Virus record (IMG/VR): IMGVR_UViG_3300021378_000033
Location: 1-52,742 of that record
Strand: one strand, 5' to 3'
From: a virus
DNA: 52,742 nt
Shown here: piece after piece, positions 1 through 52,742 of the stretch
Numbering within the stretch: position 1 is the stretch's first letter
Layout of the letters: each line of letters starts with the position of its first letter
The notes under the pieces: generated by a model
What the model was told of the DNA's origin: nothing
What the model saw: the letters and a program-made list of their open reading frames with translations, nothing else
The model's database searches: none
Translations under genes and position numbers: made by a program

Positions 1-1
1 A

Positions 2-43
2 AGTAAACTGGTAACACCAGACAAAAAGAAATTGATTCTTTAA
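2..43 (+). CDS. 44: 3' end of upstream gene, probably gp44 clamp-loader large subunit (partial)
   Basis: An open frame enters from the left edge and gives the last 13 residues of a protein before TAA at 41-43, three bases before the gp62 start. In T4-like cyanophages gene 44 lies directly upstream of gene 62, so this tail is probably gp44. The identity rests on gene order only; too few residues are visible to recognise the family. Confidence 0.45.
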   Translation, partial: SKLVTPDKKKLIL

Positions 44-46
44 ATT

Positions 47-427
47 ATGGAACTTAAGGACTGGTTGAACTCAATTAATTTTACCAAGGAGAATCTGATT
101 AAAGATGAACCTTCTTTGGCAAAAGACTATCCACCATACATCATCAATCGTTGTCTCTCTGGACACATGGATTGTATTATGTTTGCCAACGAGATGAACA
201 AGTACAGTTTTTTAGATAAAGATATGCAATATGAATTTTATCTAAATATATTGAGAAAGAGGAAGAGATTCTCTCCCTGGCTCCGCAAAGATAAGATCTC
301 AGATTTAGAGATTGTGAAACGTTACTATGGTTATAGTAATGAAAAGGCTTCTCAGGCTTTGAAAATTTTATCCAATGAGCAACTTAATTTTATTAAACAA
401 CGACTTGAAACTGGTGGAAAAAAATGA
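47..427 (+). CDS. 62: gp62 clamp loader small subunit
   Basis: Protein of 126 aa resembling T4 gp62, which combines with gp44 to load the gp45 sliding clamp at primer-template junctions. The recognisable core runs from about residue 35 to 110: a stretch FANEMNKYSFLDKDMQYEFY, then a basic RKRKRF patch and a C-terminal helical part. It is shorter than T4 gp62 (187 aa), as in other cyanophages. It overlaps regA by 4 bases (ATGA), implying coupled translation within the 44-62-regA operon. Confidence 0.85.
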   Translation: MELKDWLNSINFTKENLIKDEPSLAKDYPPYIINRCLSGHMDCIMFANEMNKYSFLDKDMQYEFYLNILRKRKRFSPWLRKDKISDLEIVKRYYGYSNEKASQALKILSNEQLNFIKQRLETGGKK

Positions 428-867
428 CACAGACTGTTGAGCCTCAGGTTGATTGGTCAAGAGACCAAATGGTAGAGGTTAGGCTAAATGAACCTGATGA
501 TTTCTTAAAAGTTCGTGAGACTCTGACCCGTATTGGGGTTGCCTCTAGAAAAGAAAAGAAACTTTACCAATCCTGTCATATTCTACATAAGCAAGGTAAA
601 TACTATATCGTACACTTTAAGGAGTTATTTGCCCTTGATGGTAAATACGCTAATCTTACTGTTAATGATGTTCAGCGTAGGAACCGTATTACTCGCTTGC
701 TTGTTGATTGGGGCTTGATAGATGTTGTCATCGAAGAATCAATTCAAGATATTGCACCATTGAATCAAATCAAAGTACTCCCTTACAGAGAGAAGACAGA
801 GTGGATTCTAGAACAGAAGTATAATATTGGTAAGAAGAATAATATCAAGGTTGGCCAACCTGAATAA
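424..867 (+). CDS. regA: RegA translational repressor
   Basis: Protein of 147 aa matching T4 RegA, an RNA-binding protein that represses early mRNAs by covering their start sites and regulates its own operon. The conserved core with NRITRLLVDWGLIDVV lies at about residues 85-105. It has a longer C-terminus than T4 RegA (122 aa). Its start overlaps the gp62 stop. A terminator follows about 50 bases after the stop, so it closes the clamp-loader operon. Confidence 0.9.
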   Translation: MTQTVEPQVDWSRDQMVEVRLNEPDDFLKVRETLTRIGVASRKEKKLYQSCHILHKQGKYYIVHFKELFALDGKYANLTVNDVQRRNRITRLLVDWGLIDVVIEESIQDIAPLNQIKVLPYREKTEWILEQKYNIGKKNNIKVGQPE

Positions 868-918
868 ATAAGACTGAGACTCCTTTCGTGCGGTCTCTAC
901 AAAAGTCGGAACACCCAA

Positions 919-951
919 AGACCTCTTGTCTCTTGACAGGGGTCTTTTTTT
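919..951 (+). terminator. Rho-independent terminator after regA
   Basis: Imperfect stem AGACCTCTTGTC / GACAGGGGTCT around a TCTT loop, followed by seven T. It ends the gp62-regA operon. A smaller GAGAC/GTCTC hairpin lies just upstream (about 874-897). The downstream arm contains the -35 box of the next promoter. Confidence 0.8.
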
Positions 952-970
952 ATGTTATACTGTATAAATA
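933..970 (+). promoter_or_regulatory. Stacked sigma70 and T4-type late promoters before helicase-like gene
   Basis: TTGACA at 933-938 and TATACT at 956-961 are separated by exactly 17 bases, a good host sigma70 promoter. Two bases later TATAAATA (963-970) matches the T4-type late promoter. The -35 box lies inside the terminator hairpin at 919-951. The gene starting at 1034 could thus be transcribed both early and late. Confidence 0.7.
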
Positions 971-1033
971 AATTCGTTCTCCATGAAAAGAACTTAATTG
1001 CTTCTTGATTGGAAATTAAAAAAGAGGTAAACC

Positions 1034-2728
1034 ATGATTACACCAGAGGTGTATGAAGAATTTCGTACAGATGTTCTTAGCGTAATTAATAATCAAGAAA
1101 TTTTTACATTAGCAAAAATAAAAGTTTTTATCAAACAAATGGCCGCTGGCAAGTCATGGTTCCAAGGTAAAGAATTGTCGCCAGAGTTATATAAAGTATT
1201 TTGTAATCAAAAGTTTAATATTCGCGTAGCACCAAAAAACGAAACATGTAACGATGGTATCTTTGAAAAGGAAACCGTTGTGGATGGTAAAAAATATAAG
1301 TACAGGGACATCACCCACATTAAAGATTCTTTGATGATGGATGAGTTTTTGTCTGATTGTTTTGACACAGATAATATCTATATTTTTTCAATCACTCATG
1401 CTAAATTTGGAATTTATTTTGAATGTTTTCTCAGATATGCCCTGTGTACAGTCCTGTGGATTGAAGAAGTTCATGAGTGTTTAGCAGTAGGTGATCCCGG
1501 ATCAACTGCATATCAATATGGGACAGGATATAATACTCCATTTGATGCAAAGGTTGCATTGAGATTTAGAGAATGGATGAAAATTAATGGAAGAGTATTA
1601 GCGTTCACTGCTACTCCAACCCTGCATCAGCAAGAGTATGATGAATATATTATTGATGGTGGTATAAAAACAGATCAAAAATTCTCTGATTTATTCTATA
1701 AGTGTAATGAACTTACAAATCTAGATTCTTTAATCCCTAACCAAGCTTGGGTGGATAAAACTATTCGATATAACCTTGTTTATAGAAAGACACAGGAATG
1801 TGTTGACCCGCATGTAGGAACTATGATTGATAGTTTATTAAACAGGGAATCTGAGTTAGAAGAACAAAAAAAAGTAGATCCCAATGTTCAATCAAAACTT
1901 ACATCTCTGATTCGATGTGGTCAGGGTGGTGGAGCCTGGGGATGCCCTATTCATAAAGGTCCATTTGGTGGATCCGGCAAAAGAGATCCAATTGAACATG
2001 ATATTGGAATGGTTCAAATTGTTGGAAAGCATCTTCAACAAAGAGGATTTGATTGTAATTCTCGTATGATTGCTACTCTTCAGGAATCTGGTAGTGGTGG
2101 TAATAGAATCTGGAATTTAAATGGAGAGGTAGTCGAAAAGAAATTGTCATGGGAAGATGTGAAGAATCGTTTAAATGATAATGATGATCTACTCCGACAC
2201 TTAATTGTTGTAAATCGTGGTGGATCTGGAATTAATGTTTATAATATTGGAGCAATTTTTATTGCTTCTGTTAGAGATGCTCTTTGGTCCAGGGAACACA
2301 TCCCATGTCAAGTTTTGGGAAGAGGTGTACGTTGTAATTGGGGATATGGAAATATTGGAAGAAAATATAATAACGATTTGCGTAATTTTATCCCTGTCAA
2401 ACAACTTGAAGGTAATATTGAAACTACTGTCGAAGTAATTAAAACAGCAAATAAATTAGATATTTGGTACCCTAGAGGACTTACCGACAGGGGTAGTAAA
2501 ACTAAAGTTGATGTATGGGAAGATTCAGTTACTATTTTTAGACGTGACTATTGTAATTCTATACAAGATGGATATTCTTGGTTACATGATCAAACCGGAA
2601 CTAAACCCTCAATGATTGAAAGTGCATTACCTTTACCGGGGAAACTTCTGTGTCCACATTGTGGAAACCCAGTTTATTATTCTGGAGATAAAACGGGTGA
2701 TGGAACACTATTACCATTCTTTGAATAA
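1034..2728 (+). CDS. Superfamily 2 helicase-like ATPase with C-terminal zinc finger
   Basis: Protein of 564 aa with a helicase-like motif series: a short Walker A-like AAGKS near residue 38, a DEAH-box-like IEEVHE near 142, an FTATPT motif III near 190, and motif V/VI-like RGGSGINVYN and LGRGVR near 396-430. It ends with CPHC...GN, half of a possible zinc ribbon. Walker A is weak (no full GxGKT), so activity is uncertain. It is distinct from UvsW and may be a DNA translocase or helicase accessory. SD AGAGG is present before the ATG. It has its own stacked promoters and a weak terminator after it. Confidence 0.6.
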   Translation: MITPEVYEEFRTDVLSVINNQEIFTLAKIKVFIKQMAAGKSWFQGKELSPELYKVFCNQKFNIRVAPKNETCNDGIFEKETVVDGKKYKYRDITHIKDSLMMDEFLSDCFDTDNIYIFSITHAKFGIYFECFLRYALCTVLWIEEVHECLAVGDPGSTAYQYGTGYNTPFDAKVALRFREWMKINGRVLAFTATPTLHQQEYDEYIIDGGIKTDQKFSDLFYKCNELTNLDSLIPNQAWVDKTIRYNLVYRKTQECVDPHVGTMIDSLLNRESELEEQKKVDPNVQSKLTSLIRCGQGGGAWGCPIHKGPFGGSGKRDPIEHDIGMVQIVGKHLQQRGFDCNSRMIATLQESGSGGNRIWNLNGEVVEKKLSWEDVKNRLNDNDDLLRHLIVVNRGGSGINVYNIGAIFIASVRDALWSREHIPCQVLGRGVRCNWGYGNIGRKYNNDLRNFIPVKQLEGNIETTVEVIKTANKLDIWYPRGLTDRGSKTKVDVWEDSVTIFRRDYCNSIQDGYSWLHDQTGTKPSMIESALPLPGKLLCPHCGNPVYYSGDKTGDGTLLPFFE

Positions 2729-2744
2729 AACCGAATAAAAATCT

Positions 2745-2769
2745 ACGGAGTTCACTACCCCGTTTTTTT
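2745..2769 (+). terminator. Weak terminator after helicase-like gene
   Basis: A short imperfect stem ACGG/CCGT with internal mismatch is followed by seven T, G and six more T. The long T tract is stronger evidence than the stem. Confidence 0.4.
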
Positions 2770-2780
2770 GTTTTTTCTGT

Positions 2781-2788
2781 TATAAATA
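2781..2788 (+). promoter_or_regulatory. T4-type late promoter for hsp20
   Basis: Exact TATAAATA. The ATG at 2789 and GTG at 2793 lie in or against this element, so they are not the hsp20 start; the ATG at 2847 with AAGGAG upstream is. Confidence 0.75.
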
Positions 2789-2846
2789 ATGAGTGAACGC
2801 CTTCGGGGTTCACACAATCAAATCTCGCTTATTTAAGGAGAAGTAC

Positions 2847-3278
2847 ATGACCAATCTCATGAAGTATAATGCTGCCGACCTGGACAAATTCATGGACAGG
2901 ATTACGCGCAACACAATTGGAATGGATGACTACATTGATAGAATCCTAAGAGGTCAAGAAACATCAAACTATCCTCCATACAACCTCATTCAAGTCAGTG
3001 ACACAGAATCACAACTAGAGTTAGCTTTGGCAGGATTCAAACCAGAAGAAGTCAATGTCTACACAGAAGAAGGAAAACTTTTCGTCGAAGGAAAACGAGA
3101 AGAATCCACAGAGAAAACAACATTCGTCCACAGAGGAGTGGCTGCAAGATCTTTCACCAGAGCTTGGACACTGGCAGAGGATACGGAAGTTGGATCAGTT
3201 AAATTTGAGAATGGGCTCTTAACGATTTCTATGAAGAGGATTGTTCCAGAACATCATCAACGTAAGAACTGGTTCTAA
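2847..3278 (+). CDS. hsp20: Small heat shock protein, Hsp20 family
   Basis: Protein of 143 aa with an alpha-crystallin domain at about residues 45-137: LALAGFKPEEVNVYTEEGKL, FVEGKR, and the strand ENGLLTISMKR. This is an ATP-independent holdase widespread in cyanophages and thought to protect phage or photosystem proteins during infection. The start at 2847 is chosen because AAGGAG sits 7 bases upstream and earlier starts fall in the promoter. It is monocistronic, between a late promoter and a strong terminator. Confidence 0.9.
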   Translation: MTNLMKYNAADLDKFMDRITRNTIGMDDYIDRILRGQETSNYPPYNLIQVSDTESQLELALAGFKPEEVNVYTEEGKLFVEGKREESTEKTTFVHRGVAARSFTRAWTLAEDTEVGSVKFENGLLTISMKRIVPEHHQRKNWF

Positions 3279-3298
3279 ATAGAACGTATCGTCGCCGC

Positions 3299-3340
3299 AG
3301 AGGGGTAACTGGCACAATCCAGTGACAACCCCTCTTTTTT
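3299..3340 (+). terminator. Strong terminator after hsp20
   Basis: AGAGGGGT (3299-3306) pairs perfectly with ACCCCTCT (3328-3335). A nested ACTGG/CCAGT hairpin sits within the loop, and a T run follows. Confidence 0.9.
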
Positions 3341-3350
3341 ATGTTATAAT
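3322..3350 (+). promoter_or_regulatory. Sigma70 promoter overlapping the hsp20 terminator
   Basis: GTGACA (3322-3327; 5 of 6 to consensus) and a perfect TATAAT (3345-3350) lie 17 bases apart. The -35 box lies inside the terminator loop. This would start the transcript for the two small genes and gp43. Confidence 0.65.
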
Positions 3351-3373
3351 TTATAAGAGGTATATTGTAAAAG

Positions 3374-3745
3374 ATGACTGTTAAACTATTACTATTGAAG
3401 TCTGGAGAAGACGTTATCGCAGACGTAAAAGAGATGTGTGTTGGTGATGAGGAAAAACCTACAGTGGTTGGTTATTTTCTTAGATACCCTTGTCGAGTAA
3501 AATTGGTTGGACAAGATACGGATCATAAGGGAGATAAACAGCACCCGTTTAGAATGCAACTTACTCCATGGATGCCCCTAAGTAAAGATGAAATGATTCC
3601 TGTTGTTGCAGATTGGGTTGTCACTGCAACTGAACCAATTGATGAACTAAAAGAAGCTTACGAAAAAGGAGTAGAGAAAAATGAAAATAGAAAACTTGAA
3701 ACTACTGTCACTGACGGATCAGAGACTGATCCTGACACAGATTGA
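3374..3745 (+). CDS. Conserved cyanophage protein, upstream copy of a tandem pair
   Basis: Protein of 123 aa, function not recognised. The N-terminal VKLLLLKSGEDVIADV, then PCRVKL and LTPWMPLSKDE, suggests a small beta-barrel (LSm-like in outline, inference only). A charged linker and acidic tail follow. It shares motif order with the next gene (PCRVKL vs DCKLIEP; LTPW vs LSPW; a final helix after V..TEPIDELKEAYE vs I..MEPNSKLKVMYE). It lies first in the gp43 transcription unit. Confidence 0.7.
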   Translation: MTVKLLLLKSGEDVIADVKEMCVGDEEKPTVVGYFLRYPCRVKLVGQDTDHKGDKQHPFRMQLTPWMPLSKDEMIPVVADWVVTATEPIDELKEAYEKGVEKNENRKLETTVTDGSETDPDTD

Positions 3746-3947
3746 AGAGGTCTCAGCAGACCTGGGTGAACCAGACTGTAAACTGATAGAACCTTTTATT
3801 CTTAATGCCAGTACAATGACACTATCCCCATGGTTTGTTGACATCACAAATCAGAATGAGTTTATGATTCATTCTGAAAAGATTTTGACAATTATGGAAC
3901 CTAACAGTAAACTGAAAGTGATGTATGAGGACTTACTTAAGGAATGA
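3681..3947 (+). CDS. Small conserved protein, downstream paralogue overlapping its neighbour
   Basis: Protein of 88 aa. The start at 3681 is supported by AAAGGAG 9 bases upstream, giving a 65-base overlap with the previous gene in another frame. The motif order matches the previous protein (LTQIEEVSADL, DCKLIEPF, LSPWF, IMEPNSKLKVMYEDL). Its stop overlaps the gp43 start by 4 bases. A role near the polymerase is suggested only by this coupling. Confidence 0.7.
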   Translation: MKIENLKLLSLTDQRLILTQIEEVSADLGEPDCKLIEPFILNASTMTLSPWFVDITNQNEFMIHSEKILTIMEPNSKLKVMYEDLLKE

Positions 3948-6484
3948 ATTTCTATACAAACATACAGATGATTGGAAATCAATTCCTTGTTCGTGGTTAT
4001 GAGGACGGAAAGAGAGTTCACTATCGTGATACCAACTATCGTCCAACTCTGTATGTTAACTCTAAAGTCCCCACAAAATACAAAACTCTGGAAGGTGAAT
4101 ATGTTGAGGAAATTCAACCTGGAACAGTAAAGGACTGTAGAGACTTTTATAAGAAGTATGATGAGATCGAGAACTTCAAGATCTATGGTAATGAGAGATA
4201 TATCTACCAATACATTTCTGACAAGTATCCTCAGGATGAGATAAAGTTTGACATCAAGAAGATGAGACTTTTGACTATCGATATTGAGGTCTCATCAGAA
4301 GAGGGATTTCCTGACCCAGAACATTGTTCTGAGGAGATGTTGACCATCTCTATTCAGGATTATGCAACTAAGAAAATTACAACTTGGGGCAGAAAACCAT
4401 ATACCCCTAGTCAGGACAATGTGACCTATCATTATTATCCTGAAGAAAGAGAAATGCTTGGTGCATTCATTGATTGGTGGATGAATGACTATCCTGATGT
4501 TGTGACTGGGTGGAATACCCGTCTGTACGACATCCCATATATCTGTGGAAGGATCGATAGGGTTCTGGGTGAGAGGGCCCTTAGGAATCTGTCTCCATGG
4601 GGTCTAGCGACCAAGAGAGAGACTTGGATCAATGGCCGTATGTTTTATATCTACGATATTGGTGGTATCACTGACCTAGACTATCTGGAGTTGTATAAGA
4701 AGTTTACTTATGTGAATCGTGAGTCTTACCGACTGGACTTCATTGCAGAGGTTGAACTTGGTCAAAAGAAATTAGACCACTCTGAGTTTGATACATTCAA
4801 AGACTTCTATACTGGTGATTGGAAAAAGTTTGTAGATTACAACATCGTTGACGTGGAACTTGTTGACCGTATGGAAGACAAGATGAAACTGATTGAGTTG
4901 GTTATCACCATGGCATACGATGGTAAGGTAAACTTTGGTGACCCAATGTTCCAAGTTAGATTGTGGGACACCATTATCTACAACTATTTGAAGAAGAGGA
5001 ATATTGTTATTCCTCCAAGGATCAATACTGATAAGAGTGAAAAGTTTGCTGGGGCCTATGTAAAGGAACCCAAACCAGGTGTATATGATTGGGTTGTAAG
5101 TTTTGACTTGAACTCACTTTATCCGCATTTAATTATGCAATACAATATCTCACCTGAGACACTTCAGGAAGAGAAGCACCCATCAGTTACCATTCAAAAG
5201 ATTCTTGATGAGAAACTTGATTTTCAGATGTATAAGGACTATGCGGTCTGTGCCAATGGTGCAATGTACCGTAAAGATGTGAAAGGTTTCCTACCTGAAC
5301 TGATGGAGAAGATGTATGCTGAACGTAAGGCATTCAAGAAGGAGATGTTGAAGTCTAAACAGAAACTGGTTGACATTGAATCAAAACTGAAGACCAATAA
5401 GGATCCAGTTCTCCGTAGACAGAGAGAACAAACCATCAAAGATATTGCTAAGTTCAATAACTTTCAGATGGTGAGAAAGATTTGTTTGAACTCTGCCTAC
5501 GGTGCAATTGGTAATGCATACTTTAGATATTTCAAACTTGCCAATGCAGAAGCGATTACGATGTCAGGTCAGACATCTATTCGTTGGATTGAAAATCATA
5601 TGAATGAATATCTAAATAACTTACTTTCAACAGAAGATGTAGATTATGTCATCGCATCTGACACCGATTCAATCTATCTTAACTTTGGACCTATTGTTGA
5701 TAAATTTCTTGGTGATAAAGTTAACGATACGAGCAAGGTTGTTTCTATCATTGACAAAGTCTGTCAAGAGAAACTGGAACCGTTCATCGAAACATCTTAT
5801 CAAAATCTTGCGACGTATGTAAACGCATACGATCAGAAGATGCAGATGAAACGGGAGAACATTGCAGACCGTGGAATTTGGACTGCAAAGAAGAGATACA
5901 TTCTCAATGTATGGGATAGTGAAGGTGTTAGGTATGAAGATCCTAAACTTAAGATCATGGGTATTGAGGCAGTCAAGTCATCCACTCCAGCACCCTGTAG
6001 GAGTATGATTAAGGATGCTCTCAAACTAATGATGAATGGAACAGAAGATGATGTGATTGAGTATATTGATAAGTGTAGAAGTGACTTTAAGAAACTTCCC
6101 ATTGAAGCTATTTCTTTCCCTAGATCTGTTTCTGATGCCCAGAAGTATAAGGCACATGCAACGATCTACTCAAAGGGAACTCCTATTCATTGTCGTGGTG
6201 CCCTATTGTTCAATCACTACATAAAAGAAAAGAAGTTAACAAACAAATATTCACTTATCAATAACGGTGAAAAGATTAAATTTTGTTATCTTAAAAAACC
6301 AAATATCATCCATGAGAATGTGATCTCATTTATTTCAGAGTTTCCAACAGAGTTGGGACTTGACCAATATGTGGATTATGACTTACAATTTGAAAAGGCA
6401 TTCTTAGAACCTCTCAAGGTCATTCTTGATGCCATTGGATGGAATGTAACTAAGATAAATACTTTAGAAAGTTTTTTTATGTAA
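3944..6484 (+). CDS. 43: gp43 family B DNA polymerase
   Basis: Protein of 846 aa with all expected T4 gp43 parts. Proofreading exonuclease: TIDIEVSSEEG (D/E near 113/115), GWNTRLYDIPY and DYNIVDVE. Polymerase: motif A FDLNSLYPHL near 387, motif B KICLNSAYGAIGN near 510, motif C ASDTDSIYL near 572. The C-terminal SFFM tail resembles the clamp-binding peptide of T4 gp43. It is complete, with no intein. A homing endonuclease gene starts 3 bases after its stop. Confidence 0.97.
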   Translation: MNFYTNIQMIGNQFLVRGYEDGKRVHYRDTNYRPTLYVNSKVPTKYKTLEGEYVEEIQPGTVKDCRDFYKKYDEIENFKIYGNERYIYQYISDKYPQDEIKFDIKKMRLLTIDIEVSSEEGFPDPEHCSEEMLTISIQDYATKKITTWGRKPYTPSQDNVTYHYYPEEREMLGAFIDWWMNDYPDVVTGWNTRLYDIPYICGRIDRVLGERALRNLSPWGLATKRETWINGRMFYIYDIGGITDLDYLELYKKFTYVNRESYRLDFIAEVELGQKKLDHSEFDTFKDFYTGDWKKFVDYNIVDVELVDRMEDKMKLIELVITMAYDGKVNFGDPMFQVRLWDTIIYNYLKKRNIVIPPRINTDKSEKFAGAYVKEPKPGVYDWVVSFDLNSLYPHLIMQYNISPETLQEEKHPSVTIQKILDEKLDFQMYKDYAVCANGAMYRKDVKGFLPELMEKMYAERKAFKKEMLKSKQKLVDIESKLKTNKDPVLRRQREQTIKDIAKFNNFQMVRKICLNSAYGAIGNAYFRYFKLANAEAITMSGQTSIRWIENHMNEYLNNLLSTEDVDYVIASDTDSIYLNFGPIVDKFLGDKVNDTSKVVSIIDKVCQEKLEPFIETSYQNLATYVNAYDQKMQMKRENIADRGIWTAKKRYILNVWDSEGVRYEDPKLKIMGIEAVKSSTPAPCRSMIKDALKLMMNGTEDDVIEYIDKCRSDFKKLPIEAISFPRSVSDAQKYKAHATIYSKGTPIHCRGALLFNHYIKEKKLTNKYSLINNGEKIKFCYLKKPNIIHENVISFISEFPTELGLDQYVDYDLQFEKAFLEPLKVILDAIGWNVTKINTLESFFM

Positions 6485-6487
6485 AGT

Positions 6488-7174
6488 ATGACCATGGGCA
6501 AATATTATACTTATGCCTATTTGCGTGAAGATGGAACTCCTTATTATATCGGTAAAGGATTAAAAAACAGGAAATCTAAAAAGCATTTTAGAAGAAATGG
6601 AAAAGTATTTTCTCCTCCATCAGAAGATAAAATAATTATTCTCAAACAGAATTTAACTGAAAAAGAAGCATTTAAGCACGAAATTTATATGATTTCCGTT
6701 TTGGGTAGAAAAGATTTGGGGACTGGTATTTTGAGAAATTTGACTGAAGGTGGTGAAGGGAGTAGTGGATATAAACACTCCGATGAATTTAAATCTAAAA
6801 TTAGAAAAGTTCAGAGTGGTAGAGTTATTTCCAATACAACTAAAGAAAAAATGAGAAATGCAAATCTTGGAAAAGTTTTATCTGATGAACATAAAAAAAA
6901 GATTGGAGAATCGCAAGGGGGGAAAGTTGTAAATGAGGAGGTTAGAAAAAAAATAAGTAATACACTAAAAGGAAAAAAACATAGTCCAGAAAGAATTAAT
7001 AATATAAGAAAGGGAATGGGATGTGAAACTTATAAATTCATTTCCCCAGAAGGTAAAATAATTGAAGTTGATAATATGACGCAATTCTGCTATGATAGAA
7101 ATCTACAGCAAAGTTGTATGTCAAACATCTGGAACAATAAAAGAAACTTTCATAAAGGATGGAAAAAAGCATAA
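6488..7174 (+). CDS. Free-standing GIY-YIG homing endonuclease
   Basis: Protein of 228 aa. N-terminal GIY-YIG nuclease: YYTYAYLREDGTPYYIGKG (about residues 6-24) with a downstream EAFKHEIYMI catalytic-Glu region. Repeated NUMOD3 DNA-binding units follow (GYKHSDEFKSKIRKVQSG, LSDEHKKKIGESQGG, HSPERINNIRKG), then a NUMOD1-like C-terminus ending in HKGWKKA. It resembles T4 Seg proteins. It sits between gp43 and uvsX; its stop overlaps the uvsX ATG, so uvsX may now depend on translation through it. Its A-rich codons differ from gp43. Start 6488 or 6494. Confidence 0.9.
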   Translation: MTMGKYYTYAYLREDGTPYYIGKGLKNRKSKKHFRRNGKVFSPPSEDKIIILKQNLTEKEAFKHEIYMISVLGRKDLGTGILRNLTEGGEGSSGYKHSDEFKSKIRKVQSGRVISNTTKEKMRNANLGKVLSDEHKKKIGESQGGKVVNEEVRKKISNTLKGKKHSPERINNIRKGMGCETYKFISPEGKIIEVDNMTQFCYDRNLQQSCMSNIWNNKRNFHKGWKKA

Positions 7175-8091
7175 TGGACTTTTTATCAGATATTGTAAAA
7201 GAGATTGGAGATGACTTTACCAAACTTGCTGCCGACATCGATGACACTGAGACATATGTGGACACAGGTTCGTTCGTTCTTAACGCTCTTGTATCTGGGT
7301 CTATCCGTGGTGGTGTATCTGGGAATAAAATTACTGCAATTGCTGGCGAAAGTTCTACTGGAAAGACTTTCTTTTCACTCGCAGTGGTCAAGAACTTCTT
7401 GGATACTAATCCCGATGCATATTGCCTTTATTTTGATACTGAGGCAGCAGTTAATAAGTCACTACTAGTAAGTCGTGGCATTGATCTGAATCGACTAGTT
7501 GTTGTTAATGTCGTTACCATTGAGGAGTTTAGGAGTAAGGCTCTCAAGGCGGTAGACATGTATTCAAAAAAACCTGAAGATGAACGTAAACCTTGTATGT
7601 TTGTGTTAGATTCTTTAGGAATGCTTTCTACAGAGAAAGAAATCACTGATGCCCTCAATGAGAAACTTGTCCGTGATATGACAAAATCTCAGTTGATTAA
7701 AGGGGCTTTCAGAATGTTGACTCTTAAATTGGGTCAAGCCAAAATACCAATGATTGTAACCAATCACACCTATGATGTCATCGGAGCTTATGTTCCTACA
7801 AAGGAAATGGGTGGGGGTTGTTTAGTTGCGGGAACTAAGATACAAACAGAAAATGGTTCTATTCCTATTGAATCTATTCAAGTTGGTGACAAAGTGAGAA
7901 CTATGTTTGGTTATTCATCAGTTACTGACACTTTCCATTTCACCGATAAAGATGTTTATGAATTGGAATTGGAAGATGGAGAAACTATTAGATGTTCTGG
8001 CGAACATAAGTTTTTAGTAGATACTGGAGATGGTTATGAATGGAAATCCGTTACTGAGTTATTACCTTCAGATACTATCAAATCTATGTGA
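7174..8091 (+). CDS. uvsX: UvsX recombinase N-terminal part fused to N-terminal half of split intein
   Basis: Residues 1-215 are UvsX (RecA family): Walker A GESSTGKT near 57-64, Walker B-like CMFVLDSLG, ending at GGG in the RecA L2-loop region. Codon 7819-7821 is Cys1 of an intein: block A CLVAGTKIQT, then GDKVRT, then block B-like TIRCSGEHKFLV. This half is 90 residues, then TGA. Its partner is at 8765. The start at 7174 (MDFLSD) is preferred over 7159, which lies inside the GIY-YIG gene. Trans-splicing with the partner would restore a 336-aa UvsX, the normal cyanophage length. Confidence 0.93.
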   Translation: MDFLSDIVKEIGDDFTKLAADIDDTETYVDTGSFVLNALVSGSIRGGVSGNKITAIAGESSTGKTFFSLAVVKNFLDTNPDAYCLYFDTEAAVNKSLLVSRGIDLNRLVVVNVVTIEEFRSKALKAVDMYSKKPEDERKPCMFVLDSLGMLSTEKEITDALNEKLVRDMTKSQLIKGAFRMLTLKLGQAKIPMIVTNHTYDVIGAYVPTKEMGGGCLVAGTKIQTENGSIPIESIQVGDKVRTMFGYSSVTDTFHFTDKDVYELELEDGETIRCSGEHKFLVDTGDGYEWKSVTELLPSDTIKSM

Positions 8092-8096
8092 AAGTT

Positions 8097-8133
8097 GGTT
8101 CTGGACTAAATAATAATAATTGAGTCCAGAACC
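8097..8133 (+). promoter_or_regulatory. Perfect 11-bp hairpin between intein half and HNH gene
   Basis: GGTTCTGGACT (8097-8107) and AGTCCAGAACC (8123-8133) are exact inverted repeats around an AT-rich loop, followed by TTGTTTTT. It could terminate the uvsX-N transcript, or occlude the start of the HNH gene, whose TTG begins immediately after the right arm. ACTAAATA (8106-8113 region) across the left arm and loop resembles a degenerate late promoter. Confidence 0.6.
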
Positions 8134-8805
8134 TTGTTTTTATCCAATAAGTATACTGATTGTTATTTCCGTATTATTAATAAGGCAAATCTTAGGAAAC
8201 TTCCTCAAATTACTGAATGTCATCATATTATACCTAAATCATTAGGTGGAGGAGAAGAACCAGAAAACAAAGTATATCTAACACCAAGAGAACATTTTGT
8301 CTGTCATCATCTTCTTCTGAAGATGTTAGAGGGAAAATCAAAACAGAAAATGTGTTATGCTTTTTATAGAATGAACTCCAGTAATAATGGAGTTAGGTGT
8401 GAAAATCTCAATTCTTATGATAGAATAAGAGAACACTACTCTCATCTCACTTCTGGAGTAAATAACCCATTTTATGGGAAGGGGCATTTTGGATATTCTA
8501 ACCCAATGTCCAAACCTGAGGTTCGGGAGAAACATAAACAAATAGTTTCTTCACCTGAACATAGAAAGATGATGAGTGATAAAATGTCTGGTGAAAATAA
8601 TCCATTTTACGGAAGAACTCATTCAGATGAAACCAAGAAACATCTTTCTGAGTTGGCGTCTCAGAGAACAGGTGAAAACTCTTCCCGTTATGGGAAGAAA
8701 CACAGACGAGTTGTTTGTGAACACTGCCAAAAAGAAATTACTTACCCAATGTATAAGAGGTGGCATGGAACGAATTGTAAAGTCTATCAAGAAAATAAAG
8801 ACTGA
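8134..8805 (+). CDS. HNH homing endonuclease lying between the uvsX intein halves
   Basis: About 223 aa. N-terminal HNH nuclease: NKYTDCYFRII, ECHHIIPKSLGGG, and a final REHFVCHHLLLK (the ECHHI...N...H series). Repeats with NPFYGKGH and NPFYGRTHSDETKK resemble NUMOD3. A C-terminal zinc finger CEHCQKEI...RWHGTNC follows. No ATG lies near the N-terminus; related proteins begin just before the NKYT motif, so the TTG at 8134 is the likeliest start. It is in the same frame as uvsX-N but separated by TGA (8089) and TAA (8107). It overlaps the intein C-half gene by 41 bases. Confidence 0.85.
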   Translation: MFLSNKYTDCYFRIINKANLRKLPQITECHHIIPKSLGGGEEPENKVYLTPREHFVCHHLLLKMLEGKSKQKMCYAFYRMNSSNNGVRCENLNSYDRIREHYSHLTSGVNNPFYGKGHFGYSNPMSKPEVREKHKQIVSSPEHRKMMSDKMSGENNPFYGRTHSDETKKHLSELASQRTGENSSRYGKKHRRVVCEHCQKEITYPMYKRWHGTNCKVYQENKD

Positions 8806-9241
8806 GGATGTTTATGACATCACAGTTGAAGGAGAACATCATTATATTCTTGGTAATGGTGTCGTGTCTCACAATTCTGGCCTTAAGTATGCAGCGTCTA
8901 CAATCATCTATCTCTCAAAGAAAAAGGAAAAGGATGGAACAGAAGTGGTCGGCAATCTTATCAAGGCTAAGACTGCTAAGTCGCGTTTAAGTAAAGAGAA
9001 TAAAGATGTTACTATACGTCTCTATTACGATGAACGTGGTCTTGATAGGTATTACGGTCTCTTAGAACTTGGAGAACTTGGTGGACTATGGAAAAACGTT
9101 GCAGGACGTTATGAGATGGATGGTAAGAAAGTCTATGCTAAGGCCATCCTGAAAGAACCTGAGACTTATTTTACACCTGAAGTGATGGAAAAACTAGATG
9201 AAATCGCAAAAGAACAATTCTCTTATGGTTCGTCATTATGA
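8765..9241 (+). CDS. uvsX: C-terminal half of split intein fused to UvsX C-terminal part
   Basis: Residues 1-37 are an intein C-half with block F DVYDITVEGEHHYILGNG and block G VVSHN, followed by Ser+1 (codon 8876-8878). The remaining 121 residues continue UvsX from SGLKYAAST. Joining GGG to SGLKYA recreates the RecA-like L2 loop. The start at 8765 has AGAGG 4 bases upstream, within the end of the HNH gene. The Cys1, Asn(last) and Ser+1 residues needed for splicing are all visible across the two genes. Confidence 0.93.
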   Translation: MERIVKSIKKIKTEDVYDITVEGEHHYILGNGVVSHNSGLKYAASTIIYLSKKKEKDGTEVVGNLIKAKTAKSRLSKENKDVTIRLYYDERGLDRYYGLLELGELGGLWKNVAGRYEMDGKKVYAKAILKEPETYFTPEVMEKLDEIAKEQFSYGSSL

Positions 9242-9740
9242 TGTTGTTCCAGAGTCATACTGTAAAAAACTAATTGAGATATTTGAAAACTCCTCTAATC
9301 AGGAGTTTATCAATAATGATCACAAACCATGTTTCAGTCAGGTTAATCTGAGTAAAGAAAATCCTGAAATGGTCAGACAAATCATTCCCATTATTAAAGG
9401 TGTACATACTCTGTATAAGAAGGAAACCAAATCTTATTTTCTTCCAGAGTTAAATGCCCTTGAAGAACTTAGGATTAAAAGATACCTTCCTAATGGTGAG
9501 GAAAGGTTTGATGAACATGTAGACGTGACTGACTATCCCTCATCAAGAAGGTCAGTTGCATTTTTATTTTATCTGAATACTAATGATGGTAATACAGTTT
9601 TTTCTAAACAGAAGTTGAACATTAAACCAAAGTGTGGTAGGGTAGTAGTATTCCCTCCTACATGGGAATATCCTCATGCAAGACTCCCCCCAACAACTAG
9701 TAACAAATACATCATGAGTACATATATTCACTATGGATAA
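9225..9740 (+). CDS. 2-oxoglutarate/Fe(II)-dependent oxygenase, prolyl-hydroxylase-like
   Basis: About 171 aa. The Fe(II) site is visible as HVD (from FDEHVDVTDY) and a distal His in YPHARLPP, on a double-stranded beta-helix (SVAFLFYLN, GRVVVFPP, YIMSTYIHY). Such enzymes hydroxylate proteins or small molecules; the substrate is unknown. The start 9225 (MVRHYD) is chosen over 9198 because family members begin with this motif; neither has a clear SD. It overlaps the uvsX end and the gp41 start. Confidence 0.85.
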   Translation: MVRHYDVVPESYCKKLIEIFENSSNQEFINNDHKPCFSQVNLSKENPEMVRQIIPIIKGVHTLYKKETKSYFLPELNALEELRIKRYLPNGEERFDEHVDVTDYPSSRRSVAFLFYLNTNDGNTVFSKQKLNIKPKCGRVVVFPPTWEYPHARLPPTTSNKYIMSTYIHYG

Positions 9741-10365
9741 GGTTGAATTTTTAGTTCTGAAAAATCTAATACACAATGAAAAATACTTGAGAAAGGTTCT
9801 TCCATTCATTAAAGAAGAATATTTTGATGATACTAAATATAAGGTAATCTTCGACGAGATCTCTACCTTTACTGCTGAGTATAACGAACTCCCTACAAAA
9901 GAGATTCTCAATATTGAGATTGAAAAGAGAAGAGATATTAATGAGGACTCTTATAAACAGATTTCTCATGTAGTTAATTGTCTTGAGGACGATGTTGTAG
10001 AGTTTGATTGGTTGGTTAACACTACTGAGAAGTGGTGTCGTGACCGTGCCATTTATCTTGCCTTGATTGAATCCATTCAGATTGCTGATGGAGGAGATGT
10101 CAAGAAGGCACCAGATGCCATTCCATCTATTCTGTCTGATGCTCTGGCAGTTAGTTTTGACAACCATGTAGGACATGATTACCTTGAAGATTATGAATCA
10201 CGATACGAGTCTTATCACAGGAAGGAGGAGAGAATTGAATTCGATCTCGACTATTTTAACAAAATCACGAAAGGTGGGCTCCCTAACAAAACTCTTAACA
10301 TCGCACTTGCTGGTTGCGTTCATCCAGAAACTAAAGTTAAAATTAGATTTAAGAAGATTTCTTGA
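9733..10365 (+). CDS. 41: gp41 helicase N-terminal part with 16-residue N-half of an atypical split intein
   Basis: Residues 1-194 are the N-terminal domain and start of the helicase domain of the T4 gp41 (DnaB-type) replicative helicase, ending IALAG just at the P-loop. Codon 10315-10317 is an intein Cys1: the segment CVHPETKVKIRFKKIS is only 16 residues, then TGA. The missing intein body is at the front of the gene at 11052. Splicing would give AG-TGVGKS, a proper Walker A. The last 17 bases overlap the antisense HNH gene. Confidence 0.93.
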   Translation: MDKVEFLVLKNLIHNEKYLRKVLPFIKEEYFDDTKYKVIFDEISTFTAEYNELPTKEILNIEIEKRRDINEDSYKQISHVVNCLEDDVVEFDWLVNTTEKWCRDRAIYLALIESIQIADGGDVKKAPDAIPSILSDALAVSFDNHVGHDYLEDYESRYESYHRKEERIEFDLDYFNKITKGGLPNKTLNIALAGCVHPETKVKIRFKKIS

Positions 10366-11017
10366 TTATGGAATTTGGTGCTGGTTCTCCAGTTCCAAAT
10401 TTCCATCCTTCGTTTAATTTAGTATCAATATTTTCTGGTAGTATTCTTTTCCATCCCTTTGTTCCTGGTAAGTACATTACCTTTTTTCCTTTATGTGCTT
10501 TACCTCCAAGAGATGCTCTTTGTTGTCTTCCTTGATTAGACGCCCAGTAATTGAATTCTTTAGATGCTCTTTGCTTTCCTCCAAAAGATGCTCTTTCCTT
10601 TCTACCTTCTTCTGTACTCCAGTAATAAAAATTTTTAATGTTATCTTTTAAATATTCTTGTTTTTGAGTTTCCATTCCTTTGACCATCCATTCTTTTCTT
10701 TCATCTATTGGAACAGAAAAGAAACCAATCTTATTATCTCTACAAAATTCCCCAATTATTTTTCTATATTGTGGAGATAAGTTTGCTCCTAACATTTTCA
10801 TAGACCTTAAGTCATTTGGATTTTTGTATATTTTCCATAACAAATAATGTGCTATGATATGTTCTCTAACATTTAGGTATGTAAGGTTACAATCATCATC
10901 TGTTCCTCCCATATGTTTAGGAACAACATGATGTTCGTGTAGTCCTGAATATTTTTTATAATCTTCTTTTCTTGACTTATTGCCTTTGCATAAGTTAGAA
11001 TAGATACGATCAAACAT
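10349..11017 (-). CDS. Antisense HNH homing endonuclease lying between the gp41 intein halves
   Basis: Protein of 222 aa on the minus strand. HNH core: LHEHHVVPKHMGG, DCNLTYLNVREHIIAHYLLWK at about residues 26-62. Repeats of RASFGGKQRAS / RASLGGKAHKG type (NUMOD3-like) and a C-terminal PGTKGWKRI...NEGWKFG segment follow. The start ATG lies 23 bases downstream of a minus-strand TATAAATA. It is the only gene of the replication region on this strand. Its 3' end shares 17 bases with the intein N-half on the other strand. Confidence 0.88.
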   Translation of the reverse strand: MFDRIYSNLCKGNKSRKEDYKKYSGLHEHHVVPKHMGGTDDDCNLTYLNVREHIIAHYLLWKIYKNPNDLRSMKMLGANLSPQYRKIIGEFCRDNKIGFFSVPIDERKEWMVKGMETQKQEYLKDNIKNFYYWSTEEGRKERASFGGKQRASKEFNYWASNQGRQQRASLGGKAHKGKKVMYLPGTKGWKRILPENIDTKLNEGWKFGTGEPAPNSIIKKSS

Positions 11018-11039
11018 TCCCTGTCCCTGCTACTGCTAT

Positions 11040-11047
11040 TATTTATA
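11040..11047 (-). promoter_or_regulatory. Minus-strand T4-type late promoter for the antisense HNH gene
   Basis: TATTTATA on + is an exact TATAAATA on the minus strand, with 22 bases to the HNH start codon. It lies immediately before the intein C-half start at 11052 on the other strand. Confidence 0.75.
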
Positions 11048-11051
11048 TAAA

Positions 11052-12227
11052 ATGTGGATTGAAAAAGAAACAACAATTGCTGAAATCAAAACATTACTTG
11101 ATAATGGATATGAAGTAGAAGTTGATTCTCCCGATGGATATGTTCCAGTTAATTTCTTTATTAACAAAGGAATGTATGATGAATATGTTTTGAGAATCGA
11201 TGGCATTGATGAACTTATAAGATGCAATGCCAATCATTTATTTCAGACATCTTTGGGGTGGATGAGTGCATCGCATCTTTATAAAAAATATAAAATAATG
11301 CATTTTTTAACCGAGAGTGGTTATAAACTTGGTAGTGTATTTAAAACAGGAAATCAAATACCTATTGTTGATATTAATGTAAATCATCCAAATCACAGGT
11401 ATTATACTAATGGAGTTTCTTCTCATAATACTGGCGTCGGGAAATCTCTATTCATGTGCCATGTGGCTAGCTCCGTCTTGCTCCAAGGGAGGAACGTTCT
11501 CTACATTACAATGGAGATGGCAGAAGAGCGCATTGCTGAAAGAATTGATGCGAACCTCTTGAATGTAAATATCCAGGAAATTGTTGACCTTCCAAAACAA
11601 ATGTTTGAAACAAAGGTTACAAACCTGGCACAAAAGACTCAAGGTCACCTAATTATTAAGGAGTATCCTACTGCCTCTGCTCATGCTGGACACTTCAAAT
11701 CACTTCTTAATGAACTTGCACTTAAGAAGTCATTTCGACCTGATATTATTTTCATTGATTACCTTAATATATGTTCTTCCGAAAGATATCGCGGAAATAG
11801 CACTGTCAATTCATATTCATATATTAAAGCAATTGCTGAAGAACTTAGAGGACTTGCTGTTGAAGCAAACGTCCCTATCATATCTGCCACTCAGACCACT
11901 CGTTCTGGTTATGGTAGCTCTGACGTTGAGCTTACTGACACTAGTGAGTCCTTTGGTCTCCCTGCTACTGCTGATCTTATGTTTGCCCTTATTTCGACTG
12001 AAGAGTTGGAATCGTTGGGACAAATACTTGTAAAGCAATTGAAGAATAGGTATAATGATTACTCTGTCCATAGACGTTTTGTTGTTGGTATTGATCGTGC
12101 CAAGATGAGATTATATGATTGTGAACAGTCTGCACAGGATGACCTTCTTGACAATGGTAAGGAAGAAGAGTACAATAATGATGAACAAGAAAAACCTAAA
12201 AAATCATTTAGTGGATTTAAATTTTAA
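11052..12227 (+). CDS. 41: 126-residue C-half of split intein fused to gp41 helicase C-terminal part
   Basis: Residues 1-126 are most of an intein: block B-like LIRCNANHLFQT near 55-66, block F IVDINVNHPNHRYYTNG, block G VSSHN, then Thr+1 (codon 11430-11432). The helicase resumes as TGVGKSLFMCHVASS (P-loop), Walker B DIIFIDYLN and a DnaB-like ATQTTRSG segment. Joined to the 194-residue N part it gives a 459-aa helicase. No SD is visible before ATG 11052, which sits in a TATATAAAA tract. It overlaps the next gene by one base. Confidence 0.93.
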   Translation: MWIEKETTIAEIKTLLDNGYEVEVDSPDGYVPVNFFINKGMYDEYVLRIDGIDELIRCNANHLFQTSLGWMSASHLYKKYKIMHFLTESGYKLGSVFKTGNQIPIVDINVNHPNHRYYTNGVSSHNTGVGKSLFMCHVASSVLLQGRNVLYITMEMAEERIAERIDANLLNVNIQEIVDLPKQMFETKVTNLAQKTQGHLIIKEYPTASAHAGHFKSLLNELALKKSFRPDIIFIDYLNICSSERYRGNSTVNSYSYIKAIAEELRGLAVEANVPIISATQTTRSGYGSSDVELTDTSESFGLPATADLMFALISTEELESLGQILVKQLKNRYNDYSVHRRFVVGIDRAKMRLYDCEQSAQDDLLDNGKEEEYNNDEQEKPKKSFSGFKF

Positions 12228-12631
12228 TGACTGTAAATACTGAAGCATATCTTGAATTTGTCAATGCCGTCACCTCACAACAAAGTAAAGATCACGAAGC
12301 ATTCCTCTATCGTCTTCAAGAATTGGAAGGCCAAGAGTTTCCTACCGAGCGACTGTTTACTGCTGCTGTAGGAATGTCTGCTGAGGCAGGTGAGTTTACT
12401 GAAGTTGTCAAGAAGATCGTCTTCCAAGGTAAACCAGTAAATGAAGAAAACTTATTTCATCTGAAACGTGAACTTGGTGATATTATGTGGTATGTTGCTC
12501 AAGCGTGTATGGGTCTTGATACGACCATTGATGAAATTATTGAGATGAATGTTGAGAAACTGAAGTCTCGTTATCCTGGTGGAGAATTTTCCGTAAAACA
12601 TTCCGAAGTCCGAAAGGAAGGTGATGTATGA
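12227..12631 (+). CDS. mazG: MazG-like nucleotide pyrophosphohydrolase
   Basis: Protein of 134 aa with the all-alpha MazG motif: AEAGEFTEVVKKIVFQGK (EExxE-like metal site) and HLKRELGDIMWYVAQA near residue 80-95. MazG hydrolyses non-canonical or excess NTPs; in cyanophages it has been linked to dNTP recycling. It is a single-domain form, half the length of cellular MazG. It starts within the gp41 stop and overlaps the next gene by 4 bases. Confidence 0.88.
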   Translation: MTVNTEAYLEFVNAVTSQQSKDHEAFLYRLQELEGQEFPTERLFTAAVGMSAEAGEFTEVVKKIVFQGKPVNEENLFHLKRELGDIMWYVAQACMGLDTTIDEIIEMNVEKLKSRYPGGEFSVKHSEVRKEGDV

Positions 12632-13323
12632 CCTACGACTTCTCATTTGCACATTCACCTGAAGGATTTGATAATCATATCAACGATAGTATTCGTGGAT
12701 ATTCAAACCTCCTAGAAGATACTGTATCGTTCTCTCGATACTTTGTGGAGGATCATACTAAAGTTGTTGATGTTGGATGTTCAACTGGTAAACTTACCAA
12801 GATGATTATTGACAACAATCCTAATCGTCAGTACGCACATTATGTGGGTGTAGAACTTGCTGGTAGTTTTTATGATGATCTTGAGGAACGTCATATAGAG
12901 GTTCGTAAAGAATACCCTGGTGCATTGTTAGAATGGGTTCGTGGTAATGTCACTAACTATGAGTTCAAGAACTGTTCTCTAGTAACATCACTGTTTACTC
13001 TACAGTTTATGCCCAAGACTACCAGACAAGATACGATCAATAAGATCTATAATGGTCTCAATGAAGGTGGTGCATTTATCTTTGCTGAGAAGTTGATGTG
13101 TGAGAATGCATTCTTTCAAGAACTTCTTACCTTTAATCATTATGATTACAAGAGAAAGACTTTCAGTGCAGAACAAATCATGGATAAGGAGAAACAACTT
13201 CGTGATATGTTGAAACCTAATACATGGTCTGAACTAAGAGATATGGTGATGACTGCGGGGTTCAAAGACTGTCAGATCTTCTGGAGAAACCATCAGTTCG
13301 TTGGAGTTATTGCAATTAAGTAA
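12628..13323 (+). CDS. CmoA-like SAM-dependent methyltransferase family protein
   Basis: Protein of 231 aa. Class I fold: motif I VVDVGCSTGKLTKMI near residues 47-61, acidic GVELAGS, and LFTLQFMPKTTRQDTI, KIYNGLNEGGAFIFAEKL, which closely follows the CmoA pattern. CmoA makes carboxy-SAM for wobble-uridine modification of tRNA. Whether this protein does so, or acts as an ordinary methyltransferase, cannot be told; no CmoB partner is in the window. It is translationally coupled to mazG and asnB. Confidence 0.75.
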   Translation: MTYDFSFAHSPEGFDNHINDSIRGYSNLLEDTVSFSRYFVEDHTKVVDVGCSTGKLTKMIIDNNPNRQYAHYVGVELAGSFYDDLEERHIEVRKEYPGALLEWVRGNVTNYEFKNCSLVTSLFTLQFMPKTTRQDTINKIYNGLNEGGAFIFAEKLMCENAFFQELLTFNHYDYKRKTFSAEQIMDKEKQLRDMLKPNTWSELRDMVMTAGFKDCQIFWRNHQFVGVIAIK

Positions 13324-14720
13324 TGTGTGGAATTATTGGTGGATTTGATATTCCACAAATTGAAAAAGGTTTGAACTCTATTATTCATAGGGGACCAGAT
13401 AACCAACAGATTGTCCAAATGGAGAACATCTATTTTGGACATGTTCGTTTGTCTATTATTGATACTAGTAATGAGTCAAATCAGCCATTTGTTTATGGTG
13501 ACACCACCATGATCTTCAATGGTACCATTTGGAACTATCGTGAGTTAAGAGAAGAATTGAATATTGAAACAAAGACTTCAGGTGACACTGAGGTACTTTG
13601 TGCTATCTTGGATAGGTATGGTATTGAAGGATTGAATAAAGTTCAAGGAATGTTTGCCATTGCATTTACTCAAGGAGACGGTTCTATTACTATTGTGAGA
13701 GACCGTCATGGTGAAGTTCCTCTTCATTACTCTCTCCTTACAGGTCTCTTTCCATCATTCTCTTTCTGTTCAGAGATCAAAGGTCTTTTGGCAATGGGGG
13801 AGATTGGTAAAACAGTTAAAATGTTAGAACCCGGATCATTTATTAAGGTTTCCTCTGATTACTCTGTAAAAGAGGGGTATTGGTATAACGTCAGAGAACA
13901 TATCGAAGATACTTCTACATGGAACTTTAATGATTCTAAAGCGATGGTTTATAGAAACATTGTGATGGGTTCATTTGAAAGAACTGTTGCCGATGTTCCT
14001 GTTGCATGCTTACTCTCTGGTGGTATTGATTCTGCTATCACAACTCTCATTGCATCTAAACACATCCCAAACTTGGTGACATATACTGCAGTCCATGATG
14101 AGAACTCAAAAGATTTAAAGTCTGCTAGAAAAGTTGCTAAATATTTGGGAGTTGAACTCCGAGAAGTTATAGTTCAACCACCTACCATCGATGATGTTAA
14201 TGATGTTATCAATACCATTGAGATGCCATATAAGGCCCAAGTAGAGATTGGATATCCTTGTATTCAACTTGCAAAAAGAATCCATGAAGATGGTTTTAAG
14301 GTGATTATGTCAGGTGAAGGTAGTGACGAACTCTGGGCATCCTATGGTATGAGTTACCATGGTATTAAGGATAAAGGTTGGACTGACTATAGAATAGGAC
14401 TCTTTGGTTCACAACATCGTAAAAATTTCACAAGATGTAATAAGATTTTTATGAAGTATGGTATTGAATGTAGACTACCTTTTTTAAACACTCAGTTAGT
14501 AGAGACTGCACTTGGTCTCAGTCAAGATACTGTTTGGGACGGTAAAGCTAGACCTAAAGCAATTCTCCAAGAGGCTTTCAGAGGTCAACTCCCAGATGAT
14601 ATTGTTGATAGAAAGAAGGTAGCATTTCAGGATGGTATGGGAATCAAATCTCTTTACGAAGACATTGTAGATTCTCCAAAAACATATTACACTAAACACT
14701 ATAAGAAACAGTTCTCATGA
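13323..14720 (+). CDS. asnB: Asparagine synthase (glutamine-hydrolysing) family
   Basis: Protein of 465 aa. Glutaminase domain: MCGIIGGF (Cys after Met is the nucleophile), HRGPDN, FNGTIWNYRELR, SGDTEVL. Synthetase domain: ATP-binding LLSGGIDSA near 230-238 and SGEGSDELWASYG near 330. It is about 90 residues shorter than E. coli AsnB, losing C-terminal parts, yet key residues are present. It could make Asn, or amidate something else. It overlaps its neighbours by 1 and 4 bases. Confidence 0.88.
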   Translation: MCGIIGGFDIPQIEKGLNSIIHRGPDNQQIVQMENIYFGHVRLSIIDTSNESNQPFVYGDTTMIFNGTIWNYRELREELNIETKTSGDTEVLCAILDRYGIEGLNKVQGMFAIAFTQGDGSITIVRDRHGEVPLHYSLLTGLFPSFSFCSEIKGLLAMGEIGKTVKMLEPGSFIKVSSDYSVKEGYWYNVREHIEDTSTWNFNDSKAMVYRNIVMGSFERTVADVPVACLLSGGIDSAITTLIASKHIPNLVTYTAVHDENSKDLKSARKVAKYLGVELREVIVQPPTIDDVNDVINTIEMPYKAQVEIGYPCIQLAKRIHEDGFKVIMSGEGSDELWASYGMSYHGIKDKGWTDYRIGLFGSQHRKNFTRCNKIFMKYGIECRLPFLNTQLVETALGLSQDTVWDGKARPKAILQEAFRGQLPDDIVDRKKVAFQDGMGIKSLYEDIVDSPKTYYTKHYKKQFS

Positions 14721-15886
14721 AACTCCCCTACAAATTACAAGATGTTTATGACGGTGAAGCTCAACAGAAGTTCACTGTCATTTCTACGTTCGCTGGTGGA
14801 GGTGGTTCGTCCACTGGTTATCGTCTTGCAGGTGGTAAGATCCTCTGTATCAATGAGTTTGTAGAAGAGGCAAGAAATACTTATTCCGAGAATTATCCAT
14901 CTACTACTATTTTACCTGGTGATATTAAGGAGTTGACAGGTAAAGACTTCCTTGAAGCCACTGGTCTCAAACAAGGAGAACTTGATATTCTTGATGGTTC
15001 ACCACCATGTTCTGCATTCTCTGTTGCAGGTTCAATGTGTCATAACATCTATGAAGAAGAGAGGGTAGACTTATTTGGAAACACCTACACCACTAGAGTT
15101 AGTGGTAAACATTCTGATGGTTGGGGAAAGACAAAAACTTATTCTGACGGTAAACAAGTTGAAAATATTGAAGATTTGTTTTTTGAATATATCCGTATAG
15201 CAAAAGACATTCAACCAAAAGTAATTGTTGCAGAGAATGTCAAAGGATTGACTGTTGGTGAAGCTAAAACATACTATGCAAAGATTACAAATGCATTTAC
15301 AGAAATTGGATACCTAGTCACTTCTAAAGTAATGAAAGCATCAAATCATGGTGTGGGACAAGGACGGGAGAGACTTATCTTTATTGGAGTTCGTGAAGAT
15401 ATTGCAGATAAGATCGGAATGTTGATTACTGGAGTCAATAGTATATTTCCCAGACCTTCAAAAGAATCAACTACAATTTCTGATATCATTGATGGTGTTG
15501 AGAATAATTCTGAAGATGTTAAAACTCTTACTGAAAAGTTGGTAAGTAGTAACATATACAAAAATGTTATCAGTAAGATGCCCAAGAATCCAGATAAAGT
15601 TTTGACTGGTATGGACTATCACCCTAAAGGACATTGTTTTAATACAAAGAGAGTCTCTTTAAAAAAACCATCTCCAACTCTTACTGCTAGTGGTGGTTTG
15701 ATTCATTGGAACGAAGATCGTCCATTGACTGTTCCAGAACTTAAACGTATTCAATCACTTCCTGATGACTTTGTTTTGACTGGTACATATTCTCAACAGT
15801 CTGAAAGAGTGGGTAGAATGGTTCCACCTCTGATGATGAAAGCAATAGCAGAAAACATTTACAAAGAAGTCCTATCTAAACTATAG
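14717..15886 (+). CDS. DNA (cytosine-5-)methyltransferase
   Basis: Protein of 389 aa with the C5-methylase order: motif I STFAGGGGSSTGYRLAGG, motif IV DGSPPCSAFSVAG (catalytic Cys near 97), motif VI AENVKGLT near 174, motif VIII QGRERLIFIGVR, and target-recognition region plus motifs IX/X (PTLTASGG, RPLTVPELKRIQSLPDDF). No restriction endonuclease partner is visible, so it is likely a solitary phage methylase that guards its DNA or marks it. It ends an overlapping operon. Confidence 0.92.
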   Translation: MKLPYKLQDVYDGEAQQKFTVISTFAGGGGSSTGYRLAGGKILCINEFVEEARNTYSENYPSTTILPGDIKELTGKDFLEATGLKQGELDILDGSPPCSAFSVAGSMCHNIYEEERVDLFGNTYTTRVSGKHSDGWGKTKTYSDGKQVENIEDLFFEYIRIAKDIQPKVIVAENVKGLTVGEAKTYYAKITNAFTEIGYLVTSKVMKASNHGVGQGRERLIFIGVREDIADKIGMLITGVNSIFPRPSKESTTISDIIDGVENNSEDVKTLTEKLVSSNIYKNVISKMPKNPDKVLTGMDYHPKGHCFNTKRVSLKKPSPTLTASGGLIHWNEDRPLTVPELKRIQSLPDDFVLTGTYSQQSERVGRMVPPLMMKAIAENIYKEVLSKL

Positions 15887-15897
15887 AAACTCTTCAA

Positions 15898-15905
15898 TAT
15901 AAATA
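15898..15905 (+). promoter_or_regulatory. T4-type late promoter for virion gene cluster
   Basis: Exact TATAAATA. It overlaps the first ATG of the open frame (15906), so translation must begin farther down, at 15936 or 15945. Confidence 0.75.
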
Positions 15906-15935
15906 ATGATAATAGAAGTTGTTAGAACTAAAACC

Positions 15936-17408
15936 ATGTCGGATATGAGTAATCTGTACAGAGCTTATTCAGCTGTACACAGTTCTGAAGTTAGTGATCA
16001 GTTGAGTGAGTCTAGAGATCTCATTTCTGATATGCAGTTCAACCAACTGAACTCCTCTGATCTTCAGGAAGTTGCTGAAGAGATTCTGGAAGAGATGTTT
16101 GAACTTAGTCTTGATATTGAACAATCTTCTGATATCATTGCTGATATTTTGAGTGAGGCACTGAAGACCAGTCAGTCTGACCTCAAGTCACAAAAGATTG
16201 ACTATATTGGAGAAGCATTTGATGCTGCTCTTGAGAATGGTCATACTGTAGAAAGATTCCTTGGTTATAGAAGGTCTAAGAAAGTTCAGGAGAACTTCCA
16301 CAATACTTCCAACGAAGATCGTAGTAGTAAGAGACTTCACGAAGCCCTGATTGCTCAAGAGAGAAAGAACATCAAAGAAGGTATTCTTTCCCTGATTGAG
16401 AAGAAGACAAAAGATTCTTCTTACCTTGAGACCAACATGAAGAAGAGAGCGGAGAATAATGAGAAGGCCCGTAAGGACATGGAGAAGATGGGTTCAATGA
16501 AGAACCCCCAACTTGAAGAGTTCTCTCAAATCAGAAAAGATTGGAGTAGTGCCTACTCTTCCATCTATGAGAAGATGGATCCTGTTGGTCAGGAAGATGG
16601 TGACATCGATAATGATGGTGATGAGGATAAGTCTGATAAGTATCTTGCTAATCGTCGTAAGGCCATTGGTAAGTCTATGGGTAAGAAAGGTAAGTGTGAG
16701 AAGTGTGGTAAAGATCCCTGTGAGTGTGATAAGAAAGAAGTAGAAGAAGGTTACAAGGAACTTCCTAAGAACAAGATGTTCCGTAAGGCAGGTAACCTAG
16801 GACGTGAAGCGATCAGTACTCCTATTGATCCTGAGAAGCGTCAAAAGGCATATGATCGTTCTAAGAAAATCGTTAAGACTCTCAACAAAGCAAACGAAGA
16901 AGTCCAACAGGTTGATGAAGCAATCACCAGCGAAAAGGGTAAAGAAAAAATGAAGAAGATGATTGATGCTCGCACCACTGATTCTGGTAGAGCAAAGCCA
17001 GGTAAAGGTCAAAACGTTAAAGACATTAGGCACATTGGTCGTGCTAATGTTGATGGGTATGGTGGTACACCTTCCAATCTAAAGGTTGCCAAGAACCCAG
17101 TAAAATCTAACTTCACTGGTCTCAATAGTGGAACCGGCAACAAAGCAGCAAAAAGAGCAGCAGCACTAAAGAAAGAAGAAGTAACATTCTCTGAAGCTGA
17201 ACTGAAAGCCATTCAGACAAAGGTTGATGCATGGGATGTTGAAGAAGGTTATCAGCGTAATCCCGAGAAGGGAGAGGCTCAAGCAAGAAAGTCTGAAACT
17301 TCTGGTCAAAAGACAGAGAGAAATGTCCGTGATAGAATGAAGACTATGGATCCTAAGAAGGCTGAAGCAATGAAGAAACAGATGAGAGCTGTTGGTTTAA
17401 GTGTTTGA
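15936..17408 (+). CDS. Large charged late protein, probable virion component
   Basis: About 490 aa, function not recognised. It is acidic and helical at the N-terminus (MSNLYRAYSAVH). Near residues 218-235 it has an EF-hand or dockerin-like DGDIDNDGDEDKSD, followed by a Cys cluster KCEKCGKDPCEC near 254. Low-complexity basic regions follow, with the recurrent EEGY element at about 269 and 434. Expression from a late promoter and its position before other probable virion genes suggest a structural or head-internal role. The start is taken downstream of the promoter. Confidence 0.65.
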   Translation: MSDMSNLYRAYSAVHSSEVSDQLSESRDLISDMQFNQLNSSDLQEVAEEILEEMFELSLDIEQSSDIIADILSEALKTSQSDLKSQKIDYIGEAFDAALENGHTVERFLGYRRSKKVQENFHNTSNEDRSSKRLHEALIAQERKNIKEGILSLIEKKTKDSSYLETNMKKRAENNEKARKDMEKMGSMKNPQLEEFSQIRKDWSSAYSSIYEKMDPVGQEDGDIDNDGDEDKSDKYLANRRKAIGKSMGKKGKCEKCGKDPCECDKKEVEEGYKELPKNKMFRKAGNLGREAISTPIDPEKRQKAYDRSKKIVKTLNKANEEVQQVDEAITSEKGKEKMKKMIDARTTDSGRAKPGKGQNVKDIRHIGRANVDGYGGTPSNLKVAKNPVKSNFTGLNSGTGNKAAKRAAALKKEEVTFSEAELKAIQTKVDAWDVEEGYQRNPEKGEAQARKSETSGQKTERNVRDRMKTMDPKKAEAMKKQMRAVGLSV

Positions 17409-17423
17409 TATCTCGGAGTCCCG

Positions 17424-19457
17424 ATGAAAGACGTATTTAAATTTCTAAAGGACTCTAGAAAACTCCTGGAGTCCACAACCTCTGAGAGGGCGGCTGAACT
17501 TGGTTACGAATATCGTGCCCGTGGAGTTTGGGGTGACCCAAGAACCAATAAGAGATATAGGACTGATGGTAATCGTTTCGTAGAGATTGACGAACCTAAA
17601 AAACAAGAAAGAGATCCTAAGGAAAAGGAACCCAAAACACTTTCCCAATTCAAGAAAGATGTTCCTCAACAGAAACAACCTGAAGAGGAAGTACCTTCTG
17701 TTGCAAATCAGATGGATAGAGTTGTTCCTGGTGGACCAACTGAAACTGCAATAAGTTCAGGTGACCAGAAGACTGTTGAAAAACAACTCTCTCGTGGTAG
17801 AGAGAATGTTCAAAGTCCTGAGAGAAAGAAGCAAGTTGCTCAACAAGCATCTGATATTATTGCACAGTTACAAGCAGAGAAAGAGGCCGAAGAGAAGGCT
17901 GAACTGGAGGCAGAAGCACAGGCTCAGGCAGAATTAGAAAATCAAGAACCAGTAGAACCAGAAAAAGGTCCAGAGGATTTTAGGACTATTGATGATGTAG
18001 TTGCAGAGAAAGAAGAAGAGATTGACTATAATGATGATGAAGAAGCCTTTGAACAAGAGTATGAAGCATATGAAAAAGAAGCAGCAGAGATGATGAAGTC
18101 TCTGACTGACCGTCAAAAAAAGATGATGGAGAAAAAGTTTGCTTCTTTCACAGAAAGTTTGAAGAAGATTCCTTCTGCAACAGATAAGAAATCATTCCTT
18201 CAGTCAATGGCTCATGCAAAGTCATTTGAAGGTCGTGTGAATGCTGGTGCTGGTAAGAATAACCTTGGTTATGCTGACATTCAGAACTTAATGGCCAATC
18301 GTGATCGTTTATTGGAAGGTTATGGTGATGGATCTCCAGAACAAATCAAAAAGTTTGTACAATCTGTAAGAGCTATTAAGGTATCTGATGAATTTGTAGA
18401 TGCTTCTTTTGAAGTTCTTCCTGATGCGTTCAAAAAATCACTAAGTGGTAAGGGTCAAGTAACAACTGACAAGTATGTGTCTGACGATAAGGCACATAAA
18501 GATATGCATTATCTTGGTAGAAATGAAGATGGTACTGCCAGAAGAGGTCCTGCTAGTAATAAAGACAGAGCAAAGTTGATGTGGAGAATCTACCTAGAAC
18601 AGGGTGGACGTGATGCATACACAGGTCTTCCTCTAGACCTCCAAGCCATGGACCTAGAACATGTTCGTGGGTTCAACAATAAAGATGGTGGAAAACCTGG
18701 TAAGGTAGAGTGGGAACAAAGAGAGAATGATGATAACATGACTCTTATTAATTCCAATGTCAACCAACAGAAGGTAGACCTTTCAATGGAGGAATTCTTT
18801 AAGAAGAAGGTTGACCCTAATAAGGACAAAGGAGAAGCTGACTTTGGTGGTATTGAAAAACTATTTGACAAACAAAACCAGATTGGTACTGTTGGAGATG
18901 AGTTAGCACAAACACTTCTTGGTGAAGGTGGTAAGGGATTGGCCGAGGGTGTATCAAGAGAAATTCTTGATGAACACTTTGCATCTGATGACAATAGTTA
19001 CAATAGTCTGAGAGAAGAGTTCCGTAAGGTAGCAACTACACCAAAAGATAAGGCAAAGGCTGCTGGTATGAAGTCTAAACTTGGTAAGACACTTCTTAAA
19101 GCAACTGGTCTTGCTCGTGGTATTACTGATAAGAGTGGTAGAAGAACTGTTGCACTACAAGAAAATGTATATCGTGGTTTCTTGAAGTCCATGGCAAATG
19201 CAAAACCTGCAGACCGTCAAAAATATATGGATGGTTGGGCAGAGGCTATCAAACAGGGTAATGAGGAGAGAGAACCAAAGGCAGTTAACCGTAAGTTACT
19301 TGAACTTGGTTTGATTGATGAGGACATCCTGAATGATAAGAAATTAGGTAAAGTTTTTAAAGAAGAATACGATGAAACTAGGAGAACATCTAAAACATAT
19401 GGTAGGATGTTTATATCCAAGTACCACAAGGATAATAAATACTTCTATGGAATCTGA
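17424..19457 (+). CDS. Late protein with capsid-targeting-like N-terminus and HNH nuclease-like domain
   Basis: Protein of 677 aa. The N-terminus MKDVFKFLKDSRKLLE ends in L-x-E, the T4 gp21 protease cleavage rule, and is followed by a SERAAELG...W.D module shared with the next gene. A long acidic Gln/Glu-rich coiled segment spans about 55-230. A nuclease-like domain lies at about 385-455: RDAYTG, MDLEHVRGFNN, NDDNMTLINSNVNQQK (HNH-type His, Asn, Asn). It may be packed in the head and delivered with DNA; that is inference. Alternative: scaffold-like core protein. Confidence 0.65.
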   Translation: MKDVFKFLKDSRKLLESTTSERAAELGYEYRARGVWGDPRTNKRYRTDGNRFVEIDEPKKQERDPKEKEPKTLSQFKKDVPQQKQPEEEVPSVANQMDRVVPGGPTETAISSGDQKTVEKQLSRGRENVQSPERKKQVAQQASDIIAQLQAEKEAEEKAELEAEAQAQAELENQEPVEPEKGPEDFRTIDDVVAEKEEEIDYNDDEEAFEQEYEAYEKEAAEMMKSLTDRQKKMMEKKFASFTESLKKIPSATDKKSFLQSMAHAKSFEGRVNAGAGKNNLGYADIQNLMANRDRLLEGYGDGSPEQIKKFVQSVRAIKVSDEFVDASFEVLPDAFKKSLSGKGQVTTDKYVSDDKAHKDMHYLGRNEDGTARRGPASNKDRAKLMWRIYLEQGGRDAYTGLPLDLQAMDLEHVRGFNNKDGGKPGKVEWEQRENDDNMTLINSNVNQQKVDLSMEEFFKKKVDPNKDKGEADFGGIEKLFDKQNQIGTVGDELAQTLLGEGGKGLAEGVSREILDEHFASDDNSYNSLREEFRKVATTPKDKAKAAGMKSKLGKTLLKATGLARGITDKSGRRTVALQENVYRGFLKSMANAKPADRQKYMDGWAEAIKQGNEEREPKAVNRKLLELGLIDEDILNDKKLGKVFKEEYDETRRTSKTYGRMFISKYHKDNKYFYGI

Positions 19458-19463
19458 TAAAAG

Positions 19464-20729
19464 ATGAAAAGTTTCTTTAGATTTATTACAGAAGCAAGAA
19501 GTACACCTGTATCTGAGAAGGCCAAGAAGCTTGGTTTAGTCAGTGATGGTAGTGGTGGATGGAAAGATAGAGCAGGTAAGACTGTTGCGAGAACAGTTGG
19601 TGGTGAACTTAAGTTTACTGATAGAGGAACATCATCAGTTCAGTCTGATGGTGGTCAACAACCCGTAGCACAACAGAGACAAGAAGTTCCTCAACAAAAG
19701 AGAGCGTCAACTGAAGAACCTACTGAGAGAAGAAGTGGTGGTGATGATGAGGAAGAAGGTGGAGATGGTAAAAGGACTGGAGAAAATGCAACCCTAGTAT
19801 TTGGTAGATTTAATCCCCCAACTGTAGGACATAAGAAACTTCTTGATGCAGCTCTTCAGATTTCAGGTGATGGTGACCTGAGAATTTATCCTTCCAGATC
19901 GGTTGATCCTAAGAAAAATCCTTTAGAGACTGGTCAGAAGACAGAACTCATGAAGAAGATGTTCCCCGATCATAGTGATAATATTATTAATGATGAGAGT
20001 ATCAAAACTATATTTGATGCATTGAAGTTGGCAAGTAATGATGGATTCTCAAATGTAAAAATTGTTGTAGGTTCTGATCGTGTTGCTGAGTTTGACAATC
20101 TAGCTCAGAAATACAATGGTAAACTATATGACTTTGAAGAGATTGAAACTATCTCTGCTGGAGAAAGAGATGAAGATGCAGAAGGTGTTTCTGGAATGTC
20201 TGCCTCTAAGATGAGAAAGGCTGCAACAGAGAATGACTTTGAGACATTCAGAAAAGGTATTCCTGATACTTTGGATGATACTGCAACAAAACAGATGATG
20301 AATACTGTTCGTAAAGCAATGCAGGTTCAGACAGAATCTTGGAGTCTATGGGAAATTGCTCCTAAGTTTGACTGGAAGAACTTGAGAGAGAACTATGTAA
20401 CTGGTAAGATCTTTAAGATTAATCAGTTGGTAGAGAATTTGAATACAGGATTTGTAGGTAAGATTGTTCGTAGAGGAACTAACTATCTTATTTGTGTGAC
20501 AGAAGATAATATTATGTTTAAGTCCTGGATCCGTGATCTCCGTGAATATGAAGAGAAGAAACCTGATACCCGTGTTGGAAGTCCTGGTTACTTTAAGTAT
20601 GCTGCCAAGATGACACCTGGTTTTGATAAAGGAGATAAGACCAATCTTCAACCTGGCGGAAAACCTTACAAAGGCCCTAAGACAAATATCAAGGAATTCA
20701 TAAATAGATACAAAAGTAGAAATCTCTGA
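19464..20729 (+). CDS. HIGH-type nucleotidyltransferase with capsid-targeting-like N-terminus
   Basis: Protein of 421 aa. The N-terminus MKSFFRFITEAR resembles the T4 internal-protein capsid-targeting peptide and has I-T-E before A, a fitting gp21 cut site. The SEKAKKLGL...GGW.D module follows, then an acidic linker. The catalytic domain at about 110-285 has GRFNPPTVGH (HxGH class), VVGSDRV and GMSASKMRKAA, like NMN/pantetheine-phosphate adenylyltransferases. The C-terminal KIVRRGTNYLICVTED part is a conserved cyanophage extension. Substrate unknown. Confidence 0.75.
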   Translation: MKSFFRFITEARSTPVSEKAKKLGLVSDGSGGWKDRAGKTVARTVGGELKFTDRGTSSVQSDGGQQPVAQQRQEVPQQKRASTEEPTERRSGGDDEEEGGDGKRTGENATLVFGRFNPPTVGHKKLLDAALQISGDGDLRIYPSRSVDPKKNPLETGQKTELMKKMFPDHSDNIINDESIKTIFDALKLASNDGFSNVKIVVGSDRVAEFDNLAQKYNGKLYDFEEIETISAGERDEDAEGVSGMSASKMRKAATENDFETFRKGIPDTLDDTATKQMMNTVRKAMQVQTESWSLWEIAPKFDWKNLRENYVTGKIFKINQLVENLNTGFVGKIVRRGTNYLICVTEDNIMFKSWIRDLREYEEKKPDTRVGSPGYFKYAAKMTPGFDKGDKTNLQPGGKPYKGPKTNIKEFINRYKSRNL

Positions 20730-20734
20730 GATTC

Positions 20735-21277
20735 ATGAAAAGGAAAAATAAATTCTCGGATTGGAGAGAAGACCTGATTGAAGTTGCTGGTATTCCTGAA
20801 CAGGAACCAAAGACTGATACTGATTCTGAGAAAGAGATTACTGAGAAGAAGATAAAGAATAAGATTGTAATTAATCCCTCAATGAAGGAAGCCTTTGAAG
20901 AAATTGGTGGTACACTTCTTGAAGTTACAGAACTTGATGAGAAGATGGACATGAAGAAGGCTGATATGGGAGATGTCATTGACGACTTCTATAAGTCTGA
21001 TGCTCCTCAGTTCAAAGGTAAGTCAAAGAAAAAAAGACGTGAGATGGCCATTGCAGCCAAGTTGAATACTGAAGCCATGAGTGTAGTTGATCAGATGAAA
21101 GCATCTGCAGAGTATTGGAAAAAGAATCCTCGTAAGGATTACAAAGCTGGTGATGGTGTCAAGAGAAATGAACGTGACGCTAGAGTCAATGCAGCAAGAA
21201 AGCCTAAAGATACAAGAACTTCACAACAAAGGATGAATGATGCTGTTGGAAAATCACGTGTAGGAGAGAGTGATTGA
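20735..21277 (+). CDS. Basic conserved cyanophage protein, probable virion component
   Basis: Protein of 180 aa, function not recognised. The N-terminus MKRKNKFSDWREDLIE again ends in L-x-E. The middle has KIVINPSMKEAFEEIGGTLLEV and a Lys/Arg-rich SKKKRREMAIAAKL segment; the tail is basic and probably disordered. It lies 5 bases after the nucleotidyltransferase in the same late unit. Confidence 0.65.
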   Translation: MKRKNKFSDWREDLIEVAGIPEQEPKTDTDSEKEITEKKIKNKIVINPSMKEAFEEIGGTLLEVTELDEKMDMKKADMGDVIDDFYKSDAPQFKGKSKKKRREMAIAAKLNTEAMSVVDQMKASAEYWKKNPRKDYKAGDGVKRNERDARVNAARKPKDTRTSQQRMNDAVGKSRVGESD

Positions 21278-21310
21278 TATATAGAGTATAGATACCCAAT
21301 GAGGTTTATC

Positions 21311-21511
21311 ATGCTCACATTCCTACTCCCACTTGCATCCAAAATTATTTCTGATGCTGTCAACAAAATTCCAGAAAATGAAGAACTGGGTGAGAAACTT
21401 GTTGAGATCTGTCTTGCTATTCTTTCTAAGGCAGTTAAGTTGACCAAGACTGATATGGATGACCAACTTCTTGAAGTTGTAACCAAGGCAATTAAGAACA
21501 GAGAAGAGTAA
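21311..21511 (+). CDS. Small conserved protein
   Basis: 66 aa starting MLTFLLPLASKII, with GAGG 6 bases upstream, which favours this start over the ATG at 21299. It has a short hydrophobic N-terminus and an amphipathic helical body. Function not recognised. Confidence 0.65.
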   Translation: MLTFLLPLASKIISDAVNKIPENEELGEKLVEICLAILSKAVKLTKTDMDDQLLEVVTKAIKNREE

Positions 21512-21539
21512 AAACCTGAGATATAGTCTCTCTAGTTTT

Positions 21540-21547
21540 TATAAATA
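21540..21547 (+). promoter_or_regulatory. T4-type late promoter before structural gene
   Basis: Exact TATAAATA. Just upstream a weak AAAAC/GTTTT plus GAGA/TCTC hairpin (21511-21539) runs into the T tract and may be a terminator for the preceding genes. Confidence 0.75.
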
Positions 21548-21579
21548 TTTCTATCTAACAAAGTTTATTAGGAAAAGAC

Positions 21580-22338
21580 ATGGCACTTTGGGGAAATAAT
21601 GACAATGTAGATAGCGTAGGTGCTGTCGTCCTAGATTATGATACTGGTGTTGTTACTGGAACCGGTACTTCTTTTGGCCAGACCGGATCTGCTCAAGAGG
21701 GTGATGTACTCCGTTTTGGCACTAAGGCAACTACTTACTTTGGTGATGCAGTAATCGTTTCGATTGCATCTACCGTCCAATGTACTATTGGTTCTACTGC
21801 AGGTCTTTCTGGTGCCGCTATTGCCGGTGTACAGTTCGGAGTATCACAACTTCCAAAATATACTATTCTTGACAATACATACAGTGAAACAAGAGCAGAA
21901 AATACATCTTTACTTGCAATTGTAAATACTTCGACCAGTACTATAGCAGTTGGTGGAACCACATTGATTCCTGTAACTTCTGCTGAGGGAATCATTGTCG
22001 GAGATAGTCTTGAGGGTCCAACGTTCTCATCAACTTTAATTTCTGTTGTAGCTGATACACAACTGACTCTTGCAAGTGCTATTGGTGCAGGTGCTACCGT
22101 TAGTGCTGGTGCTGCACTCACAGTCAGTAGAGCACAAGGTGGGTATGATGCATTTGTTTACGGTACTAATGAAGTTTCGACTGAAGCTGAAACAGGTACT
22201 CAATATGAACTAACTCATGGTGGTTGGGTTGGTGTTACAACTTATACTGATAATGAAGGTAATTTGAGAGTTAAGAAAGAAACTCTGGTCGCAATGTCTG
22301 GTATTACCACAGGCGGAACAGACTACCACACTCCCTGA
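21580..22338 (+). CDS. Probable virion structural protein, beta-rich
   Basis: Protein of 252 aa beginning MALWGNNDNVDSVG, a pattern I associate with cyanophage virion proteins. It is rich in Thr, Ser, Gly and Val, with repeated short units built on GTGTSF, TIGSTAG and TLASAIG, suggesting a beta-structured surface or fibre-like protein. Low charge and higher GC than adjoining genes fit abundant late expression. SD AGGAAA is present. It has its own late promoter. Confidence 0.75.
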   Translation: MALWGNNDNVDSVGAVVLDYDTGVVTGTGTSFGQTGSAQEGDVLRFGTKATTYFGDAVIVSIASTVQCTIGSTAGLSGAAIAGVQFGVSQLPKYTILDNTYSETRAENTSLLAIVNTSTSTIAVGGTTLIPVTSAEGIIVGDSLEGPTFSSTLISVVADTQLTLASAIGAGATVSAGAALTVSRAQGGYDAFVYGTNEVSTEAETGTQYELTHGGWVGVTTYTDNEGNLRVKKETLVAMSGITTGGTDYHTP

Positions 22339-22344
22339 TAAGTA

Positions 22345-22737
22345 ATGATTTTCAATGAATTGAACGAAGGGAATTTCCTTCTCTTTGCTATTAAATATTA
22401 TGAAAATCCTCAGGCCTTAACAAAGGAGGATTTTAATAAAGACTTGAATCACTTCAAGTATATTAAGAGACTCCTGAAAAGATATAAGAATAGCGGTGAA
22501 CTAAAGATACACTTACTGATAAATCACTTTATCATATTGTATAATATCTTTGGTGATGCCGCTACTCCTATGTTGTTTTATAAAATTGAAAAAGATCTGT
22601 GGACAACTGTAAAAACATTCATTGTTTTTATGGACAAACTACCTGAGTATCCTCATACTTATATTCATGATATTGAGATGGATCAAACATGCCTAGAAGA
22701 ACTGGAGCGAGTTACCAATGGACAAGGACAAGATTGA
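22345..22737 (+). CDS. Conserved cyanophage hypothetical protein
   Basis: Protein of 130 aa, mostly helical: NFLLFAIKYYENPQ, DLNHFKYIKRLLKRY, LLINHFIILYNIFGD, then an acidic C-terminus. The family seems conserved in cyanomyoviruses but its role is not known to me. It overlaps the next gene by 20 bases. Confidence 0.7.
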   Translation: MIFNELNEGNFLLFAIKYYENPQALTKEDFNKDLNHFKYIKRLLKRYKNSGELKIHLLINHFIILYNIFGDAATPMLFYKIEKDLWTTVKTFIVFMDKLPEYPHTYIHDIEMDQTCLEELERVTNGQGQD

Positions 22738-23041
22738 TAAGTTTGTAGATGCATTTCGTTCAGCAATGTATAATGAGTTCAGTGTCAATGAGGAAGGCAT
22801 GGTGGCAAATCCTCCTGGGGGATCTGGTGGATTTAGTGGTTCCTCCGCTGCTGCTGGTCCTACTGCTGGTTACGACCCCGTTATGAAATTGGATGGTAGA
22901 AATAAGTATGTTAGAAAGGCTATCAAAGATTTGATGGATAGGAAACAGAAGAGAGTAGATAAGAAGGCTAAGAAAAAAGCATTAGAATTTAACCCATACT
23001 TCAAACCCTTCAATGGATCAGGTAAAGGTAGCTCTAATTGA
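22718..23041 (+). CDS. Small protein with Gly/Ser/Ala linker and basic C-terminus
   Basis: Protein of 107 aa: acidic helical N-terminus, a GGSGGFSGSSAAAG linker near 33-50, then a Lys-rich segment RKQKRVDKKAKKKA and a NPYFKPF end. Function not recognised; the composition suits a virion or DNA-associated protein. Confidence 0.6.
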   Translation: MDKDKIDKFVDAFRSAMYNEFSVNEEGMVANPPGGSGGFSGSSAAAGPTAGYDPVMKLDGRNKYVRKAIKDLMDRKQKRVDKKAKKKALEFNPYFKPFNGSGKGSSN

Positions 23042-23384
23042 GCAAAAATTAGATGATCTTAAACCTATCATCGTCAAATTGGACAAAGCAATTGAGAAAT
23101 TATCTGAGGTAAATATATCAGTTAGCAGGATGCTTGCTGTCCATGAAGAGCGAATATCAAAACAAGAAGAGATTGACATTGTACTCTTTGCAAAAATTGA
23201 CAAACTCCGTGATAAAATGGACGCAGATCATGACAGTGTGCTGCAAAGACTACGTGGACTAGAGAAACGTGTCTGGATGGCAGTTGGTGGATTGGCAGTA
23301 CTGTCATTCATCGTATCACCAATGATGCAGAACATGTTGACACCACTACCCATACCCACTACAATGGTAAGAGGTTCTTCCTGA
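23013..23384 (+). CDS. Coiled-coil membrane protein
   Basis: Protein of 123 aa. About 80 residues of heptad-like coiled coil (IEQKLDDLKPIIVKLDKAI) are followed by RLRGLEKRVWMAVGGLAVLSF, a single membrane segment near 93-113 and a short tail. The layout resembles XhlA-like phage lysis proteins, but no specific match is claimed. It overlaps the previous gene by 29 bases. Confidence 0.65.
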   Translation: MDQVKVALIEQKLDDLKPIIVKLDKAIEKLSEVNISVSRMLAVHEERISKQEEIDIVLFAKIDKLRDKMDADHDSVLQRLRGLEKRVWMAVGGLAVLSFIVSPMMQNMLTPLPIPTTMVRGSS

Positions 23385-23390
23385 TGACTA

Positions 23391-24380
23391 ATGGATTTTA
23401 TTGATGTCAAATATATTCAACTTATATCATCAAGACTCCAGAAGTTCAAGAAGATAAAACCAAACCTGTATAACTGTCGTTGTCCTATCTGTGGGGACTC
23501 CCAGAAGGATAAGAAGAAGGCTAGAGGGTACTTCTACCGTATTAAGAATAATACCAACTACAAGTGTCATAACTGTGGGTTGAACATATCATTCAATAAC
23601 TTCCTGAAACAGTTTGATGAACCTACTCATAAAGAATATATCTTTGAAAAGTTTAAAGGTAATCATACCGGGAAGAATTATCCAGTAGAACAACCAAAAG
23701 ATATCTTTAAAAGGGTTGAGAGTTCTAAACCAACCTTTAAGAAAAAGGTAAAGATTGACTTACCTAATGCCTTTGATGTTAATGTGTCAAAAGAGTATCT
23801 CCATAACAGAGCCATCTTTGATGGAAATTTTTACTATGCAGAAAACTTTCAGGTGTTTGTAAATACTCTGAAACCAGGGTCATTTACAAATACCAAATAT
23901 GGTGAGAAAAGAATTGTGATTCCTCTTGTTAGGGATGACAAACTTATTGGTGTGCAGGGAAGAGCACTCTCCTCAAACCCTGTTAAATACTTAACCATTA
24001 TGTTGGAAGAGGATGAACTCAAGGTGTATGGCCTTGATACAATTGACAAGGAGAATCCAATTTATGTCACAGAAGGACCATTTGACTCCACTTTCTTATC
24101 CAACGCTATTGCTATGTGTGGTAGTGATGTTGACCTCAGCACTATTGATTATCAATTCATATACGTCTATGACAACGAACCAAGAAACAAACAAATCGTT
24201 GATCGAATCTCAAAACAAATTGATAGTGGGGAAAGGATAGTCATATGGCCATCTAACATTAAGGAGAAAGACATTAATGATATGATCCTATGTGGTCATA
24301 ATGTGAAAGAGGTGGTAGAGAAGAACATCTATCAAGGATTAGAAGCAAAACTTAAGTTTACAACCTGGAAGAGAGTATGA
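23391..24380 (+). CDS. 61: gp61 DNA primase
   Basis: Protein of 329 aa. N-terminal zinc ribbon CPICG...CHNCG (residues about 27-63), then a Toprim domain with YVTEGPFDSTF near 224 and the acidic VYDNEPRN near 262. It matches T4 gp61, which makes RNA primers and works with the gp41 helicase. It overlaps nrdA by 4 bases. Confidence 0.93.
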   Translation: MDFIDVKYIQLISSRLQKFKKIKPNLYNCRCPICGDSQKDKKKARGYFYRIKNNTNYKCHNCGLNISFNNFLKQFDEPTHKEYIFEKFKGNHTGKNYPVEQPKDIFKRVESSKPTFKKKVKIDLPNAFDVNVSKEYLHNRAIFDGNFYYAENFQVFVNTLKPGSFTNTKYGEKRIVIPLVRDDKLIGVQGRALSSNPVKYLTIMLEEDELKVYGLDTIDKENPIYVTEGPFDSTFLSNAIAMCGSDVDLSTIDYQFIYVYDNEPRNKQIVDRISKQIDSGERIVIWPSNIKEKDINDMILCGHNVKEVVEKNIYQGLEAKLKFTTWKRV

Positions 24381-26677
24381 GCAACGGTATCAAGGTACAA
24401 AAAAGAAATGGTGATGTAGAGAAACTAGACCTGGACAAAATGCATCTCATGGTTGATGAGGCATGTAAAGATCTTGCAGGAGTCTCAGCATCACAGGTAG
24501 AGATGACATCTGGTATTCAGTTCTACGATGGTATTACTACTGATGAGATTCAAGATATTCTTATCCGTAGTGCCAGTGACCTGATTGATTTGGAACATCC
24601 AAACTATCAGTTCGTTGCTGCACGTCTTCTTCTATTCACTCTTCGTAAGCAAGTCTTTCAGAATAAGAAAGGTGATGCTCCTGGGTTGAGGGAACATATT
24701 GAGAAGTGTGCATATAATGATCATTACGATAAACAGATTTTTGAAAAGTATTCTCTTGAAGAGATTGATAAGGTAAATACTTTTATCTACCATGATCGTG
24801 ACATGTTGTTTACCTATGCTGGTCTTCGCCAGGTAGTTGACAAGTATCTGGTTCAAGATCGTAGTACTGGGGAAGTGTTTGAGACCCCTCAGTTCATGTA
24901 TATCATGATTGCCCTTACCATCTTTCAGGATTACCCAAAGGAGACCCGTCTTGACTACGTCAAAAGATACTACAACGCAATCTCCAAACATCGACTCAAC
25001 ATCCCCACACCAATCATGGCGGGAGTTAGAACACCACTTAGACAATTTGCTTCTTGTGTTCTTGTTGATGTTGATGACTCCCTCGATTCTATCTTTAGCT
25101 CTGATATGGCTATTGGCAGATACGTTGCACAAAGGGCGGGTATCGGTATCAACGCAGGTAGAATCCGTGGCATCAACGCTAAAATCAGAGGTGGAGAAGT
25201 GCAGCACACAGGTGTTGTTCCTTTCCTTAAAAAGTTTGAATCAACTGTACGATGCTGCACGCAAAATGGGATTCGTGGTGGATCAGCAACAGTCCACTTC
25301 CCCATCTGGCACCAAGAAATAGAAGATATTATTGTTCTCAAGAACAATAAGGGTACAGAAGACAACCGAGTGAGGAAACTTGACTACTCAATCCAAATTT
25401 CAAAGATTTTCTACGAACGTTTCATTGCGAATGGAGAGATTAGCTTATTCTCACCGCATGACGTACCGGGCTTGTATGATTCCTTTGGTACTGATAGGTT
25501 CGATGACCTATATGTTGGTTTTGAACGAGATGAGTCTATTCCAAGAAAGACTATCGGAGCACAAGAACTCTTTCTAGATCTTCTGAAAGAGAGAGCAGAG
25601 ACTGGTCGTATCTACATTATGAATATCGACCACTGTAATAGTCACTCTTCCTTCAAGGACAAGGTGAACATGAGTAACCTGTGTCAAGAGATTACACTTC
25701 CGACAGACCCTATCAATCACATTGATGATGTTGTTGGTGAGATTGCTTTATGTATTCTGTCTGCAGTTAATGTGGGCAAGATTCGTTCTGATGAGGAACT
25801 TGAAGATTTGTGTGATCTTTCAGTCCGTGGTTTAGAAGAACTGATAGACTATCAGGAGTATCCTGTAAGGGCCGCAGAGATAGCTACAAAGGCCCGTAGA
25901 TCCCTTGGTGTAGGTTTCATTGGTCTTGCACACTATCTGGCTAAACTGGGGCATAATTACGACAGTCAAGAGGCATGGGATGCCGTTCATCAACTCTCAG
26001 AATCCTTCCAGTATTATCTTTTGAAGTCTTCAAATGAACTTGCTAAAGAAAAAGGACATTGTGAATATTTTGGTAGAACGAAGTATGCAGACGGGATCCT
26101 TCCTATTGACACATACAAGAAGGACGTGGACGAAGTTTCATCACAGGAGTTACAGCATGATTGGGAGAGTCTACGATCATCTATATCCACCCACGGACTT
26201 AGACACTCAACACTGTCTGCTCAGATGCCATCAGAAAGCAGTTCCGTTGTGTCAAACGCAACAAATGGAATTGAGCCACCTAGAGACTATCTGTCCATTA
26301 AGAAAAGCAAAAAGGGTCCGCTTAAGCAGATTGTTCCACAGTATGGTTCTCTTAAAAACAACTATACTCTTCTTTGGGACATGGCTTCTAATCGTGGTTA
26401 TATCAATGTTGTAGCAGTGATGCAGAAGTTCTTTGACCAAGCCATCAGTGGTAACTGGTCTTATAACCCTGAGAACTACCCTGATAATGAGGTTCCAGTC
26501 TCTGTAATGGCACAAGACTTCTTGACAACATACAAGTTGGGATGGAAGACTAGTTATTATCAGAATACATATGATATCAAGACTGATGAAGCACCAGAAG
26601 AAACTCCCGAACTTCAAAATCTCCTAAATGATATTATGGAGTCCGATGAGGACGATTGTGAAAGCTGTAAAATTTAG
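24377..26677 (+). CDS. nrdA: Ribonucleotide reductase class Ia, alpha subunit
   Basis: Protein of 766 aa: N-terminal ATP-cone (VQKRNGDVEKLDLDKM), active-site Cys in FASCVLVDV near 226, the NLCQEI radical-site triad near 433-438, second Cys in ALCILSAVN, the Tyr pair in KTSYYQNTYD near 726, and a C-terminal CESC redox pair. All catalytic parts are intact with no intein. It converts rNDPs to dNDPs for phage DNA synthesis, with NrdB 13 bases downstream. Confidence 0.96.
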   Translation: MSNGIKVQKRNGDVEKLDLDKMHLMVDEACKDLAGVSASQVEMTSGIQFYDGITTDEIQDILIRSASDLIDLEHPNYQFVAARLLLFTLRKQVFQNKKGDAPGLREHIEKCAYNDHYDKQIFEKYSLEEIDKVNTFIYHDRDMLFTYAGLRQVVDKYLVQDRSTGEVFETPQFMYIMIALTIFQDYPKETRLDYVKRYYNAISKHRLNIPTPIMAGVRTPLRQFASCVLVDVDDSLDSIFSSDMAIGRYVAQRAGIGINAGRIRGINAKIRGGEVQHTGVVPFLKKFESTVRCCTQNGIRGGSATVHFPIWHQEIEDIIVLKNNKGTEDNRVRKLDYSIQISKIFYERFIANGEISLFSPHDVPGLYDSFGTDRFDDLYVGFERDESIPRKTIGAQELFLDLLKERAETGRIYIMNIDHCNSHSSFKDKVNMSNLCQEITLPTDPINHIDDVVGEIALCILSAVNVGKIRSDEELEDLCDLSVRGLEELIDYQEYPVRAAEIATKARRSLGVGFIGLAHYLAKLGHNYDSQEAWDAVHQLSESFQYYLLKSSNELAKEKGHCEYFGRTKYADGILPIDTYKKDVDEVSSQELQHDWESLRSSISTHGLRHSTLSAQMPSESSSVVSNATNGIEPPRDYLSIKKSKKGPLKQIVPQYGSLKNNYTLLWDMASNRGYINVVAVMQKFFDQAISGNWSYNPENYPDNEVPVSVMAQDFLTTYKLGWKTSYYQNTYDIKTDEAPEETPELQNLLNDIMESDEDDCESCKI

Positions 26678-26690
26678 ACTAGAGGCGTAA

Positions 26691-27881
26691 ATGCAGTACG
26701 ATTTCGTAGCAAGTAAAGAGTATAATAATGATAATAAGACTATTCAGGGAATGACAGTCTTCAATACCGAACAGGTCAATACCAAGAAACAACCAATGTT
26801 TTTTGGTAAACCACTTGGTATTCAAAGATATGATTCGTACAAGTATCCAGTTTTTGAGAAACTAACAACTCAACAACTGGGGTATTTCTGGAGACCAGAG
26901 GAAGTTTCTCTCCAGAAAGATAGAGCAGACTATCAATTACTTCGTCCAGAACAGAAACATATCTATACTTCTAACCTGAAGTACCAGATTATGTTGGACT
27001 CTGTTCAGGGTCGTGGCCCTGGTATGGCATTCATTCCTTACTGTTCCTTACCTGAATTGGAAGCTTGTATGGAAGTCTGGGGATTTATGGAGATGATCCA
27101 TAGCCGTTCCTACACATACATCATTAAGAATGTGTATCCTGATCCTAGTGATATCTTTGATCATATTATCAATGACCCACGTATCCTTGAAAGGGCTTCA
27201 AGTGTTACTGAGTCCTATGATGACTTTATTAATAGTGCCCAACAATGGGGTAACGGTAATATGTGGAAAGAAGATTTCCGTGACACATATGCATCCAAAG
27301 AAGATATCAAAAATGTCAAAAGAAAACTCTATAGAGCAGTTGCAAACGTAAATATTCTTGAGGGTATCAGGTTCTACGTTAGTTTTGCTTGTTCTTTCGC
27401 CTTTGGTGAACTTAAACTCATGGAAGGATCTTCCAAAATCATTTCACTAATTGCAAGAGATGAGAACCAACACCTAGCCATTACTCAGAATATCCTGAAC
27501 AAGTGGAAAGATGGTGATGATCCTGAGATGAAACAGATTGCCAAGGAAGAAGAAGAGTGGGTCTACGCAATGTTTGACCGTGCAGTAAACGAAGAGAAGA
27601 AGTGGGCAGACTATCTGTTCCGTGATGGATCAATGATTGGTTTGAACGATGTTCTTCTTCAAAGATATGTTGAGTGGATTGCTAATCGCCGTATGAAGGC
27701 TATTGGTTTGAAACCTGTGTATGATGTTGCTGCTAAGAACAATCCTCTTCCCTGGACACAACATTGGATCTCTTCTAAGGGTCTTCAGGTTGCGCCCCAG
27801 CAAACTCAAGTGCAGTCGTATGTGGTTGGTGGAATTAAACAAGATGTCAGTAAAGATACATTTTCTGATTTTAAACTTTAA
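26691..27881 (+). CDS. nrdB: Ribonucleotide reductase class Ia, beta subunit
   Basis: Protein of 396 aa. Di-iron ligands and the radical Tyr are seen in MEMIHSRSYTYII (Tyr near 141), NILEGIRFYVSF and ARDENQHL. The C-terminal FSDFKL tail should dock on NrdA. SD AGAGG lies before the ATG. Its last codons precede a promoter/hairpin region that serves a homing endonuclease. Confidence 0.96.
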   Translation: MQYDFVASKEYNNDNKTIQGMTVFNTEQVNTKKQPMFFGKPLGIQRYDSYKYPVFEKLTTQQLGYFWRPEEVSLQKDRADYQLLRPEQKHIYTSNLKYQIMLDSVQGRGPGMAFIPYCSLPELEACMEVWGFMEMIHSRSYTYIIKNVYPDPSDIFDHIINDPRILERASSVTESYDDFINSAQQWGNGNMWKEDFRDTYASKEDIKNVKRKLYRAVANVNILEGIRFYVSFACSFAFGELKLMEGSSKIISLIARDENQHLAITQNILNKWKDGDDPEMKQIAKEEEEWVYAMFDRAVNEEKKWADYLFRDGSMIGLNDVLLQRYVEWIANRRMKAIGLKPVYDVAAKNNPLPWTQHWISSKGLQVAPQQTQVQSYVVGGIKQDVSKDTFSDFKL

Positions 27882-27938
27882 TTGACTTTAAGACTGAAAT
27901 GTAGTATTATATAAATATTATTAGAGTTCAGTCTTAAA
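27882..27938 (+). promoter_or_regulatory. Hairpin enclosing stacked sigma70 and late promoters before GIY-YIG gene
   Basis: TTGACT (27882-27887) and TATTAT (27905-27910) are 17 bases apart; TATAAATA (27910-27917) follows at once. A 12-bp inverted repeat (27887-27898 with 27927-27938) surrounds them, and its right arm ends at the base before the GIY-YIG ATG. Readthrough mRNA from nrdB would fold and hide the start; mRNA started at these promoters would lack the left arm. This parallels the known T4 scheme for td I-TevI. Confidence 0.7.
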
Positions 27939-28559
27939 ATGAATAATTATATTCTTTATTATTACTTAAGGGAGGACTTCGGTTCCCCCTTTTATGTTGG
28001 TTATGGAAAACCGAGAAGAATTAATTCCAGACACTCTAGAAGAAATGGTGCTGAAATTTTACCACATAGAGAGAGGAGATGGATTGTAAAATCTGGTTTA
28101 TCTAAAGAAGAAGCAATAGAACTTGAGATAAAACATATAGCACTCTGGAAAAGAGAATGTGATGGTGGTGTATTGTTAAATCAAAATCTTGGTGGAGAAG
28201 GAAAACCTGGAGGACAAAAAACAAAAGGTTTTAGTGGTAGAAAGCACACTGAAGAAGCAAAGAAAAAAATAAGTGAAAAAGTTGCAGGAAAAAATAATCC
28301 AAGTTATGGTGTTCCTTGTAGTAAAGAACGAAAAAGAAAAATAAGTGAAAGAGCAAAAGAAAGATTTGCCGAAGGATTTAAATCTCCTTCATCAGTAACT
28401 TATCTTTTAACAAGTCATTCTAAAGAAAAATTTAAGGTATTTGGAGAACTTAAAAAGTTTTGTAAGTCTCAAAATATTTCATACGCAACGATGCGCGCAG
28501 CAATTCTTTATGATAGAAAAGGTCCTAGAAGAAATGGATGGAGTATTGAGAAAATTTAG
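27939..28559 (+). CDS. Free-standing GIY-YIG homing endonuclease downstream of nrdB
   Basis: Protein of 206 aa: GIY-YIG core NYILYYYLREDFG, PFYVGYGK (residues 3-24), catalytic-Glu region EAIELEIKHIALW, NUMOD3-like repeats (GFSGRKHTEEAKKKISEKVAGKNN, SKERKRKISERAKER) and a NUMOD1-like FGELKKFCKSQNISYATMR ending in RRNGWSIEKI. It is A-rich and a Seg-like mobile gene. It overlaps the next gene by 26 bases. Confidence 0.9.
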   Translation: MNNYILYYYLREDFGSPFYVGYGKPRRINSRHSRRNGAEILPHRERRWIVKSGLSKEEAIELEIKHIALWKRECDGGVLLNQNLGGEGKPGGQKTKGFSGRKHTEEAKKKISEKVAGKNNPSYGVPCSKERKRKISERAKERFAEGFKSPSSVTYLLTSHSKEKFKVFGELKKFCKSQNISYATMRAAILYDRKGPRRNGWSIEKI

Positions 28560-28947
28560 GATATCATTACCAGAAGATAAGTGTGTGATAAAACTTCAGG
28601 AATATTGTAAGTTTTCTTATACTCTTTTAAAAGTTCCTGTAGTATCTAAGCCTTTATGCGCTGGCGCAAACTGCCACAATAATGTAAATCATTATGGGAA
28701 TACTTATGGTGGAGAAAAAATAAGCGGTTATTATTTAATTACAGATATTGATGATGAAACTTATGGATGTGCTATATACCATAGTATTTGGAAAAATACT
28801 TATGGAGACTTAATAGACATAACACCATTTGATGATGGAAGAGAATATAATATGTTTTCTGTGTTGGATGATACCGATTATTACTCTGGAGTTGTTTATG
28901 ATGGAAAAGATTATAAATTATTAGAACCCGGACTTAATATTGTTTAA
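28534..28947 (+). CDS. Conserved protein of unknown function with CHNNV motif
   Basis: About 137 aa from ATG 28534; the open frame extends to 28441 inside the endonuclease gene, but that part does not look coding. Motifs: LCAGANCHNNVNHYG, GGEKISGYYLITD, YHSIWKNTYGDLIDITP. The Cys/His pattern and H.IW...G.LIDITP resemble a bacterial domain whose function I cannot name. The homing endonuclease inserted directly upstream and supplies its start region. Confidence 0.6.
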   Translation: MDGVLRKFRISLPEDKCVIKLQEYCKFSYTLLKVPVVSKPLCAGANCHNNVNHYGNTYGGEKISGYYLITDIDDETYGCAIYHSIWKNTYGDLIDITPFDDGREYNMFSVLDDTDYYSGVVYDGKDYKLLEPGLNIV

Positions 28948-28948
28948 G

Positions 28949-29058
28949 ATGTCAAAAAAGACACGTTCTCAGGATTCCAACTCTAAGGTTAAGGCCAAGA
29001 GACAGGATGATTGGTGGTTCCATGAGGAGCCACTAAATACCACAGATACAATGGATAT
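28949..29058 (+). pseudogene. N-terminal part of SegE-like gene, out of frame with the rest
   Basis: ATG 28949 opens MSKKTRSQDSNSKVKAKR, a basic start typical of this family, then DDWWFHEEPLNTTDTMDMC. The frame then leaves that of the GIY-YIG domain by 2 bases at a TGTGTG repeat (29058-29063). Removing one TG unit would continue directly as MDMCDYENPWLFQG into the next entry. So this is a frameshifted gene, a programmed shift, or a sequence error. Confidence 0.5.
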
Positions 29059-29502
29059 GTGTGTGATTACGAAAATCCGTGGTTGTTTCAAGGACAACCT
29101 TTTCTATCTGAGGATATTGGTGATTCTTTCGGCTTTGTCTATAGGATTACAAACCTCAAGAATGGTAGAAAATACATCGGGCGAAAGTACTTTTGGTCCA
29201 AACGAAAGCCTAGAGCTACAGTTAAGAACAAGTCAAGGCGAAGAGTTACAACTGAAAGTGACTGGAAAAAATACTACGGAAGTTGTCCAGAGCTTAAGGA
29301 CGATCTTACAAAGTATGGAAAGGAATCTTTTAGTAGAGAGATCATCTCACTCCATGTAACACTGGGAAAGGTAAACTTTGAGGAGACCCGTCAGTTGTTT
29401 CTGAATGAGGTTCTGTCCCAAAAGTTGACAGATGAGACTCCTTTGTATTATAATTCCAACATCCTTGGTCGGTACTACCGCAAGGATTATTTTAACAAGT
29501 AA
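29059..29502 (+). CDS. SegE-like GIY-YIG endonuclease
   Basis: Up to 147 aa from GTG 29059. GIY-YIG-like core: FGFVYRITNLKNGRKYIGRKYF near 24-45, then DWKKYYGSCPELKDDL and KESFSREIISLH, and a C-terminal YYNSNILGRYYRKDYF. It resembles T4 SegE and a protein common in cyanophages after nrdB. The natural N-terminus probably lies at 28949 in another frame. If the gene is truly broken, the nuclease core could still be made from the GTG. Confidence 0.75.
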   Translation: MCDYENPWLFQGQPFLSEDIGDSFGFVYRITNLKNGRKYIGRKYFWSKRKPRATVKNKSRRRVTTESDWKKYYGSCPELKDDLTKYGKESFSREIISLHVTLGKVNFEETRQLFLNEVLSQKLTDETPLYYNSNILGRYYRKDYFNK

Positions 29503-29516
29503 ACTGATTTGGATTA

Positions 29517-30140
29517 ATGATTAAGAAAATTTTTATGGGGTTGGTTAGTGTCACTACCCTTACTACAGCATGTGTGGCATCAACAAACCTTGATAAAGAG
29601 CTTAATGACATTACAGGAACTGCTCCTACCATAGAAGGTGTAGAGGAAACACCTACAGAGGAATTGGTAAAGGTAGAAAAAACCTGGAACTGTCCTACAT
29701 GTTCTCCCAATGAACAATATGTTCTTAAGAAACTTCAGGAATATACTAAAATTAGTGATCGTAATGCTCTTGCAACGATCATGGGAAACATTAAATCAGA
29801 ATCAAACTTTCGTGCCAACATCTGTGAAGGTGGTGCCCGTGTCTCCTACACTGAATGTAAGTCTGGTGGATTTGGATTGATTCAGTGGACTAGTATCGGA
29901 CGGTATAAAGGTCTCGGAAATTTCTGTGCTAGATATCAGTGTGATCCTAGTAGTTTAGAAGGTCAAGTTCGTTGGATGGTTAATGAACCAATCTTCCAAC
30001 GTGTCCTCCCTGAGTTTGAAGGACATGGAGATACTATTCCTCAGTATATGTCACATGCATATTACTGGTTAGGATGGGGGATCAAAGGATATCGTGAACA
30101 GTATGCATATGATTATAGTAAGAAAATGGTATTGATATAA
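29517..30140 (+). CDS. Exported lysozyme-like protein (phage tail lysin family)
   Basis: Protein of 207 aa. A hydrophobic N-terminus runs to a lipobox-like LTTAC at Cys 19, suggesting a signal peptide or lipoprotein anchor. The domain at about 60-205 has MGNIKSESNF (likely catalytic Glu near 95), GGFGLIQWTS, RYKGLGNF and WLGWGI, typical of the Phage_lysozyme2 type. It probably cuts peptidoglycan, as endolysin or as a virion enzyme. A sigma70 promoter follows 9 bases after the stop. Confidence 0.8.
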   Translation: MIKKIFMGLVSVTTLTTACVASTNLDKELNDITGTAPTIEGVEETPTEELVKVEKTWNCPTCSPNEQYVLKKLQEYTKISDRNALATIMGNIKSESNFRANICEGGARVSYTECKSGGFGLIQWTSIGRYKGLGNFCARYQCDPSSLEGQVRWMVNEPIFQRVLPEFEGHGDTIPQYMSHAYYWLGWGIKGYREQYAYDYSKKMVLI

Positions 30141-30149
30141 CTGAGTCAC

Positions 30150-30178
30150 TTGACAAAGACCTCAGAGTAGTCTATATT
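30150..30178 (+). promoter_or_regulatory. Sigma70 promoter for the tRNA pair
   Basis: TTGACA (30150-30155), 17-base spacer, TATATT (30173-30178). It lies just before the structured RNA segment and the Arg and Asn tRNA genes. Confidence 0.75.
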
Positions 30179-30184
30179 ATAAGG

Positions 30185-30249
30185 GTGGTTGAGAGACCAC
30201 TGCGGTGATCCCCTTGGTAGTTCAGGATTAGCGGCGATAGGAACTACCA
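30185..30249 (+). ncRNA. Structured RNA segment upstream of tRNAs
   Basis: Two hairpins: GTGGT/ACCAC (30185-30200) and a perfect 9-bp TGGTAGTTC/GAACTACCA stem (30215-30223 with 30241-30249) with a 17-base loop. It begins right at the expected transcription start and ends 3 bases before tRNA-Arg. It is not a tRNA. It could be a processing leader or a small phage RNA like those near T4 tRNA genes; function unknown. Confidence 0.45.
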
Positions 30250-30252
30250 CTT

Positions 30253-30325
30253 GCCCCGTTAGCTCAGGAGACAGAGCACGTTCCTTCTAAGAATGCGGTC
30301 GGGGGTGCGAATCCTCCACGGGGCG
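30253..30325 (+). tRNA. tRNA-Arg (TCT)
   Basis: Cloverleaf with 7-bp acceptor GCCCCGT/ACGGGGC, D arm with AGCTCAGGAG, anticodon stem CGTTC/GAATG around CTTCTAA (anticodon TCT), T arm loop TGCGAAT. Discriminator G; CCA not encoded. It reads AGA, a codon frequent in this genome. Confidence 0.9.
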
Positions 30326-30329
30326 TCAT

Positions 30330-30402
30330 TGACCTATAGCTCAGTTGGTAGAGCGCGGAACTGTTAATTCTGTTGTCCTAGGTTCGAGTCCTAGTGGGTC
30401 AG
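30330..30402 (+). tRNA. tRNA-Asn (GTT)
   Basis: Acceptor TGACCTA/TGGGTCA, D arm AGCTCAGTTGGTAGAGC, anticodon stem CGGAA/TTCTG with loop CTGTTAA (anticodon GTT), T arm CCTAG/CTAGT-type with TTCGAGT. Discriminator G, no CCA. It begins 4 bases after tRNA-Arg. A T-rich tract (30403-30417) follows and may help termination. Confidence 0.92.
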
Positions 30403-30417
30403 TTGTTTTTTATTTTT

Positions 30418-30624
30418 ATGAGTCTTCCAGAATATTCATTTGGTGGTCGTCCAGTAGAGTCCACGAATCTCCTTCTACTTATTAGTGAGATGGAGGGTAC
30501 ATATCAACACCTTAAGTACATGGGGTTTGAGGATGATATGAATACTCTTGATGAGATGAAGAAGAGATACTACAAACTTTATTTTAGAACAAAGAAGAAT
30601 GAAGCCATTCAAAATTCTAACTGA
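30418..30624 (+). CDS. Small hypothetical protein
   Basis: 68 aa from ATG 30418; the upstream GTG at 30394 lies inside tRNA-Asn. The sequence MSLPEYSFGGRPVES, then a Leu-rich and acidic/basic helix, shows no known domain. It overlaps the next gene by 26 bases. Confidence 0.6.
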   Translation: MSLPEYSFGGRPVESTNLLLLISEMEGTYQHLKYMGFEDDMNTLDEMKKRYYKLYFRTKKNEAIQNSN

Positions 30625-31174
30625 CGATTACTTTGTAGGAAACTTTGGATCTGTTGATGCCTCTGATGAAGTATTAAGATGCTGTAAAAGAAATTTTCCT
30701 GATGATGATAAACTAGATTCTGGAGCACTTCGTGGCGAATCAGTGGTAGATGAGAGACTTAGGAAATGTAAGACCAAAGGTATTAGTATAAGTCAAGTCA
30801 ACTTTATTGAACAAGGACTGAGGAAGGCTATCATCTATATTAATGATATGAAGTGGAAGATGGATCTTAAACATGAGTGGGAGTCATCTATACAATACAC
30901 TAGGTATATTGGTAAAGGAGATTTTTATGGTTGGCACAAAGACAACTCTGAATCTGCAAGTAGTATAGGTGATAGGAGACTTTCTATTGTGTATTGTTTA
31001 AGTTATGAGAAAGATTATACTGGTGCAGAGTTTGAAATAAAGGAAAGTAATGGTAATATATACAGAAGAAAGTTTGATTATGGAGACTTTATTGTCTTCC
31101 CTTCAGACAAACTACATAGAGTGAATCCTTTAAAGTCTGGAAACAGAACAACCTTAGTTGGTTGGTACATGTAG
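30599..31174 (+). CDS. 2-oxoglutarate/Fe(II)-dependent oxygenase
   Basis: Protein of 191 aa. The Fe site is HKD in YGWHKDNSE near 113, the distal His in SDKLHRVNP near 172, and the 2OG-binding Arg in NRTTLVGWYM. It is a prolyl 4-hydroxylase-type fold, longer than the enzyme at 9225 and not closely alike. The substrate is unknown; cyanophages commonly carry several such genes. Confidence 0.87.
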   Translation: MKPFKILTDDYFVGNFGSVDASDEVLRCCKRNFPDDDKLDSGALRGESVVDERLRKCKTKGISISQVNFIEQGLRKAIIYINDMKWKMDLKHEWESSIQYTRYIGKGDFYGWHKDNSESASSIGDRRLSIVYCLSYEKDYTGAEFEIKESNGNIYRRKFDYGDFIVFPSDKLHRVNPLKSGNRTTLVGWYM

Positions 31175-31197
31175 AGTCCATTTATCATACAAAAATT

Positions 31198-31860
31198 ATG
31201 AAAAAATTATTTGCTGCACTATTGTCATCAGTGGTTCTTACTACTCCAGTGATGGCTGACCCTGAAGTGAAGGGTTGGAAGACACATGACTCTATGGGAT
31301 GTATGTTGCTTGGGGAATGTACTGATGATATTCAACAAGTCAGATCAATTAGAGACATTCAAAAGTATTATCCTAGTGATAGTTATAGTAATGTCGCTTC
31401 TGAGTTTGATTCAATTGTCCGGGCCCTTGATCAGATCGGAGTTAAAGTTTTTCTAGCGGATGAGAAATACTTTCCACCAGGTCATAGGGGTGTATATCAT
31501 ACAGTAACTAACAACTTTTTCCTCAACACTAACTTCATGCACAAAGAAGGTGTATTGATGAGTGTGATGAGACATGAAGGTTGGCATGCTGCTCAAGACT
31601 GTATGGCAGGAACCATTGATAACAGTATGATTGCTATCATTCTTCCAGAAGAAGAGATTCCTGCTATCTGGAGAGAGATGGCAGAGAGAACATATCCGGC
31701 ATCAGCAGTACCATGGGAATCTGAAGCAGGTTGGGCAGGTAGAACTGAAGCAGTAACCGCAAATGCACTTGCCGCATGTGCTAGGGGTTCTATGTGGACA
31801 GAGTATGAACCTACCCCAATGACGAGGGAATGGTTAGTTGAGAATGGATATATCAAATGA
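31198..31860 (+). CDS. Exported HExxH metalloprotease-like protein
   Basis: Protein of 220 aa. A clear signal peptide, MKKLFAALLSSVVLTTPVMA, is followed by DPEVKGW. A zincin motif HEGWH lies in VMRHEGWHAAQDC near residues 124-136; a possible third ligand is Glu or His in the C-terminal ESEAGWAGRTEA region. It probably acts in the periplasm or outer membrane of the host or virion. The ATG at 31198 is chosen over 31162 because it begins the signal peptide. No protease family is claimed. Confidence 0.7.
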   Translation: MKKLFAALLSSVVLTTPVMADPEVKGWKTHDSMGCMLLGECTDDIQQVRSIRDIQKYYPSDSYSNVASEFDSIVRALDQIGVKVFLADEKYFPPGHRGVYHTVTNNFFLNTNFMHKEGVLMSVMRHEGWHAAQDCMAGTIDNSMIAIILPEEEIPAIWREMAERTYPASAVPWESEAGWAGRTEAVTANALAACARGSMWTEYEPTPMTREWLVENGYIK

Positions 31861-31896
31861 TTAAAGAATTTACTTTAGTAAAGAGGTTATACTATC

Positions 31897-32145
31897 ATGT
31901 TGGTAGTAAGATGCAAACAATGTAACACGGAGATCCATAGCACTAACAAAACACAGTCGTGCGGATGTCCTAACATGATGACAGTCATTGGAGAAAAGAT
32001 TTCTGCAGTTGACTTAAACAAAGTCATCATGTTAAATTCACAGAAGAACACTAAACAAAAAGATGTTCTGTCTTCTCAAGACTTGATGTATCAAGAGGAG
32101 AGAAGAAGCCGAAAGGTAAAAAAACTTGATTTTGAAATTAGGTGA
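31897..32145 (+). CDS. Small zinc-ribbon-like protein
   Basis: 82 aa. The N-terminal RCKQC...SCGCP has four Cys suited to one zinc ion; the C-terminus is basic and helical (YQEERRSRKVKK). Function not recognised. A TTTACT/AGTAAA palindrome and TATACT lie just upstream (about 31871-31893). Confidence 0.65.
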   Translation: MLVVRCKQCNTEIHSTNKTQSCGCPNMMTVIGEKISAVDLNKVIMLNSQKNTKQKDVLSSQDLMYQEERRSRKVKKLDFEIR

Positions 32146-32147
32146 TT

Positions 32148-32309
32148 ATGTCTCATAACTGTATTACCGAAAAACAGTGTCAGGAGATGATCGATAAAGC
32201 AATCGATAAACACAACAAAACTGCCTCACTCATTAGTGCTTGTATAGGTTCAGTATTACTGTTCTTCTATGCTCAAGGACTCTTGATTGTGGTAGGATTG
32301 TGGAAATAA
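32148..32309 (+). CDS. Small single-pass membrane protein
   Basis: 53 aa from ATG 32148, 2 bases after the previous stop. A hydrophilic N-terminus (CQEMIDKAIDKHNK) precedes a membrane segment SLISACIGSVLLFFY and a second hydrophobic run LLIVVGLW. No family recognised. Confidence 0.6.
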   Translation: MSHNCITEKQCQEMIDKAIDKHNKTASLISACIGSVLLFFYAQGLLIVVGLWK

Positions 32310-32331
32310 TAATCATATACATATTACAAGA

Positions 32332-32499
32332 ATGAAATTTTATTCCGTGGAACACTGGCAAGAGAACTGGGAAGAACTAATCTCAAAGGTTGAGAATGGT
32401 GAGTCAATAGGAATAACAAATGGAAAACATAGAGCAGTGATGGTTCCTGCAGATGAAGAAATTATAAGAATTCATACTGAACATAATGACGCGTCGTAA
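32332..32499 (+). CDS. Phd/YefM-like small protein
   Basis: 55 aa. MKFYSVEHWQENWEELISKV, GESIGITNGKHRAVMVP, and a short acidic tail follow the Phd/YefM antitoxin N-terminal fold (strand-helix-helix-strand), which binds DNA as a dimer. The C-terminal toxin-binding region is nearly absent. No toxin is obvious next door. It may act as a repressor or block host toxins (inference). It overlaps the following gene by 14 bases. Confidence 0.6.
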   Translation: MKFYSVEHWQENWEELISKVENGESIGITNGKHRAVMVPADEEIIRIHTEHNDAS

Positions 32500-32833
32500 G
32501 AATAGATCATATAAAAGAGTCACAGATGATCGTGAACCAATCACAATCAAACATTCTGATATATGTTATCCAGGGGCTATCAAAGAGAAACAGGTAGATG
32601 ATGCTGATACTTCTTATCCTGGTATTGTCATCAAATACGATACTGGATATCTGTTGGAAGATGGTGTTCATAGGATAACCAAACTTCAACGTGAAGGTAT
32701 CTATGAATCTCTTTTCTATGTGGTGACAGTGGAAGAATATAAGACTGGTCTGGTAGAGATGGTCTGTGGTTCTAATCGTGTCACACTAGGAGAATGGAGC
32801 CATAACAAATTAAACTCACAAACTCATGGGTAA
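32486..32833 (+). CDS. Hypothetical protein with ParB/sulfiredoxin-like segment
   Basis: Protein of 115 aa. Basic start MTRRKNRSYKR, then IKHSDICYPG, and GYLLEDGVHRITKLQREG near 67-84, resembling the DGxHR motif of ParB/Srx-fold proteins. YESLFYVVTVEEY fits the following strands. Function not known. Coupled to the Phd-like gene upstream. Confidence 0.55.
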   Translation: MTRRKNRSYKRVTDDREPITIKHSDICYPGAIKEKQVDDADTSYPGIVIKYDTGYLLEDGVHRITKLQREGIYESLFYVVTVEEYKTGLVEMVCGSNRVTLGEWSHNKLNSQTHG

Positions 32834-33428
32834 GTCAAGAACAATTTCAAAAATAAACTGGTCTTGGGATTATGGAAAGGTTGTAAGTGAAATAACTTGT
32901 ACTGATGGTATAACCCAAATCAGAAATAATGATAAGAGACCACCAACATATCCTGCCCATGATATCGCACATTTCATATGTGGATTTCATGAGGACTATG
33001 ACTGGGATTATTTGTGGGATCAACATTCAGAATCTCTAATAAATGTCAGACTTGCAGAATATAATGCTGTCTTTATTGAGAATCTTCTTTACTTTTATAT
33101 AACAAACAAATATAAAAATAGTCCATGGACCATATTACAACTGGCAGAACCAATAAAGAAACACTTGAACTGGTTTGTTAAGGACTATTATAAATTTATC
33201 ACACCAGAACTAAAACTTAGAAAAATATTTTTATCCAAACTAGATGAAAATATAGTCTGTCAACACTATCAGACTTATCATGATGTCTGTCTACTCCAGT
33301 TAAAAACTCCTCCTGGTGAGGATGTGCGAGATATTAAACTGGCACTTACTATGGACTCAAGTCTTGACCAGAAGAACACAGAGGTGTATGATTATATCAT
33401 TGAGATGAAGAGCATCTTGGGGAATTAG
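32826..33428 (+). CDS. Hypothetical protein with HDxxH motif
   Basis: Protein of 200 aa. YPAHDIAHFICGFHEDYDWDY near residues 42-62 has an HDIAH pattern that could bind metal. The rest is helical and Tyr/Asp-rich. No family recognised. It overlaps the previous gene by 8 bases, and its last 10 bases form the start of tRNA-Met. Confidence 0.6.
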   Translation: MGKSRTISKINWSWDYGKVVSEITCTDGITQIRNNDKRPPTYPAHDIAHFICGFHEDYDWDYLWDQHSESLINVRLAEYNAVFIENLLYFYITNKYKNSPWTILQLAEPIKKHLNWFVKDYYKFITPELKLRKIFLSKLDENIVCQHYQTYHDVCLLQLKTPPGEDVRDIKLALTMDSSLDQKNTEVYDYIIEMKSILGN

Positions 33429-33491
33429 CAATCTGGTGAATGCACCGAGCTCATAATTCGGTTAAGGTGGGTTCGGTCCCCACATTCCCTA
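33419..33491 (+). tRNA. tRNA-Met (CAT) or Ile-lysidine type
   Basis: Acceptor GGGGAAT/ATTCCCT, anticodon stem CCGAG/TTCGG with loop CTCATAA (CAT), T stem GTGGG/CCCAC with loop TTCGGTC. The loop has G where A58 is usual. The D arm is short (GCA/TGC). It overlaps the 3' end of the previous gene, stop codon included. A CAT tRNA may be elongator Met, or Ile if the host modifies it; sequence alone does not decide. Confidence 0.75.
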
Positions 33492-33520
33492 TTGACATTT
33501 CGGTGTCAAACCCTTATAAT
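33492..33520 (+). promoter_or_regulatory. Consensus sigma70 promoter
   Basis: Perfect TTGACA (33492-33497), 17 bases, perfect TATAAT (33515-33520), beginning at the base after tRNA-Met. It is the strongest host-type promoter in the window and should drive the two small genes at 33543 and 33761. Confidence 0.85.
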
Positions 33521-33542
33521 ACTAAGGTCAACAAACAAGCAA

Positions 33543-33758
33543 ATGACTATCACTTCTAAGTTCAAAAAGGATCTTCAGACTCTACGTGGGGCTGCAAATG
33601 GGGACTTCTTCCTGGATGTAAAGAACCCAAAACTTTTTAAAAAAGTTCGTAAGTATTATGATAACAATGGAGTAGTATTTTCTGGTGATCCTTTGGATGA
33701 TTATGATATTCTCATCGATTGTATTGCTGCAGATCTAGAAACTGTTGAGGTTGGTTGA
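33543..33758 (+). CDS. Small hypothetical early protein
   Basis: 71 aa from ATG 33543, chosen because it lies just after the promoter start point. MTITSKFKKDLQTLRGAANG, then an acidic C-terminus (DDYDILIDCIAADLE). No family recognised; probably an early host-takeover protein given the promoter. Confidence 0.6.
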   Translation: MTITSKFKKDLQTLRGAANGDFFLDVKNPKLFKKVRKYYDNNGVVFSGDPLDDYDILIDCIAADLETVEVG

Positions 33759-33760
33759 TT

Positions 33761-34015
33761 GTGAAGGTGACTACAAAACCAACTGTTCTTCTGGAACAGT
33801 TTCCCTATCGGTATATTCAGGTCGGTGTATTAGAAATCAATGGTAAACCTGATTGTAGAATTCAGAAAGTGGATTCATATACCGGTCGTTATAAAGACAT
33901 TTATCTTTGCGACAACGAAATGCAACTGATGACTGCAATGGAAGATTTTGAATACACTCGCTGGCTTGATCCGGATGGGGTTCCTTGTTATGTTAGAGAC
34001 TCGGTAGGTCGTTAA
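33761..34015 (+). CDS. Small hypothetical protein
   Basis: About 84 aa. GTG 33761 (GAGG 10 bases upstream) or TTG 33755 could start it. Beta-rich: VLLEQFPYRYIQVGVLEING, YTGRYKDIYLCDNE, RWLDPDGVPCYVRD. No family recognised. Followed by 80 bases with a CTTGTT/AACAAG hairpin and then a strong terminator. Confidence 0.6.
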   Translation: MKVTTKPTVLLEQFPYRYIQVGVLEINGKPDCRIQKVDSYTGRYKDIYLCDNEMQLMTAMEDFEYTRWLDPDGVPCYVRDSVGR

Positions 34016-34095
34016 AGTGTCCTGGTGGAGTCAATAGACCCTTATGGTTTCTTGTTTCCATCTAAAGAACAAGTGGCGTGCATGAAAGACCTCTG

Positions 34096-34128
34096 AAGGG
34101 GATCCTAACAAGGGATCCCCTTTTTTTT
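34096..34128 (+). terminator. Strong terminator closing the 33.5 kb early unit
   Basis: AAGGGGATCC pairs with GGATCCCCTT around a TAACAAG loop, followed by eight T. Confidence 0.9.
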
Positions 34129-34135
34129 CTAAATA
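34128..34135 (+). promoter_or_regulatory. Late-promoter-like element before the glycan island
   Basis: TCTAAATA, 7 of 8 to TATAAATA, directly after the terminator T run. It could transcribe the 34161 gene and the long overlapping glycan operon; no other promoter is visible for it. Confidence 0.4.
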
Positions 34136-34160
34136 GGTATAGTTACTAATCTTTGGTAAA

Positions 34161-34469
34161 ATGACATACAAAGGTACGGCAGGTAAGTCTGCAAGTGGAG
34201 CATCTATGTCAAAGTATGATGTGGAAGTAGAAGCTAGACTTCAGGCACTAGAGTCAGAAACACATACAAAACCAACTGGTGCAACACACGCAAAAATTGA
34301 AGAGAGACTGGCTGCTCTTGAAGCAGCAGTGACAGAACTTAAGTCTACATCAGCTGTCTCTGCACCATCTGGTAGTGTTGAAGCACTTATTAAAAGACTG
34401 AATGATATTCCTGCAATCACAGAACATTGTACTAAAGATGCTGATGGTGTCAGAAGACTTAAGGTGTGA
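34161..34469 (+). CDS. Small coiled-coil protein, possibly structural
   Basis: Protein of 102 aa: flexible Gly/Ser/Lys start, then two heptad-like helices (VEVEARLQALESE, KIEERLAALEAAVTELK) and a C-terminal helix ending DADGVRRLKV. It suggests a trimer-forming or accessory virion protein; no family identified. Confidence 0.6.
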   Translation: MTYKGTAGKSASGASMSKYDVEVEARLQALESETHTKPTGATHAKIEERLAALEAAVTELKSTSAVSAPSGSVEALIKRLNDIPAITEHCTKDADGVRRLKV

Positions 34470-34497
34470 TATAATAAATTAGTTGTAGTAAAAAATT

Positions 34498-35553
34498 ATG
34501 AGTAAATATAATAAGACTGCACTAGTGCTTGGTGCAGGTGGTTTTATTGGTAGTCACATGGTAAAGAGACTACGTGCAGAAGGATACTGGGTTCGTGGAG
34601 TTGATCTCAAGAACCCAGAGTTCACTTCGACTGAAGCAAACGAATTCATTCGAGGAGACTTGCGTGAAGCTGACTTTGTTCGTCGTGTTCTTCGGTTCAA
34701 AGGATATCAAGGGAACTTCTATCATAGTGTTCCTGAAAGACTTCATCTTCCTTTTGATGAGATCTATCAGTTTGCTGCTGATATGGGTGGTGCAGGTTTT
34801 GTTTTCACTGGTGAGAACGACGCAGACATCATGCACAACTCTGTAACTATTAATCTTAATGTTCTTGAATCGCAGCGTCAATTAAATGACTATAAACAGG
34901 TCAATAGAACTAAAATTTTCTACTCTGGTTCTGCTTGCATGTATCCAGAGCACAATCAACTCGATCCAGATAAACCTGATTGTCGTGAAGAATCCGCATA
35001 TCCAGCAGCACCAGACTCAGAATATGGATGGGAGAAACTCTTCTCCGAACGACTATACCTATCTTATAATCGTAATCATGGTATTCCTGTTCGGGTTGCT
35101 AGGTATCACAATATCTTCGGACCAGAAGGAACCTGGCAAGGTGGAAGAGAGAAGGCTCCAGCTGCTATCTGCAGGAAAGTTGCTAACCTCCCGCCACAAG
35201 GTGGAGCCATCGAAGTGTGGGGAGATGGTTTACAGACTCGTTCCTTCTTGTTCATTGATGAATGCATCGAAGCGACTAGAAGAATGATGGACTCTGACTT
35301 CATTGGACCAGTGAATATTGGTTCTGAAGAGATGGTGACTATCAATCAACTTGTAGACATTACCGCGAGAGTAGCAGAGAAGGAAGTTACTAAGATTCAT
35401 ATTGATGGACCTCTAGGTGTTCGCGGTCGTAACTCTAACAATGATCTCATTCGTGAGAAGTTGAGTTGGAATTATGAGATGACACTTGAAGAAGGTATCC
35501 GGTACACATATTACTGGATTAATGAACAGACCAATATACAGGAGACAAAATAA
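34498..35553 (+). CDS. GDP-mannose 3,5-epimerase-like NAD-dependent epimerase
   Basis: Protein of 351 aa, SDR fold: LVLGAGGFIGSHMVKRLR at the N-terminus, AADMGGAGFVF near 89, FYSGSACMYPE near 140-150 (catalytic Cys region), YGWEK (Tyr/Lys near 174-178), and RYHNIFGPEGTWQGGREK near 201. The ADMGG, SACMYPE and GTWxGGREKAPAA signatures match plant-type GDP-mannose 3,5-epimerase, which makes GDP-L-galactose/L-gulose. It would supply activated sugar for the downstream glycosyltransferases. Confidence 0.85.
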   Translation: MSKYNKTALVLGAGGFIGSHMVKRLRAEGYWVRGVDLKNPEFTSTEANEFIRGDLREADFVRRVLRFKGYQGNFYHSVPERLHLPFDEIYQFAADMGGAGFVFTGENDADIMHNSVTINLNVLESQRQLNDYKQVNRTKIFYSGSACMYPEHNQLDPDKPDCREESAYPAAPDSEYGWEKLFSERLYLSYNRNHGIPVRVARYHNIFGPEGTWQGGREKAPAAICRKVANLPPQGGAIEVWGDGLQTRSFLFIDECIEATRRMMDSDFIGPVNIGSEEMVTINQLVDITARVAEKEVTKIHIDGPLGVRGRNSNNDLIREKLSWNYEMTLEEGIRYTYYWINEQTNIQETK

Positions 35554-36266
35554 TGGCTGGTATCACACATAGTCAGATTAAAAATCTGATGGCAGGCAGA
35601 GATAAAATTACTATATTTGAAATTGGTTGTGCAGATGGTAGAGACACTAAAAAGTTTCTGAATACTTTTGGTCCCGAACTTACCATCTACACCTTTGATC
35701 CTGAACCTATTAATGAGGTATTTGTAACACAACTTGGTCAGAAAGATGCATTTGGTGGTGGCAATGACCAACTGGCAAATGATGATAGGCATATCTTCCA
35801 TCCTTATGCGATGTGTGATTATAAAGGAACCATCACATTTAACAGGTCTCAAAACTTAGATGGACCTGGACAAGGTGAAAATTGGGGTAGATACTCTGGT
35901 TCGATTCACCGTCCTGTAACTCACTTAGAAAGTCCTAAGTACGGTAAACGATGGGCTGCATGTATTTTTGAGGAAACTGTAGAAGCAAAATGTTCTTCAA
36001 TTGACATTTTCTGTGAAGAAAATGGTATTGATCATGTTGATTTTGTATGGATGGACACTCAGGGAGCAGAAAGAGATGTTCTCAAAGGTGCTCAGAGAAT
36101 GCTCCCAAACATCGATTATATCTATACTGAGTACTATGATGAAGAGATGTATAAAGATTGTGCAGGATTAGAAGAGATCAAATCTCTTCTTCCTAACTAT
36201 GTTCTTGAGCACAATTGGAGATGTGATGATGCTGATGGTGGTGATGTTCTAATGAGGAGAATATGA
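35553..36266 (+). CDS. FkbM-family methyltransferase
   Basis: Protein of 237 aa. Motif I IFEIGCADGRDTKKF near 20-34, FDPEP, then SSIDIFCEENGIDHVDFVWMD and QGAERDVLKGA, the FkbM signature. It is expected to O-methylate a sugar. Stop/start overlap with the epimerase (TAATG) and a 4-base overlap with the next gene. Confidence 0.85.
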   Translation: MAGITHSQIKNLMAGRDKITIFEIGCADGRDTKKFLNTFGPELTIYTFDPEPINEVFVTQLGQKDAFGGGNDQLANDDRHIFHPYAMCDYKGTITFNRSQNLDGPGQGENWGRYSGSIHRPVTHLESPKYGKRWAACIFEETVEAKCSSIDIFCEENGIDHVDFVWMDTQGAERDVLKGAQRMLPNIDYIYTEYYDEEMYKDCAGLEEIKSLLPNYVLEHNWRCDDADGGDVLMRRI

Positions 36267-37114
36267 AGGTATTGATTCTCGGTTCCAGCGGTCAGATCGG
36301 AGCATATTTAACTGAGTACCTTAGTGGTAAGTGTCATGAAGTATTTGAGTATGATATTGTCAACACAGAAGATCAAGACCTTACACAGATTCCAAACCTT
36401 GCATTAGAACATCTGATCAAGGAATCGGACTTTGTGTTCTTTCTTGCCTTTGATGTTGGTGGTTCTAGGTATCTGAAGAAGTATCAACACACTTTCAAGT
36501 TCATTGACAACAATGCCAGGATGATGGTAAGTGTCTTTGGTCTTCTAGAGAAGTATAAAAAGAGATTTGTGTTTGCATCTTCACAGATGAGTAACATGAG
36601 TCACTCTCCTTATGGTGTGATGAAGAGAGTTGGTGAACTCTATACCAAAACATTGAACGGTCTTCTTGTTAAGTTCTGGAATGTTTATGGTATTGAGAAA
36701 GACATGGACAAGGCTCATGTTATCACTGACTTTATCAAGAGGGGATTTGAAGAGGGTCAGTTTGAGATGTTGACTGATGGTACAGAACAGCGTCAGTTCT
36801 TATATGCTGAGGATTGTTGTGAAGCATTGGAGACAGTAATGGAAAACTATACTGACTTCAAACCAGAAGATCCACTTCATATTACATCATTCCATTCAGA
36901 CTCTATTAATCATATTGCTGGTATTATCCAAGGTCAGTTCAACTTAATTGGTAGGGATGATGTAAGAATCACACCTGGTGTTGCAAAAGATACTGTTCAA
37001 CTTGATAAGAGGAATGAGGCCGACAACTACATACTAGGTTGGTGGGTACCAAAGACAGGAATTGACGTAGGTATCTCAAAAGTGTTTAACGAAATGAAGA
37101 AGAATTATGAATAG
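36263..37114 (+). CDS. NAD-dependent epimerase/dehydratase (SDR)
   Basis: Protein of 283 aa. VLILGSSGQIGAYLTEYL (nucleotide-binding), FLAFDVGGSRYLKK, FASSQMSNMSHSPYGVMKRVGE (Ser and YxxxK near 113-124), and KFWNVYGIEKD. A second sugar nucleotide-modifying SDR, shorter than usual (about 310). Substrate unknown. Confidence 0.82.
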   Translation: MKVLILGSSGQIGAYLTEYLSGKCHEVFEYDIVNTEDQDLTQIPNLALEHLIKESDFVFFLAFDVGGSRYLKKYQHTFKFIDNNARMMVSVFGLLEKYKKRFVFASSQMSNMSHSPYGVMKRVGELYTKTLNGLLVKFWNVYGIEKDMDKAHVITDFIKRGFEEGQFEMLTDGTEQRQFLYAEDCCEALETVMENYTDFKPEDPLHITSFHSDSINHIAGIIQGQFNLIGRDDVRITPGVAKDTVQLDKRNEADNYILGWWVPKTGIDVGISKVFNEMKKNYE

Positions 37115-37823
37115 ACAACAGGTGCTGGCAGTAGCAACTTCATCAGATCTTGGATCAAATGCAAACGTATTGTGTGAGTTTATAGGTAAGAAAAAAGACT
37201 CTACCTTTGTTGACCTTGGTGTTCGTGATGGTTTTTCTTCTGCCCTTCTTTCTTTGAACTCTAAGAAGAATAACAATAAGATCTATGGTGTCGATGTAAA
37301 CTTCAATAACTTTAGATCTGAACTTGTAGATGGCCAGAACTATCTACAACTAGAAGGTGATAGTTCCACTATTGGTAAGTATGCTGACCTTGAAGACTTG
37401 AAAGAGATTGACTTCTTGTTTGTTGACTCTCTTCATGTTAGAGAACAGGTTCTTTGTGAACTTCATTACTGGGTTCCTCGTTTGAAGGAAGGTGGTACTG
37501 TCGCATTCCATGATTCTCATTGGCCAGAAGGTAAAAGAGACCAGACTGGTGGCAAGTCTTGGAACCGTGTTGATGATGCCATTAGAGAGTTCTTTGGTTT
37601 AGATGTTCTTGAAGACTATGAAGATGACAACCTTGAGGTTACGTGTTATCCTCCTAGCTGGGGTATGACGTTTGTCACACTCAAGACTAAAAACTTTGAG
37701 AGTATTGTGAAAGATTGGAATAAAGTTTTCAGTACCCGTAATGACTTGATTTCAGTATTTTGGAACAAGGAAAATGTTGGAGATAGGACAATTGAATTGG
37801 AGATGAGTTATGAAGCTAATTGA
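37107..37823 (+). CDS. Class I methyltransferase-like protein
   Basis: Protein of 238 aa. TFVDLGVRDGFSSALLSL near 34-51, IYGVDVN, then DFLFVDSLHVREQVLCEL and KEGGTVAFHDSHW near 130, the pattern of the Methyltransf_24/CmcI-like class. Probably a sugar O-methyltransferase in the island. Overlaps both neighbours. Confidence 0.78.
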   Translation: MNRQQVLAVATSSDLGSNANVLCEFIGKKKDSTFVDLGVRDGFSSALLSLNSKKNNNKIYGVDVNFNNFRSELVDGQNYLQLEGDSSTIGKYADLEDLKEIDFLFVDSLHVREQVLCELHYWVPRLKEGGTVAFHDSHWPEGKRDQTGGKSWNRVDDAIREFFGLDVLEDYEDDNLEVTCYPPSWGMTFVTLKTKNFESIVKDWNKVFSTRNDLISVFWNKENVGDRTIELEMSYEAN

Positions 37824-38691
37824 TGTTTTTAATTTTTCACATGAACCTATTGAACTTTTAGAGATGAGACTGAGGATTGTGTATCCTCATGTCGATCTCA
37901 TCTGTATCAATGAAAATGCCACTACCTATACTGGTATTGAACGTGAACTACAATTTGAGAAGCATAAAGAACATCTAGATTTTTATTTTGGTGATAAGAT
38001 TGTTCATCGTGTAATTGATACCAGAGAACGTAATCTAGACTTCACCACATTCCAACAGGAGTATCATACTAATAGAGATAAATCACATCCTACTAGACCT
38101 GCTACAAGAGGTCTTCCAGAACGTTGGCATCGTTCAATGTATGGTCGAGATTGTCTTATTGAATCTCCTTTAGAGGTTGCTGAGGATGAGGACATTATCA
38201 TTCAGAGTGATTTGGATGAGATTCCTAACCCTGAGTTTCTGAAAGAAGCAAAAGAGATTGTGGAAGATGGTTACATGTATACGTGTATCCAGAAGTTCTA
38301 TATGTGTCATGTGAATAGACTCCAAACTGACAAGGGTAAGGATGTTGATGATTGGAGAGGTTCACAGTTTAGTACATTCAAGTATCTGAAAGAACATGGT
38401 GGTTTTAATGATTGTAGGAATCTTCCTCACGAACACGAATACACAATCGATAATGGAGGGTGGCACTTTAGCTTCCTTGGAGGAGAGGACAAGATCAAAC
38501 AGAAACTCAATGGTTATGGTCACCAAGAACATAACCATGACGGTGTGAAGAACTCTCTTGGTTCTAACATCACAGATAACCAGGATATTCTTGGTAGAAC
38601 CTGGATGGGAACAAGAATTGTTCCTCTTGATAATGATCTCCCTGACGAGATTGTAAATAACCCAGAACGCTATAAGGAGTTCATTGCATGA
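37810..38691 (+). CDS. GT17-like glycosyltransferase
   Basis: Protein of 293 aa. DVFNFSHEPIELLEMRLRI at the N-terminus, TYTGIERELQF, IIQSDLDEIPN near 135-145 (metal-binding DxD type), and GGWHFSFLGGEDKIKQKL near 220, matching the GT17 family (beta-1,4-mannosyl-glycoprotein N-acetylglucosaminyltransferase type). Actual sugar unknown. Confidence 0.82.
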   Translation: MKLIDVFNFSHEPIELLEMRLRIVYPHVDLICINENATTYTGIERELQFEKHKEHLDFYFGDKIVHRVIDTRERNLDFTTFQQEYHTNRDKSHPTRPATRGLPERWHRSMYGRDCLIESPLEVAEDEDIIIQSDLDEIPNPEFLKEAKEIVEDGYMYTCIQKFYMCHVNRLQTDKGKDVDDWRGSQFSTFKYLKEHGGFNDCRNLPHEHEYTIDNGGWHFSFLGGEDKIKQKLNGYGHQEHNHDGVKNSLGSNITDNQDILGRTWMGTRIVPLDNDLPDEIVNNPERYKEFIA

Positions 38692-39647
38692 TTACATCTG
38701 AAATATATTATGGATCTGGTATTGGAAACCAGATTTGGCACTACGTTGTTACCAGACTCATTGCAGAGAAGAATGGTTATAAGTATGGGATCATGGGTAA
38801 AGATAGGTGGAAAGGTCAAGCCTTTATGCATATCGACTTTGGTGAAGAAGTAGTAGGTGGTTCAGGTCCAGAAGGAGGACCACCTGAGAGTCTTCCAGAA
38901 GGTATCACAAACTATTATAAAGAACACTTCCTACGTCACCCTGTGACTAATGGAAACGTAGGTCTTCCTGATCCTAACCTTCTCAATGTTCCTGATGGAA
39001 CTAAGATTGAAGGAACCATGCAGAGGATGTCATATGTTGATGAATTTCGTGAAAAGATCTGTGAATGGTTATCTTATTCTGAGGAATTGAGTTTCCCTGA
39101 ATATACTGATAAAGATTCTTGTGTCATTCAGTTTCGTGGTGGTGATTACCTGACTGGTAACTCTGCACTTCCTCCATCGTATTATGAAATGGCGATGGAT
39201 AATATGAGGAGGGTGACCAATAATACAAAGTTGAAGTTCTATGTTGTTACTGATGATCCCACTAACGCAGCAAAGTATGTTCGTGGTGCAGAGGTTATTG
39301 GTTCTGCCATCACTAAAGAGAAAGACCCATATCAAGGAAGTATAGGATGGTATAAGTATCCTGGTGGTCCTATTGGTATTGATTATGCTATTCTCAATCA
39401 AGCAGAGAATGTGATTATCAGTTCATCTACCTTTGCCTTCTGGCCAGTATGGACTAACACTAATGCAGAGAATGTAATCGCTCCCAAGTATTGGTTTGAT
39501 TGGAACAACTCTGATGGTTGGTGGAGACCTTCTGAAGCTATTGTTGATGACTGGTTCTGGATGGACAGGACAGGTGATATTGACAATGGTGTAGACTGTA
39601 AGAAACAGTTTGACAAATACAAAGAAACTAATAACTTGTATCAATGA
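38688..39647 (+). CDS. GT11-like fucosyltransferase-type protein
   Basis: Protein of 319 aa. Opens IYYGSGIGNQIWHYVVTRLI (GxGNQ), then VIQFRGGDYL near 146 (HxRRxDY-like but with Gly-Gly), YYEMAMDNM, FYVVTDDP and NVIISSSTFAFWPVW. This is the order of GT11 alpha-1,2-fucosyltransferases, with a diverged donor motif. Paralogue in outline of 41178. Confidence 0.75.
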   Translation: MITSEIYYGSGIGNQIWHYVVTRLIAEKNGYKYGIMGKDRWKGQAFMHIDFGEEVVGGSGPEGGPPESLPEGITNYYKEHFLRHPVTNGNVGLPDPNLLNVPDGTKIEGTMQRMSYVDEFREKICEWLSYSEELSFPEYTDKDSCVIQFRGGDYLTGNSALPPSYYEMAMDNMRRVTNNTKLKFYVVTDDPTNAAKYVRGAEVIGSAITKEKDPYQGSIGWYKYPGGPIGIDYAILNQAENVIISSSTFAFWPVWTNTNAENVIAPKYWFDWNNSDGWWRPSEAIVDDWFWMDRTGDIDNGVDCKKQFDKYKETNNLYQ

Positions 39648-40321
39648 TTGATCTACCTAATGTAACACTTATTTGTGTTTCCAGTGTGAATTTTGAACAG
39701 ACCCTGTATGCCTTTCAAAAGAGTATGCAGGGTATTCGTTTTGGTGCTGTGAAACTTGTATCAGATCAGGATCGTCCTGACTTTGAGGAAACAGGTATCA
39801 CTGTAGAGAAGTGTCCAAAGATTACTTCGATTGATGAATACAGTCACTACATGATATATGATCTACAGAAACATGTAGACACAACTCACTGTATTACTAT
39901 CCAGGCTGACGGGTTTATTATCAACCCTGAGAAGTGGGATCCATTGTGGTTAGAGTACGATTATATTGGAGCACCATGGGAACACTCTGACGGGGCATAC
40001 ATTGACCCTTGGGGAGGACACCAGAGAGTTGGTAATGGTGGATTCACTCTCCGCTCTAAGAAACTCCTAGAGGTTCCTAACAATGCTTATGTCCACTTTG
40101 ATGTGAACTGGGGCAACTTCTACAAACACATGGACGCAAATGATACCGCAGAGGATGGATGTATCTGTGTCCATAACAGACATATATACGAAGTATTAGG
40201 TTGTAAGTTTGCTCCTGTAACTGTTGCCGCCAGGTTTGCCCATGAGAAACCTGTTCCAGAAACCAGAGGTATCACACCTTTCGGATTCCATTATCATCTT
40301 CCTCCAGGAACTGTATTATGA
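39644..40321 (+). CDS. DUF5672-type putative glycosyltransferase
   Basis: Protein of 225 aa. ITIQADGFIINPEKWDP near 85-101, YDYIGAPWEH, GNGGFTLRSKKLLE near 126-140, and EDGCICVHNR. This matches the DUF5672 pattern, a GT-A-like domain found in glycan clusters. Overlaps both neighbours by 4 bases. Confidence 0.75.
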   Translation: MIDLPNVTLICVSSVNFEQTLYAFQKSMQGIRFGAVKLVSDQDRPDFEETGITVEKCPKITSIDEYSHYMIYDLQKHVDTTHCITIQADGFIINPEKWDPLWLEYDYIGAPWEHSDGAYIDPWGGHQRVGNGGFTLRSKKLLEVPNNAYVHFDVNWGNFYKHMDANDTAEDGCICVHNRHIYEVLGCKFAPVTVAARFAHEKPVPETRGITPFGFHYHLPPGTVL

Positions 40322-41181
40322 AAATTATTATTTGGGGACACTACCCTCTCCATAGTTCGACACATGGATATATTCACGACACATATTTCAAAGCATTTGA
40401 AAGTCTTGGTTATGATGTAATGTGGGTCTCTAATGAAGACCATCTCATAGACTATGCAGGTACTGTCTTCTTTGTAGAGGACTCTCAGAAGTCTGCAATG
40501 CCTGTTAGACCTGACTGTAAATACATCACTCACCACGTAGACACCAAATACTTAACAGACCGTGGGGTTCCCTTTGAGAACGTTCTTAAACTAGGTAACT
40601 GTATTCGTAATACAGTTCATTTTGAAAAGGTTGAAGACCTATGCCATTGGGATGAGTCAACTAGAACTCTCTATCAAACATGGGGAACTGATCTTCTTCC
40701 CAATGAGATCAACGTTGATGAACCTACAAAGTTTGACGAAAGTAATCGATACATCAATTACATTGGTATGATGTATGAACAAGGTCCATATTGGATTCAA
40801 TACTTTGCACACTGTGCAGAAAAGAATGGTAAAGAAGTCAAACTCTACACACAGTCTGTGTCTCATCAAGAGAATCGTATGTTGATTCGAAACTCATTTA
40901 TCTGTCCTGACTTCAGAAGTGATTGGCATCTACAGTGTGGTTATATTCCTTGTAGGATTCAGAAGAATATTAGTTACGGAAGAGTTCAAGGAACTAACTC
41001 TCCATTTATCAAAGAGGCCTTTGGTGACTACGTGGTTTATGGTGGAACACCAGAAACTCTTTACCATAACTTGATTGATACAGAAAGAGGTGGTAAGATC
41101 AATATGAAGGAGGCAATGCAGTTCATTAAAGACAAGCATACCTACATTAATCGAATCAACAATATTCTAAAGTTCTTATGA
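40318..41181 (+). CDS. Putative glycosyltransferase-like protein
   Basis: Protein of 287 aa, family uncertain. KIIIWGHYPLHSSTHGY and FKAFESLGYDVMWVS look like the first Rossmann unit of a GT-B enzyme; YINYIGMMYEQGPYW, YGRVQGTNSPFIKEAFGDYV and a final helix resemble its donor-binding half. Its place inside the island supports a glycosyltransferase role. Confidence 0.6.
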   Translation: MKIIIWGHYPLHSSTHGYIHDTYFKAFESLGYDVMWVSNEDHLIDYAGTVFFVEDSQKSAMPVRPDCKYITHHVDTKYLTDRGVPFENVLKLGNCIRNTVHFEKVEDLCHWDESTRTLYQTWGTDLLPNEINVDEPTKFDESNRYINYIGMMYEQGPYWIQYFAHCAEKNGKEVKLYTQSVSHQENRMLIRNSFICPDFRSDWHLQCGYIPCRIQKNISYGRVQGTNSPFIKEAFGDYVVYGGTPETLYHNLIDTERGGKINMKEAMQFIKDKHTYINRINNILKFL

Positions 41182-41969
41182 TTGGTTTTAATCACCTTGG
41201 TATTATTGGAAGACTGGGTAACCAGATGTTCCAATATGCAGCACTCCGTGGTATTGCTAATACTCACGGTTATGAGTTCACTATTCCTGAAAGTGACTTC
41301 AATGATGAGTGGAATGACCATCAACTTTTTGATGCATTTAACCTTCCACATCTAAAGAGTAAAGGAAGAGTTTCTGACAAGTTTGTACAAGAAAGACAGT
41401 TCAATTATGATTCTGAAATGGTTGAACAGTGTCCTGATGATATTAGTCTTTATGGATACTTTCAGACAGAGAGATACTTCTCACACATTGCAGACTCTAT
41501 CAAAGAGGACTTCACATTCAAGAAAGATGTAGTCACAAACTGTAAAGAAGTTATGGAGGAACTCTCAGAACCCATTGCACTTCATGTCCGTAGGACTGAC
41601 TATGTGGAGAAGTCACAAGACCATCCACCTTGTAGTCTAGAGTATTATCATATAGCACTAAAACGTTTCAATGAAAAGAGACCTGTTGTTATCTTTACTG
41701 ATGATGTGCAGTGGTGCAAAGACCAGGACATCTTTGCACCTGATCGTTTCCTTATCTCAGAGACAGGAAACAATGTGTATGATTTGTGCCTTATGACTCT
41801 ATGTACTGATTATATCATTGCAAATTCTTCATTCTCTTGGTGGGGTGCATGGTTGAGTCAGAATCCTGATCCAGAAGTTATTGCTCCTAAGACTTGGTTT
41901 GGTTCTACTGGATATACTGCAAAGAATAATACTGTAGATATTATCCCTAATCGTTGGACTCAAATTTGA
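41178..41969 (+). CDS. GT11 alpha-1,2-fucosyltransferase-like glycosyltransferase
   Basis: Protein of 263 aa with complete GT11 motifs: IIGRLGNQMFQYAALRGIA near 9-27, ALHVRRTDYVEKS near 134, VIFTDDVQWCKD, and IIANSSFSWWGAWLS near 212. GT11 enzymes transfer fucose from GDP-fucose; given the GDP-mannose epimerase upstream, the donor could instead be GDP-L-galactose (inference). Confidence 0.9.
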   Translation: MIGFNHLGIIGRLGNQMFQYAALRGIANTHGYEFTIPESDFNDEWNDHQLFDAFNLPHLKSKGRVSDKFVQERQFNYDSEMVEQCPDDISLYGYFQTERYFSHIADSIKEDFTFKKDVVTNCKEVMEELSEPIALHVRRTDYVEKSQDHPPCSLEYYHIALKRFNEKRPVVIFTDDVQWCKDQDIFAPDRFLISETGNNVYDLCLMTLCTDYIIANSSFSWWGAWLSQNPDPEVIAPKTWFGSTGYTAKNNTVDIIPNRWTQI

Positions 41970-42724
41970 TGACTAAACTTTCTATTGCTATCCCAACCTA
42001 TGAGATGAATGATAAAGGTGCAGAATATCTCACAGAGTTGTTTGAGACTATTAAGTTCCAAACATTTCAAGATATTGAAGTTTGTGTATCTGACCACTCA
42101 CAGGATGATAGTATTCTAGATGTTTGTGGTGAGTATGCAAACTACTTTACTATTCAATACTACAAGAATGAAGAGAAGAGAGGTAATGGTCCAGCCAATA
42201 CTAACTCTGCTGTAGAGATGTGTAGTGGTGACATTACTAAGATTATCTTTCAGGATGACTTACTTATTAGTTCTATTGCACTTCAAAGAATTGTAGAGAC
42301 TTATGAGGAACAAAACTGTAAGTGGTGTTTCAATGGGTTCTTACACACCAGTAACGGTAGAGAACACTTCCGACCAATGATCCCTAAATGGACACCGGAA
42401 ATGTTAGAAGGTCGTAATCTTCTTGGTAGTCCTTCTAGTGTTTCTTTTATTACTAAAAAGTTTCTACCATTCGATGAAGAATTAGTATTACTTATGGATA
42501 CTGAATTCTATCACAGAATGAGATATGATCATGGTATGCCATATATCATTGAAGAGTATTTAACATCAAATAGAGAGCATGATAATCGTGTTAGTTCTTC
42601 GACTGTTAAATATAATGCTAGGGTAGAACACCCTGAAGGTCCTTGGTTAGTTAATACCGAAGAACTTAATTATGTTATTGACAAACATTTAGAAACAAGA
42701 AAGTATCCAGATGAAAAAGTTTGA
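41969..42724 (+). CDS. GT2 family glycosyltransferase
   Basis: About 251 aa from ATG 41969, sharing a base with the previous stop; the ORF opens at 41954. LSIAIPTYEMNDKGAEYL, FQDIEVCVSDHSQDDSI, GNGPANTN and IIFQDDLL near 91 (DxD-like) are GT2 features. Confidence 0.87.
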   Translation: MTKLSIAIPTYEMNDKGAEYLTELFETIKFQTFQDIEVCVSDHSQDDSILDVCGEYANYFTIQYYKNEEKRGNGPANTNSAVEMCSGDITKIIFQDDLLISSIALQRIVETYEEQNCKWCFNGFLHTSNGREHFRPMIPKWTPEMLEGRNLLGSPSSVSFITKKFLPFDEELVLLMDTEFYHRMRYDHGMPYIIEEYLTSNREHDNRVSSSTVKYNARVEHPEGPWLVNTEELNYVIDKHLETRKYPDEKV

Positions 42725-43538
42725 TTTATCAAGGGCAACCTTTATTATCCCAATCAGAATAGAATCTGATGACAGATTGAGGAATGTAATCACCTCAGTC
42801 TGTTTTTTATTGTCTAATTTTGATACTAATGTAATTATCAAAGAGGTTGATAAGACCTCTGTATTTCACGAGAAAGCACTCCCACAGATCAAAGATTTTT
42901 GTGAGGACATTAGTGACCTAACTCATGTGTTTGAACAGTCAGACTCACCTTCTTTTCATAGACAGAAGGTTCTGAATGATATGATTATGATGTCCACCAC
43001 ACAAGTGGTTGTGAATTATGATTGTGATATTATCCTTCCCATTGCTTCTTACATGCAAGCATATGATAGGATTGTAACTGGATCATCTGATGTTGTTTAT
43101 CCCTATGGTAGTGGTAACTTCCAACTTCAAGTATTTGGAGATGACCAAGTTGTTACTAACTTTCTTGTGAATGAGTTTGACTTCTCTGCATTCAAAGATG
43201 TATTAAAAGTCTATGATGCAAAGTATGGATTTGTTCAGTTCTTCAATAGAGGTGTCTATATTGAAGGTGGATTAGAGAATGAAAACTTTGTTGCATATGC
43301 CCCAGAGGATGTTGAAAGACATTATAGATACACTACACTGGGATACAGTGTTTCTAGAATCAATGATGTAATCTATCACTTAGAACATTCTAGGTCTCCA
43401 AACTCATGGTTTAATAACCCGTTCATGCATTCAAATAATGTTGAATGGGAAAAGATTCAGAGGATGGACAAAGAAACTCTAAAGGAATATATCACTAGTC
43501 AAGATTATTATAAGGTGAGAATTGATGGACAAAAATAA
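42711..43538 (+). CDS. GT-A type glycosyltransferase
   Basis: Protein of 275 aa. TFIIPIRIESDDRLRNV, QVVVNYDCDIILP near 95-108 (DxD), FFNRGVYIEGGLENENF and YAPEDVERHYRYTTLGY near 200 resemble galactosyltransferase-like GT2/GT7 C-terminal domains, where a GGxxxEDxE-type motif binds the acceptor. Exact family uncertain. Confidence 0.75.
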   Translation: MKKFDLSRATFIIPIRIESDDRLRNVITSVCFLLSNFDTNVIIKEVDKTSVFHEKALPQIKDFCEDISDLTHVFEQSDSPSFHRQKVLNDMIMMSTTQVVVNYDCDIILPIASYMQAYDRIVTGSSDVVYPYGSGNFQLQVFGDDQVVTNFLVNEFDFSAFKDVLKVYDAKYGFVQFFNRGVYIEGGLENENFVAYAPEDVERHYRYTTLGYSVSRINDVIYHLEHSRSPNSWFNNPFMHSNNVEWEKIQRMDKETLKEYITSQDYYKVRIDGQK

Positions 43539-44313
43539 GGCAGTATTCAAACTCAAAAATATTGGCCCAATCTATTGTATCAATCTCGATGATCAACCTG
43601 AAAGATGGGAATACATGGAGAACCAATTTAAGTATTGGGAGATTGAAAACTACACTAGAGTCTCTGCGTATGATGGTAGAGAGGATGACCTAAGTGAGAT
43701 ACTCAAGGGTCGTTATCCAGACATGATGAGTTCTGGTGAGATTGGTTGTACTACATCTCACTTGAAAGCAATCAAACAATTTTATGATTCAGGTGAACCC
43801 TATGCAATCATGATGGAAGATGATTGTGAACTTGATTTGGTAAGGTTCTGGAACTTTACTTGGCAAGACTTCTATGCCAAGATTCCTTATGACTGGGATG
43901 TGTGTCAAATTGCAATTATATGTACAGGAGATATTCATATCAAAGTTCACAAGAGGTTTGTGAATGAGTTCTCTACTGCATGTTATTTGATCACACGTCA
44001 TCATGCAGAGAAATTAATTCGTCTTCATTGTAGAGGTGACAAGTACAAACTGGACAATGGTGTCAGACCACGTCCAGTTGCTGATGACCTGGTGTATAAC
44101 TCAGGTAACACCTACGCCCTTCCACTCCTTCTGTATAAGACGGAACTGGGTTCAAGTATTCATCCTGACCATGTTGATGCATTCCACAAAGGAAATTATC
44201 AAGCTCAGATGAATTTCTGGAGTCAGAAGGGAGCACAGATGTCCATCAACGAACTGATGGAGTTTGATCCTTACCTGGGTCGGGTATCTGATCCAACACA
44301 ACAAAAGGGTTGA
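43525..44313 (+). CDS. GT25 family glycosyltransferase (LPS-type)
   Basis: About 262 aa from ATG 43525, with AAGGTGAG upstream. IYCINLDDQPERWEYME near 15-31, GEIGCTTSHLKAIKQF near 75, YAIMMEDDCELD near 97 and FSTACYLITRHHAEKL near 152 are GT25 hallmarks (LPS biosynthesis galactosyltransferase type). It ends the island; its stop codon lies within the next -35 box. Confidence 0.87.
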   Translation: MDKNKAVFKLKNIGPIYCINLDDQPERWEYMENQFKYWEIENYTRVSAYDGREDDLSEILKGRYPDMMSSGEIGCTTSHLKAIKQFYDSGEPYAIMMEDDCELDLVRFWNFTWQDFYAKIPYDWDVCQIAIICTGDIHIKVHKRFVNEFSTACYLITRHHAEKLIRLHCRGDKYKLDNGVRPRPVADDLVYNSGNTYALPLLLYKTELGSSIHPDHVDAFHKGNYQAQMNFWSQKGAQMSINELMEFDPYLGRVSDPTQQKG

Positions 44314-44345
44314 CAAGATCACACTCTTATGATATATTATAAATA
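44310..44345 (+). promoter_or_regulatory. Stacked sigma70 and late promoters before outer-membrane-like gene
   Basis: TTGACA (44310-44315), 17 bases, TATATT (44333-44338), and TATAAATA (44338-44345) sharing a base with the -10 box. Confidence 0.8.
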
Positions 44346-44490
44346 TACTGGTGTTAGGGGTTATCTTAACACTAAGTAATAAAACCAATCTCCGCAAACT
44401 TGAGTAAGGTTTTATATGATAAATCAGAGACAAGTCGAGTCTCTTAACATCCGTAGGTTAATCTCTACGAGAAAAAAAGGTAAAACAAAA
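44346..44490 (+). promoter_or_regulatory. Highly structured 5' leader
   Basis: Four hairpins can be read in order: GTGTTAGG/CTTAACAC (44351-44372), ATAAAACC/GGTTTTAT (44379-44415), AGAGAC/GTCTCT (44426-44444) and CGTAG/CTACG (44452-44469), ending just before the AAAAGG site. Probably mRNA stabilising or regulatory; no known riboswitch recognised. Confidence 0.5.
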
Positions 44491-44862
44491 ATGTTCAAAT
44501 CTGTATTCGCAGCAACTGCTGCTCTGTCCATGTCCACTGGCGCTGCTTTCGCTGGACCCTACGTCAATGTAGAAGCTAATTCTGGTTGGACCGGTTCTGA
44601 TTACGGTGGTACCGCAACCGATCTTCACGTTGGCTACGAAGGTGAATTCGGTGAGAGTGCTTCTTACTACGTCCAAGGTGGTGCAACTATCGTCAGTCCT
44701 GATGGTGCTGAAAGCGACACTGTTCCTTCTGGTAAGGCAGGTCTCGGTCTTGCACTGACTGATGCTCTCGGTGCTTATGGCGAAGTCTCCTTCGTTGGTA
44801 GTGGCGACAGTGACATCGATCGCGGTTATGGTACCAAGTTGGGTCTGAAGTACAGCTTCTGA
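44491..44862 (+). CDS. Small exported outer-membrane beta-barrel-like protein
   Basis: 123 aa. Signal peptide to AFA, then GPYVNVEANSGW. Alternating strands with aromatic residues (DLHVGYEGEFG, SYYVQGGATIV, AYGEVSFVG) end in GTKLGLKYSF, a C-terminal Phe typical of outer-membrane barrels. It is small (about 100 residues mature), so perhaps an oligomeric or lipid-facing barrel. Paralogue of the gene at 45079. High-GC, codon-optimised look suggests strong expression. Confidence 0.75.
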   Translation: MFKSVFAATAALSMSTGAAFAGPYVNVEANSGWTGSDYGGTATDLHVGYEGEFGESASYYVQGGATIVSPDGAESDTVPSGKAGLGLALTDALGAYGEVSFVGSGDSDIDRGYGTKLGLKYSF

Positions 44863-44885
44863 TATTGTTACTAAAATAACACATT

Positions 44886-44911
44886 AGACCTCCTTCGGGG
44901 GGTCTTTTTTT
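44886..44911 (+). terminator. Terminator with TTCG loop
   Basis: AGACCTCC and GGGGGTCT pair (one G-U) around a TTCG tetraloop, then a run of seven to eight T. Confidence 0.9.
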
Positions 44912-44974
44912 ATGGGCAGTTTTTGAAAGAGTTAAATTTTATTTAAGTGTGTATATATACCGAGGTTTGTTTAT

Positions 44975-45029
44975 CTTTAAATCATCTTAACTTCATTTTA
45001 AAGACAAACCCTGAAGACCCTGTTACAAT
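44975..45029 (+). promoter_or_regulatory. Pho-box-like direct repeats and -10 element upstream of the pstS unit
   Basis: Three tandem 11-base units, CTTTAAATCAT, CTTAACTTCAT and TTTAAAGACAA (44975-45007), with TACAAT at 45024-45029. The spacing and the C/TTTAA cores resemble PhoB/SphR binding repeats. No good -35 exists, as expected for an activator-dependent promoter. The next genes are an outer-membrane-like protein and pstS. Confidence 0.6.
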
Positions 45030-45078
45030 AAAAAAGTCTTCAACGGACAAACCCAAAAACATTACAAAGGAATTTTAA

Positions 45079-45438
45079 ATGAAACAAATTGCACTTGCCG
45101 TCCTGACATTAACTGCACTGGCGACACCTGCTATGGCTGGTCCCTATGTTGAATCCAAGTCTGAGTTCAAAGGAACTGATGAAGATTTTGGTAAGCAAGT
45201 CCACCAAGGACGTATTGGATATGAGTGGAAGACTGGAAACTTTGCTCCATACATCGAAGGTGGTGCTGGAGTATCTGTTCCCGATGGTGGAGAACAAGAA
45301 GGTTTTACTGCACTTGAACTCGGTAGTAAAGTAAAGATCACTGATAATTTCAGTGCTTATGGTAAGTGGGAAAACATCTTCCAAGAAGATTCTACCCGTG
45401 ATTGGAAAGTAGAAGTCGGCACCAAGTACAAGTTCTGA
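45079..45438 (+). CDS. Small exported outer-membrane-like protein next to pstS
   Basis: 119 aa. Signal peptide to AMA, then GPYVESKSEFKG; strands IGYEWKTGNF, APYIEGGAGVSVPDGG, FSAYGKWENIF; ends VEVGTKYKF. It aligns throughout with the 44491 protein (GPYV, GYE, GGA..V.PDG, AYG, GTK). SD AAGGA. It lies 10 bases before pstS and after the Pho-like repeats, so it may aid phosphate entry through the outer membrane (inference). Confidence 0.75.
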   Translation: MKQIALAVLTLTALATPAMAGPYVESKSEFKGTDEDFGKQVHQGRIGYEWKTGNFAPYIEGGAGVSVPDGGEQEGFTALELGSKVKITDNFSAYGKWENIFQEDSTRDWKVEVGTKYKF

Positions 45439-45448
45439 TAGAAAATAA

Positions 45449-46408
45449 ATGAAACTCAAAGCAATCGCAGCAACTGCAGTAACCATTCCTCTTATGGTTG
45501 CCTGTGGTGGAGTTAAGGAAACATTTCAACTAAGTGGTGCAGGTGCTACCTTTCCTGCTCCTCTCTATAACTCCTGGTTCCAACGAATGGCGCAGGAGAC
45601 TGGTAACCAAGTAAACTATCAAGCAGTTGGTAGTGGATCTGGTGTCCGTCAGTATGTTGCTGGTACAGTTGACTTTGGTGCCAGTGATGGTGCTGTAAGT
45701 GATGAGAAGCAAACCATTCCGATGATCCACATCCCTATGACTGGTGGTGCTATTGTTCCTGCTTACAATATGCCTGGTTGTGATGTTAAGATGACTCAGA
45801 CACAACTTGCTGATGTATATCTTGGTAAGATTACTAACTGGTCTACCTTTGGATGTGAAAGTAAAACTATTGTTCCTGTCTTCCGTTCTGATGGTAGTGG
45901 CACCACAAAAGGTTTCACTAACTCACTATCAGCATTCTCTCCTGAATGGAAAGAGAATGTTGGCACAGGTAAGGCAGTAAAATGGCCTGTTGGTATCGGT
46001 GGTAAAGGTAACTCTGGTGTTGCCGCACAAGTGAGGCAAGTTACTGGTTCTATTGGTTACCTAAATTATGGTTATGTTGTAAACAGTGACTTCCAACAGG
46101 TTGCTCTACAGAACAAGGCAGGTAATTATGTCACAGCAAATGCTAAAACATCTGCAGCAGGTCTATCAAAGATCGTCCTGGACGATCAGCTTCGTGGTGC
46201 TGATGCTAACCCTGCTGGTGCCAATGCATATCCTATTGTCTCTCTGACATGGATTCTTGCTTACCCTGAATCCAAACCAGGAGTAAAAGAGACTCTTCGA
46301 TATATGTTGAGTCCTGAAGCACAATCTATCTCTGACTCACTAGGTTATGTTCCTCTTCCAGAGGACCTTCGACAAAGAGCACTAGGTGCTGTTGATACTA
46401 TCAACTAA
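45449..46408 (+). CDS. pstS: PstS phosphate-binding protein
   Basis: Protein of 319 aa. An N-terminal signal with lipobox-like MVAC at Cys 19 is followed by LSGAGATFPAPLYNSWF, VNYQAVGSGSG, DFGASDGAV, FRSDGSGTTKGFTNSLS and VGIGGKGNSGVA, all phosphate-contacting signature regions. It binds phosphate in the periplasm for the host Pst transporter. A common cyanophage auxiliary gene, here in an apparent two-gene Pho unit with its own terminator. Confidence 0.96.
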   Translation: MKLKAIAATAVTIPLMVACGGVKETFQLSGAGATFPAPLYNSWFQRMAQETGNQVNYQAVGSGSGVRQYVAGTVDFGASDGAVSDEKQTIPMIHIPMTGGAIVPAYNMPGCDVKMTQTQLADVYLGKITNWSTFGCESKTIVPVFRSDGSGTTKGFTNSLSAFSPEWKENVGTGKAVKWPVGIGGKGNSGVAAQVRQVTGSIGYLNYGYVVNSDFQQVALQNKAGNYVTANAKTSAAGLSKIVLDDQLRGADANPAGANAYPIVSLTWILAYPESKPGVKETLRYMLSPEAQSISDSLGYVPLPEDLRQRALGAVDTIN

Positions 46409-46416
46409 ATTTACAC

Positions 46417-46443
46417 AGGACAGTTGAAAGACTGTCCTTTTTT
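46417..46443 (+). terminator. Terminator after pstS
   Basis: AGGACAGT/ACTGTCCT perfect 8-bp stem with a TGAAAG loop and six T. Confidence 0.9.
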
Positions 46444-46514
46444 GATGGGCCCCCAGATGATGGTATGATGCAACCAGTATATCAAGGTGTAAGGTCTCAT
46501 TAGAGTCCCTTTTT

Positions 46515-46522
46515 AATAAATA
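46515..46522 (+). promoter_or_regulatory. Late-promoter-like element
   Basis: AATAAATA, 7 of 8 to TATAAATA, 21 bases before the next gene. The preceding stretch 46444-46514 has no gene. Confidence 0.35.
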
Positions 46523-46543
46523 AATTAACACCGCTTTCATCAA

Positions 46544-46966
46544 ATGCCAGAGGAAGTTGCCAAGAAGGAAGAACCCAAAAAGAAGGGTATTCTGGGGAAA
46601 ATAAAGGAGGCAACTGATGACAAAGAAGAACAGATTGCTATTTTGTCTACTTTTGTTAGGCTTGGTATCCTTGTTTGGAGTGGCGGAATACTCACACTCG
46701 CTTATATTAAACTACCCCCTGCACTGGGAATCCCCGAGCAGAAACTAGATCCTACTTTTATCGCAAGTGTCTTTACTGGGGTGCTTGCGACTTTTGGTGT
46801 TCAGGCAGCAAAGAAAGCAGGTGAAAGTGGTAAAGGTAATGATAATGGAGTTACTAAACAAGATATGGAAAGATTGATTGAGGCAGCATCACAAACTGCT
46901 CCTTCACAGACAATTAGAATTGAACAAGTACCTGTTGTAATATCTGCGGTAGAACCTAAAGGTTAA
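46544..46966 (+). CDS. Two-pass membrane protein
   Basis: Protein of 140 aa: charged N-terminus (PEEVAKKEEPKKKG), membrane segments near 36-56 (FVRLGILVWSGGILTLAYI) and 70-88 (FIASVFTGVLATFGVQAA), then a Gly/Asn linker and C-terminal amphipathic part. Conserved in cyanophages as far as I recall; holin-like layout but no proof. Confidence 0.65.
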   Translation: MPEEVAKKEEPKKKGILGKIKEATDDKEEQIAILSTFVRLGILVWSGGILTLAYIKLPPALGIPEQKLDPTFIASVFTGVLATFGVQAAKKAGESGKGNDNGVTKQDMERLIEAASQTAPSQTIRIEQVPVVISAVEPKG

Positions 46967-47160
46967 TGTGTACCATCATTAATTATGGAATTGCTTTCTT
47001 CCAAGTAGTAATTATGAATTGTGTACAACCAGTCAATTGGCAGTACTGTTATCGTGTGGATCAATGGTTGGTCCAGGATCTTCAGTATGCATGGGAATTA
47101 AAGACAGGTAAGGTTCATCCCTATCAGACTGAAAAAGAATACCTAGAAAGTTTTAAGTAA
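46966..47160 (+). CDS. Small hypothetical protein
   Basis: 64 aa from ATG 46966 (TAATG overlap with the previous stop); ATG 47014 would give 48 aa, MNCVQPVNWQYCYRVDQW. The C-terminal two thirds is Trp/Tyr-rich and looks most protein-like. Function unknown. Confidence 0.5.
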   Translation: MCTIINYGIAFFQVVIMNCVQPVNWQYCYRVDQWLVQDLQYAWELKTGKVHPYQTEKEYLESFK

Positions 47161-47227
47161 GGATCTCATAACAAACCACCATTCCTAAGGAACACCACTA
47201 TAATAGATAATGTAGTTGGCAATCAAC

Positions 47228-47359
47228 ATGACTTTATCTCACGTATTACTTTGGATATCAATCCCATTTGTAATCACTACAGTACTGTTTGGATTTTACA
47301 AAGGGGAGAACGTTTATTATGAATCAGATAAGTATGACGGGAATGGAACAGCACATTAA
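47228..47359 (+). CDS. Micro-protein with one membrane segment
   Basis: 43 aa: MTLSHVLLWISIPFVITTVLF membrane helix, then GFYKGENVYYES and an acidic tail. First of the micro-gene array; it overlaps the next gene by 41 bases. It resembles in scale small photosystem subunits, but no match is claimed. Confidence 0.5.
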   Translation: MTLSHVLLWISIPFVITTVLFGFYKGENVYYESDKYDGNGTAH

Positions 47360-47543
47360 AGTTCGTTATGAATTTGCCATGAGTTCATTTGCTAGAATGT
47401 ATGGAGTCAAGAATGTACTAAACTCACAAACTATACCAACCTTCTGTAGAGAGTGGGCTATTGATGATGAAAAAAATATACCAACAGGAACATTAACAAC
47501 AGTTGATTTCTATTTTAGAGACTTATGGATGAGGGACAATTAA
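47319..47543 (+). CDS. Small soluble hypothetical protein
   Basis: 74 aa from ATG 47319 with AAGGGGAG 10 bases upstream. Sequence YEFAMSSFARMYGVKNVLN and FCREWAIDDE suggests a compact soluble fold. Function unknown. Confidence 0.55.
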   Translation: MNQISMTGMEQHIKVRYEFAMSSFARMYGVKNVLNSQTIPTFCREWAIDDEKNIPTGTLTTVDFYFRDLWMRDN

Positions 47544-47608
47544 TTGTAATTAGTTTTTATACTTTCATTGGATTATTTTTATTTGTACTTTCTTTAATTT
47601 CAGAATAA
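47525..47608 (+). CDS. Membrane micro-protein (27 aa)
   Basis: MDEGQLIVISFYTFIGLFLF type: almost wholly one hydrophobic helix. Overlaps the previous gene by 19 bases and shares TAATG with the next. Confidence 0.4.
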   Translation: MDEGQLIVISFYTFIGLFLFVLSLISE

Positions 47609-47694
47609 TGACACACTATATTACAGCAATGCTAATACTAACTTCAATAACATCATTTGTTTTATGGGGACTTAATAATGCGTATCCATCATGA
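47608..47694 (+). CDS. Membrane micro-protein (28 aa)
   Basis: A single hydrophobic helix (YITAMLILTSITSFVLWG) and a short polar tail. TAATG and ATGA junctions with its neighbours. Confidence 0.4.
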   Translation: MTHYITAMLILTSITSFVLWGLNNAYPS

Positions 47695-47780
47695 TTAGTG
47701 GTCTTTTTGTATTCTCATTCATCATACTACTGGTTAGTGGTATGGAATTAACATGGTCAGTTAAACAAGGAAAAAAATGA
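47691..47780 (+). CDS. Membrane micro-protein (29 aa)
   Basis: A hydrophobic N-terminal helix (LFVFSFIILLVSGM) and a basic tail (KQGKK). ATGA overlaps on both sides. Confidence 0.4.
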   Translation: MISGLFVFSFIILLVSGMELTWSVKQGKK

Positions 47781-47938
47781 TACTACAGTTTGCTAGGTTT
47801 TGTGGGACTGTACTAAACAACCCATACGGATTAGGATTCCTATCATCTATTTTAATTTTGGTTCCCATCGTGGGAATGTGGGCAGTTCATAAATATCAGT
47901 GGGAACACTGGGAACCTTTTACGAGGAAACATAAATGA
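47777..47938 (+). CDS. Membrane micro-protein (53 aa)
   Basis: Central membrane segment (LGFLSSILILVPIVGMWAV), then KYQWEHWEPFTRKHK, Trp/His-rich and basic. ATGA overlaps on both sides, which supports translation. Confidence 0.5.
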   Translation: MILQFARFCGTVLNNPYGLGFLSSILILVPIVGMWAVHKYQWEHWEPFTRKHK

Positions 47939-48144
47939 ATCCAGTAATATTAATCGGTTACTTCACACCGCTGGTTATTATTTTTATAGTATTGAAACTT
48001 TCTATATGGGTATCTGCTGTCAACGACGAAAAAAATTATGTCGGAAAAGAACCCTTTAGAAAACGAGGACCCTATACTATGGAGGCGTATATAGATGTTG
48101 ACGCAGAGGAAGAAGAATATGGAGATCGCACAGACTATAGATAA
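47935..48144 (+). CDS. Small membrane protein with acidic tail
   Basis: 69 aa. Membrane helix near 4-26 (VILIGYFTPLVIIFIVLKLS), then a hydrophilic, acidic C-terminus (DVDAEEEEYGDRTDYR). Function unknown. Confidence 0.55.
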   Translation: MNPVILIGYFTPLVIIFIVLKLSIWVSAVNDEKNYVGKEPFRKRGPYTMEAYIDVDAEEEEYGDRTDYR

Positions 48145-48268
48145 TGCTCTTTATCAACACTATACAATTGAACAAGGAAAACCTGTACCAAATTGGAGGT
48201 ATATAAAAGACCAAGATTGGTGGTGTGAATACCTTAAAAATCTAGGAATAGATCCAAGAAATCCATGA
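48119..48268 (+). CDS. Small soluble protein (49 aa)
   Basis: Starts at ATG 48119 inside the previous gene. Trp-rich: NWRYIKDQDWWCEYLKNLG, ending DPRNP. ATGA overlap with the next gene. Function unknown. Confidence 0.5.
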   Translation: MEIAQTIDNALYQHYTIEQGKPVPNWRYIKDQDWWCEYLKNLGIDPRNP

Positions 48269-48462
48269 ACGAAGAAGAGGATTATGACTACACAATAAGT
48301 GTAAGAATAGAAGATATAAAACTCATGCATCACTGTGTGAAAGAAACTATTAAGTATTGGCCAGGAGCTCCAGCCAGACCCTATGAAGAACAAGAACAGT
48401 TATGGGCTCTAAGAGATAACTTATTTAAAATAATACTTGAAGACCAATTTGAGAATTCATGA
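48265..48462 (+). CDS. Small hypothetical protein
   Basis: 65 aa, acidic start NEEEDYDYTISVR, then a helical part with MHHCVKETIKYW and LWALRDNLFKIILE. Function unknown. Confidence 0.55.
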   Translation: MNEEEDYDYTISVRIEDIKLMHHCVKETIKYWPGAPARPYEEQEQLWALRDNLFKIILEDQFENS

Positions 48463-48614
48463 AATTATTACTACATCCACATACTAATGTAAGCGATCCT
48501 GTGTGGTCGGTCATTTTTATGGTCTTTCTTTCTCTTTGTATGGCTGGTTATAGTATCTACTATATACTAGGAGTTGATGAAAAGAAAGTTGAGAAGACAA
48601 TTAGATATAGATAG
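48459..48614 (+). CDS. Small membrane protein (51 aa)
   Basis: One membrane segment (SVIFMVFLSLCMAGYSIYYI) with a basic C-terminus. ATGA overlap with the upstream gene; a 27-aa frame overlaps its 3' end. Confidence 0.5.
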   Translation: MKLLLHPHTNVSDPVWSVIFMVFLSLCMAGYSIYYILGVDEKKVEKTIRYR

Positions 48615-48660
48615 AGAAGAACTTATGAAAAGGATTACGGAAGATGCAAAAACTAATTAA
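48577..48660 (+). CDS. Basic micro-protein (27 aa)
   Basis: MKRKLRRQLDIDREELMKR: a charged helix without membrane segment. Overlaps both neighbours. It could be chance, but it fills the coupling chain. Confidence 0.35.
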   Translation: MKRKLRRQLDIDREELMKRITEDAKTN

Positions 48661-48901
48661 TGTTTTAGCACTATTGTCGTTTGCAGGAACTGCATCTATT
48701 GTAGGTGGTGGCACATATGTTTATCTCAATAAGGATTCTATTATTGAGAATGTAAAGGGACAAGTTGCGAGTGCTGCAGCCGAAGCAATTTCTGGAGCAC
48801 TTCCTGGTATGTTGGATTCTACAATGCCAGAACTTCCTGGTGTTACTGGCGACGCAATTCCATCACTTCCTACCACCACTGGTCCAGCACTTCCATTCTA
48901 A
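48644..48901 (+). CDS. Exported or membrane-anchored small protein, possibly virion
   Basis: 85 aa. Hydrophobic N-terminus (LINVLALLSFAGTASIVGGG), then Ala-rich helix (VASAAAEAISGAL) and a Pro-rich tail with repeated LPG/LPT/ALP units. Function unknown. Confidence 0.6.
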   Translation: MQKLINVLALLSFAGTASIVGGGTYVYLNKDSIIENVKGQVASAAAEAISGALPGMLDSTMPELPGVTGDAIPSLPTTTGPALPF

Positions 48902-48907
48902 CAGTTG

Positions 48908-49708
48908 ATGGATATTCCAAACATCAGAACAAACACTATACCCACTAATAGTATACCTATTAATAGTATAAAAATTTTACCAGTTAGAAGTGTTTTAAAT
49001 GATGTACCTTCAATACAAACTTATGATCCACCGGTTACGGTTCAGGTAGGTACTCCCATTGTTGATATACCTGGTTGTGTTGAGGCACATGAATCTAATA
49101 ATCCGTTAAACGAAAACCTTGACGATTCAAGAGGAATACTAACATATTGTGATGGAAATGTACCGTCATTCAATCCACCTAATTATACACCAAATCAAAC
49201 ATTACCCACCAGACCTTCTACGGTAGACACCAGGTTTAATGAACCGGATACAAAAATAGAATCACCAAGAACAGATTCTTCATCAACTGCACCGACAGTT
49301 AAATGTCCCACACCTGTTCAAGAAACAAGAGAACCTGTTGGAACGTATCTTAATGGATATAAAGAGAAAGTAATTGCCTATGAGTTGATCGATGGCACTT
49401 GTATCAGAATTACAGAACCTGTACCAATTATAGAACAAGTTATCTCTGGTCTTCCTAGTGGTGGTCAGGTAATGCAGGTTGGTGGTATTACAGTGATCGC
49501 AACTACATCTGCACTATTAGCAAAACCGTTGGTCGATATACTATTGAAAGTAATCAAACCAACGGTAAAGAAAGTTCTAAAGAAGATTTCCACTATTCGG
49601 GGGAAACAACTGAAGACCTTGTCTGTAAAGGAACGCCAAGCAGAGCAGCGGGATCGGAATCAAGCGATTGCAAAGTTGAAGTCTGTGAAGGCGAAGGTGA
49701 AGAAGTAG
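48908..49708 (+). CDS. Probable virion structural protein
   Basis: 266 aa from ATG 48908 (TTG 48905 also possible). The N-terminus has short repeats TIPTNSIPINSIK; the centre is Pro/Thr-rich with CVEAH and TYCDGN; a hydrophobic Ile/Leu stretch near 200-225 (GGITVIATTSALLAKPLVDIL) precedes a very basic tail (VKKVLKKI). The last 116 bases are antisense to the gene at 49593. A cyanophage structural-type protein; role unknown. Confidence 0.65.
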   Translation: MDIPNIRTNTIPTNSIPINSIKILPVRSVLNDVPSIQTYDPPVTVQVGTPIVDIPGCVEAHESNNPLNENLDDSRGILTYCDGNVPSFNPPNYTPNQTLPTRPSTVDTRFNEPDTKIESPRTDSSSTAPTVKCPTPVQETREPVGTYLNGYKEKVIAYELIDGTCIRITEPVPIIEQVISGLPSGGQVMQVGGITVIATTSALLAKPLVDILLKVIKPTVKKVLKKISTIRGKQLKTLSVKERQAEQRDRNQAIAKLKSVKAKVKK

Positions 49709-50375
49709 GTCTAGGGATAGAATGACGATGTTGTGGAACAACAGTAACATTTTGAACTACTACATCAGCACAGATTTTATAGTAAGGACTTTTGGGATGA
49801 AAACTAATACCAGATTTCATTAACTCACCACAGTTCTTGAGTCTTGCAATCTCAAAGTCCAATCTTTTGTTGGCTGTGATTTGTTGTTGTAATTCTATTT
49901 GAGTTTGTGCTGCTAACTTACATTGGTCTTGAAGAGTTTTGTCTAAAGGACGAGACCAAGTAACAGAAAATCCAAGACCTAAATTATAATTATCTTTTTG
50001 ACCAGTTCTTACAGGAACCTCATACACAACTCTTCCTGGATTATCTGGAATACCATCACCAATGTCATTACCATCCTCATCAAAACGACCCTCAAAGTCT
50101 GTCATGTCATATACAGGATCATTATAATATGGTTCCCAAGGTAATGACCTGGAGACTGCTCCAGTAACGTATGGTGTAACATTCATTGTGGGACCTTGAC
50201 ACTGAATACCTCCCCCGTAGGTGTTTGTAATATAAGGTCCCTGGAGGACTTGGATGGCTTGGTTGGTAACTGAACCAGAACTATTAGCAACAGGGGCAGC
50301 AGTAGCACTGACACCTCCAACAGACTCTGCAAGAACCTTTGTAGGTGATAAGAAACCAATTAAACATACTCCGAT
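49593..50375 (-). CDS. Probable exported virion structural protein, start unresolved
   Basis: About 260 aa. A signal-like segment VIGVCLIGFLSPTKVLA is followed by ESVGGVSATAAPVANSSGS, TNQAIQVLQGPYITN, and IELQQQITANKRLDFEIARL, KSPYYKICADVV near the end. I recognise this as a protein conserved in cyanophages upstream of psbA. No ATG, GTG or TTG lies near the signal segment; the frame stays open to an ATG at 50540, deep inside the upstream gene. ATC 50375 or ATT 50360 (after GGAG) are candidates, as is a frameshift from the upstream gene. Confidence 0.65.
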   Translation of the reverse strand: MGVCLIGFLSPTKVLAESVGGVSATAAPVANSSGSVTNQAIQVLQGPYITNTYGGGIQCQGPTMNVTPYVTGAVSRSLPWEPYYNDPVYDMTDFEGRFDEDGNDIGDGIPDNPGRVVYEVPVRTGQKDNYNLGLGFSVTWSRPLDKTLQDQCKLAAQTQIELQQQITANKRLDFEIARLKNCGELMKSGISFHPKSPYYKICADVVVQNVTVVPQHRHSIPRPTSSPSPSQTSTLQSLDSDPAALLGVPLQTRSSVVSPE

Positions 50376-50818
50376 TACTGGGAAAAAATGGAAATTGTGT
50401 CGGTTACTGACTCTACTACTGTTTCTCTTTGTATTATTGTTTGGTTTTGAAGACCAGGTCCGCTGTATGTTTCTGTATATTGAAAGGCTCCTCCTGGAAG
50501 AGTCTGAGAGAAACTTGGTCTGTTTGATAATCCTACCCATCGTGAAGTCACTCCTTCAATTTCATTAACAGTTGATGATGTTGCAGGTCTCAATTCACCT
50601 GCTGCAGTAATACCACTTCCAGTCACAGAGTATTCATATCCTGTTCTGTAATCCATCGAATTGATGGTTTCTTTGATGTTTTGTGTCGTCTCTGTGTGAC
50701 TTGTCATACTTCCTTGCGTAAAGTTGGGCACGACTGGCACTGCACCAACAGGTTGAAGCAGTCCATGTATAATGCCCAAGATTAAACCAAAACCAATAGA
50801 CTCTTTTAGTCTAGACAT
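50375..50818 (-). CDS. Probable virion structural protein
   Basis: 147 aa. Signal-like start (ESIGFGLILGIIHGLLQPVGA), then PVVPNFTQGSMTSHTETTQ, GVTSRWVGL, FQYTETYSGPGL and ESVTDTISIFSQ. I recognise the pattern from cyanophage virion genes before psbA. The stop codon follows a T6C3 run. It lies 8 bases after the 50827 gene in the same minus-strand unit. Confidence 0.7.
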   Translation of the reverse strand: MSRLKESIGFGLILGIIHGLLQPVGAVPVVPNFTQGSMTSHTETTQNIKETINSMDYRTGYEYSVTGSGITAAGELRPATSSTVNEIEGVTSRWVGLSNRPSFSQTLPGGAFQYTETYSGPGLQNQTIIQRETVVESVTDTISIFSQ

Positions 50819-50826
50819 GATTTAAA

Positions 50827-51321
50827 TCAACGAATAGTTACTTCAGTTACGAATTGTCCTGTGGCAGTAGTGCCAGCTCCACCAGCAGTAAGAGTCATAA
50901 CACCCGCAGAATCGATAGTACCCGCAAGAGTTCCTGCAGTTCCACCAATCTGAGTTGTAGAATCTCCATAAAGATTTGGAGAGTCAAATTGACCAGAAGT
51001 CAATGCCACTTGTGTGGTCGTGGTAGTGTCGCCAATAAAATTAGTCTCTGTAAAACTAAATGCTTCACCAGAGTTAGTAACAGCATAACTTCCTGCACTA
51101 ATTGTAGCTGGAGCAGTAGCAGAACTACCAGTTAATCCACCCAAGGTGGAAGCAGTAATATTAGATCCAGAAACAGAATAAGTAGAACCAAGTCTTGTGG
51201 ACTGAATAGCTGGTCCTTCAACGGTCAATTGAACACTAGAAGAATGTCTAGAAGTAAGTTCACCAGCAGATACACTTCCGGTAGTCATCATTAACATAAT
51301 AAAAGGTAAGAACCTTTTCAT
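50827..51321 (-). CDS. Probable exported virion structural protein
   Basis: 164 aa. Signal peptide to VSA, then GELTSRHSSSVQLTVEGP, RLGSTYSVSGSNIT, and a Thr/Gly/Ala-rich beta-type body. First gene of the minus-strand structural trio, preceded by a late-promoter-like element. Confidence 0.75.
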   Translation of the reverse strand: MKRFLPFIMLMMTTGSVSAGELTSRHSSSVQLTVEGPAIQSTRLGSTYSVSGSNITASTLGGLTGSSATAPATISAGSYAVTNSGEAFSFTETNFIGDTTTTTQVALTSGQFDSPNLYGDSTTQIGGTAGTLAGTIDSAGVMTLTAGGAGTTATGQFVTEVTIR

Positions 51322-51347
51322 TTGTTATCGAACTCATACACTGTTTT

Positions 51348-51374
51348 TATTTATCTAAAGGTGATCTATAAATA
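51348..51374. promoter_or_regulatory. Divergent late promoters
   Basis: Minus strand GATAAATA (51348-51355, 7 of 8) faces the structural trio; plus strand TATAAATA (51367-51374, exact) faces the gene at 51408. The two lie back to back in an 86-base gap. Confidence 0.6.
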
Positions 51375-51407
51375 TACTTACTGTATAGGAATGAACAGTT
51401 TAATATA

Positions 51408-51665
51408 ATGTCCGATAAAGAGCTATCTGACCTGTCATTTAACAGGAAAGAATGTCCCAAGTGCGGTGCTGTATGGTTAAATGGTAATCATATATGGAGA
51501 ACAGGTATTAATGGAAATGAAGACACTCTTCATAACTTAGTCTGTTCAAAAGCAAATGATCCTCAATGTATTAATAGAAAATACAAAAAAGGATTTGTCT
51601 ATGAAAACGCTGACTCTTGGGAAAAGAGATCAGTATTTATTGGTAACTGGAATCCTAATGAGTAA
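51408..51665 (+). CDS. Small zinc-ribbon-like protein
   Basis: 85 aa. ECPKCGAVWLNGNHIW with a later CSKANDPQC gives four Cys for zinc. Remainder: FVYENADSWEKRS. Function unknown; exact late promoter upstream. Confidence 0.65.
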   Translation: MSDKELSDLSFNRKECPKCGAVWLNGNHIWRTGINGNEDTLHNLVCSKANDPQCINRKYKKGFVYENADSWEKRSVFIGNWNPNE

Positions 51666-51819
51666 AAATCAAGTGAAGAAAGAAGAACTTAAAGTAAAAG
51701 TTCTAAAACTTAAAGACGAAGTATATAACGAACCAAAAACAGTTTGGCAAAAAGAAAAAGATCTAGCCCATAAGTATCTTAATAAGGTGTTAGATATTCT
51801 AGAAGAATATAGATACTAG
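51658..51819 (+). CDS. Small basic helical protein
   Basis: 53 aa from ATG 51658, the part of the longer open frame that looks coding. Lys/Glu-rich coiled helix (VKKEELKVKVLKLKDEVY), ending DILEEYRY. Overlaps the previous stop by 8 bases. Confidence 0.55.
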   Translation: MSKNQVKKEELKVKVLKLKDEVYNEPKTVWQKEKDLAHKYLNKVLDILEEYRY

Positions 51820-51824
51820 TTCTT

Positions 51825-51968
51825 ATGAACCCGGACAAGCCTAATCCTACAGGGATTGAGCCAGTCTGTCAAGTGGCTTTAGAAAAAGGGTTGACAGACA
51901 CCTGGGAATGGTTTATTATAAATAAGTCGAGAGGTTACGGAATCAACACATTCCTTTACTGTTCGTAA
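51825..51968 (+). CDS. Possible small protein spanning the psbA promoter
   Basis: 47-codon frame MNPDKPNPTGIEPVCQVAL to CS. It has plausible composition but runs through the psbA promoter, so it may be chance. Confidence 0.3.
   Translation: MNPDKPNPTGIEPVCQVALEKGLTDTWEWFIINKSRGYGINTFLYCS
51890..51923 (+). promoter_or_regulatory. Stacked sigma70 and late promoters of psbA
   Basis: TTGACA (51890-51895), 17 bases, TATTAT (51913-51918), overlapped by TATAAATA (51916-51923). Same design as at 44310. It permits D1 synthesis throughout infection. Confidence 0.8.
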
Positions 51969-52088
51969 CACTCCTCAAACCGAGACCTATAGGGTGTATA
52001 AATCACGTCTCTCATATCCCCGGCTGAGGGTGCTGGGGAAATAGTAACTCCACCATTCCCTGATGGTCTTACTTTTTTGTTCAAAACA
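51924..52088 (+). promoter_or_regulatory. Structured psbA leader
   Basis: 165-base leader with a strong CCCCGGC/GCTGGGG hairpin (52018-52038, one G-U) and ACCAT/ATGGT (52052-52067) followed by a T6 run at 52072-52077 before the ATG. It may control translation, mRNA life or readthrough. Confidence 0.5.
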
Positions 52089-52742
52089 ATGGCTACAACT
52101 CTTTCAAGACAACAAACATCCCCATGGCAGAATTTCTGTGAGTGGGTAACTTCAACAAACAATCGTCTTTATGTCGGCTGGTTCGGTGTGCTCATGCTCC
52201 CGACACTGCTTGCAGCAACAATCTGCTTCATCGTTGCCTTCATCGCTGCTCCGCCTGTTGACATAGACGGCATCCGTGAACCCGTTGCTGGTTCACTCAT
52301 GTATGGTAACAACATCATCTCTGGTGCAGTTGTTCCTAGTTCAAACGCAATTGGTCTTCACTTCTACCCCATTTGGGAAGCAGCATCTTTGGATGAATGG
52401 CTTTACAATGGTGGTCCTTTCCAACTGGTAGTCTTCCACTTCCTTATCGGCATCTATGCATATATGGGACGTGAGTGGGAACTTTCCTACCGCTTGGGCA
52501 TGAGGCCCTGGATCTGTGTAGCATACTCTGCTCCAGTAGCAGCAGCATCTGCTGTATTCCTCGTCTACCCCTTCGGTCAAGGTTCATTCTCCGACGCTAT
52601 GCCACTTGGCATCTCTGGTACGTTCAACTACATGTTGGTCTTCCAATCAGAGCACAACATCCTGATGCATCCCTTCCATATGGCGGGTGTAGCAGGTGTC
52701 TTCGGTGGTTCACTGTTCTCCGCCATGCACGGCTCACTGGTG
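52089..52742 (+). CDS. psbA: Photosystem II D1 protein PsbA (3' end outside window)
   Basis: First 218 codons, open to the window edge. [67 protein letters not shown], and [17 protein letters not shown] are unmistakable D1. Residue 129 (equivalent to 130 of the standard numbering) is Glu in [12 protein letters not shown], the high-light D1 form. No intron in the visible part. Codons are more C/G-ending than in neighbouring genes, consistent with host origin. It would keep host photosynthesis running during infection. Confidence 0.98.

What the first reader, a model, noticed from the sequence alone, without database searches (positions are those of the whole stretch)
10315..11429. gp41 helicase split by an intein with a 16-residue N-half
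The gp41 N part ends in Cys1 plus only 15 further intein residues before a stop; 126 residues carrying blocks B, F and G plus Thr+1 front the other part. The junction falls inside the Walker A loop (AG | TGVGKS), so unspliced halves cannot form the ATPase site. Such very short N-halves are rare (reported for AceL-TerL and VidaL-type atypical split inteins) and are of interest because a 16-residue fragment must find and complete its partner.
Basis: partly seen in the sequence, partly recalled or inferred. Interest (0 to 1): 0.9.

Follow-up and report, generated by a model that had tools for sequence, protein, structure and literature searches.

The report
Phage helicase split by tiny intein
A marine phage makes its DNA-unwinding enzyme in two pieces that must be stitched together by a self-cutting protein split so unevenly that one part is only 16 residues long, and close relatives suggest that such split genes can also be joined up again, so how split proteins arise and revert can now be tested.

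Summary
The gp41 helicase gene (9733-12227) is interrupted inside the Walker A loop (A-G | T-G-V-G-K-S) by an S1-type, VidaL-like split intein with a 16-residue N part and a 126-residue C part. Nothing is missing: contiguous gp41 relatives measured are 135-147 residues in all. A TATAAATA late-promoter-like box precedes the endonuclease in 58 of 60 sequences tested.

The type is common in viral contigs of this kind: of 79 related loci, 63 show the split, 6 are contiguous and 10 do not reach the N part. Sequence shows purifying selection on the N part and a module that moves laterally between gp41 genes.

New as far as my searches reach: near-identical contiguous and split alleles, two contiguous lineages keeping bases of an endonuclease gene end, so the split looks reversible; a basic charge of split N parts (suggestive only); and a phage gp41 encoded in three pieces held by two different split inteins. 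Splicing itself is inferred, not shown.

The parts
9733..10314 (+). gp41 helicase N-extein, 194 codons, ending ...LNIALAG (first two residues of the Walker A motif)
   Evidence: weak Pfam DnaB N-terminal match (E 0.0064, below cut-off); matches the N-exteins of related loci
10315..10365 (+). Intein N part: CVHPETKVKIRFKKIS (16 codons) and stop TGA; the conserved core is the first 14 residues
10349..11017 (-). HNH homing endonuclease gene (222 aa) inside the split, antisense; its last codons and stop overlap the N gene by 17 nt
11040..11047 (-). TATAAATA, T4-late-promoter-like box, 22 nt upstream of the HNH start; the only minus-strand copy in the window
   Evidence: that this is the late-promoter consensus is recalled
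11052..11429 (+). Intein C part, 126 residues, with block B (CNANHLF), block F (IVDINVNHPNHRYY) and block G (SSHN); starts at its own ATG
   Evidence: block names recalled
11430..12227 (+). gp41 helicase C-extein, Thr+1 then GVGKS...; DnaB_C domain
   Evidence: (DnaB_C E 9.6e-17)

Best explanation
gp41 is made as two polypeptides that cannot work alone because the P-loop is cut. The basic 16-residue intein N part binds the acidic, near-complete 126-residue C part by charge and strand addition. Class 1 splicing (Cys1, block B His, penultimate His, Asn, Thr+1) then joins A-G to T-G-V-G-K-S and restores the ATPase (inferred from homology to VidaL and from constraint). The gene is in two pieces because an HNH homing endonuclease gene, in antisense with its own late-type promoter, sits between the first intein strand and the rest. 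Intein and endonuclease behave as one mobile module that enters intein-free gp41 genes at the Walker A codons (lateral movement shown by sequence; cutting of the empty allele inferred). The endonuclease can be swapped or lost. After loss the gene stays split by a stop and start, or is joined again in frame leaving a scar (the states are shown by sequence; the direction is inferred).
For: Catalytic residues: C74, N75, H78, D123, H131, H141, N142 (numbering of L008) invariant in 26 of 26 aligned sequences; Cys1 in 63 of 63 N cores (62 loci and the window). Selection: N core dN 0.054, dS 0.79 (36 distinct DNA sequences); C part 0.173/0.609; HNH 0.071/0.506; exteins 0.16/about 2.0, so the module is less diverged than the exteins beside it. 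Movement: L002 and L003 have DNA-identical C parts (378 of 378) and 96% identical HNH, but N-exteins only 70-78% identical; 24 such pairs among 45 loci. Fold: AF2 model of the contiguous L008 intein, pLDDT 79.9, best PDB match VidaL 6vgv (Foldseek E 3.1e-10, TM 0.63; Z 10.8, 133 aligned, rmsd 4.1). Charge: first 14 residues +2 to +5 in 135 of 135 split rows, facing a C-part stretch of -3 to -7. Empty site in 3 of 3 intein-free genes. Endonuclease: PHROG 655 homing endonuclease, E 9.1e-16. Re-joining: six contigs, three haplotypes, nested among split relatives; second case L124.
Against: No splicing, binding or cleavage was measured. HNH is below the Pfam cut-off (E 0.013) and its fold matches are weak (best E 0.16; the top five are HNH domains of one Cascade family). 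The C part gives no Pfam or NCBIfam hit. On independent pairs the charge signature has only 5 pairs and p 0.25. The tree inside the clade that holds the window is poorly resolved, and its bootstrap had not settled. The sign of co-conversion is clear on the C side only. dS near 2 in the exteins is close to saturation.
Confidence: 0.86

Rival explanations
1. The two gene pieces work as a two-subunit helicase without splicing (genes in pieces), the intein parts being relics.
For: A nucleotide reductase gene split by an endonuclease gene keeps its function as two peptides (Friedrich 2007, as cited in a passage of PMC10448857).
Against: The cut lies inside the P-loop. Cys1 is kept in 63 of 63 N cores and the C-terminal His-Asn in 26 of 26 aligned sequences; N core dN/dS about 0.07. 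A relic would decay.
Confidence: 0.04
2. The contiguous alleles (L008 group, L124) were never split; they are survivors of the unsplit ancestor, and endonuclease genes entered many times at the same spot.
For: Other contiguous inteins exist at the same gp41 site (L093, L100, L193, L119) and in UvsX, and homing aims at one site again and again. For L119 against split L109 (C parts 94.4% identical) the linkers do not fit a simple join, so direction is open there.
Against: L008-group C parts are 97.6-99.2% identical to those of split relatives, while relatives of the window's C part as a whole fall to 57%. The contiguous alleles keep bases that encode an endonuclease C-terminus in split relatives (ATTTCTTG; ATACTGCCA) and the +3/+4 charge of split N parts, where seven other contiguous N parts have -2 to +1.
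Confidence: 0.17
3. The HNH gene homes on its own into the intein gene and does not move the intein between gp41 genes.
For: Endonuclease types change while the rest stays: L061 and L063 have exteins 92-100% and C parts 99.7% identical, but HNH 78% over 471 aligned nt; L053 looks chimaeric.
Against: In pairs such as L002/L003 the intein and HNH are both near identical while the exteins are not, so the whole module moved.
Confidence: 0.25
4. The split is an assembly error or a sequencing frameshift.
For: The window is a virus record of 52,742 bases, with no isolate behind it that I know of.
Against: The same arrangement is in 63 loci on different contigs, most with an HNH gene in the gap.
Confidence: 0.01

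Closest known systems
VidaL atypically split intein (16-residue N part; PDB 6vgv, 6vgw)
   Same: N part of 16 residues (PMC13014065 passages), split before the first helix (S1), same fold; best sequence and structure match
   Different: About 30% identical. The solved VidaL is much nearer to the UvsX intein of Pseudomonas phage PA5oct (E 1.7e-35) than to the gp41 type (3.4e-11). Recalled, not seen: a Lake Vida T4-helicase ultra-short intein was named by Neugebauer et al. 2017, so a gp41-type member may already be in print.
Fractured genes (Dassa et al. 2009; content recalled, paper not held)
   Same: Phage replication gene broken by a split intein with a free-standing endonuclease gene between, and control elements brought in with it
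   Different: Here the endonuclease is HNH and antisense, and the N part is 16 residues instead of the usual about 90 (recalled)
gp41-1 split intein (PDB 6qaz, 6riz)
   Same: Split intein in the same T4-like helicase gene
   Different: Another site (RSGY|SSDV) and a canonical 88 + 37 residue split; both inteins occur together in some loci here
PolB16 OarG intein (15-residue N part)
   Same: Very short N part at the S1 position (PMC13014065 passages)
   Different: Cysteine-less, in a PolB polymerase; weak fold match (8cpo, E 0.014)
AceL-TerL and GOS-TerL
   Same: Natural short N parts (25 and 37 residues; PMC11766414 passages)
   Different: Split after the first helix (S2; PMC13014065 passages), in terminase

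Membership tests
Atypically (S1) split class 1 intein, VidaL type | N part of about 15-20 residues, split before the first helix | tested here: met
   16 residues; in the L008 model a strand at 7-13 lies in the N part and the first helix at 25-33 in the C part; S1 definition from PMC13014065 passages
Atypically (S1) split class 1 intein, VidaL type | Intein fold closest to VidaL | tested here: met
   6vgv first in Foldseek and VIA-align, for the model of the contiguous relative
Atypically (S1) split class 1 intein, VidaL type | Cys1, block B His, penultimate His, terminal Asn, +1 nucleophile | tested here: met
Atypically (S1) split class 1 intein, VidaL type | Splices in trans | not testable with these tools
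   No bench; inferred from homology and selection
Fractured gene (split intein with free-standing endonuclease gene) | Endonuclease gene between the two intein parts | tested here: met
   Of the 59 loci of the first set with a gap of at least 60 nt, 58 have a minus-strand HNH match there, two of them remnants only (L031, L039); L070 has its match on the plus strand
Fractured gene (split intein with free-standing endonuclease gene) | Endonuclease cuts the empty allele | not testable with these tools
   Empty alleles exist; cutting not measured
gp41-1 type intein | Inserted at RSGY|SSDV with canonical split | tested here: not met
   This one is at AG|TGVGKS; the RSGY-GSSDV stretch of the window is uninterrupted
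AceL-TerL type | Split after the first helix, terminase host gene | tested here: not met
HNH homing endonuclease | HNH motif residues conserved | tested here: met
   His29, Asn44 and His53 invariant in 17 of 17 aligned; Pfam HNH match below cut-off

The most novel reading that the evidence does not exclude
Split and contiguous forms of one intein interconvert in nature. An endonuclease gene that enters after the first strand splits the intein; its loss can join the two genes again in frame, leaving a scar and the basic N part of a former split intein. Splitting is thus reversible, and electrostatic capture evolves with it. In some phages one helicase is even assembled from three polypeptides by two unrelated split inteins.
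Probability: 0.7. Interest if true: 0.75.

Novelty: new variant of a known kind. Interest (0 to 1): 0.62.

Why it matters
[quoted passage not shown] Here one intein exists split with an endonuclease gene, split without it, and contiguous, with C parts up to 99% identical, so the cost, gain and reversal of splitting can be measured directly. A conserved 14-residue N core in many variants is also a set of candidate short tags for protein labelling. The cut through the P-loop makes phage replication depend on splicing, if splicing is confirmed.

Tried and rejected
A further N-intein piece elsewhere: rejected, since contiguous relatives have none. AceL-type split: rejected by position. Decayed gene: rejected by selection. 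Pfam and NCBIfam for the C part: no hit. A cultured phage with the gp41 type: not seen among 34 matching records of 50,697. That search gave the related UvsX type in Pseudomonas phages, terminase inteins of Salmonella and Vibrio phages (not followed), Salicola phage SCTP-2, and an uncultured phage with a PhoH-like host protein. One search counted 23 records with at least 80% cover of the C half; none is among the 40 rows shown and I did not look at them. PHROGs gave nothing for the four extra gap genes searched, nor for the 477-residue PA5oct protein. The charge signature is not significant on independent pairs, and the choice of 14 residues affects single values. A first script printed nothing for the contiguous loci through a bug and was corrected. 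On checking I mended a claim: L175 was first called endonuclease-bearing, but its contig ends 92 nt past the start of Cys1, and its only HNH match (26%) lies elsewhere on the contig; its role now rests on the endonuclease end of L157.

Rows dropped. Of 110 loci newly named (L085-L194), 101 match the gp41 N-extein; my filter kept 98; of the other three, L093 was added by hand, L162 and L194 were not used. Of the 98, 11 have no C part in the piece and 7 have a C frame that opens far upstream (one of them, L182, repeats the contig of L049); the 11, and of the rest those whose C frame opens over 200 nt upstream or whose C part is under 115 residues or lacks the HN end, were left out of the wide tree. 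'Short split' classes rest on where a frame opens and are rough (L126 probably has a longer gap). Many of these loci repeat contigs.

Papers. Burton 2020 and Dassa 2009 are not held; Neugebauer 2017 was not looked up and is recalled. That re-joining and three-piece gp41 are unreported rests only on the listings in an open-access library.

Full report
What is there. The N gene 9733-10365 encodes 194 residues of gp41 helicase ending LNIALAG, then CVHPETKVKIRFKKIS and a stop. The C gene 11052-12227 encodes 126 intein residues ending VSSHN, then TGVGKS and the rest of the helicase (DnaB_C E 9.6e-17). The cut falls within the [AG]x4GK[ST] loop. It matches PHROG 655 homing endonuclease (E 9.1e-16) and phage proteins annotated as homing endonucleases, some as Mob-like HNH. 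Its last codons and stop lie over the end of the N gene (17 nt overlap). A TATAAATA box (11040-11047, minus strand) precedes it by 22 nt. The window has nine such boxes against a mean of 3.35 in 100 shuffles (one shuffle reached nine); eight are on the plus strand and only this one on the minus strand. Between HNH start and C-gene start the box is kept in 58 of 60 sequences: the window and 59 loci whose HNH match starts at residue 1 (L072-L074 and L076 were not counted).

How common. A scan of IMG/VR with the C part gave 79 loci. 69 hold the N junction: 63 split (59 with a gap of at least 60 nt, 4 with less) and 6 contiguous; 10 contigs stop short. Of the 59, 58 have a minus-strand HNH match in the gap: 47 of the window's type, five of a second type (35-37% identical), four remote ones (48-50%), and two remnants (L031, L039); L070 has its match on the plus strand. 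N parts of split loci are 14-23 residues, most often 16 (32 of 62, L070 left out). In a tblastn search of 50,697 phage records none of the 34 matches was seen to be in gp41, five not being looked at.

Homology and fold. The C part finds VidaL (6vgv) first in the PDB (E 3.4e-11). The natural contiguous relative in L008 aligns to VidaL from residue 5 of the N part onwards (E 2.4e-12). Its AlphaFold2 model (26 sequences, pLDDT 79.9, pTM 0.63) has VidaL as first match by Foldseek and by VIA-align (Z 10.8, 133 aligned, rmsd 4.1). The N part forms a strand at 7-13; the first helix (25-33) belongs to the C part, so the split is of the S1 kind described in PMC13014065 (passages).

Selection and movement. 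NG86 estimates (36, 48, 39, 49 and 46 distinct sequences): N core dN 0.054, dS 0.79; C part 0.173, 0.609; HNH 0.071, 0.506; N-extein 0.163, 2.08; C-extein 0.161, 1.99. Low dN/dS on both intein parts argues that splicing is kept. The lower dS of the module than of the exteins (near saturation) argues that it has moved between gp41 genes. L002 and L003 share the C part to the last base while N-exteins are 70-78% identical, with 94% identity in the first 100 nt of the C flank and 79-86% beyond. Across 24 pairs (25 loci, so not independent) with C parts at least 96% identical and diverged exteins, the first two 50-nt bins of the C flank exceed 586 control pairs by about 15 and 11 points by means, against about 6 further out. 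On the N flank the excess is 5 to 9 points throughout by means, with 10 in the first 50 nt by medians, so no clear tract there. Intein-free genes of S-SM2, Bellamy and S-SCSM1 have the uninterrupted site (3 of 3).

Endonuclease turnover. Several endonuclease ends occur at the same place after RFRK. L061 and L063 are nearly identical in intein and C-extein but carry different endonuclease types. In the group with longer gaps, extra plus-strand genes of unknown function lie between the N part and the HNH gene. L044/L045, L049, L064, L098, L133 and L187 are split with no endonuclease gene in the short gap. L044 keeps ATTATGGAATTT of the endonuclease end, and the ATG in it now starts the C gene.

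Contiguous alleles. L008-L012 and L014 read straight through: KVKIRFRKIS-WWIEKETT, 142 residues. The join is TTTCTTG|GTGGATTG. That is what remains when the stretch from the A of the TGA stop to the AT of the ATG start is absent, and ATTTCTTG encodes HNH C-terminal residues in split relatives. They are six contigs of three haplotypes, with upstream DNA that differs in an ungapped comparison, so not one assembly error. In the DNA tree they sit inside a 100/100 clade with nine endonuclease-bearing rows, one change of state, though that clade is poorly resolved within. In the wide tree (115 distinct rows out of 160, rooted on UvsX inteins) contiguity needs 8 changes, at least 5 forced by supported branches. 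A second case is L124, contiguous. Its N part and the 136 nt of N-extein before it are identical to split L175, up to AATACTGCCA. L175's contig ends soon after, but the bases after its stop match L157, where an antisense HNH gene (705-1529) ends with codons for Trp-Gln-Tyr that are the complement of ATACTGCCA. For L119 against split L109 the direction is open.

Charge. In the first 14 residues, all 135 split rows (contigs fetched twice count twice) have net charge +2 to +5. Of 10 distinct contiguous N parts, seven have -2 to +1 and three (L008 group, L089/L129, L124) have +3 or +4. I read this as electrostatic capture in split forms, kept as a memory in re-joined ones. The set fetched by pattern fixes residues 1-6, and the test on independent pairs has 5 pairs and p 0.25, so this is suggestive only.

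Wider family. Eleven Pseudomonas phage records (PA5oct twice) match the C part, most in genes annotated UvsX-like or RecA. In PA5oct, the one examined, the recombinase is split in its own Walker A loop: 81 residues end GESG|CLPETAKVKIRLSKKQS, then comes a 477-residue protein (taken for an endonuclease from its place and recalled motifs; no PHROG hit), then the C part and SGKS. Salicola phage SCTP-2, L083 and L084 have contiguous forms there. VidaL is nearest to this branch (E 1.7e-35).

Three-piece helicases. In L033 gp41 is three genes: 634-1266 (inside an ORF called from 607), 1965-3086 and 3901-4320. They are linked by the ultra-short intein and by a gp41-1 intein (N part E 7.2e-52 to 6riz), with HNH antisense in the first gap and a GIY-YIG-like gene (by eye) in the second. 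L039 shows the same three pieces, with an HNH remnant; L034, L043, L064 and L079 show them in part, their contigs being cut.

Verdict. The thing is a new variant of a known kind: a VidaL-like split intein in a fractured gp41 gene. The most novel part is the reversibility of the split. Shown by sequence: anatomy, constraint, lateral movement, coexistence of the three states, scars. Inferred: splicing, capture by charge, cutting by HNH, late transcription, direction of change.

Noticed in passing
window 7159-9241: UvsX is also split: canonical intein with a 90-residue N part (Cys1 at 7819) and a 37-residue C part (8765-8875), with a NUMOD3-HNH endonuclease gene 8134-8805 between.
   Followed up: partly
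L033 634-4320; also L039, and in part L034, L043, L064, L079: gp41 encoded as three polypeptides linked by two different split inteins (ultra-short at Walker A, gp41-1 type downstream); in L033 each gap has its own endonuclease-like gene.
   Followed up: partly
L081 1260-4266 (PA5oct NC_071039): An isolated P. aeruginosa jumbo phage carries an ultra-short split intein in the Walker A loop of its UvsX-like recombinase; the N part is annotated as a hypothetical protein. The paper on the relative MIJ3 mentions only the split PolB intein in the passages I saw.
   Followed up: partly
L198 2321-3400 (LR756500): A related C part fronts a PhoH-like ATPase (by eye; HN|TGKTLLALT) in an uncultured phage; its N part was not sought.
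   Followed up: no
gaps of L016, L018, L023, L025, L026, L031, L032, L035, L037, L039, L042: Extra plus-strand genes lie between the intein N part and the HNH gene (or its remnant); several share a motif like IYDIILSHLLDEGYAET; no PHROG match for the four extra genes searched.
   Followed up: partly
L070 605-700: The N-extein end TKGGLPNKTLNIALAG is duplicated in tandem just before the intein, and the endonuclease match is on the plus strand.
   Followed up: no
window 6488-7174, 27939-28559, 29059-29502: Further endonuclease-like genes (GIY-YIG/NUMOD3 type by eye; NUMOD3 E 2.9e-9 for the first, the other two not searched) beside gp43/uvsX and downstream of an NrdB-like gene.
   Followed up: no
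L053 5155-5961: The HNH gene looks chimaeric: mostly the common type (75% identical), but with the end of the second type.
   Followed up: no
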